From assembly GCF_000376845.1 (NCBI RefSeq), contig NZ_AQXY01000016.1:1-38610 (forward strand): a DNA stretch of 38,610 nt, written 5' to 3'. The notes below the pieces were generated by a model. The model did not search any database. It had not been told where the DNA came from and worked only from the letters and a program-made list of their open reading frames with translations. Below, in pieces: positions 1 to 38,610 of the stretch. Position 1 is the stretch's first letter, and each line of letters opens with the position of its first letter. The DNA comes from Thioalkalivibrio sp. ALE14 (GTDB lineage: Bacteria > Pseudomonadota > Gammaproteobacteria > Ectothiorhodospirales > Ectothiorhodospiraceae). Position numbers and translations under genes: made by a program.

Positions 1-249
1 CAGGAACGGCTGGATGCGTTGGGCTTCGTGCCCTCCATGAGCCGCAAGGGCAACTGCTGGGACAACGCGGTGATGGAGCGCTTCTTCGGCGCACTGAAAA
101 GCGAGTGGACCGACGCCCGGACCTACCGTACCCGCGAGGCCGCCCGACTGGATGTCGTGGAGTACATCGAAATGCAGTACAACAGCGTCCGACCCCACAC
201 GGCCCTGGGCCAACTTACCCCCCGGGAGTGGGAAAAGGCCGTTGCTTAG
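1..249 (+). CDS. IS3-family transposase (OrfB), C-terminal fragment
   Basis: This is the C-terminal 82 residues of a DDE (rve-type) integrase/transposase that cuts and joins DNA ends of its own element. The frame is open from base 1, so the true start is outside the window. The visible stretch SRKGNCWDNAVMERFFGALK contains the last catalytic glutamate (E in the MERFF segment) and is followed by YNSVRPHTALGQLTPREW, both hallmarks of IS3-family OrfB. The stop is TAG at 247-249, just before the presumed right inverted repeat. Whether the full element is intact cannot be judged. Confidence 0.9.
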   Translation, partial: QERLDALGFVPSMSRKGNCWDNAVMERFFGALKSEWTDARTYRTREAARLDVVEYIEMQYNSVRPHTALGQLTPREWEKAVA

Positions 250-279
250 AGGGGTGTCCGTTCTCACTTGACCAGAACA
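1..279 (+). mobile_element. IS3-family insertion sequence, right end only
   Basis: This is the 3' part of an IS3-family element; the rest lies upstream of the window. It holds the end of the transposase (to 249). After it, at 255-279, comes a sequence beginning TGTCCGTTCTCACTTG and ending in CA, which I take as the right terminal inverted repeat. The left repeat is not in view, so the exact boundary at 279 and any target duplication are inferred. Confidence 0.7.
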
Positions 280-549
280 CCTGGCCACGCTGGAGCGAAG
301 GCCGGCTCGATCGCCACGTCGCTTCGCTCCTCGCGATGACGGTCTGTTGCGCCGGTGCCGTCGCCCGGGGCGATCCCTCAGGGTGGCGTCATTCGGCCAT
401 CGATCATCCCCGACTCGAGGTCCGTACACCTCCGGAAGCCCCATTGGCTGCGTGTTGCAACCGGACATCAGCTTTCTTCGTGCCTTCGTGCCTTCGTGCC
501 TTCGTGCGCTTCGTGGTGACAAGAAACCGGGTTTACAGGCCGCAGCGCA
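280..549. other. Intergenic region between IS3 end and tamB, with dispersed repeat motifs
   Basis: I see no convincing gene here; short open frames on the plus strand have no family resemblance. The region contains a direct repeat of the octamer CTTCGTGC (476-507) and, at 317-341, a 25-base stretch that starts CGTCGCTTCGCTCC and ends GATGACG, resembling a dispersed intergenic motif common in GC-rich proteobacteria. No clear T-tract terminator for tamB was found. Confidence 0.6.
476..516. repeat. Tandem CTTCGTGC octamer repeat
   Basis: Four perfect tandem copies of CTTCGTGC occupy 476-483, 484-491, 492-499 and 500-507, followed by a diverged copy GCTTCGTGG (508-516). A related two-unit version, CTCTGTGCCCTCTGTGGTG, occurs at 9688-9706 downstream of the iron-binding protein gene. 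The shared N-GTG-C / GTGGTG architecture suggests a dispersed family rather than a chance microsatellite. Function unknown. Confidence 0.75.
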
Positions 550-3500
550 CTAGCGCTCGATGCGGTAGATCAGGTCCACCGCTTGCTCGGTGGTCCCCGA
601 GGAGGTCTCGACGCTCAGGTTGCGCGTCAGTTCGTAGCGCAGCAGGACCTTCGAAGTGTTGTCGAACAGCCCGATGGAGTAGCGCAGCAGGAGTCTTGGC
701 GAGAGGTACAGGCCCAGCGTCAGCGCGCTCTCGTCCAGTCCGCCCTCGGTATCCAGTTCCACCTCGTCCAGTCCCAGTTCGCGGCCGATGCGTTCCGTGA
801 TCACTGCGCCCTGTTCCAGGCCGTAGGCCGCTGCCGCGGCGGCGATCATGTTGCCGTCCGACTGTGACGCGCCGGACAGCGGGCGCCCGGTCAGCAGGAA
901 CGACATCGCCTCGGTCTCGTCCATTGGCGGGTCGGAGATCACCCGCGAGCGCAGGTTGTCCGGCGTACCCCGGATCTCCAGCCCGACCGTCACGTTGTAC
1001 TCGCGCACGGTGCGCACCGCGCGCAGGTCTAGTTCCGGATTTTCCGCCGGCCCCTGGAAGACGAGGCTGCCGCGCTCTACCCGCAGGTCCTGGCCATAGT
1101 CGCTGTACTGTCCCTCGGGAATGGTGATCTCCCCGAACAGCTGGGTCGGCTGCCCGGTGATCTCCTCGACATCGACCTCGCCGGCGAAGCGTGCGGTCAG
1201 GCCGTAGCCGTCGAAGCGCACGTCGTCGCCCAGCCGGATCCGGATGCGGATATCGGTCTTCAGCCCCTGGGCCTCCTGGATCTCTTCGCCGAGGATGACT
1301 TCGTCGCCGGAGACCCGGATCGCGCCGGGCGGCAGGTCCGGTGGCCGGATGCGCGCCCAGGGCAGGAAGACCTCGCCGCGCACGCGAATGCCATCGGCGG
1401 GGGTGAAGACCAGCTGCAGATCCGGCGTGATGCGGGCCTCGGCGTCCAAACGATTGACCACCAGGAAGTCCTTGCCGGCCAGGTTCAGCTCCGCGCGCGG
1501 GCCATCCCCGCCGAGATCCACCCGGCCGTCGAGGTCGATGCCGCCGCCTCCCGACTCCAGTCGCCCGGAAAGCGTCAGCTCCTCGGCCGAGACCACCCGG
1601 GCGGTGATCTCCGGAATGACGACATCGATGCCGGCCTCCGGGATCAGCACGCCTCCGTTGCGGAACGCCACTTCGCCTTCCACTAGCGGCGCGTCGAGGC
1701 GGCCGCCGAAGTCCAGGCGGGCATCCAGTGAGCCCCGCAGGCGCTGGATCTCGGGGCTCAGGGCGGCGAGCCAGCTCAGGTCCTCGAGCCGGGCGACGAA
1801 GTCGCCGTCCAGACGCAGGTCGTCGCCGTCCGGGCGCAGGCGGATGTCACTGCGGGCGGTTCCGCCCTCGAGGAAGTCGAGACGCAGGGCGGCGTCCACG
1901 TCGCGATCCCGTATCCGGGCGGTCAGGCGCACGTCGCGGTAGGGGATTTCTTCGAGATCGCCTTCTTCGTCGCGTACGATCAGATGACCATTGCTCGGGG
2001 TGACGTCCAGATCGGCCGTCAGGGTGCCGTCCCCGTCCACCTGCCCGCTGGCCTCGCCGTTCAGCTGGCCCGCGATCCCCAGTTCCGGCGGCAGGAAGGG
2101 TTCCAGCCAGGCCAGCTCGAGGGCCCGTATCCCGGCATCGAACTCCGCACCTGTGGCGGCGCTCCAACGCGCCTCGGCACACAGGCGCGCGTCCTCCCGT
2201 GCCAGGCACAGGCGTTCCAGCCGCGCCTGCTCGGGCCCGCCCTCCAGCGCGACCGGCTCGGCCAGGTGCCAGATCCCGGCGGCGGGCTGGTCCAGTTCCA
2301 GCCGCGCGAGCTGTCCGCGCCAGTGCAGGCTCTCGGGGTCCAGGCCGCCGAGCAGCGCCAGGTCCATTGAACCCAGGTCCGTCGCCTCCGCGGTAAGGGT
2401 GACGCGGTGGTCATCCATACGGCCGGAGGCGTCCAGCCGCAGTGACTCTACCCTTGTGCCGTCGCCCGGATCGAGCCCGGTCAGGCGCAGCTCGATCTCG
2501 GCGGGCGCGGCCACTTCGAGGCCCGCGTCGGCCGTCAGTTCCAGCCGTTCCAGGGTGATGTCCGCCAGCCGCAGGCCGGCGCCGCTGCCGCGCGCCACCA
2601 CGCGTGGGCGTTCGGGGTCACCCGTGATACGGGCCTCCAGTTCCAGCCGGCCCCCAAGGTCGGGCCAGGCCCTGTCCAGTTCCGCGGCATCCAGTTGGAA
2701 CTCGAAATCGAGGGCGTCGGTCCACTCGCCGCGGGCGGTCAGGGTATTGCGGCCCAGCGCCAGGTCCAAGTGGTCCACGCGCAGCTGCTCGCCCTCCAGC
2801 GCCAGTTCCCCCTGACCCGACACGGGCTGGTCGCGCAGGGTGCCCTCCAGGCGTTGCAGCCGGGCCTGGAGGCGGGGTGTACCGTCGGCGTCCAGGCGTC
2901 CCTCGCTCGTCAGCGCCAGCGCGAGCTGGCCGGGGGCCTCGGCGATCATGGGCGACGGGTCCAGCCCCTCGCCATCCAGCGCCAGGTCCCATGCGAGCCC
3001 TTCGGACCAGTCGAAATCCCCGCTCAGGGTCAGCCGGGCACCTGCGTCGGTCGCGAGCTGGAGTCGTTCGATCTGTCCGGTGGTCTCGGTCAGCACGACC
3101 CGGGCATCACCTGTGATGTCGATCCCGCGCAGGCGGGCCCGCAATGGCGCGAGTTCGAGGTGCGCGGCCAGGCGACCGCTGGCGGGCGCGTAGTCACCGT
3201 CCAGTGCCAGGCGCAGTTGTTCGATACGGCCGTCGAGGTCCGGGTGCAGGCCCGCCAGTTCCGGGGCCGCGAGATCCAGCCCGAGGTCAAAGACGATGCG
3301 ATGATCCGGATCGGTCAGATCGCCGGCCAGGCCCGCGGCCGAGCCCGCCAGGTCCAGCTGCGCGGTATCCCGGATGGCCAGGCGGGTGTCCTCGACCCCG
3401 GCCTGGCCATCGGCCACCCAGGCATTCAGGCCGCCGCTGATCGGGTGGCCTTCGTAATGCCCGCTCAGCTCGGTGATTGTAGAGCGCGCCTCGAGGGCGG

Positions 3501-4701
3501 CCAGGAGCGGGGTGTCGGTCCCCAGTGGCAGGTGGCCCTGCAGCTGCGCCTTTAGATGCTCGATCCCGGCATCCACCTCCAGGCCCAGCGGCGCCGTTGC
3601 CAGCTGATGGGCCTCCAGGGTCAGGTCCCAGTCCAGGCGGTCGCGGAAACGGACCGGTCCGGACAGGGCGAGCTGTCCGGCCTCGGACTCGATTTGCAGG
3701 GCCTCGAGTTGCAACGACTCCAGATTCCCCCGTGCCCGCCCATTCAGGGCGAGGCGCGGCCAGGGCGCGAGGGTGGCGGCGGTGTCGAGGCCCAGCGCCC
3801 AGGCCTCCGGCGTGCCGTGCAGGTCGACGCGCCCGGCGTCCAGCGCGACGCTTCGTTCCGAGTCGAGATGGTAGTCGAACGGCTGCCACTGGGCCGTCAG
3901 TTCCAGCTCCGGCGTGGCGAACAGCTCGCGAGCGCTGGCTTGCAGGTTCAGCTGGATCCCGGCGTTCAGGTCATGCTCCACCTGCACGCGTTCCCGCAGG
4001 GCCCCGGTGATCGACAGCTCGCCGCGTGCCTCGTCCGTTCCCAGGCCCGCGGCGGCCGCCGCGGGCAGTGGGGCGTGCCACTGGCCGTGCAGATCGAGCG
4101 GATAGTCCCCGCTGGTCTCGATTGTGCCGGCCAGCCGGGCCCGGATCTCCGGCATGTCCAGTTCCAGCGCCTGCAGTTCCATCCGCGAACCGCGCGCCCG
4201 GGCGCCACCCGTCAGGCGGGTGATGGTGGCCAGCGTCTCGCCGGCCTGACGGATCTCCAGGTCCTCGACGAGCAGTTGGCCCAGGCGCACCGCCAACGGC
4301 AGCCGGATGGTTTCCGGCAGCGCAAAGGGTTCGTCCGCGGGTGGCGCATCCGGGGCGGGTGGCGGGAGGGCGACGCGCATGCCCGAGGCAGCCAGCACGC
4401 GGATGTTCAGCTCCCCGCGCAGCAGGCTGCGGGCGCTGACCCCGACGCGGCCGGCCGGCAGGTCGATGACCGGACCGTCGGGCAGCGCCAGATGCAGCCC
4501 GTGCAGTCGCAACTCGGTGAACAGCGTCCCCTCGACCCGGTCGATCTGCAGCTCGACCGGGGCCAGGCGCTCGGCCTGCCCGGCCAGCCAGCGAGTACCG
4601 GATTCGGTGGCCAGCAGCCCCGCCAGGGTGCCCAGCAGGATGATCACCAGGGTGAGGACGGTGGACAGTCCCCACAGTGTCGCGCGCACCAGTGGCTTCA
4701 A
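550..4701 (-). CDS. tamB: Translocation and assembly module subunit TamB
   Basis: TamB is a very long inner-membrane-anchored protein that spans the periplasm and works with TamA in assembling outer-membrane proteins and in lipid transfer between membranes. The 1383-residue product has one N-terminal membrane anchor (about residues 8-30, rich in L, V, I), then a very long region of repeating beta strands with alternating hydrophobic residues. The C-terminal 300 or so residues are the conserved DUF490/TamB domain, ending DLIYRIER. Length is close to that of other TamB proteins (E. coli about 1260). The start is a TTG at 4701-4699 that overlaps the tamA stop in TTGA, indicating translational coupling; a GTG four codons later is the alternative. 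The partner gene tamA is directly upstream. Confidence 0.93.
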   Translation of the reverse strand: MKPLVRATLWGLSTVLTLVIILLGTLAGLLATESGTRWLAGQAERLAPVELQIDRVEGTLFTELRLHGLHLALPDGPVIDLPAGRVGVSARSLLRGELNIRVLAASGMRVALPPPAPDAPPADEPFALPETIRLPLAVRLGQLLVEDLEIRQAGETLATITRLTGGARARGSRMELQALELDMPEIRARLAGTIETSGDYPLDLHGQWHAPLPAAAAAGLGTDEARGELSITGALRERVQVEHDLNAGIQLNLQASARELFATPELELTAQWQPFDYHLDSERSVALDAGRVDLHGTPEAWALGLDTAATLAPWPRLALNGRARGNLESLQLEALQIESEAGQLALSGPVRFRDRLDWDLTLEAHQLATAPLGLEVDAGIEHLKAQLQGHLPLGTDTPLLAALEARSTITELSGHYEGHPISGGLNAWVADGQAGVEDTRLAIRDTAQLDLAGSAAGLAGDLTDPDHRIVFDLGLDLAAPELAGLHPDLDGRIEQLRLALDGDYAPASGRLAAHLELAPLRARLRGIDITGDARVVLTETTGQIERLQLATDAGARLTLSGDFDWSEGLAWDLALDGEGLDPSPMIAEAPGQLALALTSEGRLDADGTPRLQARLQRLEGTLRDQPVSGQGELALEGEQLRVDHLDLALGRNTLTARGEWTDALDFEFQLDAAELDRAWPDLGGRLELEARITGDPERPRVVARGSGAGLRLADITLERLELTADAGLEVAAPAEIELRLTGLDPGDGTRVESLRLDASGRMDDHRVTLTAEATDLGSMDLALLGGLDPESLHWRGQLARLELDQPAAGIWHLAEPVALEGGPEQARLERLCLAREDARLCAEARWSAATGAEFDAGIRALELAWLEPFLPPELGIAGQLNGEASGQVDGDGTLTADLDVTPSNGHLIVRDEEGDLEEIPYRDVRLTARIRDRDVDAALRLDFLEGGTARSDIRLRPDGDDLRLDGDFVARLEDLSWLAALSPEIQRLRGSLDARLDFGGRLDAPLVEGEVAFRNGGVLIPEAGIDVVIPEITARVVSAEELTLSGRLESGGGGIDLDGRVDLGGDGPRAELNLAGKDFLVVNRLDAEARITPDLQLVFTPADGIRVRGEVFLPWARIRPPDLPPGAIRVSGDEVILGEEIQEAQGLKTDIRIRIRLGDDVRFDGYGLTARFAGEVDVEEITGQPTQLFGEITIPEGQYSDYGQDLRVERGSLVFQGPAENPELDLRAVRTVREYNVTVGLEIRGTPDNLRSRVISDPPMDETEAMSFLLTGRPLSGASQSDGNMIAAAAAAYGLEQGAVITERIGRELGLDEVELDTEGGLDESALTLGLYLSPRLLLRYSIGLFDNTSKVLLRYELTRNLSVETSSGTTEQAVDLIYRIER

Positions 4702-6479
4702 AGGTCCGGCCCCATGGAGAAGTGGATGCGGAAGTCGTCGTCAGAATCCGGGCCGTGGGCCAGGTCCACCCGGATCGGGCCGACCGGGGAGCGCCAGCGC
4801 ACGCCGAACCCGACTCCGTAGACCGGATCGAATTCGTCCCACTCGTTGACCACGTTGCCGGCGTCGACGAAGGCCGCGGCGCTCCAGTTCCCGACGACCG
4901 GATAGTCATACTCCAGGCTGCCGACCACCTTGTGACGACCGCCGATCACGTCGCCGTCCTCGTTGCGCGGGCCGACTCGCTGGTAGCCATAGCCGCGGAT
5001 GCTGGCATCCCCCCCGGCGTAGAAACGCAGGGAGCTGGGCAGGTCCTGGACCGCGTCCACCTCGGTGAAGCCGGCATCCACGCGCGCCAGTACCCGTCCG
5101 GGGCCGAAGCCGCGCACGACCTTGCCACTGGCCAGGACCTGGGCGAAGGAGGTGCTGGACAGGATCTCTTCGCGTGCCCCCTGCACAGTGGTCTCGAAGC
5201 GGTAGCCACGGCGCGGGGTCATCGGGTCGTCCGCGTCCATGCGGCTGATGCGGTAGGACGGGATCAGCAACCGGCTGCGCCCGCTGTCGTCATCGCCGGC
5301 AGTGTAGTCCTCGTACTCGTAGCGCAGCCCCTCGGTGGTCTGCCAGCCGCTGCGGCGCTGGAGGATCCTGTTCGCCCCGATCTGGAAGCGGTCGGATTCC
5401 TGGGTGTCGGTCTTTTCCGTGCGGTAGGTGGTGAACAGGTTCAGGCGTTCGCGCAGTGGGTCGCGCAGCGGGATTTCGTAGTTGTAGCCGATGCCGGAGC
5501 GCACCGGTGATGCCTCGATCTCGGCCTGGTAGCGGTGGCCCCGTGTATTGGCGTAGCGGTGTTCGTAACGCAGGCGGATGCGCGGCCCGATATCGGTGGA
5601 GTAGCCGATGCCGGCCTCGTAGCTGTGGCGCTTGCGCGGTTCCAGTTCCGCGAGGATCGGGACTTCCAGGCCGTCTGCGGCATCGCGTTGCGGTCGCACG
5701 CGGACGCCGCCGAAGTAGCCGCTGTCGTTCAGGTTGCGCTGCAGCGCGATGATCTGCGCCGAGCTGTACGGGTCGCCGGCCTCGAAGGGCACCATGCGCT
5801 GGACGAAGTCGTCGGCGAGGATGTCCTGGTCGATGCGGACCTGGCCCATGCGGTAGCGATCCCCGGTCTCCATGTGCAGGCGGATGGTGGCGGCGCGCGC
5901 GTCGCGGTCTACCTCCAGGCGTCGGGTGTGGAGATCGGCGTCGAAGTAGCCGCGATCGGCGGCGATCCGCGTCATGCGGTTGCGCAGGGCCTCGTAGCGG
6001 TCGTGGCGCAGGGTGTCGCCCACGCGGATCTCGGTCTGGCTGCGCACCGCCTCGAAGCCCAGGTCGTCGGCCCCCTCGCCGGTGATCTGGATATCGATCC
6101 GCTCGACCGTGGTGGGTGGCCCGGGGTCCAGGGTGATACGGATGTCCCAGCAGTCCTCGCCGCGCTCGAAGTCCAGCTCCAGCTCGGCGTCGTAGAAGCC
6201 GATGGCGCGCAGGGCGTTGCGGGCGCGTTCCTCGGTGTCGCGCAGCACCCGGCGTTCGCGAAACCCCGGCAGGTCGCAGGGGTGCCGCGCCAGGTTGATG
6301 CTGTTGCGGATGTTCTCGCGCTGGGCGTCGCTTCCGCCCTCGATCTGCAGGCCCGGGGTCGCGCCGTTCTCCGCGCCGGCCAGGCCCGGAAGACCCGCAA
6401 GTACCAGCAGGACCAGCGCAACCACGCCGACGCGGGAACGGGTCAGCCGGCGGGTAAGCAGGTCGCGGAGAGGGGTCAT
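4698..6479 (-). CDS. tamA: Outer-membrane assembly factor TamA (Omp85 family)
   Basis: TamA is the outer-membrane half of the translocation and assembly module. The 593-residue product starts with a signal peptide (MTPLRDLLTRRLTRSR, then a hydrophobic core ending LAGLPGLAGA). POTRA domains cover roughly residues 45-260, and a C-terminal 16-strand Omp85 beta-barrel covers about 265-593. The barrel contains GGDASIRGYGYQRVGP, the family's conserved loop, and ends in the aromatic-rich strand DDFRIHFSMGPDL. E. coli TamA is 577 residues. I chose ATG 6479 because the signal peptide begins there; an upstream ATG at 6521 would add 14 residues, and neither has a strong Shine-Dalgarno. tamB follows with a 4-base overlap. 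Confidence 0.93.
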   Translation of the reverse strand: MTPLRDLLTRRLTRSRVGVVALVLLVLAGLPGLAGAENGATPGLQIEGGSDAQRENIRNSINLARHPCDLPGFRERRVLRDTEERARNALRAIGFYDAELELDFERGEDCWDIRITLDPGPPTTVERIDIQITGEGADDLGFEAVRSQTEIRVGDTLRHDRYEALRNRMTRIAADRGYFDADLHTRRLEVDRDARAATIRLHMETGDRYRMGQVRIDQDILADDFVQRMVPFEAGDPYSSAQIIALQRNLNDSGYFGGVRVRPQRDAADGLEVPILAELEPRKRHSYEAGIGYSTDIGPRIRLRYEHRYANTRGHRYQAEIEASPVRSGIGYNYEIPLRDPLRERLNLFTTYRTEKTDTQESDRFQIGANRILQRRSGWQTTEGLRYEYEDYTAGDDDSGRSRLLIPSYRISRMDADDPMTPRRGYRFETTVQGAREEILSSTSFAQVLASGKVVRGFGPGRVLARVDAGFTEVDAVQDLPSSLRFYAGGDASIRGYGYQRVGPRNEDGDVIGGRHKVVGSLEYDYPVVGNWSAAAFVDAGNVVNEWDEFDPVYGVGFGVRWRSPVGPIRVDLAHGPDSDDDFRIHFSMGPDL

Positions 6480-6583
6480 GGAACGATGATAGCGGTTGCG
6501 AAGCGGGGCGCGTGTGGGCATCGGAACGCGCGGACTCACGCGAGTTCCCGGTTGGCCGGACGTTGCGTTATGCCGGCGGCGGA

Positions 6584-7693
6584 TCAGGAGGCGGGGCAGT
6601 CGACCCCGCTGCCGCGCGAGAACACCACCAGGTGGGTGAAGTCGAGGCGCAGGCGCACGTGCTCGCCGATCACGAAGTTGTCGTGAGACGGGGCCATGCA
6701 CAGCACGCTGAGCCCGTCGGGCAGGCGCAGGGTGTAGAGGAAGTCCGCCCCGCGGAAGGCCTTGTCCAGGATCTCGGTGCGGATCGTGCCGGCCTCGTTG
6801 TCGATGGCGATGTCGTCCGGACGGACCAGCACGTCCACCGCCGTGCCGGGCGGCAGCTGTTCCGACAGCGTGCCTTCGATCTCGCCGAAGGCGGTATCCA
6901 CCACGTGCTCGGCGCAGACCATGCCGGGGATCAGCGTGCCCTCGCCGACGAAGTCCGCGACAAAGCGATCGGCCGGGCGGTGATAGAGGTTGTAGGCGGT
7001 ATCCCACTGGGCAACGCGACCCTGGTGGATCACCGCAATGCGATCGGCGAAGGCGAAGGCCTCGTGCTGGTCATGGGTGACCAGGATGGCGGTGGTGTTC
7101 TCCGCGCGCAGGATGCGCCGCACTTCGCGGGCGAGTTCGCCGCGCAGTTCCACGTCCATGCTCGAGAAGGGCTCGTCCAGCAGCAGCAACTTGGGTCGTG
7201 GCGCCAGTGCGCGGGCCAGCGCGATGCGCTGCTGCTGGCCGCCGGAAAGGGCATGCGGAAAGGACTCGCCGTAGCCGGACAGGCCCACCAGCTTGAGCAG
7301 CGAGCGGATGCGCTCGTCACGATCCTTGCGGCTCCAGTGGCGGATGCCGAAGCCAATGTTGTCGGCCACACTGAGATGCGGGAACAGGGCGAAATCCTGG
7401 AACACCATGCCGACCCCGCGCTTCTCCGGCGGTACCGTTCCGCGGGCATCGCTGACGCTGCGCCCGTCGAGCTGGATACTCCCGGCCATCAGTGGTTCGA
7501 AGCCGGCGATCGCGCGCAACAAGGTGGTCTTGCCACACCCGGAGGGTCCCAGCAGGCAGCCGATCTGACCCTTGGACAGGGCCAGTGATACCTGATGGAC
7601 CACGGCGGTGCCGTCATAGCCGATATCCACGCGGTCGAGGGCGACGAGCGGCGTGTGGGGCACCTGCAGGGTGGTGTCGATGGGCTGGGTCAT
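6584..7693 (-). CDS. fbpC: Iron(III)-type ABC transporter, ATP-binding protein (FbpC-like)
   Basis: This cytoplasmic ATPase powers import of ferric iron or a similar substrate through the adjacent permease. The 369-residue protein has Walker A GPSGCGKTT (49-57), Q-loop at VFQD (about 97-100), signature LSGGQQQR (149-156), Walker B LLLLDEP (169-175) and the switch histidine in VTHDQHEAFAFADR. A C-terminal TOBE-like regulatory domain follows (about 285-369). Length matches FbpC/PotA-type ATPases (about 350). ATG 7693 overlaps the permease stop in ATGA, so the two are translationally coupled. The specificity call rests on the permease and binding protein rather than on the ATPase itself. Confidence 0.88.
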   Translation of the reverse strand: MTQPIDTTLQVPHTPLVALDRVDIGYDGTAVVHQVSLALSKGQIGCLLGPSGCGKTTLLRAIAGFEPLMAGSIQLDGRSVSDARGTVPPEKRGVGMVFQDFALFPHLSVADNIGFGIRHWSRKDRDERIRSLLKLVGLSGYGESFPHALSGGQQQRIALARALAPRPKLLLLDEPFSSMDVELRGELAREVRRILRAENTTAILVTHDQHEAFAFADRIAVIHQGRVAQWDTAYNLYHRPADRFVADFVGEGTLIPGMVCAEHVVDTAFGEIEGTLSEQLPPGTAVDVLVRPDDIAIDNEAGTIRTEILDKAFRGADFLYTLRLPDGLSVLCMAPSHDNFVIGEHVRLRLDFTHLVVFSRGSGVDCPAS

Positions 7694-9453
7694 GGCGTAT
7701 TCGTCGTGCCTGCGGGCATGGCGAGGGGTTTCTGCGGCGGTTCTGCGTCCGCCGCGCGGGTCGGGCCCTGCTGGCCGGGGCGTGAGCGGCCGATGGTCAC
7801 GGACAGCAGGATAACGGGAACCAGGCCGACCAGCACGATCGCCAGGGCGGCGCTGGAGGATTCGGCCAGGCGTTCGTCGCTGGCCAGCTCGAAGGCGCGC
7901 ACCGCGAGGGTGTTGAAGTCGAACGGGCGCAGGATCAGCGTGGCCGGCAGCTCCTTGAGTACGTCGACGAACACCAGCAGCAGAGCGGTCAGCAGGGTGC
8001 CGCGCATGATCGGCAGGTGCACCCGCGTGAGGGTCTGCAGTGGGCGCATGCCGAGCGAACGGGCGGCGTCGTCCATGCTCGGCTGGATCTTGCCCAGCCC
8101 CGCCTCGACCGTCTGCAGCGAGACCGCGAGGAAGCGCACGGTATAGGCGAACAGCAGGGCGAACACCGTGCCGGACAGCAGCAAGCCGGTGGACAGCCCG
8201 AAGGTGTCGCGCATGAAGCCGTCCAGGGCGTTGTCGAAGGCGGCAAACGGGATCATCACGCCGATCGCGATCACGATACCCGGCACCGCGTAGCCCATGC
8301 CGGCCACGCGCACCGCCACCCCAGTAAAACGCCCGCCCTCCATGCGCCGGGCATAGGCAAGGACCAGCGCCAGGGCGACCGCGATCACGGCCGCAGCGAT
8401 GGCCAGCCAGAAGCTGTTGAAGACCAGCCGTCCAAAGGCCGGATTCATCCACTGCTCGGTGGTCTGCATGGTCCACAGGCCGAGCTGGAAGGCCGGCAGC
8501 AGGAAGCCGAGCAGCACCGGCAGCAGGCAGCCGACAAAGGCCGCGGTGCCCTTCCAGCCGCGCAGCTGATAGCGCGGCAGGGTGGAGTAGCGCCGACTGG
8601 TGTGATGAAACCGCGCCTTGGCCCGCGACCAGCGTTCCAGCACGATCAGCACGAACACAAAGGTCAGCAGCACCGCCGAGAGCTGGGCGGCGGCCGCAGG
8701 GTCGCCCAGGGCGTACCAGGTGCGGAAGATGCCAGTGGTGAACGTGCTCACGCCGAAGTAGGCGACTGTGCCGTAGTCCGCCAGTACCTCCATTAGCGCA
8801 AGGGTCAGCCCGGCGATGATGGCCGGGCGGGCGAGGGGCAGGGCGACCCGGCGAAAGCCGCCGAACGGCCCGGCCCCCAGGGTGCGGGAGACCTCCAGCA
8901 CGCAGACCGACTGCTCCAGGAAGGCCGCCCGGCTGAGCAGGTAGACATACGGGTACAGCACCAGTGTCAGCATGACCATGGCCCCGCCAAGGGAGCGGAT
9001 CTCGGGAAACCAGTACTCGCCGTAGCCCAGGCCGGTGAGGTCGCGGATCAGGCCCTGCACCGGGCCGCTGAAATCCAGCATGCCGGTGTAGGTGTAGGCG
9101 ATGATGTAGGCCGGCATGGCCAGTGGCAGCATCAGCGCCCACTGGAAGATCCCGCGGCCGGGGAAGTCGCAGACACTCACTAGCCAGGCCACCGGCACCC
9201 CGATCAACAGTACGCCGATCCCGACACCGATCAGCAGTGCCAGGGAGTTCAGCACGTAGTCGGCGAGGACCGTCTCGCGCAGATGGGTCCAGACCTCGCC
9301 GGCGGGGATAAAGACGTGTCCGAAGATGACCAGGATCGGCAGGGCGAGGGTCAGTGCCACGACGATCGCGACCGCCGACCACGGGCTGAACGGTGGGCGC
9401 CGACGCGCCGAGAGGCTCGCGGTCATGGCGGGGTTTGTCGTCTGCGCGGTCAT
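7690..9453 (-). CDS. fbpB: Iron(III)-type ABC transporter permease, fused two-domain (FbpB-like)
   Basis: This inner-membrane permease forms the channel for the binding-protein-dependent transporter. The 587-residue product is a tandem fusion of two binding-protein-dependent permease domains, each with about six membrane helices and an EAA-type loop (ARTLGAGPFGGFRRVALP in the first half; ARSLGMRPLQTLTRVHLP in the second). Such fused permeases are typical of the FbpB/SfuB/HitB family. Upstream codons are open to 9576, but that extension (MPSLVNRNNPATATS...) is hydrophilic and serine/threonine-rich, unlike the family, so I start at ATG 9453; ATG 9426 is also possible. No strong Shine-Dalgarno is visible at either. 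The ATPase gene overlaps its 3' end by 4 bases. Confidence 0.87.
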   Translation of the reverse strand: MTAQTTNPAMTASLSARRRPPFSPWSAVAIVVALTLALPILVIFGHVFIPAGEVWTHLRETVLADYVLNSLALLIGVGIGVLLIGVPVAWLVSVCDFPGRGIFQWALMLPLAMPAYIIAYTYTGMLDFSGPVQGLIRDLTGLGYGEYWFPEIRSLGGAMVMLTLVLYPYVYLLSRAAFLEQSVCVLEVSRTLGAGPFGGFRRVALPLARPAIIAGLTLALMEVLADYGTVAYFGVSTFTTGIFRTWYALGDPAAAAQLSAVLLTFVFVLIVLERWSRAKARFHHTSRRYSTLPRYQLRGWKGTAAFVGCLLPVLLGFLLPAFQLGLWTMQTTEQWMNPAFGRLVFNSFWLAIAAAVIAVALALVLAYARRMEGGRFTGVAVRVAGMGYAVPGIVIAIGVMIPFAAFDNALDGFMRDTFGLSTGLLLSGTVFALLFAYTVRFLAVSLQTVEAGLGKIQPSMDDAARSLGMRPLQTLTRVHLPIMRGTLLTALLLVFVDVLKELPATLILRPFDFNTLAVRAFELASDERLAESSSAALAIVLVGLVPVILLSVTIGRSRPGQQGPTRAADAEPPQKPLAMPAGTTNTP

Positions 9454-9582
9454 GGAGTGCGAATAGTAAAGGTTCTTGTTTCGAATACCACTATGGCCGC
9501 CTTGCGACTGGCGGATTGTCGTGGTGCTGCGTGACGTTGCTGTGGCCGGGTTGTTTCGGTTAACTAGGGAGGGCACGGATGC

Positions 9583-9662
9583 AGGATGTGCTGAGCGCAG
9601 CGAAACGCATCGGGCCTAACCCGTCGACGCGATGATGCGTTTCGCTGCGCTCAACCCATCCT
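9583..9662. repeat. Intergenic inverted repeat (29-nt arms, REP-like)
   Basis: Two arms, 9583-9611 and 9634-9662, are inverted copies matching at 27 of 29 positions, separated by 22 nt. Each arm contains GAGCGCAGCGAAACGCATC. The motif family GATGGGTTGAGCGCAGCGAAAC is a known recurrent intergenic sequence in GC-rich proteobacterial genomes. The RNA would form a long hairpin in the gap between the binding-protein and permease genes. Confidence 0.85.
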
Positions 9663-9706
9663 ACGTAGTCCCTGAATTTGCGGTTTTCTCTGTGCCCTCT
9701 GTGGTG

Positions 9707-9738
9707 CAAAACAGAACGCCCCCGGAAAACCGGGGGCG
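9707..9738 (-). terminator. Rho-independent terminator of the iron-binding protein gene
   Basis: A perfect 9-bp stem, CGCCCCCGG (9717-9725) with CCGGGGGCG (9730-9738), encloses a 4-nt loop. On the minus strand it is followed by TTCTGTTTTG. It lies 26 nt beyond the binding-protein stop codon. It should separate that gene's transcript, at least partly, from the permease and ATPase genes. Confidence 0.85.
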
Positions 9739-9764
9739 CGTGAGTGAGGCAGCTTGCGTGAGGC

Positions 9765-10802
9765 TCAGCGCCAGCGGACACGGTCCATGATGCGCACGGC
9801 CTCGGCGTTGTTGTTGCCGAGCCGGTAGAGCTCGATGTCGTCCGCCTGGAAGTCACCGAAGCCCTGGAGGATCTCGCTGGCCGGTACGTCGTCGCGGATC
9901 GGGTATTCCTGGTTAACTTCGGCGTACCACTGTTGTGCCTCGGTCGAGGACAGGAACTCCAGCAGGCGAACCGCATTGTCCCGGTTCGGGGCATGCGCGG
10001 TGACGCCGGCGCCGCTGATGTTCACGTGGGTACCGCGGCCGTCCTGGTTGGGCCAGAAGACGCCGATCTGTTCGGCGACCTCGCGGTCACGGCCCTCGCC
10101 ATCCAGCATCAGCCCCAGGTAGTAGGTGTTGGCGATCGCGACGTCGCAGACCCCGTCGGCCACGGCGCGGATCTGGTCACGGTCCCCGCCCTGTGGCTGG
10201 CGCGCCATGTTGGCGACGATCCCGGCGGCCCAGTCCTGGGCGGCTTCGGCGCCCTCGGTGGCGATCATTGCGGCGACCAGCGACTGGTTGTACACGTTGC
10301 TGGAAGAACGGATGCAGATGCGGCCTTGCCATTGCGCGTCGGTCAGGGCCTCGTAGGTCGACAGGTCGGCCGGGTCGACCCGGTCCTTGTGATAAAGGAT
10401 CGGGCGGGCCCGTGACGAAAGGCCGAACCACAGGCCCTCGGGGTCGCGGTAGCGCTCGGGGATGTTCTCGCGCAGCACGTCGGATTCCACCGCCTGCAGG
10501 ACGCCGGTCTCGCGGGCCTGGTGCAGGCGCGCCGCGTCCACGGTGATGAAGACGTCGGCCGGCGAATTGCGCCCTTCGTGGCGCAGGCGTTGCAGCAGGC
10601 TGTCCGCCCCGCCGGTCACCAGGTTGACCTGGATGCCGGTCTGGTCGGTGAAGTCCTCCAGCAGCGGCTTGATCAGGTTCTCCTGGCGCGCGGAGTAGAG
10701 GTTGACCTCGTCCTGGTCGGCGGGGCTGCAGCCGACCAGGGGTATGCTGACGGCGATGGCGGCCATCGTGCCGACCGCCCAGGCAAGTGGGCGAAGCGTC
10801 AT
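9765..10802 (-). CDS. fbpA: Iron(III) ABC transporter substrate-binding lipoprotein (FbpA-like)
   Basis: This extracytoplasmic solute-binding protein delivers ferric iron (inferred) to the permease. The 345-residue product has a lipoprotein signal with lipobox LVGC (modified Cys25), so it would be membrane-anchored. The mature part starts VNLYSARQENL, typical of FbpA/IdiA. ANTYYLGLM carries the tyrosine pair Y227/Y228 that binds Fe(III) in this family, supporting iron rather than polyamine or sulfate. ATG 10802 was chosen because AGAGG lies 10 nt upstream and the signal peptide starts there; the frame stays open far upstream only as antisense of glnE. A Fur-like operator overlaps its promoter, a terminator follows it, and fbpB starts 311 bp downstream. 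Confidence 0.92.
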   Translation of the reverse strand: MTLRPLAWAVGTMAAIAVSIPLVGCSPADQDEVNLYSARQENLIKPLLEDFTDQTGIQVNLVTGGADSLLQRLRHEGRNSPADVFITVDAARLHQARETGVLQAVESDVLRENIPERYRDPEGLWFGLSSRARPILYHKDRVDPADLSTYEALTDAQWQGRICIRSSSNVYNQSLVAAMIATEGAEAAQDWAAGIVANMARQPQGGDRDQIRAVADGVCDVAIANTYYLGLMLDGEGRDREVAEQIGVFWPNQDGRGTHVNISGAGVTAHAPNRDNAVRLLEFLSSTEAQQWYAEVNQEYPIRDDVPASEILQGFGDFQADDIELYRLGNNNAEAVRIMDRVRWR

Positions 10803-10856
10803 GATATGGAGTCCTCTTCCGGAGTGGGTTGCGTCGTTGATAATTGGGTAGTCGCG

Positions 10857-10889
10857 AACGATTGTCATTTGTGTTCTCATCCAAGTCAA
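10857..10889 (-). promoter_or_regulatory. Candidate promoter and Fur box of fbpA
   Basis: On the minus strand, TTGACT (10889-10884) and GACAAT (10866-10861) are spaced 17 bp and fit a sigma-70 promoter. Overlapping the -10 is AATGACAATCGTT (10869-10857), which matches the Fur core AATGATAATCATT at 11 of 13 positions, although only 12 of 19 over the full-length box. A nearby TGATAAT half-site lies at 10838-10844. Iron repression of fbpA is the inference. Confidence 0.6.
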
Positions 10890-10955
10890 TACCTGATGCG
10901 CCGACACCGGGATCGGGCGGGTCTCATCCGGGCGCAACGCTGATACGCTTGGCGC

Positions 10956-13883
10956 ATGGACAAGCCGCTGCCCGAATCCCCCGCCCCCCTGCCGTCTTCC
11001 CTGCAGCAGGAGGTCCGCGACCTGCTGGCCGAGCTGGACGAGAAGCTCGCCTGGCCGGATACCTTTCTGGCGTCGACGCCCGCGCCGTTCGCCTTCAGCC
11101 ACTATCTGGCGCAAACGGTGCGCCAGCACCCGGAATATCTGCTGGAGGCCCTGGACCCGGAGGGCCGGGTGGCGGCCTGTGACGATGGGGCTTTCCAGCG
11201 CGCGCTGGAGGCGCGTCTGGAGCGCGTCAATGACGATGCCGGGCTGCGGCACGCGCTGCGCGAGACGCGGCACCGCGAGATGATCCGTATTGCCTGGCGC
11301 GATCTGTCGGGCCAGGCGGACCTCGACGAGGTGATGCACGACCTGAGCCGGCTGGCCCGGTCCCTGATCGAGGGCGGGCTCCAGTGGCTGGATCGGCATC
11401 TGCAGGAACGTTACGGCCAGCCGCGCGGGCCTGAGGGCGAGGCCCAGTCCATGGTGGTCCTGGGCCTGGGCAAGCTGGGGGGTGGCGAGCTCAACTTCTC
11501 CTCCGACATCGACCTGATCTTTGCCTTCGAGGAGGCCGGGGAGACCGACGGCCAGCGCGTGATCGAGAACCAGGCGTTCTTCCAGCGCCTGGGGCGGCAG
11601 CTCATTGCGGCGCTGTCGGACGTGACCGCGGACGGCTTCTGCTATCGCGTGGACATGCGCCTGCGCCCCTTTGGCGATTCCGGCCCGCTGGTGATGCATT
11701 TCGACGCGATGGAGGACTACTACCAGGCGCACGGGCGCGAGTGGGAGCGCTACGCCCTGATCAAGGCGAGCCCGCTGGCGGGCGACCCGGATGCCGGCGC
11801 ACGCCTGATGCGCCGGCTGCGCCCGTTCATCTACCGGCGCTACCTGGACTACGGCACCCTCGCCAACCTGCGCGATTTGAAGCAGATGATCAACGACGAG
11901 TCGGCCCGGCGCGGCCGGTTCGAGGACGTGAAGCATGGCGAGGGCGGGATCCGCGAGATCGAGTTCATCGCCCAGTCGTTCCAGCTGATCCGGGGCGGTC
12001 GCGACCAGGCCCTGCAGCGCCGCGACCTGCTGGGCGTGATGGGGGTGCTGCAGGAGCGCGAGCTCTTGCCTGCCTACGCCGTCGAGCAACTGGAGCGTTC
12101 CTACCGCTTCCTGCGTCGGGTGGAGAACCGCCTGCAGATGTTCAATGATCAGCAGACGCACCGGCTGCCTTCCAGCGGCGGCGACCGCCATCGCCTGGCC
12201 CTGTCGCTGGGCTTCGACGACGAGGCCTCGTTCGAGATGGCGCTGCTGCGCGAGCAGCGGCGGGTGCACGCCCACTTCGAGCAGGTGTTCAGCGCGCCGC
12301 AACGGGCGGACGACGCAGCCATGGAGGCCTCGTCGGAGACCGACCGCGAGCAGCAGCTCAACCGCCTGTGGCAGGGCTCACTGCCGGAGGCGGACGCACG
12401 CGCCGTACTCGAGGCAATGGAATTCCAGGACGCGGACGAAGCCCTGCGCGGCATTGCCGATCTGCGAGAGAGTCCGGGCGTGCGCGCGATGAGCGTCACC
12501 GGGCGTCAGCGGCTGGATCGCCTCATGCCCCTGCTGATCGGGGCCATCGCGGAGATGGAGGCCCCGGACGCGGTTTTGCCGCGCGCGCTGCAGATGGTGC
12601 GCACCATCGCCCGGCGTTCGGTGTATCTGTCGCTTCTGGTGGAGAATCCGCTGGCGCTGTCGCAGCTGGTGAAGCTGGTGGCTGCAAGCCCGTGGATCAA
12701 CGAGCAGCTGACCCGGCATCCGGTGCTGCTGGACGAGCTGCTGGACCCGCGCGCGCTGTATGCACCGCCGGATCGCGACGGGCTGCGCGAGGAGCTGGAG
12801 GCCGAACTGGCCCAGTTCCCCGAGCAGGACCACGAACAGATGCTGGACCGCCTGCGCCAGTTCAAGCAGGTGCAGACGCTGCGCGTGGCGGCCGCCGACA
12901 TCATGGGCTTCCTGCCCCTGATGAAGGTCTCCGATCACCTGACCTGGCTGGCCGAGGTATTGCTCGATCAGGTGTTGCAGCTGGCCTGGGCAAAGATGGT
13001 CGAGCGCCACGGCGAGCCGCAGTGCGGGGCGGCGGATGCGCGGCGCGTGGCGCGTTTCGCGGTGATCGGTTACGGCAAGCTGGGCGGCTTCGAGCTGGGC
13101 TATGGCTCGGATCTGGACGTGGTCTTCCTGCATGACAGCGAGGGCGACGAGGCCCAGACCGCGGGCCCGAAGGTGATCGACAACACCGAGTTCTTCGCGC
13201 GCGTGGCCCAGCGGGTGGTGCACCTGCTGGGGGCCTTCACCCCGGCGGGCCGCCTGTACGAGGTGGATACGCGGCTGCGGCCCAGTGGTGCGGCAGGGCT
13301 GCTGGTCAGCGGCCTGCAGGCGTTTCGCCGCTACCAGGACGAGTCCGCCTGGACCTGGGAGCACCAGGCGCTGGTGCGGGCCCGCTTCGTCACCGGGGAT
13401 GCCGAGCTGGGCGAGCGGTTTGACACCCTGCGCCGCGAGGTGCTGACCCGCGAGCGTGATGCCGGGGCCCTGCGCGACGAGGTCGTCGAGATGCGCAATC
13501 GCATGCTGGCGGAACACGCCTCGAAGAAGGGCCAGGGCTTCCATCTCAAGCGCGACCGTGGCGGTATCACTGATATCGAATTCATGGTTCAATACTGGGT
13601 TTTGGTGTCCGCGCACGATCACCCCGCCGTCTGCGACTGGCCGGACAAGATCCGCACGCTGGAGGCGCTCGGGCGCGAGGGTGTGATCGACGCGGGCCTG
13701 AGCGAGGGGCTGGCGGATGCCTACCGTGACCTGCGCAACCGCATCCACCGCCTGACGCTGGCGGGCCTGGATGCCCGGGTCGAGAGGCCCGACGAGGCCC
13801 TTTGCTCCGTGCGCGATCGCGTGATCGAAGCTTGGAATGACCTGTTCGGCGAGCCGCAATCGGCCGCGAACCAGAACGCATAG
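10956..13883 (+). CDS. glnE: Bifunctional glutamine synthetase adenylyltransferase/adenylyl-removing enzyme
   Basis: GlnE attaches AMP to, and removes it from, glutamine synthetase, tuning ammonia assimilation under control of PII and glutamine. The 975-residue protein (E. coli 946) has the typical duplicated layout. An N-terminal nucleotidyltransferase-like deadenylylase domain carries GLGKLGGGELNFSSDIDLIF (about 168-187). A central helical PII-responsive region follows. The C-terminal adenylylating domain carries GYGKLGGFELGYGSDLDVVF (about 705-724). Both domains keep the paired aspartates (DID, DLD) that bind metal. The ATG at 10956 gives the family's N-terminus, but no clear Shine-Dalgarno precedes it. 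It is divergent from fbpA and is followed by ilvE after 12 bp, suggesting cotranscription of nitrogen-related genes. Confidence 0.96.
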   Translation: MDKPLPESPAPLPSSLQQEVRDLLAELDEKLAWPDTFLASTPAPFAFSHYLAQTVRQHPEYLLEALDPEGRVAACDDGAFQRALEARLERVNDDAGLRHALRETRHREMIRIAWRDLSGQADLDEVMHDLSRLARSLIEGGLQWLDRHLQERYGQPRGPEGEAQSMVVLGLGKLGGGELNFSSDIDLIFAFEEAGETDGQRVIENQAFFQRLGRQLIAALSDVTADGFCYRVDMRLRPFGDSGPLVMHFDAMEDYYQAHGREWERYALIKASPLAGDPDAGARLMRRLRPFIYRRYLDYGTLANLRDLKQMINDESARRGRFEDVKHGEGGIREIEFIAQSFQLIRGGRDQALQRRDLLGVMGVLQERELLPAYAVEQLERSYRFLRRVENRLQMFNDQQTHRLPSSGGDRHRLALSLGFDDEASFEMALLREQRRVHAHFEQVFSAPQRADDAAMEASSETDREQQLNRLWQGSLPEADARAVLEAMEFQDADEALRGIADLRESPGVRAMSVTGRQRLDRLMPLLIGAIAEMEAPDAVLPRALQMVRTIARRSVYLSLLVENPLALSQLVKLVAASPWINEQLTRHPVLLDELLDPRALYAPPDRDGLREELEAELAQFPEQDHEQMLDRLRQFKQVQTLRVAAADIMGFLPLMKVSDHLTWLAEVLLDQVLQLAWAKMVERHGEPQCGAADARRVARFAVIGYGKLGGFELGYGSDLDVVFLHDSEGDEAQTAGPKVIDNTEFFARVAQRVVHLLGAFTPAGRLYEVDTRLRPSGAAGLLVSGLQAFRRYQDESAWTWEHQALVRARFVTGDAELGERFDTLRREVLTRERDAGALRDEVVEMRNRMLAEHASKKGQGFHLKRDRGGITDIEFMVQYWVLVSAHDHPAVCDWPDKIRTLEALGREGVIDAGLSEGLADAYRDLRNRIHRLTLAGLDARVERPDEALCSVRDRVIEAWNDLFGEPQSAANQNA

Positions 13884-13895
13884 AGGAACAAGACG

Positions 13896-14816
13896 ATGTC
13901 GATGGCCGACCGCGACGGGGTGATCTGGCTGGATGGGCAGATGGTGCCCTGGCGCGAGGCGAAGACCCACGTGCTCACCCACACCCTGCACTACGGGATG
14001 GGCGTGTTCGAGGGCGTGCGCGCCTACAAGACCGAGCGCGGACCGGCGATCTTCCGCCTGCAGGACCACACCCGGCGGCTGTTCAATTCGGCCAAGATCC
14101 TCGGCATGACGATCCCCTACACCGCCGAGACGCTGAACGACGCCCAGGTCGCCTCTGTTCGTGACAACGGACTCGAAAGCGCCTATCTGCGCCCGATGTG
14201 TTTCCTCGGCTCCGAGGGCATGGGACTGCGCGCCGACAACCTGCTGGTGCACGCAATGGTCGCGGCCTGGCACTGGGGCAGCTATCTGGGCGACGAGGGG
14301 ATCGAGAAGGGGATTCGGATTCGCACTTCGTCCTTCAGCCGGCACCATGTGAACGTGACCATGTGCAAGGCCAAGGCGAACGGCAATTACATGAACTCCA
14401 TGATGGCCCTGCAGGAGGCCACCCGCTGCGGCTATGACGAGGCCATGCTGCTGGATACCGAGGGCTATGTGGCCGAGGGCAGCGGCGAAAACATCTTCAT
14501 CGTGCACGATGGTGTGCTGTTCACCCCCGACCTGACCTCCGCACTCGACGGCATCACCCGCCGTACGGTGATCGAACTGGCGCACGAGGAAGGGCTGGAG
14601 GTCATCGAGAAGCGCATTACCCGCGACGAGGTGTACATTGCCGACGAGGCCTTCTTCACCGGCACCGCCGCCGAGGTGACCCCGATCCGCGAGGTCGACG
14701 ATCGCCCGATCGGCACCGGCACCCGCGGCCCGATCACCGAGCGCCTGCAGTCACGCTACTTCGACGTGGTGCAGGGCCGCGACAGCCGCCACGAGGGCTG
14801 GCTGACCTTCGTCTGA
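13896..14816 (+). CDS. ilvE: Branched-chain-amino-acid aminotransferase
   Basis: IlvE is a cytoplasmic PLP enzyme that interconverts Leu, Ile and Val with their 2-oxo acids using glutamate/2-oxoglutarate, the last step of branched-chain synthesis. The 306-residue product (E. coli 309) is a fold-type IV aminotransferase. LHYGMGVFEGVRAY (31-44) forms part of the active site. The PLP lysine is K160 in AKANGNYMNSM. EGSGENIF and FFTGTAAEVTPIREVD are conserved downstream. AGAGGA lies about 7 nt before ATG 13896, supporting that start. It sits 12 bp after glnE and 39 bp before the zinc-finger gene, so one transcript is likely. Confidence 0.95.
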   Translation: MSMADRDGVIWLDGQMVPWREAKTHVLTHTLHYGMGVFEGVRAYKTERGPAIFRLQDHTRRLFNSAKILGMTIPYTAETLNDAQVASVRDNGLESAYLRPMCFLGSEGMGLRADNLLVHAMVAAWHWGSYLGDEGIEKGIRIRTSSFSRHHVNVTMCKAKANGNYMNSMMALQEATRCGYDEAMLLDTEGYVAEGSGENIFIVHDGVLFTPDLTSALDGITRRTVIELAHEEGLEVIEKRITRDEVYIADEAFFTGTAAEVTPIREVDDRPIGTGTRGPITERLQSRYFDVVQGRDSRHEGWLTFV

Positions 14817-14855
14817 GGCGCCCGAATTTTCCGTCAACCGGATGCGAGAAGAATC

Positions 14856-15080
14856 ATGGTGAATCCCGATACCGCCCACCATCAGGACCAGTACCAGACG
14901 CCGAACGCCCAGACCGAGATTACGGTCACGCGCAAGGACCTGCCGCTGCACTGCCCCACGCCGAAGATGGCCCTCTGGGCCTCGCACCCGCGCGTCTTCC
15001 TCCCGATCGACGAGACCGCGGACGGCCGCTACCTGTGCCCCTACTGCGGCACCCAGTTCATCCTGAAAGACGACGACTGA
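14856..15080 (+). CDS. Zinc-finger protein of the zf-CHCC (NDUFS6-like) type
   Basis: This is a 74-residue protein whose second half is a CHCC zinc-binding fold. C33 is in LHCPTP, H44 in WASHPRVFLP, and C61 and C64 in YLCPYCGTQF. The family is related to the NDUFS6 subunit of mitochondrial complex I and is widespread as a small stand-alone protein in proteobacteria; its bacterial role is not established. The first 25 residues are polar and probably flexible. AGAAGA precedes the ATG by a few bases. It follows ilvE and precedes the GT9 gene on the same strand. Confidence 0.85.
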   Translation: MVNPDTAHHQDQYQTPNAQTEITVTRKDLPLHCPTPKMALWASHPRVFLPIDETADGRYLCPYCGTQFILKDDD

Positions 15081-15164
15081 TTCGTCCGGTCTCCTGAGAC
15101 CGATGTCCCAAGCCCACGGCTCCGGCTGCCCTGGGCATGCAGTTGGGAGTGGGGCGAGCGCCTT

Positions 15165-16076
15165 ATGGCCAAGATCCTAGTAATCAAGCATGGCGCCTTC
15201 GGCGATGTTGTCCAGGTGGATGGGGTGCTGCGCGACATCCGTCAGCAGCACCCGAGTGACGAACTCGTGGTATTGACGACTCCGCCATACCGGTCGATCT
15301 TCGAACGTTGTCCTCACGTGGATCGCGTTCTCACGGAGACGCGACCGAAGGCACGCGAGCCCTTGCTGTGGTGGCGCCTGGCACGGATGTTACGAAGCGA
15401 ACACTTTGATCGTGTCTACGATCTGCAGAATTCCGGCCGGACGTCGATCTATCGCCGCTATGTCCTAAAACACGCCGACTGGGTCTTCGGCGAGCGCAAG
15501 CGTGGCGAAGAGTCGGCGCTCTCCGCCTTTCAGCGACAGCTCGCGGAGGCCGGGCTGGATACGCCCCACACCCTTGAGCCTGATCTTGGCTGGATGGCGG
15601 ATGATGTCACGTCCATCCTTCAGGCCCGTGGCGTGTCCGGCAAGTACATCGTTCTGATCCCGGGATCCTCTGCCAGCCACCCCGAGAAGCGCTGGCCCCA
15701 CTACGCGATCCTTGCTTCGGCGCTCGCTGACCATACGGAGTATCAGGTGGTCACCGTGCCGGGGCCCGACGAGATTGAGCTCTGCCAAGCCATCCCCGCG
15801 ACGCCCCTGTTTGGCGCCCATGACGAGGTGCTCGACTGGTTCGGGTTGGCGGGGGCGATCCGGGACGCCTCATATGTGGTCGGAAACGACACCGGGCCGA
15901 CGCATGTCGCGGCGTGCCTCGGCAAGCCAGGGCTGGCCTTGTTCGGGCCGCATGCCTCGCCCGTCCGCACGGGGCTGTCCCGTGCCAACTTCCGGGCTAT
16001 CGAGGCGGACGACCTGAAAGAGCTCCCGATGGAAACCGTGTTGCGGGAGGTGATTGCGGATCTGCGATCCGGCTAG
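15165..16076 (+). CDS. Glycosyltransferase family 9 (LPS heptosyltransferase-like)
   Basis: This is a GT-B fold transferase of the ADP-heptose:LPS heptosyltransferase family, expected to add a sugar to the LPS inner core at the cytoplasmic face of the inner membrane. The 303-residue product begins MAKILVIKHGAFGDVVQVDG, the usual GT9 opening with the G-x-GD motif. Its C-terminal nucleotide-sugar domain has IPGSSASHPEKRWPHY and VVGNDTGPTHVAACLGKPGL. It is shorter than WaaC/WaaF (about 320-350). The donor could be heptose or another sugar, so I give no symbol. The 84-bp gap before it shows no strong Shine-Dalgarno. Its TAG stop shares the CTAG tetranucleotide with the stop of the convergent DUF6165 gene. 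Confidence 0.88.
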   Translation: MAKILVIKHGAFGDVVQVDGVLRDIRQQHPSDELVVLTTPPYRSIFERCPHVDRVLTETRPKAREPLLWWRLARMLRSEHFDRVYDLQNSGRTSIYRRYVLKHADWVFGERKRGEESALSAFQRQLAEAGLDTPHTLEPDLGWMADDVTSILQARGVSGKYIVLIPGSSASHPEKRWPHYAILASALADHTEYQVVTVPGPDEIELCQAIPATPLFGAHDEVLDWFGLAGAIRDASYVVGNDTGPTHVAACLGKPGLALFGPHASPVRTGLSRANFRAIEADDLKELPMETVLREVIADLRSG

Positions 16077-16483
16077 CCCTTGTAGTCCGAATACGACTTT
16101 TCCTCGACAATCGCCGAGTTGCACAGCGTGTTAACGGCCTTCTTGATGCGGGCACGCTCGTCGTTGGTGATGTACACCGACCGCGCCAGCTCTACGAATC
16201 GTTCCCCGAAATCTTTCTTCGCCTCGCACTCGCGGATCTCGTCCTCGATCTCCCATAGCTTCGAGTTCACTTCGCGCAGGTCCTGCTCGAGACCTTCAAC
16301 TTCGGGGCTGTCCAGCCCGGCCTGTACCCACGTTTCCTGAAGTACATCCAGCTCATGGCGAATGTTCCGGAGCTTCTCGGCATCGTCGATGCGCTCGTTC
16401 TTGATCTTCAGGATCGTGATCTTGTCCAGCAGTTCGCCGGCACCGACCTCGACAGTGATGGTGCCGGGGATCTTGGTTTCCAT
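16073..16483 (-). CDS. DUF6165 family coiled-coil protein
   Basis: This is a 136-residue, charged, almost entirely helical protein. The N-terminus (TITVEVGAGELLDKITILKI) is followed by long heptad-like stretches around residues 25-120, such as LEQDLREVNSKLWEIEDEI, predicting a coiled coil. It has no signal peptide or membrane segment. It resembles the uncharacterised DUF6165 proteins, which tend to occur beside glycosyltransferase genes; the family assignment is from memory. GAGGAG lies 8 nt before ATG 16483. It lies downstream of GT4 on the same strand and is convergent with GT9, whose stop overlaps its own. A role as an accessory or scaffold of surface polysaccharide synthesis is only a guess from context. 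Confidence 0.75.
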   Translation of the reverse strand: METKIPGTITVEVGAGELLDKITILKIKNERIDDAEKLRNIRHELDVLQETWVQAGLDSPEVEGLEQDLREVNSKLWEIEDEIRECEAKKDFGERFVELARSVYITNDERARIKKAVNTLCNSAIVEEKSYSDYKG

Positions 16484-16692
16484 GAATCGGACTCCTCGCC
16501 CTTGGCTTGTTTGCCGCAGGGTGTGGTTGTTGGGGGGTGGGTTCTGGATGCTGTGGTGCGACTATTACAAGTCCATAAGTCGCATCGGGCGATACACTCG
16601 AGCATGCTTGTGAGCATGAACGAGGTACCCGGCTGGTGGTTCTCACCAGTTCAACGTTCGATTAGGGCCCACTTCCGGGGCGGCGCCAAGGT

Positions 16693-17814
16693 TTAACGAG
16701 GGAGTAACCCTCCAGATAGTCTTTCGTACACATCAATTGTGCGCTGGCACATTGTCTCCAGAGTCCACGCATGAGGCCAATACGGAGCTGGAGCATTCCC
16801 TGCCGCCCATTGTGCGAGTCTTTCAGCAGCATGTTGGATTCCTCCTGCCGGTATTCTTCCTTCTGGGAACAGCTCGCCTAGCTGCTCGCCTACGCCGCCA
16901 TGATTGTATCCGAGCACGGGGCGCCCGAGGCTCAGGGCCTCAAGGGTGGTGCGGCCAAAGGACTCCGGTTGTGTGGAGATGGATAAAACGGCATCTGAGA
17001 CGGCCAGGATTTCGCGGAGGTCGCTTCGTGGCCCCGTGAAGGTCACATGGGGGGTTAGCCTGTTCGCCGAAATTCTGGTTTGCAGTTCTCTGCGGTAGCC
17101 TTCTTTGCGCGGGTCGGTACCACCGACGAACAGTAGGTGCGCAGGGATGTCCCGATCTTGCAGGCCCTGCAGAATGTCCAGCGCGTCGAAGTGTCCTTTT
17201 AGTCGAGTGATACGTCCCGGCAGTACGATCGTGTAGCGTCCCTGAAGCTGGGGGAACGTTTTCTCCCACAGGGCCATCCAGTCCGATGAGGGCCGAAACC
17301 CGGGGTAGTATTCGCCGGTATCAATTCCGCGATGGATTACCTCGATGCGCCGGGGGTCAAGATTCGCGTATTGGTTCAGTAGAAACGAGCGGAGGCTTTC
17401 GGATACCGAGACCACCCGCTCACCACGCGTGAGGATCGCACTGTAACGGTTGACCGAGTTGAAACCGTGTACCGACGTGACCAGTCGCGGTCGTTCGCTG
17501 GGGGGCAGGCCTGACCAAGCCTTCCAGGCTATCCAGGCCGGCATACGCGATCGAACGTCGATTACGTCTACCCGCTGTTCGCGGAGGAACTGGCGTAGTG
17601 GTCGAACCAGGCGAAACGTCCAGGGCGACTTCTTCCCGATGGACCAGGAAAAGTGTTCGCTCCCTTGCGCCACGAGATCTGGCACCATCCGTCCGCCCGC
17701 AGACATCACCAGGGAGCGATGGCCGGCGGCAACCAAGGATTGCCCGATCTCCAGGGTTCCGCGCTCCACACCGCCTGATTCCAGCGCGGGGACCATTTGC
17801 AGTACGCGCATCAT
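16693..17814 (-). CDS. Glycosyltransferase family 4
   Basis: This is a retaining GT-B glycosyltransferase, probably adding a sugar to LPS core or O-antigen from a nucleotide sugar. The 373-residue product has MVPALESGGVERGTLEIGQS (7-26) at the N-terminal acceptor domain. In the C-terminal donor domain it has VLPGRITRLKGH and the EX7E-type motif ESFGRTTLEALSLGRPVLG. GGVGE closes the nucleotide pocket. It starts at ATGATG directly after the O-antigen ligase stop (TAG then ATG, no gap), so translation is coupled. Base composition is less GC-rich than tamAB or glnE. Substrate cannot be told from sequence. Confidence 0.88.
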   Translation of the reverse strand: MMRVLQMVPALESGGVERGTLEIGQSLVAAGHRSLVMSAGGRMVPDLVAQGSEHFSWSIGKKSPWTFRLVRPLRQFLREQRVDVIDVRSRMPAWIAWKAWSGLPPSERPRLVTSVHGFNSVNRYSAILTRGERVVSVSESLRSFLLNQYANLDPRRIEVIHRGIDTGEYYPGFRPSSDWMALWEKTFPQLQGRYTIVLPGRITRLKGHFDALDILQGLQDRDIPAHLLFVGGTDPRKEGYRRELQTRISANRLTPHVTFTGPRSDLREILAVSDAVLSISTQPESFGRTTLEALSLGRPVLGYNHGGVGEQLGELFPEGRIPAGGIQHAAERLAQWAAGNAPAPYWPHAWTLETMCQRTIDVYERLSGGLLPR

Positions 17815-19083
17815 CTATGCTTTGGGCCTGAGTTGATCGTGGGTACGTGTTGCCTCTTCCTCGCGTATCGGGTCGTGCAGCAAACGCACCATGCTGCCCA
17901 CAAGTATGATCATGAAGATCAGTCGGCCAGCCTCCATCGTCGATTCGAACAGGGAGCCGATGGCGAATGCGCTGAGCAATACGATCGCAGGCTCTCGGGC
18001 AGACGGAGAAGTCTTGAAGACCAATGCGGCTAGCAAGGCCAGCCATGCGATCAGGCCAGGTAAGCCGAATGTCACGAAATTCTCGATGTACTGGTTGTGA
18101 AAGTGGGTAAACTCGGTGATAACTCGGGGTTCGTAGCCATGCGTGCCGAGTGTTTCCTTTGCGGCGTTATGGATTTCGGTTCGGTCCGCTCCAAGGCCTG
18201 TTAGCGGATTGCGCATCCCCAGCTCGGCCCCGATATGCCACTGCTGTATCCGCGTTCCAAGGCTGGACTGGAGTTCTCCGGATTGAATTAGCCGGATTTC
18301 CTCCAGCGAGCGGTCGATACGGTCATGTCCTGCAGACCAGGTCAGCCCAGCGACACCGAGAAGTACGGTCGCAAGTAGGAGCCACTTCTGCGAAGTGAGC
18401 ATGGCCGAGCGGCGCAGCCGAAACAGGGCGATCAGCGTTGTGCCCACAATCCAGATCAGCCAAGCCCCTCGAGTACCGGAGGCTATGGTCCCGGCAAAGG
18501 CAAGGCCGGAGAACATGAAAAAGACCATGACACCCGGCAGTCGAGGGTGCGTGGAGGCGCGATACAGTGCAAGGGTGCCAAGTGTGCTGAGAAGGATGCC
18601 GAACGGTACTGGATTGAATCCGAGTGTGGCTCGTCTTGCGCCTTCGATGGCGACCTCGTGAATAGCTAGGGCGCCCGCGACTGCTGCACCTAGCCCGACC
18701 CCCCACCAGAACGCGGCGGCACTAAACCCGGTGCGGGCCAGGTGGAGGAATACGAGAACCCCCAAAATAAAGCGCAGAGGCTTGCCGAGTTCGTCAATGG
18801 GTGTGCCGTGCGATAGCCCGAGGGCGATACTGGAACCCCCATATGCCACCAGTCCGAGTATCCAGGGCCAGTGTAGCTTGAAGGCTTCGGGGAAATCTTT
18901 GGCGAGGGGATATAGGGTCGCCAGTGCCAAGAGCAGGAGCGATGCCGTATAAGGACCATGCTCGTGGGCGATGATCCCGGTCAGTGCAGCGAACACGAGC
19001 AACGAGTTCGCGAAGTAAAGAGGGCGTTTTCTCAGCGTACCCGTTACGGGGCGGAGCGTTTCAGAAAATCGGGAAAGGGGCAC
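17815..19083 (-). CDS. O-antigen ligase family membrane protein (WaaL/Wzy_C)
   Basis: This is a polytopic inner-membrane protein of the O-antigen ligase/polymerase superfamily, which transfers lipid-linked glycan to lipid A-core in the periplasm. The product has about 10-12 hydrophobic helices and one large periplasmic loop. That loop includes TRIQQWHIGAELGMRNPLTG and the conserved histidines of EFTHFHNQYIENFVTFG. There is no ATG near the expected N-terminus. I chose GTG 19083 because GAGG lies 7 nt upstream and the protein is then 422 residues, a normal length. A much longer frame upstream (to 19872) is antisense of GT25. A TAGAAT box on the minus strand (19118-19113) fits a -10 just upstream of this start. 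Ligase versus polymerase cannot be settled from sequence. Confidence 0.85.
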   Translation of the reverse strand: MPLSRFSETLRPVTGTLRKRPLYFANSLLVFAALTGIIAHEHGPYTASLLLLALATLYPLAKDFPEAFKLHWPWILGLVAYGGSSIALGLSHGTPIDELGKPLRFILGVLVFLHLARTGFSAAAFWWGVGLGAAVAGALAIHEVAIEGARRATLGFNPVPFGILLSTLGTLALYRASTHPRLPGVMVFFMFSGLAFAGTIASGTRGAWLIWIVGTTLIALFRLRRSAMLTSQKWLLLATVLLGVAGLTWSAGHDRIDRSLEEIRLIQSGELQSSLGTRIQQWHIGAELGMRNPLTGLGADRTEIHNAAKETLGTHGYEPRVITEFTHFHNQYIENFVTFGLPGLIAWLALLAALVFKTSPSAREPAIVLLSAFAIGSLFESTMEAGRLIFMIILVGSMVRLLHDPIREEEATRTHDQLRPKA

Positions 19084-19167
19084 AAAGCGGCCTCGGCATT
19101 TGAAGCTCGTGTATTCTAGACGATTCGCTAGACCGATTAGAGTCTGAGTCCGCAGGGGCAGGATGAC

Positions 19168-19926
19168 GTGAGGGTTTTCGTAATCAGCCTGGATCGCGCC
19201 GTTGAGCGTCGCGCGGCGGTCAAGCGAAGGCTGGGGCGCTGCGGTGTTGTACCGGAGTTTGTTCCTGCGGTCGACGGGCGCCGTTTGTCCGAACCCGAGG
19301 CTCGCCAGCGGGGTTACCGGGCGAGTCGATTCCATCAGCCGCTTCAGGCATCCGAAATCGGCTGCGCCCTCAGCCATTTTCAGGCTCTGAGGTTGTTTCT
19401 GGAGACGGGCGAAGCGTCGTGCGTGATTCTGGAAGATGATGCCGAGGTATCGCCGAATCTTATCGAACAGGTTCAAAGGCTGGAAAGCAGCATCAGTGGC
19501 TGGGATCTGATCAAGCTGGAGAACCGCCCTGGTACCGTGAAGGGGCCGGTGGTCGCGCGCGTTGAGGGTATGGATGTTTTCGTGTCCCTGCGCCCGGGCT
19601 TTGGTGCGACGGGCTTCGTCTACTCGCGGCTTGGCGCCAGAAAGGTTCTGGACTCCTGGGGGGCTGCCTTTTCGAGGCCATACGATACCTTGTTGTCGCA
19701 GGCTTGGAGAAAGCGTATGTGCATCCTTCAGGTTTTTCCCGCGCTGGTATGGGAGGACGGTGGTGAGTCGATGATGGCCGGTCGTGTACCTCGCTCTTCG
19801 GGGCCGCCGGGGCTTGCCGGGTTGATGCGTGGAATGGATCGCTTGACTGATTCCCTGGGCAAGCGAGTCCACGCCTGGTTAATAAGTCGATGGAAAGTTC
19901 ACGTGCTTCCGGCCTACCGACCTTGA
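19168..19926 (+). CDS. Glycosyltransferase family 25 (LPS/LOS sugar transferase)
   Basis: This 252-residue protein is of the GT25 family (LOS galactosyltransferase-like, as in LgtB/LpsA). The family opening VFVISLDRAVERR is followed by QASEIGCALSHFQALRLF (about 60-77) and the donor-metal motif VILEDDAEVSP (about 90-100). It would add a hexose to the LPS core in the cytoplasm. The start is GTG 19168, with AGGGG 9 nt upstream. It is divergent from the O-antigen ligase gene across an 84-bp gap. Composition is less GC-rich than the housekeeping genes nearby, consistent with a transferred surface-polysaccharide gene. Confidence 0.88.
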   Translation: MRVFVISLDRAVERRAAVKRRLGRCGVVPEFVPAVDGRRLSEPEARQRGYRASRFHQPLQASEIGCALSHFQALRLFLETGEASCVILEDDAEVSPNLIEQVQRLESSISGWDLIKLENRPGTVKGPVVARVEGMDVFVSLRPGFGATGFVYSRLGARKVLDSWGAAFSRPYDTLLSQAWRKRMCILQVFPALVWEDGGESMMAGRVPRSSGPPGLAGLMRGMDRLTDSLGKRVHAWLISRWKVHVLPAYRP

Positions 19927-20033
19927 GGCCTTGTTCGCGATGGACTGTTTGGTAGGTGACCGATTGGTTTTCAGTGCGATGGGGCTGTTATGGTTTCTCG
20001 TTTAGAGATTGTCGATAAAGAAGGCTTTCGTTG

Positions 20034-20705
20034 ATGGGTGCAGCCGCTGAAGTGGCAGAACAGGTCGAGGCGTCGTTGCGCGGGGCGCCGTCCGAGGGGT
20101 ATCCGTATCGGCGGTGGTATCCGCAGGCGGTGCTGCCCGAGGCGGCGGCGCGTGCAGTTGAGGCACTGCCGTTCAAGGCGCCGGCGATCGGCGATACCGA
20201 GGGCAAGCGCGAGACGCACAACAGCTCCCGCCGCTTCTTCGATGCCGAGAATCGGAAGGCCTTCGAGGTCTGCGAGAGCGTTGTGGCGGCCTTCGAGAGT
20301 CCGCAGGTGCTGGATGCGATCTTTGAGGTGTGCGGCGTGGACGTGAGCGGCAATTACCTGCGCATCGAGCACTGCCTGGATACCGAGGGTTTCTGGTTGG
20401 CACCGCACACGGACCTGGGTGTAAAGAAATTCACCATGCTGCTGTACCTGTCCACCGATCCGGGCTACGAGAACTGGGGCACGGATGTGTACGTGGATGC
20501 CGAGACGCACTACGAGACCGCCCCGGGGACTTACAACAGCGCCCTGGTATTTGTGCCGGCCGACAACACTTGGCACGGCTATCATCGGCGCCCGCTTGAA
20601 GGTGTACGCCGGTCCCTGATCATCAACTACGTCACTGAAGAGTGGCGCAATCGCCACGAACTGGCCTCGCCGGATACCCCTGTGCAGCGGGGTGTGCCCG
20701 CTTGA
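20034..20705 (+). CDS. Fe(II)/2-oxoglutarate-dependent oxygenase
   Basis: This 223-residue cytoplasmic protein has the double-stranded beta-helix oxygenase signature. The iron triad is H125 and D127 in APHTDLG plus H181 (or H184) in NTWHGYHRR. Arginine R192/R193 of VRRSLIINY would hold the 2-oxoglutarate carboxylate. It should use O2 and 2-oxoglutarate to hydroxylate a substrate. Its position between GT25 and an Elm1-like gene in the LPS region suggests a sugar or glycolipid substrate; this is inference. Known LPS-modifying 2OG enzymes such as KdoO are larger and differ in sequence. ATG 20034 has AAGG 9 nt upstream; a TTG one codon earlier is less likely. The Elm1-like gene follows closely. 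Confidence 0.85.
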   Translation: MGAAAEVAEQVEASLRGAPSEGYPYRRWYPQAVLPEAAARAVEALPFKAPAIGDTEGKRETHNSSRRFFDAENRKAFEVCESVVAAFESPQVLDAIFEVCGVDVSGNYLRIEHCLDTEGFWLAPHTDLGVKKFTMLLYLSTDPGYENWGTDVYVDAETHYETAPGTYNSALVFVPADNTWHGYHRRPLEGVRRSLIINYVTEEWRNRHELASPDTPVQRGVPA

Positions 20706-20733
20706 GCGAAAGCCGGACGCGGGCCGCTTGGCT

Positions 20734-21705
20734 GTGAACGAGATCTCGTGCTGGACCCTGACCACCGGCGAGGCCGGGATGACCAGTCAGGTCCGTGGCC
20801 TGGCCGAGGCCGTCGGACTGCCCTACGAGCACAAGACGGTGGGTCTGCGACGCCCCTGGCGCTGGATGCCCGGTTCCTTTGCTCCGGGCGTGCTGCGGGG
20901 GCTGACCGCTGAGAGTGATGCCCTGGAGCCACCCTGGCCTCGCCTGCTGATCTCTTGCGGTCGGCGGAGCGCCACGGTCGCGGTCGCTCTCAAGCGCGCC
21001 AGTGGTGGCGCGATCATGACTGTGCATGTGCAGGACCCGCAGATCTCTCCGCGCCATTTCGACTGGGTGGTGCCGCCGCGCCACGATGGGCTTACCGGTC
21101 CCAATGTCATCGCGACGCGCGGCGCCCTGCACCGGGTGACGGCTGAGCGGCTGGAGGCGGCGCGCGTGGATCTGGGGGACGCCTGGGCGGCGTTTCCCCG
21201 GCCCTGGATCGCGGTGCTGATCGGGGGCGCGACTCAGCGCGGTGATCTGGGGCAGGAGCGACTGGATGCCCTGATCCGTGACCTGCGTTCGGCCGCAGAA
21301 GCCTCCGGGGGGAGTGTGCTGGTCACGCCCTCGCGGCGGACGGGCGCGGCCAGTACGCGACGACTGGTCGAGGGGCTGGCGGATGTTCCCGGGTTTGTCT
21401 GGGACGGGCAGGGCGAGAACCCCTTTATGGCAATGCTGGCAACAGCCGACCATATCGTGGTCAGTGCCGATTCCGTGTCCATGGTCTCGGAGGCGGCCGC
21501 GACCGGTGTCCCCGTGTACACGGTGGCCCTGGGGCCGCTCGGCCGTCGCCTGCAGGCCTTTCACTCTGCCCTGGAGGCGGAAGGCGTGACCCGACCGTTT
21601 ACCGGGGCGCTCGATCAGTGGTCCTACACGCCGGTCAACGACACGCCGAAAGTGGCTGCGCATATCCTCAGAGAATTGCGTCTGGACGGGGAATTCAGCC
21701 CCTGA
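20734..21705 (+). CDS. Mitochondrial fission ELM1-like family protein (GT-B-like)
   Basis: The 323-residue product belongs to the Mito_fiss_Elm1 family, which in plants recruits fission dynamins but in bacteria is a GT-B-like protein often found beside lipid A and LPS genes. The opening SCWTLTTGEAGMTSQVRGLA matches the family's typical first strand and loop. IAVLIGGATQRGD begins the second domain, and HIVVSADSVSMVSEAAATG resembles a nucleotide-sugar binding segment. The start is uncertain: GTG 20734 gives the usual family N-terminus, while GTG 20692 would overlap the oxygenase gene by 14 bases and add 14 polar residues. None has a strong Shine-Dalgarno. Coupling to the oxygenase gene is likely. 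Confidence 0.85.
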   Translation: MNEISCWTLTTGEAGMTSQVRGLAEAVGLPYEHKTVGLRRPWRWMPGSFAPGVLRGLTAESDALEPPWPRLLISCGRRSATVAVALKRASGGAIMTVHVQDPQISPRHFDWVVPPRHDGLTGPNVIATRGALHRVTAERLEAARVDLGDAWAAFPRPWIAVLIGGATQRGDLGQERLDALIRDLRSAAEASGGSVLVTPSRRTGAASTRRLVEGLADVPGFVWDGQGENPFMAMLATADHIVVSADSVSMVSEAAATGVPVYTVALGPLGRRLQAFHSALEAEGVTRPFTGALDQWSYTPVNDTPKVAAHILRELRLDGEFSP

Positions 21706-21815
21706 TCCAGCAGGCGGTCAGGCTTGCCTGTGTTGCCAAGTGGCATGGGACTGAAGATTACGGTTGGTTCTGCCTCGCCCCCTTGAATGGGCTGAACCCG
21801 GACGGGATCCCAAGA

Positions 21816-22559
21816 CTAAGAGTCTTCAGGGTAGAACAGATAATCCTCCTCGCCCTCGACCAGCCCTCCCACTGGGCATTTTCCTCCTGATTGACCCAGC
21901 ACGGCTGCCGAATAGCCGAATCGAGAAAAGAAATCGAAGACATTGTCGGGCTCGTATCCCATGCGTGCACAGGTTTCCGGGCCAATCTCGCAGTAGACGA
22001 GAGGACGAAATTCCCTCAAAGTCTTCTCTCCGCCCCGAAGAATCTGCAACTCGGCACCTTCCACGTCCATCTTGATGAAGTCGAGCCGAGACAGTTCTCG
22101 TTCGGCGACGTACGTGTCCAAGGTGACTGTTTCTACGGTTTCCACGATGTACCGGTCCCGTTTTGTCTCGTCACCAAAATGCGCTAGCCCGATACCCAGC
22201 CGACCAGATTCCTTGATCGGGATGCTGATCCTCTCGCTTCCCGCCTGGTTCGATAAAGCGCGTGAATCAATGCGAACGTTGTCGAAACCACCCACCACTC
22301 GTTCGAGGATAGATCGTGTGTACGGGACTGGTTCAAAACAATGGACCTCGCAGTTGCCGTCATGAATCAGTGCGAATTCCTTGGCCAGGTAGCCAAAATG
22401 TGCGCCAACGTCGAAGACTGTTCCGCCTTTGGGGATGAAACGTGCGAGGCGTTGTACACGCGGGCGTTCCTTGGGATTGTGGCGGGCCTTCAGGTAATGG
22501 AGCCACCAGGCAAAGCGCTGGCGCCAGTGTGAATAGACAGGCTCTTTTGGTAATTCCAT
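21816..22559 (-). CDS. FkbM-family SAM-dependent methyltransferase
   Basis: This 247-residue protein is of the FkbM class, which O-methylates sugars or small molecules with S-adenosylmethionine. Motif I is TVFDVGAHFGYLAKEF (about 47-62). CEVHCFEPVPYTR holds the acidic residue expected to contact the SAM ribose. FIKMDVEGAELQILRGG is the FkbM hallmark near the active site. I start at ATG 22559 (MELPKEPVYSH); the frame extends to a TTG at 22619, but the ATG has a GGATAAG element upstream and gives a normal length. The gene is noticeably AT-richer than its neighbours and stands alone on the minus strand between the Elm1-like gene and lpxL. Methylation of an LPS sugar is the likely job. Confidence 0.88.
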   Translation of the reverse strand: MELPKEPVYSHWRQRFAWWLHYLKARHNPKERPRVQRLARFIPKGGTVFDVGAHFGYLAKEFALIHDGNCEVHCFEPVPYTRSILERVVGGFDNVRIDSRALSNQAGSERISIPIKESGRLGIGLAHFGDETKRDRYIVETVETVTLDTYVAERELSRLDFIKMDVEGAELQILRGGEKTLREFRPLVYCEIGPETCARMGYEPDNVFDFFSRFGYSAAVLGQSGGKCPVGGLVEGEEDYLFYPEDS

Positions 22560-22739
22560 CGGTTTCTTATCCAGCTGGGTTCGGACGGGGGAAGTGGACA
22601 AGCCGTCTCGCGGTTGCAAGTCCAGTCGAGAACTTTCAGTAAGGGGCTGTAATAGGCCACCAGTATAGCTGCTGTATTGGAATGACCCGCTAGCGCTGGG
22701 TTTGCTTTCCGCCCGACGATGGCCCCTTGAGAGTTCCGC

Positions 22740-23669
22740 TTAGTTCGCATAAGGATCGGGCAGGCCCGCGCGCTTCTTGAAGCGTTTGTGGGTCCAGAAG
22801 TACTGCCCCGGGGCATCCATCACGGCTTCTTCGATGATGTGGTTGATGCGCAGGGTGTCGGCGTAGGCGTCCTCGGTGGGGAAGTCTGCCACTGGAGGGT
22901 GGATGGTCACGACGTAGTGGCCGTCTTCTCGCCGGTAGCCGAAGAAGGGGAGGACTGGGGCGCCGCTGACCCGGGCGATGCGATGGGTGGCGGTCTGCGT
23001 GTTCGCGGGTTCGCCGAAGAACGGGACCAGTTCGGTCTGGCGCCCGCTGGTGGCCTGGTCGGGCGCGTACCATACGGGCATGTTGTTGCGCAGGGTGCGC
23101 AGCAGCCCCTTCACGTCGTCGCGCGCGATCACGCCGGCTGTGTGCCGGTTGCGATTGACCTTGAACAGGTAGTTGATCAGCGGGCGTTCGCTGGGACGGT
23201 ACATCGCGGCAAACTCCCGGTGCAGCGCCAGCAGGCGCCCGCAGAGCTCGAGTGTGGTGAAATGGGCGCTGACCAGCAGGGCCCCCTTGCCCTGCTCCAG
23301 CGCCCTGTCCAGATGTTCCAGCCCGTGGATTGTGTAATGCCCCTTGAGTTGCGTGTCGCGTCCCCACCAGGCCATGGCCATCTCGAGGATTCCCATGCCG
23401 GCGGCCTCGAAGTGCTCGCGCAGCCACTGTTCGCGCTGGTCGGGTGGTTGGTCCGGGAAACACAGTGCGAGATTGGTGCGGGCGATCGCACGGCGTTCGC
23501 GGCCGAAGCGGTAGAACAGCCGCCCCATGCCGCGGCCAAGCGCCTGTTGCCAGCGAATGGGCAGCTGGATGACCAGTCGCGCCAGGCCGATCACCGCCCA
23601 CATGGGCCAGCTGGCGGGCCCGCGGGGCGGGCGTTCGGTCGTGCTCGGATGTTCGGGCCGGGCCGTCAC
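22740..23669 (-). CDS. lpxL: Lipid A biosynthesis acyltransferase (LpxL/HtrB family)
   Basis: This is a membrane-associated acyltransferase that adds a secondary fatty acid (lauroyl or myristoyl type) from acyl-ACP to Kdo2-lipid IVA. The 309-residue product (E. coli LpxL 306) has an N-terminal hydrophobic segment (about 24-40). The catalytic HX4E motif is HFTTLE (H136, E141). YAPDQATSGRQTELVPFFGEPA and the C-terminal YFWTHKRFKKR are family landmarks. GTG 23669 was chosen because GGAG is 10 nt upstream and the length then matches the family; an upstream frame to 23816 overlaps waaA. It is divergent from waaA with only 20 bp between start codons. LpxL versus LpxM/LpxP cannot be resolved here. 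Confidence 0.9.
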   Translation of the reverse strand: MTARPEHPSTTERPPRGPASWPMWAVIGLARLVIQLPIRWQQALGRGMGRLFYRFGRERRAIARTNLALCFPDQPPDQREQWLREHFEAAGMGILEMAMAWWGRDTQLKGHYTIHGLEHLDRALEQGKGALLVSAHFTTLELCGRLLALHREFAAMYRPSERPLINYLFKVNRNRHTAGVIARDDVKGLLRTLRNNMPVWYAPDQATSGRQTELVPFFGEPANTQTATHRIARVSGAPVLPFFGYRREDGHYVVTIHPPVADFPTEDAYADTLRINHIIEEAVMDAPGQYFWTHKRFKKRAGLPDPYAN

Positions 23670-23689
23670 GGATCGGAGTCTCCCTGCGA

Positions 23690-24973
23690 ATGACCCGCGT
23701 AGTCTACACGGCGCTCCTTGCGTTGCTGACCCCCTTGTTGCTGATCCGCCACGGACTGCGCAGTCCTCGGGCGTCGGTGCGGGTGCGGCCGGGCGAGGTG
23801 ATGGGCTGGGCCCCACCGCCGGAGTCGGCCGAGATCTGGATTCATGCAGTATCGGTGGGCGAGGTGCTGGCGGCGGAACCCCTGATTCGCCGGCTGCTGG
23901 CGTGTGGCCCGCGGCGCATCCTGGTGACCACCACGACGCCGACCGGGGCCGCCATGCTGACCGAGCGGCTTGGCGACCGGGTCGTGCATCGATTCATGCC
24001 GTTGGACTTGCCCTGGCTGCAGAGGCGCTTCCTGCGGACGGTACGACCGCAGTGCATCGTGGTGATGGAGACCGAGATCTGGCCGAACATGCTTGCGGCG
24101 GCGCGGCGTGCCGGGGTGCCGGTCGTGCTGGCGAATGCTCGGATGTCCGGACGTTCGGCCCGGCGTTATGCGCGGCTCCCGCGGCTGATCGCTCCGGCAA
24201 TGAGCGCATTTGACTGGATTGCCTGTCGCAATCCGCTGGATCGGGAGCGTTTCGTCGGCCTTGGGGCTGTGCCCGAGCGCGTGACGGTCAACGGTGATAT
24301 CAAGTTCGACATCCGCATCGAGGAAGCCGATCGTCAGGAGGTTGAGTCCCTGCGTCCGGTGGTTGAGGGCCGCCCGGTGGTTATTCTTGCCAGCACCCAT
24401 GCCGACGAAGAGGCTCAATTGCTGCCGGGGCTGCGCGCACTGCGCGCCGAGTATCCACGCCTGCTGGTGATCGTCGCGCCACGCCATCCGCAGCGGTTTC
24501 CCGAAGTCGCGGACCTTCTGGAGCGTTCCGGCCAAACCTTCGTTCGCCGCAGCAATGGTTTCCCGGATGCCGCGACCCATTTCTGGTTGCTGGACACGCT
24601 GGGCGAATTGAAACGTTTCTTTGGTCTGGCTGATGTCGCCTTTGTTGGTGGTTCACTGGTGTCCGTTGGCGGGCACAACCCCTTGGAGGCCGCGTTGTGG
24701 AACTGTCCGGTCGTCATGGGGCCGCACGTCGACAATTTTGAGCTTCTGGTGGGGCGTATGGAGGCCGCGAACCTGCTATGGCGCTCAAGGAATGCCGAAG
24801 AGGCTGTCACAAGGATGGGTGCATTGCTTGGTGAGGATGAACCTCTACGCGAGGTTTTGCGGCAGCGCGCCACCGCTTTTATTGCAGAAAACCAGGGCGC
24901 AACCGCGCGATTGACGGACTATGTAAATCACCATGCCGCCCCGGACGAAGCGGGCCGGTCCGGAAGGTCCTGA
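23690..24973 (+). CDS. waaA: 3-deoxy-D-manno-octulosonic acid (Kdo) transferase
   Basis: WaaA (KdtA, GT30) transfers Kdo from CMP-Kdo to lipid IVA at the inner membrane. The 427-residue product (E. coli 425) has an N-terminal hydrophobic anchor (about 4-20). IWIHAVSVGEVLAAEPLIR contains the catalytic glutamate of the SVGE motif. VVMETEIWPNML and VNGDIKFD are highly conserved. The C-terminal GT-B domain carries FVGGSLVSVGGHNPLEAALW and GPHVDNF. The number of Kdo residues added cannot be inferred. The start at ATG 23690 is supported by GGAG 11 nt upstream and by the family N-terminus. It is divergent from lpxL. Confidence 0.95.
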   Translation: MTRVVYTALLALLTPLLLIRHGLRSPRASVRVRPGEVMGWAPPPESAEIWIHAVSVGEVLAAEPLIRRLLACGPRRILVTTTTPTGAAMLTERLGDRVVHRFMPLDLPWLQRRFLRTVRPQCIVVMETEIWPNMLAAARRAGVPVVLANARMSGRSARRYARLPRLIAPAMSAFDWIACRNPLDRERFVGLGAVPERVTVNGDIKFDIRIEEADRQEVESLRPVVEGRPVVILASTHADEEAQLLPGLRALRAEYPRLLVIVAPRHPQRFPEVADLLERSGQTFVRRSNGFPDAATHFWLLDTLGELKRFFGLADVAFVGGSLVSVGGHNPLEAALWNCPVVMGPHVDNFELLVGRMEAANLLWRSRNAEEAVTRMGALLGEDEPLREVLRQRATAFIAENQGATARLTDYVNHHAAPDEAGRSGRS

Positions 24974-25029
24974 CTCCTTTTGGCTCGGTGTGCACCAGTG
25001 TGCGCCTCTGGTCGTTGTTCCTTCCGGTA

Positions 25030-25590
25030 TCAGCAAATGCCACCGGCGCGCCGCAGCCACTGACCGCATTGGCGGCATCGGTACCGATAGCCGCGCTTGT
25101 TGATAAGAAAGTGCCGGCGGGCGCTCAGGGGTTGGGAGCCGCATCCGCATGCGTAGTCGTACTGGCGCATTTTGCGGGTGGTGAGCCCCGTTGTATGCGT
25201 GATCCGGGGATTCGGAAAACCCATGGTCCGCATCAGCCCCTTCCATTCGGGGCCGTGAGGTCGAACCCTGCGCGTACCATGGGTGCGGTAGACCAGCGAG
25301 TGTGCCACCTCGTGCGCCACGGTCTCGGGAAAGTGCTGATCCCATTCAAGGCCGAAGGCTTCCGGATTGAAGCGCAGGGTTTCCGTGTTCTTTCTCAGGC
25401 GCCACTGCCCGGCTGCCCGGCCTTTCAGGTCAAATCGAATATCGGGAAGGCCTTTCTCCGGTGTGCCCGCGACCAAATGATAGAACCGTGCCACTTCGTC
25501 ACATATCTGTTTTCTCTTTTCGGGAGAAAGAGTGCGCGCGGAGTCTTGTATTTCCCGCGTATTCTTATAATCTTTCTGGCATCGTTCCAT
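25030..25590 (-). CDS. SprT-like zinc metalloprotein
   Basis: This 186-residue protein is of the SprT family (related to the protease core of eukaryotic SPRTN). It carries HEVAH (93-97), with a third likely zinc ligand H112 in HGPEWK. A C-terminal zinc ribbon has C148 and C150 (ACGCGS) and C172 and C175 (CRQCG). The bacterial role is not well defined; DNA-protein crosslink or stress-related proteolysis is possible by analogy. The ATG at 25590 lies in a locally AT-rich segment, and no strong Shine-Dalgarno is evident. It is convergent with waaA (56 bp apart) and divergent from the coiled-coil gene. Confidence 0.88.
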   Translation of the reverse strand: MERCQKDYKNTREIQDSARTLSPEKRKQICDEVARFYHLVAGTPEKGLPDIRFDLKGRAAGQWRLRKNTETLRFNPEAFGLEWDQHFPETVAHEVAHSLVYRTHGTRRVRPHGPEWKGLMRTMGFPNPRITHTTGLTTRKMRQYDYACGCGSQPLSARRHFLINKRGYRYRCRQCGQWLRRAGGIC

Positions 25591-25699
25591 GGGTTCGTAT
25601 TATTCTGCCGTGGCAAAGTTTTAGAAATTGGGGCGGCGTCACGATGCCCTTTCGTCCAAACCTGTCATTGAATCGATTTTCAGCATCCGGGAGTTCTGC

Positions 25700-26146
25700 A
25701 TGAGCATGGATAACAAGAAGGCCTCCGATCTGTCGGCCGAAGAACTGTACGCCCTCGCGCGCCAGCGGGAAAAGGAAGAAGCCGAGCGCAAGGAGGCCGA
25801 ACGTCGCCAGAAGCGCGAAAAGCTGATGGAAAAGCGCAAGGAGATGCTGGCGCGCCACCGCAAGGAGCTCAATGAACTGGAGCGTCAGATCCGCGAACTG
25901 GGCGGTCGTGTAGGCCGAGCCGCCAGCACCGGTGGTGCTCGTCGCGGGCGCCGGGCCGGTGGCGAATCCATCAGCCAGAAGCTGTGCGAGATCGTGGCCA
26001 CCCGGCCGGAGATGGGGATCAAGGAGATCAAGGCCGAGGCCGAGAAGGCGGGCCTGGATACCAAGAATATCAGTCAGACCCTGGCCTATCTGAAGCGTCA
26101 GGGCCGTCTGACCTCGCCGCGTCGCGGGATCTACAAGGCGGTCTGA
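25700..26146 (+). CDS. Coiled-coil protein with C-terminal winged-helix-like domain
   Basis: I do not recognise a named family with certainty. The 148-residue product starts MSMDNKKASDLSAEELYALA. A highly charged helical segment (about 18-72, with runs like EKEEAERKEAERRQKREK) is typical of a coiled coil. A basic linker, RRGRRAGG (about 84-91), leads to a C-terminal domain, KLCEIVATRPEMGIKEIKAE through TLAYLKRQGRLTSPRRGIYK. That end looks like a winged helix with a beta-hairpin wing. The layout, an oligomerising coiled coil plus a DNA-binding domain, resembles H-NS/MvaT-style nucleoid proteins in plan, not in sequence. ATG 25700 has GGGAG 6 nt upstream. DNA binding is inference. Confidence 0.75.
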   Translation: MSMDNKKASDLSAEELYALARQREKEEAERKEAERRQKREKLMEKRKEMLARHRKELNELERQIRELGGRVGRAASTGGARRGRRAGGESISQKLCEIVATRPEMGIKEIKAEAEKAGLDTKNISQTLAYLKRQGRLTSPRRGIYKAV

Positions 26147-26158
26147 CCGCCCCGTGGG

Positions 26159-26184
26159 TCCGCCCGTGCACTGTCACGGGCGGA
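26159..26184. terminator. Perfect stem-loop between convergent genes (candidate bidirectional terminator)
   Basis: TCCGCCCGTG (26159-26168) pairs perfectly with CACGGGCGGA (26175-26184) around a 6-nt loop. It begins 13 nt after the plus-strand coiled-coil gene stop and overlaps the rnd stop codon. There is no T-tract on either strand, so it may stabilise 3' ends or act with Rho rather than as an intrinsic terminator. Confidence 0.5.
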
Positions 26185-27322
26185 TCTGCAGACCTTCCTC
26201 CGTACGTGTCAGTTCACCATCGCCCGCAAACCAGCGGGCGATGGTCTTTCCGGCGATCTCGTGGCGCCAGCCGCTGCCGAGGCGGCCGGTGGTGCCGTCC
26301 CCCTTCAGCAGCTCGATCACATCCTTGCGCTGTGCGATCGCGGCGGCGGTGATCTGGTTGCGCCGGGCGCATTCGCGCAGCAGGGCCATGCCAATGTCGG
26401 CCAGGACCTCTTCGGCCTCGGTGAGCCTGGCCTTCTCCGGGAGTTGCGGCCATTGTTCGCGGGGCAGGGCCTGGCCTTCGCGAATCGCCTCCAGCAGTTC
26501 TTCCTGACGCGGTGGCTTCATGCCTTCGGGGAAGCCCCGTAGCTGGTGCAGGGCATCGGTGTCCTGTGGCGTGCGCCGGGCGATGTCGATCAGGATGTCG
26601 TCGGCCAGGATCCAGCGTCGCGGGCGATCGCTCGCCTGTGCCGCGCGTTCGCGCCAGGCGGCCACGGCCTTCAGCACGCCCCGCTCGCGCGGCTTGAGCC
26701 GCTTGACGCCGGAGACCCGCTGCCAGGCCCCTTCGGGGTCCGGCTCGTAGAGGTCGGGGTTGCTCAGCGCCTCCATCTCCGGGCGCAGCCAGTGCATGCG
26801 GTCGTGGCTCTCCAGTTCGTGCAGCAGGCGCATGAACACGGTGGCCAGGAAGCGCACGTCGTCCGCGGCGTAGCGGATCTGCTGCTCGCTCAGGGGGCGA
26901 CGCGACCAGTCGGTGCGGGTCTGGCTCTTGTCGAGGTCGCGGTCGAGGATCGCCTTGACCAGGTTGGCGTAGCCGACCTGCTCCCCGTAACCGAGCATGC
27001 TGGCGGCGATCTGGGTGTCGAACACCGGGGTGGGCACCCGACCCAGTTCGCGATACAGGACTTCGAGGTCCTGCGACGCCGAGTGGAAGACCTTGGTCAC
27101 GCCGACATCGAACAGCAGGGGTTCGAGCAGGCGGATGTCCAGCTTCAGCGGGTCGACGCAGGCGATCTGGTCAAGGGTGGCCAGCTGGATCAGGCACAGG
27201 CGCGGGTAGTAGGTCTTCTCGCGCATGAACTCGGTGTCCAGCGCGATCCAGTCGGTCCCGGCGATGGTGTCGAGGAAGCCCTGCAGGGCCTCCGGGGTCT
27301 CGATCAGGCCGTGATCATGCAT
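26174..27322 (-). CDS. rnd: Ribonuclease D
   Basis: RNase D is a 3'-5' exoribonuclease that trims tRNA and other stable RNA precursors. The 382-residue product (E. coli 375) has the DEDDy exonuclease motifs: D29 and E31 in ALDTEF, D85 in SASQDLEVLY, and Y151 and D155 in IRYAADDVRF. These are followed by an HRDC domain (about 205-285) and a C-terminal HRDC-like domain. ATG 27322 was chosen because the N-terminus then matches the family. It overlaps the end of the DUF1244 gene by 8 bases (ATGCATGA), implying coupled translation. Its stop lies inside a perfect stem-loop. Confidence 0.95.
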   Translation of the reverse strand: MHDHGLIETPEALQGFLDTIAGTDWIALDTEFMREKTYYPRLCLIQLATLDQIACVDPLKLDIRLLEPLLFDVGVTKVFHSASQDLEVLYRELGRVPTPVFDTQIAASMLGYGEQVGYANLVKAILDRDLDKSQTRTDWSRRPLSEQQIRYAADDVRFLATVFMRLLHELESHDRMHWLRPEMEALSNPDLYEPDPEGAWQRVSGVKRLKPRERGVLKAVAAWRERAAQASDRPRRWILADDILIDIARRTPQDTDALHQLRGFPEGMKPPRQEELLEAIREGQALPREQWPQLPEKARLTEAEEVLADIGMALLRECARRNQITAAAIAQRKDVIELLKGDGTTGRLGSGWRHEIAGKTIARWFAGDGELTRTEEGLQIRP

Positions 27323-27617
27323 CGTGCGACTTCTGGCTGGCCTCGAAGGCCGCCTTCTGCTCGGGGGTGGCCTCCTTCTGGTAGCGCTCCTTCCACTCGC
27401 TGTAGGGCATGCCGTAGACGATCTCGCGGGCCCCTTCGTAGTCGACGGATTCGCCGCGTTCTTCGGCGGCGGCGACATACCATTTGGACAGGCAGTTGCG
27501 GCAGAAGCCGCCCAGGTTCATCAGGTCGATGTTCTGCACGTCCTTGCGTTCGTCCAGATGCTGCAGCAGGCGGCGAAAGACGGCCGCTTCGATCTCGGTT
27601 TGCTTGTTCTTGTCCAT
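27315..27617 (-). CDS. DUF1244 family protein
   Basis: This is a 100-residue cytoplasmic protein of the DUF1244 family, common in alpha- and gammaproteobacteria and of unknown function. The core NLGGFCRNCLSKWYVAAAEE (about 34-53) carries a CxxC pair that may bind metal. YGMPYSEWKERYQ and a charged, alanine-rich tail follow. AAGGAG lies 6 nt before ATG 27617, which decides the start against a longer frame to 27701. It is translationally coupled to rnd (8-base overlap) and lies 85 bp below mreD. Confidence 0.9.
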   Translation of the reverse strand: MDKNKQTEIEAAVFRRLLQHLDERKDVQNIDLMNLGGFCRNCLSKWYVAAAEERGESVDYEGAREIVYGMPYSEWKERYQKEATPEQKAAFEASQKSHDA

Positions 27618-27702
27618 TGACGACTCCTTGTTGCCAGTAGTGCGGGCACAGTATGCGGGACAGTCTCCGACGCTTCGAGCGGGGCGCGGGCTCGCTTCCA
27701 CC

Positions 27703-28194
27703 TCAGGTCAGGTGCAGCAGCCAGCGCCGGCGCACGTCGCGCAGGAGGAAGAAGATCAGCGGCCAGAGCAGGGCGCTGGTGATCACGGGAGACCAGTACC
27801 GGATGCTGTCGGGCGGGAATCCGGTGATCCCCTGGGGCCACAGCGCCAGCAGCTTGAACAGGGCGATCAGGGTCGCGACCACGATCATTTGCTGCCAGAC
27901 GGGATACACCCGCAGGCGCGGATGGACCTGCAGCACGATGTAGGTGATGACGGCCAGGGCAATGGCATTCTGCCCCAGCAGCTGGCCCATCAGCGTGTCC
28001 AGCAGTAACCCGGCGACAAAGGCGGTCAGGATGCCGATGCGGGTCGGAAAGGCCATGGCCCAGTAGATCAGGACCAGCGCCAGCCATTCCGGACGCGCGG
28101 GGCGCAGGGTCTCCGGGATCGGCACGATGGCCAGCGCCAGGGCCGCCAGCAGGGTCAGTGCCACCGGCCAGGGGATGCCGATGGCTCGGGTCAT
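27703..28194 (-). CDS. mreD: Rod shape-determining protein MreD
   Basis: MreD is an inner-membrane component of the elongasome that, with MreC and MreB, directs lateral wall synthesis. The 163-residue product (E. coli 162) is almost wholly hydrophobic, with about five or six membrane helices. PARPEWLALVLIYWAMAFPT and FVAGLLLDTLMGQLLGQNAI are characteristic. ATG 28194 overlaps the mreC stop in ATGA. The next gene downstream is DUF1244. Confidence 0.93.
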   Translation of the reverse strand: MTRAIGIPWPVALTLLAALALAIVPIPETLRPARPEWLALVLIYWAMAFPTRIGILTAFVAGLLLDTLMGQLLGQNAIALAVITYIVLQVHPRLRVYPVWQQMIVVATLIALFKLLALWPQGITGFPPDSIRYWSPVITSALLWPLIFFLLRDVRRRWLLHLT

Positions 28195-29120
28195 GGTGTG
28201 CCGGTTGCCTCGTCGTCCGGTTCCTGTTCCGCTGCCGGGGCGTCTGGTGTTGTCTCCATTTCTTCGTCCACATCAAGGGGGGCGATGCCCGACATGATGT
28301 CCTCGGTCCATAGCAGCAGGACCTCGCGGGAGCGGTCCAGCGCCGCCAGCGGCTCGGCCTCGATGCTCAGAAACGGCTGACCCTGCGGCCGCTCGACCGA
28401 GGTGACCCGTGCCACCGGGTAGTCGGCCGGGAAGCGCCCGCCCAGACCGGAGGTCAGCAGCAGGTCGCCGGGTTCCACGTCTTCCTGCAGCGGGACGTGG
28501 CGCATCTCCAGGCGTTGCGGATTGCCGGTACCGACGACCAGCCCGCGCAGTCCGGTGCGCGCACTCAGCACGGGCAGTGCATGGCTGGGGTCCGAGATCA
28601 GCAGCGCAACCGAGCTGGTCAGGCGGGTGGACAGGACCTGGCCGATCACGCCGTCCGCATTGATGACCGGCTGGCCGGCATAGACGTCGTCGGTGCGCCC
28701 CTTGTTGAGCACGATCTGCTGGCGGAAAGGGTCCAGGTCCACGGCCAGGAGCTTGGTGATCTCGACGCGCTCTTCGGCCTGCTGGGCGGTGTTCAGCAGC
28801 GCGCGCAGGCGGTCGTTTTCCAGTTGCAGTGCCTCGAAGCGCAGCTGGCGGGCGCGCAGCTCGGCGTTCTCGCTGCGCAGGATGCGGTTCTCGGTGATCA
28901 GATCCTCGCGGCTGGTGAACGACTCGAATACCCGGGTGACGGCCCGGACCGGCGCGTCCACCGCGACCTGCAACGGGTAGGTGACCGTGGCCAGCGCACC
29001 GCGGACAAACTGCAGTTCGTTGACACGGTGGTCCAGCGCCATCAGCGCCAGGCCCAGCAGGATGACCGCGAGCAGGCGCAGAGTGGGCGAGACACCCAGT
29101 CTGAACAGCGGCTTGCTGAT
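28191..29120 (-). CDS. mreC: Rod shape-determining protein MreC, apparent AUC start
   Basis: MreC is a bitopic inner-membrane protein linking MreB to the periplasmic cell-wall machinery. From 29042 the frame encodes a clear MreC: a coiled coil (about residues 65-105) then two beta domains, with RTDDVYAGQPVINADGVIGQ and FPADYPVARV. The first ATG/GTG/TTG in frame is that ATG, but it lies inside the conserved membrane helix. The preceding in-frame codons read SKPLFRLGVSPTLRLLAVIL, matching the usual MreC N-terminus (E. coli KPIFSRGPS...). No canonical start precedes them before an in-frame TAG at 29147-29145. ATC 29120-29118 sits 7 nt after GGAGG and gives 309 residues. A one-base error making ATG 29125 in frame is the alternative. 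The C-terminal tail is acidic and proline/alanine-rich. Confidence 0.85.
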   Translation of the reverse strand: MSKPLFRLGVSPTLRLLAVILLGLALMALDHRVNELQFVRGALATVTYPLQVAVDAPVRAVTRVFESFTSREDLITENRILRSENAELRARQLRFEALQLENDRLRALLNTAQQAEERVEITKLLAVDLDPFRQQIVLNKGRTDDVYAGQPVINADGVIGQVLSTRLTSSVALLISDPSHALPVLSARTGLRGLVVGTGNPQRLEMRHVPLQEDVEPGDLLLTSGLGGRFPADYPVARVTSVERPQGQPFLSIEAEPLAALDRSREVLLLWTEDIMSGIAPLDVDEEMETTPDAPAAEQEPDDEATGTP

Positions 29121-29264
29121 GGCATGACCTCCGGTTGCGGATCGCGTCTACGGGTCGAACCGCGTCGAGGCATCTTCCCCGCGCGGTCTTGCTGACCGGT
29201 TGGGCCCGGAGTGTAACCCGAACCCCTGCCGTGCGGGGGAGGCGCGGCGGGGCTGAGTCGGGCC

Positions 29265-30382
<1,118 letters not shown>

Positions 30383-30451
30383 CAACGGCTTTGTGGTAAG
30401 TTTGCGCTCCGTTTTGCCCGTTGAACTGAACGCAACAGGACCCTTCCCGCC

Positions 30452-30739
30452 ATGTCCGTCGATACCTCCGAAGTCCGGCGCATCGCCCATCTCTCCCGTC
30501 TTGCCATGAACGATGACCAGGCCCGGGATTTTGCGGGAGGGCTGAGCGATATCTTTGCCTTTGTCGAACAACTGGATGGTGCGGCCATCGAGGGTGTCGA
30601 GCCGATGGCCCACCCGCTGGATGCCGAGCAACGCCTGCGTCCGGATGCGGTCACCGAGCCGGACCGGCGCGAGACCTACCAGGCGATCGCCCCGGCCGTC
30701 GAGGGTGGTCTGTACCTGGTCCCGCGCGTCATCGAGTGA
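30452..30739 (+). CDS. gatC: Glutamyl-tRNA(Gln)/aspartyl-tRNA(Asn) amidotransferase subunit C
   Basis: GatC is the small subunit that bridges GatA and GatB in the amidotransferase making Gln-tRNA(Gln) and/or Asn-tRNA(Asn). The 95-residue protein has the family pattern VRRIAHLSRLAMNDD (8-22), FVEQLDGAAIEGVEPMAHPL (about 37-56) and the C-terminal GLYLVPRVIE. Its ATG is at 30452. A CCATG context with only weak upstream purines precedes it. gatA follows after 73 bp and gatB after that, so this is likely the first gene of the gatCAB operon. Confidence 0.94.
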   Translation: MSVDTSEVRRIAHLSRLAMNDDQARDFAGGLSDIFAFVEQLDGAAIEGVEPMAHPLDAEQRLRPDAVTEPDRRETYQAIAPAVEGGLYLVPRVIE

Positions 30740-30812
30740 TCCCCGCGCGGACCGCATTGTTGCCGTTCTGTTGAATCCGTCACGCTTCTAGCCAGCAAGA
30801 GTCCCCGAAACC

Positions 30813-32267
<1,455 letters not shown>

Positions 32268-32278
32268 GGGCCCTGAAC

Positions 32279-33712
32279 ATGGAATGGGAAACCGTCATCG
32301 GGCTGGAGATTCACGCCCAGCTCAATACCGTCTCCAAGATCTTTTCCGGGGCGCCCACCGCCTACGGCGCCGAGCCCAACCGCCAGGCCTGCCCGGTGGA
32401 CCTGGGCATGCCCGGCGTGCTGCCGGTGCTGAACCAGGGCGCGGTGGAGCGGGCCGTGATGCTGGGCCTGGCGATCAATGCCGAGATCACCCCGCGCTCG
32501 GTATTCGCGCGCAAGAACTACTTCTATCCGGACCTCCCCAAGGGCTACCAGATCTCGCAGTTCGAACTGCCGATCGTGGGCCTGGGCCATCTGGATATCG
32601 AGCTGGAAGACGGCACGACCAAGCGTATCGGCGTGACCCGCGCGCACCTTGAGGAGGACGCCGGCAAGAGCCTGCACGAGGGCTTCGAGGCGATGACCGG
32701 TATCGACCTCAACCGCGCCGGCACCCCGCTGATCGAGATCGTCTCCGAACCGGAACTGCGTTCGGCGAAAGAGGCCGTGGCCTACATGAAGAAGCTGCAC
32801 TCGCTGGTGCGCTATCTCGATATCTGCGACGGCAACATGCAGGAAGGCAGCTTCCGCTGTGATGCGAACGTCTCGATCCGGCCGAAGGGTCAGGCCGAGT
32901 TCGGCACCCGAGCGGAGCTGAAGAACCTGAACTCCTTCCGCTTCGTCGAGCGCGCGATCAACTTCGAGGTCGAACGCCAGATCGACGTGATCGAGGGTGG
33001 CGGCACGGTGGTCCAGGAGACCCGCCTGTACGACCCGGACCGCGACGAGACGCGCTCCATGCGCAGCAAGGAAGAGGCCAACGACTACCGCTACTTCCCC
33101 GATCCGGACCTGCTGCCGCTGGTCGTGGACAGCGCCTTCATCGAGACCGTGCGCGAAAAGCTCCCGGAGCTGCCGGACGCCAAGCGCGCCCGCTTTGTCG
33201 AGCAGTACGGCCTGTCCGACTACGACGCCGGTGTGCTGACCGCGACCCGCGAGATGGGCGACTTCTACGAGGCCGTGGCCGCCGGCTGCGATGCGCCCAA
33301 GCTGGCCGCCAACTGGGTGATGGGCGAGTTCTCCGCCGCGCTCAACCGCTCCGAGGTCGAACTGGCCGAGGCCCCGGTGAATGCCGAGGGCCTGGCCGGC
33401 CTGCTCGCGCGCATCCAGGACGAGACCATCTCCGGCAAGATCGCCAAGGAGGTCTTCGAGGCGATGTGGAACGGCGAGGGCGACGCCGACGCGGTGATCG
33501 AGGCCAAGGGCCTCAAGCAGATCACCGACACCGGCGCGATCGACGCCATCATCGACGAGGTCATGGCCAACAACCCGCAGCAGCTCGAGCAGTATCGTGG
33601 CGGCAAGGACAAGCTGTTCGGCTTCTTCGTCGGCCAGGTGATGAAGGCCACCCAGGGCAAGGCCAACCCCGCCCAGGTGAACGAGCGCCTGAAGGCGAAA
33701 CTCGACGCTTGA
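32279..33712 (+). CDS. gatB: Aspartyl/glutamyl-tRNA amidotransferase subunit B
   Basis: GatB phosphorylates the mischarged Glu-tRNA(Gln) or Asp-tRNA(Asn) and accepts ammonia from GatA. The 477-residue protein starts [20 protein letters not shown], the universal GatB opening. [20 protein letters not shown] (about 78-97) and [17 protein letters not shown] (about 185-200) form the kinase/active site. A C-terminal helical YqeY-like tRNA-binding domain ends [13 protein letters not shown]. Length matches E. coli-type homologues. The start at ATG 32279 lies 11 bp after the gatA stop. hslO starts 21 bp downstream. Confidence 0.97.
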
Positions 33713-33733
33713 TCATGTCCGAGGTCAGCCGCG

Positions 33734-34630
33734 ATGCGTGAGGCCGATACCTTGCACCGGTTCATGCTGGAGGAGGCCGGGGTGCGCGGCGAATGGGTGC
33801 ACCTGGATGCCGCCTGGCAGGCCCTGCTGGAACGCCACGAGTACCCGCCCGTGGTGCGCGACCTGCTGGGCCAGGCCTATGCGGCGGTCGCCCTGACCGC
33901 GGCCACCCTCAAGTTCGACGGCTCGTTGATCCTGCAGGTCACCGGCCCCGGCCCGGTGCACATGATCGTGGCCCAGGCCGACGGCCAGGGGCGGCTGCGC
34001 GGGCTGGCCCGCTTTCGCGAGACGCCGCCCGAGGGCGCGACACTGGCCGAGTGCGCCGGCGAGGACGCACGGCTGATGCTGACCCTGGACCCGGGGGATG
34101 GCGGCGAGCGCTATCAGGGCGTGGTCGAGCTGGAGGGCGAGACCCTCGCGGACGCGATGAACGTCTACTTCGAGCGTTCCGAGCAGCTGCCGACCCGGCT
34201 GTGGCTGGCCAGTGGGGCGCAGTCCGCGGCCGGCATGCTCCTGCAGGCGCTCCCGGGCGAGGGTGGCGATGCGGTGACCCGGGACTCGGAGGAATGGAAC
34301 CGCGCGACGATCCTGGCCGAGACCACCACCGCCGACGAGCTGCTGGAGCTGGATGCCGGGACCCTGCTGGGCCGGCTGTTCGCCGAGGAGCGCGTGCGCC
34401 TGTTCGACGGCACCGGTGTCAGCTTCCACTGCCCCTGCTCCCGCGAGCGCATCGGCGAAACCCTGCGTAGCCTGGGCCGTGACGAGATCCGCAGCATCAT
34501 CGAGGAGCAGGGCTCGGTGGACGTAACCTGTGAGTTCTGCAACGCCCACTACCACTTCGACCCGGTCGATGCCGAGGCGCTGTGTGCCGCCGAGAGTGCC
34601 CAGCCGCCGACCCCGGATACCCGTCAGTAG
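33734..34630 (+). CDS. hslO: 33-kDa redox-regulated chaperone Hsp33
   Basis: Hsp33 is a cytoplasmic holdase activated when oxidative stress oxidises its zinc-binding cysteines. The 298-residue product (E. coli 292) has the N-terminal HslO core and the C-terminal redox switch, CPC (about C233/C235) and CEFC (about C266/C269) in VTCEFCNAHYHF. All four cysteines are present, so it should be functional. ATG 33734 has GAGG 9 nt upstream. A tiny frame (MSEVSRDA, 33716-33742) overlaps the start and may be chance. It lies 21 bp after gatB and is probably expressed with gatCAB. Confidence 0.95.
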   Translation: MREADTLHRFMLEEAGVRGEWVHLDAAWQALLERHEYPPVVRDLLGQAYAAVALTAATLKFDGSLILQVTGPGPVHMIVAQADGQGRLRGLARFRETPPEGATLAECAGEDARLMLTLDPGDGGERYQGVVELEGETLADAMNVYFERSEQLPTRLWLASGAQSAAGMLLQALPGEGGDAVTRDSEEWNRATILAETTTADELLELDAGTLLGRLFAEERVRLFDGTGVSFHCPCSRERIGETLRSLGRDEIRSIIEEQGSVDVTCEFCNAHYHFDPVDAEALCAAESAQPPTPDTRQ

Positions 34631-34638
34631 TCCGCCCC

Positions 34639-34658
34639 GTACGATCCTTCGGACGTAC
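34639..34658 (+). other. Stem-loop after hslO (weak terminator candidate)
   Basis: GTACG(A)TCC pairs with GGACGTAC across a short TTC loop with one bulged A. It begins 8 nt after the hslO stop. The following bases (CCTCTCGTTAGCC) are only weakly T-rich, so termination is doubtful. Confidence 0.35.
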
Positions 34659-34777
34659 CCTCTCGTTAGCCGGCCGTGACCCCCGGGGGCCAGTCGGATG
34701 TGGGCTGTGCCCCCGAGCGTCCGCGGTCTTGCTATAGATGCAGGACTGACCTTGCAGCGTTCGCAGACGGGGGCGCA

Positions 34778-35194
34778 ATGTATTCCCGGCACACCGAGAT
34801 CCCCACCCTGGATGTCCGCCCCGGCTGGCTGGTGGAGGCACGCTACTTCAACCATGTCCGCCGTGCCCTGACCCGCCTGGGGCCCGAGATTCGCCTGTCG
34901 CCGCCGGGGCTCAAGCACCTGGACCTGATCCTGCAGCGCGATGCCTGGATCGTCGTCGATCGCGTGCTGAACGACATGCCGGTGGTCGCCTGGACCGCCT
35001 TCCACTCGCGCGGGCGGCGCAGCCTGCACCGGCCGGTCGCCTGCGAACTGCTGCTGTTCCACGCGATGGCCAGCATGGTGATGAACCGCACCCTGTCCGC
35101 GATGGAGCCCGAGCTGGCGGTGGCGCTGGCCGAGGCCGCACCCCCTCCGTCAACGGGCAAGATCCTGCCCTTCCATCCGCGCTCCTGCGCCTGA
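34778..35194 (+). CDS. Hypothetical protein, function unknown
   Basis: I do not recognise this 138-residue protein. It has no signal peptide and no clear membrane segment. Visible features are an N-terminal aromatic/basic stretch (MYSRHTEIPTLDVRPGWLVE), an amphipathic middle (LKHLDLILQRDAWIVVDRVL), a helix-like VACELLLFHAMASMVMNRTL, and a proline-rich tail. ATG 34778 follows a GGGGGCGC Shine-Dalgarno-like tract. Codon use resembles the neighbouring core genes, so it is probably a real gene. It is on the same strand as gatCAB-hslO, 147 bp after hslO, and convergent with the moeB-like gene (18 bp apart). Confidence 0.7.
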   Translation: MYSRHTEIPTLDVRPGWLVEARYFNHVRRALTRLGPEIRLSPPGLKHLDLILQRDAWIVVDRVLNDMPVVAWTAFHSRGRRSLHRPVACELLLFHAMASMVMNRTLSAMEPELAVALAEAAPPPSTGKILPFHPRSCA

Positions 35195-35212
35195 GTCAGT
35201 GTCTCCCCGGGT

Positions 35213-35968
35213 TCAGGCCGGGGCGTGGCGGTGGCCGCACGCCGGGCAGGCAGGGTCACGGCGCAGGCGGATCTCGCGGAACTGCATCGCCAGCCCGTCG
35301 AGGATCAGCAGCCGGCCGCTGAGGGTGGGCAGTCCCATCAGCAGCTTCAGTGCCTCGGTCGCCTGCAGGCTGCCGACCACGCCGGGCAGGCTCGCCAGTA
35401 CACCGTTGGCGGCGCAGGTGTCCTCGTCACCACCCCCCTCGCCGTACAGGCAGTGGTAGCAGGCCGCCTCTGGGTCGCGGTAGTCAAAGGTGGTCAGTTG
35501 TCCCTCGAAGCGGATCACGGCCCCGGAGACCAGTGGCGCTCCAGCCGACAGCGCGGCGCGGCTGATGGCCCCGCGCGCGGCGAAGTTGTCCGTGCCGTCC
35601 AGGACCACATCGGCATCGGCGAACAGCCGGTGCATCGCCGCGTCATCGAGGTATTCGGCGCGCGTCTCCACCCGGCAGCCGGGATTCATCGCAGCGATGC
35701 GATCGGCCGCCGAGGCCACCTTGTCGCGGCCGATGTCGGCATCGGTGTGCAGGATCTGGCGCTGCAGGTTGGTCACCTCGACGTGGTCCGGGTCCACCAG
35801 GGTCAGGCGGCCCACGCCGGCCGCGGCCAGGTAGGCGGCGACCGGAGAACCCAGTCCGCCCAGTCCCATGATCACCGCATGCGCCTGCTGCAGGGCCTCC
35901 TGACCCTCCACCCCCACGCCGGGGAGCATGATCTGGCGGCTGTACCGCAGGAGCTGGTCGTCATCCAT
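35213..35968 (-). CDS. moeB: MoeB/ThiF-type adenylyltransferase
   Basis: This E1-like enzyme adenylates the C-terminal glycine of a ubiquitin-like sulfur carrier (MoaD or ThiS) for molybdopterin or thiamin synthesis. The 251-residue product (E. coli MoeB 249) shows R11 in RYSRQI, the nucleotide loop GLGGLGSP (about 35-42), DPDHVEVTNLQRQ (about 59-71) and the metal aspartate D127 in LDGTDNF. Four zinc cysteines are in CYHC (about 169-172) and CPAC (about 240-243), and a cysteine lies in EDTCAANGV. MoeB versus ThiF cannot be decided without the partner carrier, which is not in this window. GGAG lies 9 nt before ATG 35968. Confidence 0.88.
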   Translation of the reverse strand: MDDDQLLRYSRQIMLPGVGVEGQEALQQAHAVIMGLGGLGSPVAAYLAAAGVGRLTLVDPDHVEVTNLQRQILHTDADIGRDKVASAADRIAAMNPGCRVETRAEYLDDAAMHRLFADADVVLDGTDNFAARGAISRAALSAGAPLVSGAVIRFEGQLTTFDYRDPEAACYHCLYGEGGGDEDTCAANGVLASLPGVVGSLQATEALKLLMGLPTLSGRLLILDGLAMQFREIRLRRDPACPACGHRHAPA

Positions 35969-36029
35969 GGAGCAGGTCTCCGGAGAAAGGCCGAAATTGT
36001 AACCGGCGTCACGCTCGCCGGCGGCCCCA

Positions 36030-36039
36030 GTTAGCTAAC
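36030..36039. promoter_or_regulatory. Perfect palindrome GTTAGCTAAC in divergent promoter region
   Basis: A perfect 10-bp palindrome lies between the divergent moeB-like gene and the histidine-rich gene, 62 bp from the former. It could be a repressor site for either, but a chance occurrence is not excluded. Confidence 0.3.
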
Positions 36040-36147
36040 GTTCAGGAACGCGGAATAGGCTGAATCCTGGCAATCCTGCCACAACCACGGGTCGGTCGAC
36101 GCTCCTGACGAGCGCGCGGACGACCCGAATGGAAGGAGGGATCACTC

Positions 36148-36510
36148 ATGAAGCGACTCACGATTCTGGTACCTGCGGCATTGATGGCGCTTGCCCTGGC
36201 CGCCCCCACCCATGCGGCCCACCCGATCACCGGCCCGCTGCAGGCGGCGGGTGCCGCCAGCTTCGATGCCGCTGCGCTGCAACCGGTGCGGCATGGCCAT
36301 TCGCGCGGACACAAGCACTACCGTGGGCATCCGGGGGCGCATGGCCACAAGCAGGCGAAGCGCGCGAAACACCGCGGCCGCGGCCATCACAAGGGCTCGC
36401 GCAGCTACGAGCATCATCACTATCACTACTACGACAACCGCTCGAGCCGCTACCGCCACCGCTCTTCGCCCAGCGGCTCGGTCAACCTGCACCTGCGCCT
36501 GCCGCTCTGA
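36148..36510 (+). CDS. Histidine-rich exported small protein
   Basis: This 120-residue protein has a clear Sec signal peptide (MKRLTILVPAALMALALAAP, cleavage near THAA). The mature part is short and extremely rich in histidine, arginine, lysine, glycine and tyrosine: HGHSRGHKHYRGHPGAHGHK, HRGRGHHKGS, then YEHHHYHYYDNRSS. It ends in a short hydrophobic strand, VNLHLRLPL. No family is recognised. The histidine clusters suggest metal (Zn, Ni or Cu) or polyanion binding in the periplasm, which is inference. GGAAGGAGGG is an unusually strong Shine-Dalgarno 7 nt before ATG 36148, indicating high expression. A strong terminator follows. Confidence 0.8.
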   Translation: MKRLTILVPAALMALALAAPTHAAHPITGPLQAAGAASFDAAALQPVRHGHSRGHKHYRGHPGAHGHKQAKRAKHRGRGHHKGSRSYEHHHYHYYDNRSSRYRHRSSPSGSVNLHLRLPL

Positions 36511-36536
36511 TCCGGCAGCGGTCCTGACGAACCGCG

Positions 36537-36563
36537 AGCCCCGGCCCCTGGCCGGGGCTTTTT
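36537..36563 (+). terminator. Rho-independent terminator after the histidine-rich gene
   Basis: AGCCCCGGCC (36537-36546) and GGCCGGGGCT (36550-36559) form a perfect 10-bp stem with a CCT loop, followed by a T-run to 36563. It begins 26 nt after the stop codon. Confidence 0.92.
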
Positions 36564-36655
36564 CGTGGTGAAGATCGAGGGGGCGTGAGACGCGGTGCTT
36601 CGCGTTTCCCTTATCTTCCAAATCGATCACATTTATGTAAATATTCGGATATAAG

Positions 36656-36683
36656 ACCCCGCCGGTGTAGCGGGGTTTTTTTT
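36656..36683 (+). terminator. Second rho-independent terminator with eight-T tract
   Basis: ACCCCGC (36656-36662) pairs with GCGGGGT (36670-36676) around a 7-nt loop and is followed by eight consecutive Ts (36676-36683). It lies about 92 nt beyond the previous terminator with no gene in between. It could be a backup terminator or the end of a short untranslated RNA. Confidence 0.85.
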
Positions 36684-36811
36684 GGGGTGGCTCCCCATGG
36701 TGGCGCCGGTATCTCGGGGCCGTTTGTCCGTGCGGAATGACGAGAGCGTTTGGCTTGGCGTCGTGGTTCTGCGCGTCTAGCAGGGTTTTATTGACCAGGG
36801 AGAAATAACAC

Positions 36812-38026
36812 ATGAAGAAAGGACTAGGTGTCCTTGCGGTATCGGTATTGCTTGCAGGTTGTCTGGCCGCACCAGAGCCCCGTCCTGTGCAGCAGGCGGA
36901 ACCGGAAAAGTCGTCTGGGGGCGATGATTACGAACGAGCCATAGCACTTCTCGAGGCGATGGGGGCGGCGCAGCAGCGGCATCCGCAGCAGTCATCGGGC
37001 GTTGCTCCATCCGGATTCGGGCAGATGGGTCCCGAAGACGTTGCTGAACAGTTGGCACCTATGTGGGCGTCCGACAACCAGGGCGCCCGGTTTGAACGTC
37101 GCCGAGACGGTTTCCTGATCGATGGTGTCGCATATGTGGAACCGCAGGGAGAGATTTCCTCTTACGGGTTCGATACGACGACCGGTGCGGTCACCTACCT
37201 GATGGCTCTCACGGACCGCCAGTACCAGGTGAGAACTGCGAATCCATCCAATGGTCTTGCGCCGGTCACGATTGCGTACGCCGAACGTGGCCGCACAAAC
37301 TGGAGTATCCGGACGGTGACAGGGGAGACGCTGAGGGGGGCGCACTTGATGCCGACATCGCGAGGCTTCGCTGTCGCGCGAGACGCGAAGGCCTTTGTCT
37401 ATGCTCCGGGCGAGGGTGTGAGTACGGTTGGCGTCCCGGACGGGTTTCACCTCGCGGCTCACCAGAATGGCGATATTGCCTCCACTGGATACATTCTGGT
37501 CGAGCGGAATCCGGCGCGAAGCAGTGGAGAGTCGATGATGCGCACGATGCGTGCTCTCGGGGATGCGCTGGGAGGTAGCTCGGCCGAAGATTACGCGTTG
37601 ATCAACTACCGTAACCAATCAGTGGTTCCGATCAATATTTCGGCCGAAGGTGGGAAGGTGAATGTGTACTCCGAGTGCCGGCAGCGCAATTCGATCGTGA
37701 ACGAATGCGCCAATATGCACTCGTTCGAATCTTTGTATGACCCTCGAACCGGGCGTCGCAATGAGGGCCACTATTTTTGGCGACTGCACTGGTTTGCGAC
37801 CGAGCAAGGTCCGATTGCCGTGACTCATGAAGCCGGATTGCGACGCATTGCGGTAACGCGTCTTGATACCGGCGAGAAGGGCGTGGCCTTCAGTCGTGGT
37901 ATGGGAATTCCGTCCATGGACGCCGAGCAGTATCCGTCGGGACGGGTTAAGGTCACAGGAGGCTGGGCTTTCAGAACCCATGAACTCACAGATGCATTCG
38001 AGGCTTTCGACAAAAGCGATGGCTGA
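36812..38026 (+). CDS. Putative lipoprotein, function unknown
   Basis: This 404-residue protein has a lipoprotein signal: MKKGLGVLAVSVLLAGC, lipobox LAGC with the modified cysteine at residue 17. The mature region begins with a proline/glutamine-rich linker (about 18-60). It then forms an extended, probably beta-rich body, with YVEPQGEISSYGFDTTTGAV and FHLAAHQNGDIASTGYILVE. Two cysteines (C289 and C297, near CRQRNSIVNEC) could form a disulfide. I recognise no family. AGGGAG lies 9 nt before ATG 36812. Composition is less GC-rich than the core genes, and it sits between two terminators and the right-hand IS, suggesting a later acquisition. It was probably transcribed alone. Confidence 0.78.
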   Translation: MKKGLGVLAVSVLLAGCLAAPEPRPVQQAEPEKSSGGDDYERAIALLEAMGAAQQRHPQQSSGVAPSGFGQMGPEDVAEQLAPMWASDNQGARFERRRDGFLIDGVAYVEPQGEISSYGFDTTTGAVTYLMALTDRQYQVRTANPSNGLAPVTIAYAERGRTNWSIRTVTGETLRGAHLMPTSRGFAVARDAKAFVYAPGEGVSTVGVPDGFHLAAHQNGDIASTGYILVERNPARSSGESMMRTMRALGDALGGSSAEDYALINYRNQSVVPINISAEGGKVNVYSECRQRNSIVNECANMHSFESLYDPRTGRRNEGHYFWRLHWFATEQGPIAVTHEAGLRRIAVTRLDTGEKGVAFSRGMGIPSMDAEQYPSGRVKVTGGWAFRTHELTDAFEAFDKSDG

Positions 38027-38354
38027 TGAGGCCAGGGGTCGTAGCGATTGCTGTATTGGGCCTGGCTGTCTAACCCGAGTTGGGTAAATACCCCGTCACC
38101 CGTCACTGAGGCCTGGTGACCAGTGACTTGATGGCTTGCGCCCTGTCGTTTGTGCGCGATTGGCCCCGGTACTTTGTGCCGGGGCCTTTCTGTTGGGTGT
38201 GCCTCGAATGAAGAGAGCCTCCATGCTGTTATCCATCATGTGTACCCCAAAAATCACCGGAAGGGGAGCAGCGTGTGGTACACGACAAGGGTACCTGGGG
38301 TTGCCTGTGCCTCGGCTATTCAGGCTCGTCTTTGTGGTGCAAGACCCTTCCTGA
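38027..38354. other. Intergenic region between lipoprotein gene and right-hand transposase
   Basis: No gene is supported here; the short plus-strand open frames (around 38136-38464) have no family resemblance and are shadows. It holds one terminator (38162-38191). The 3' end of the IS1595-type element must lie somewhere in 38192-38354, but I could not place a terminal inverted repeat because the other end is outside the window. Confidence 0.55.
38162..38191 (+). terminator. Terminator downstream of the lipoprotein gene
   Basis: GGCCCCGG (38162-38169) pairs with CCGGGGCC (38179-38186) around a 9-nt loop, followed by TTTCT. It lies 136 bp beyond the lipoprotein stop and 164 bp before the transposase end, and points in the plus direction. 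Confidence 0.75.
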
Positions 38355-38610
38355 TTAGCAACGAGAGTCAGCTAGTCGCAGAACCCGCTCGGGCACGGGC
38401 CGGCAGTGCACGGCGGCGACCAGCAGTCGCGCCGGCAACGTCGCCAGATCAAAGCGTCGGTTGAAGCGGTAGGCGAATGCCGCGAGGTAACGGGCCGCGT
38501 ACTTGGCGAACGCAAATGCATGGTAGCTCCCGCTGAGGCTGGTCTTGAGGTTGCCGAGCACGGTGTTGATCCATTGGAATTCGGGAAGATCCTGGGGTTT
38601 GCGCCCGGCC
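38355..38610 (-). CDS. IS1595-type (ISXO2-like) transposase, C-terminal fragment
   Basis: This is the last 84 or so residues of a DDE transposase; the frame is open to the right edge, so the start is outside. The motif FQWINTVLGNLKTSLSG is followed by YHAFAFAKYAARYLAAF and then YRFNRRFDL. These match the C-terminal end of ISXO2-like transposases of the IS1595 family: an asparagine/glutamate-bearing helix, GxYHxF and FRxNRRF. Stop TAA is at 38357-38355. Integrity of the element is unknown. Confidence 0.85.
   Translation of the reverse strand, partial: AGRKPQDLPEFQWINTVLGNLKTSLSGSYHAFAFAKYAARYLAAFAYRFNRRFDLATLPARLLVAAVHCRPVPERVLRLADSRC

Follow-up and report, generated by a model that had tools for sequence, protein, structure and literature searches.

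An apparent AUC start codon for mreC in Thioalkalivibrio sp. ALE14, with AUH starts widespread in Gammaproteobacteria and a probable role in limiting MreC synthesis

The mreC gene of Thioalkalivibrio sp. ALE14 is nearly certain, by comparison with its homologs, to start at the AUC codon found at positions 29120–29118 on the minus strand of the 38,610-nt stretch of DNA analysed here (contig NZ_AQXY01000016.1, hereafter the window). AUC is very rarely used as a start codon. Throughout this work, ATH or AUH denotes ATC, ATT or ATA, and ATG, GTG and TTG are referred to as canonical. An AUH start of mreC proved to be widespread in Gammaproteobacteria, with AUU and AUA occurring besides AUC, a range that lay beyond the view of the sequence-only reading which this analysis followed up. 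The best reading of the data, and one that we hold to be probable, is that a near-cognate AUH start of the infC kind has been conserved and limits MreC synthesis, the regulatory role being the part that we infer. The position of the start, its frame, its conservation, its Shine-Dalgarno (SD) context and the lack of any other good start are matters of sequence comparison; a lower MreC output, a response to IF3 and a use in cell-wall elongation would be consequences drawn from them. A limit on MreC supply fits the data.

Read from the AUC codon, mreC occupies positions 28191–29120 of the minus strand (309 codons plus the stop), and the frame translates as ISKPLFRLGVSPTLRLLAVILLGLALMALD.... The protein was identified as MreC by NCBIfam TIGR00219 (180 bits against a cut-off of 92.75) and by PF04085 (137.5 bits, cut-off 28). 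The gene order on the minus strand appears to be mreB (29265–30311), mreC and mreD (27703–28194), where mreB was named by eye from its translation and mreD by its position, its ATG overlapping the mreC stop. The gap from the mreB stop to the AUC measures 144 nt (29121–29264); at three loci from other genera (L054, L058 and L060) only 24–27 nt separate the apparent mreB stop from the ATC, as read by eye. Elsewhere in the window, an open frame on the plus strand (25628–26146) has a translation that resembles, by eye, an H-NS-type DNA-binding protein.

The sequence-only reading had described GGAGG, then TCATGCC and then ATC on the minus strand, and each of these elements was confirmed: the SD core GGAGG lies at 29128–29132, the spacer TCATGCC at 29127–29121 and the AUC codon at 29118–29120, at a distance of 7 nt (the best match is GGAGGT, also with a spacing of 7). 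An in-frame upstream stop codon, TAG, is present as had been reported, though the coordinates given for it (29147–29145) were 3 too low and the true ones are 29150–29148. The earlier observation that no in-frame ATG, GTG or TTG precedes the ATG at 29042 also stood, with zero such codons between this TAG and that ATG. The latter (29040–29042) is the first canonical in-frame codon of mreC; it has no SD match and lies inside the approximate membrane helix, LLAVILLGLALMAL, which was read by eye at 29034–29075. A start there would lose the membrane anchor, as had been argued. An out-of-frame ATG at 29123–29125, with a TGA that overlaps the ATG at 29042, was likewise found by eye to be as described. 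No mRNA hairpin was detected over the mreC start, where a 101-nt stretch folds no better than its shuffles (z 0.34). Three open frames in the window (at least 100 aa) begin on an ATH codon 4–9 nt after a GGAG/GAGG-type site without an upstream in-frame canonical codon, and mreC is the only one of the three that also lacks a canonical codon within 25 codons downstream.

A search of the window's family covered 47 genomes and found mreC in 46, the order-level search returning the same set; 11 of the 14 relatives found in named records are Thioalkalivibrio. The start regions of all 46 loci were read (L001–L030 and L045–L060, with L001 being the window's own locus). In the position of the window's ATC, 44 loci have ATC, one has ATA (L014) and one has ATT (L057). 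The mreC genes of relatives had been suggested as a check on the proposed start, and they support it, since a canonical codon occupies the aligned site in none of the 46. A locus was termed forced when its site is ATH and, reading on from the upstream stop until five codons past the anchor Phe, no in-frame ATG, GTG or TTG is encountered. This was the case for 36 of the 46 loci, nine others having a canonical codon elsewhere in frame and one an open 5′ end. At five of these nine, no 4-nt SD match precedes any such codon; at L023, L026 and L027 a GTG 33 codons upstream is preceded by AGGA at 9 nt, and at L057 a GTG 13 codons upstream, with AGGA 6 nt before it, is a possible start. Six congeners (L009–L013 and L015) possess a TAA or TGA at the second codon upstream of the ATC, which leaves a single codon (GCC, ACT or ACC) in between.

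The same loci bear on the proposal, raised as an alternative in the sequence-only reading, that a single-base sequence or assembly error conceals a true start at ATG 29125 or at another canonical codon. In favor of this proposal, the window does have an ATG 5 nt before the ATC, but the arrangement is shared by separate assemblies, all 46 loci of the window's family, from separate genomes, having ATH at the site. Moreover, the bases aligned with the out-of-frame ATG in 29 congeneric loci, the window included, read ATG once, GTG nine times, TTG twice and something else 17 times; the ATG is thus absent at this place from the 28 other congeneric loci. We therefore regard an error as hardly credible.

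The SD context provides a second line of evidence. A match of at least 4 nt is located 6–7 nt before the site at 42 of the 46 loci of the window's family, and at a spacing of 4–9 nt such matches precede 120 of 146 AUH sites when the family and class loci are taken together; shuffling the 30 nt upstream 200 times yielded a mean of 22.3 matches and a maximum of 36. Within the same mreC genes, 46 of 550 internal in-frame ATH codons carry an SD match, and the next canonical codon downstream of the AUH does so in 0 of 147. The remaining 26 of the 146 AUH sites are without a 4-nt match. The pattern of substitution changes at the site as well: among the 29 congeneric loci, the variable columns of codons 2–27 number 11, 8 and 24 at positions 1, 2 and 3, versus 7, 6 and 8 in the 27 nt immediately upstream. 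ATA is more frequent at the site than at internal Ile codons in the class (23/102 vs 47/405, p 0.006), while the excess in the window's family is not significant (1/46 vs 3/452, p 0.32). As a positive control, infC was found to start on ATT, ATC or ATA at 29 of 30 loci, the last one having been missed by the script; in the window's genome (L162, G000:C31:155758-156261) it has an ATT start, preceded by GGAG at a distance of 7 nt. In further genera of the window's family, the infC start is ATC or ATA. Finally, the alignment with the structure PDB 7eft, which we take to be E. coli MreC, begins at residue 2 of that structure, opposite the Lys two codons downstream of the window's AUC, and residue 1 hence falls within one codon of this AUC.

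These data also speak to whether translation begins at the helix ATG 29042 or at another internal canonical codon, which would produce a short MreC lacking an intact anchor, perhaps with its translation coupled to that of a leader peptide. Conservation of the helix Met codon (137 of the 147 AUH loci) would suit such an arrangement, as would the residue numbering printed in excerpts of a P. aeruginosa study, considered below, which implies an internal annotated start. Nevertheless, an SD match is found before the next canonical codon in 0 of 147 loci, codons 2–27 vary like coding sequence, the membrane anchor would be cut, residue 1 of 7eft lies within one codon of the AUC and no leader ATG is conserved, all of which leaves an internal start very improbable. 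The version put forward in the sequence-only reading, a translated leader joined to a truncated MreC, did not hold up, since 28 of 29 congeneric loci do not have the leader ATG and the next canonical codon lacks an SD match throughout.

To place the AUC start in a wider context, we turned to the class Gammaproteobacteria, for which a search of 369 genomes gave 333 that matched. The best 150 places were taken, four of which belong to the window's family by hand count; 144 of the 146 non-family places together with 12 places from another search constitute the class set of 156 loci. The codon aligned with the window's AUC is ATH at 102 of these 156, which is no unbiased frequency because the rows, from the best 150 of 333 matching genomes, were chosen by likeness to the window protein. 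Sorting by script returned 88 forced ATH loci, 12 with ATH plus a canonical codon elsewhere and two with ATH and an open 5′ end; the rest comprised 24 whose site is canonical, 21 others, seven without the anchor Phe and two without a hit. L136, one of the 12 that have a canonical codon elsewhere, is a doubtful case and does not enter the SD and duplex-energy counts. The site codons of the 102 ATH loci are ATC (40), ATT (39) and ATA (23). Altogether, 124 of the 202 loci examined in the window's family and the class, the window included, are forced. At the level of families, of which there are 89 with the window's own, forced AUH occurs in 52, any AUH in 55 and a canonical start in 17, with both in a single family (f122). 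Two further loci of the class that are outside all counts, G377 and G249, both have ATH and no upstream in-frame canonical codon. In L090, L175, L203 (f134), L232, L235 and L246 (f111), the start may instead be an ATA or ATC that lies another three codons upstream, which would make the N-terminus slightly longer; L232 has no SD match before this candidate, and all six candidates were kept out of the AUH counts.

Where relatives start on ATG, their ATG aligns with the window's ATC or one codon after it, and the 131 class loci that could be scored at the F-4 position show ATH in 90, ATG in 17, GTG or TTG in three and anything else in 21. Start-like codons thus fill the AUC position at most of these loci. 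This result disfavors the idea that an even rarer codon immediately before the AUC (GCC, ACC, GTC, etc.) is the start and that the AUC is a plain Ile codon, an idea to which the presence of one or more codons between the stop and the AUC at many loci lends itself. That preceding codon is not conserved, however, and it is absent from L247, in which the stop touches the AUH; at 14 of the 124 forced loci, the in-frame stop and the AUH have one codon between them or none. We give this explanation almost no credence, even less than an internal start. Taken as a whole, the counter-evidence (AUH sites without an SD match, the kept helix Met and the class loci that do not fit) offers no better start for the window gene than the AUC.

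Another 20 mreC loci were chosen by hand for variety. The 12 belonging to the class comprise five with an AUH start and seven with ATG, and the eight from outside the class differ at the N-terminus and have canonical candidates. A follow-up set of 16 genomes, drawn from the four class families that contain those five AUH cases and hence chosen with the answer partly known, has AUH in 16 of 16 (11 of 11 in family f160), with no upstream in-frame canonical codon in 12 of the 16. Alignments of PDB 6zlv with the MreC proteins of two f160 genomes cover all 176 of its residues and show few differences; we take 6zlv to be P. aeruginosa MreC, and f160 would hence be the Pseudomonas family. Codon 17 of the f160 mreC, counted from the AUC, is a GTG within the helix and is not preceded by an SD match (L278). 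Excerpts of a paper on P. aeruginosa MreC name the residues Pro114, Phe115, Arg175, Glu188 and Arg190 and place the cytoplasmic part and the membrane region within the first 14 residues (PMC8137920). On three f160 sequences (L301, L303 and L306), these five printed numbers fit one offset only, 16, which indicates that the numbering, as far as it appears in those excerpts and as worked out on PAO1 relatives, fits a start placed at the internal GTG. The database entries of Pseudomonas-like mreC may be truncated at the N-terminus. A gene finder limited to ATG, GTG and TTG must misplace the start of an AUH-initiated mreC.

In the mechanism that we propose, the window's mreC would be translated from the AUC by the initiator tRNA, with formyl-methionine as the first residue, on a strong SD site. 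The AUH start would be an old trait of many Gammaproteobacteria families, within which AUC, AUU and AUA are used but AUG hardly ever. Poor pairing at the third base, discriminated by IF3, would keep mreC initiation below the rate of a canonical codon, and we infer that a strong SD combined with AUH would set a modest, IF3-sensitive rate. The lowered initiation would in turn yield less MreC than MreB, and MreC output may shift with initiation-factor supply, as in the case of infC. In the available excerpts of one study, AUG, GUG and UUG are called canonical because they are not discriminated by IF3, as AUU, AUC and AUA are (PMC4611024); a second, likewise available in excerpt, describes a reconstituted system in which strong third-base pairs were tolerated by IF3 and weak ones excluded (PMC10158994). 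The part of the P. aeruginosa work cited above that deals with MreC levels proposed accumulation beyond a threshold as a possible elongation signal (PMC8137920).

How the start codon changes bears on whether the rate of initiation has been kept by selection. Among the 40 families outside the window's own with at least two scored loci, 14 vary between A, C and T at the third base, as opposed to one family in which AUH and canonical codons are mixed. Matches of 4 nt to the SD precede nine of 25 canonical-start loci versus 120 of 147 AUH loci. Duplex energies point the same way, with medians of family means of −7.4 kcal/mol for AUH and −2.4 kcal/mol for canonical starts (53 and 17 families, p 5.6e-6), though in this comparison, as in that of codon mixing, ancestry has not been removed; a tree-based test of start codon against SD strength contained one supported independent pair only. 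Another canonical codon lies upstream at five of 24 canonical-site loci, whose true start may therefore lie elsewhere. The rarity of AUH/canonical mixing and the weak SD at canonical starts suggest that the rate is under selection.

An alternative with some weight is that the AUH start is a neutral leftover, the strong SD being good enough and no regulation being involved. The SD is indeed strong at AUH sites, and a quick gene tree (192 rows, 172 scored) shows no fewer than 17 switches between AUH and canonical codons, besides at least 36 among the AUH codons. On the other hand, AUG is always one base away and G is the commonest base at fourfold third positions (41.5%), yet families exchange A, C and T far more often than they mix AUH with canonical codons (14/40 vs 1/40). 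We consider neutrality unlikely, while granting it a real share of the probability. The preferred reading, in which the conserved AUH codon limits MreC synthesis, can be extended to a more tentative one: in many Gammaproteobacteria families, the AUH codon of mreC may tie cell-wall elongation to the state of translation initiation, with MreC being the component of the elongation complex that is limiting and responds to IF3, and lineages with AUG would use a weak SD instead to hold output low. If this speculative extension is true, MreC would go up when IF3 discrimination relaxes and down when it becomes tighter, and envelope growth would be coupled to protein-synthesis capacity. That the level of IF3 regulates mreC in cells is, by our estimate, similarly doubtful.

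The textbook example of a gene with an AUU start is infC, which encodes IF3 and is subject to self-control. Both infC and mreC combine an AUH codon with an SD site, in the same genomes; they differ in that the mreC loci use all three AUH codons. As MreC is no initiation factor, any effect of IF3 on mreC would act on another process. The E. coli mreC presumably starts on AUG (7eft aligns from its residue 2), and L280, L281, L284 and L289 have a homologous mreC with an ATG start. By the look of their sequences, we take the ATG-start groups to be enteric-like, Vibrio-like and Burkholderiales-like. The second gene that invites comparison, pcnB, was described in E. coli and so differs from the present case in coming from an organism whose own mreC starts on AUG. 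According to excerpts of a recent article, E. coli pcnB has an AUU start (Binns and Masters 2002, cited in PMC9410913); like mreC, it is not an initiation-factor gene, and its output is limited by the AUH start, as proposed here for mreC. The article names infC and pcnB as the sole two genes of E. coli with an AUU start (PMC9410913). Among the matches listed in a search of the open-licence PMC literature, there was no report of an AUH start of mreC, which is weak evidence of absence.

mreC has been reported to be essential in several bacteria. An AUH-start mreC in 52 of 89 families would make weak start codons lasting setters of protein ratios rather than an oddity of IF3, and it would allow control of elongation by MreC dosage to be tested directly.
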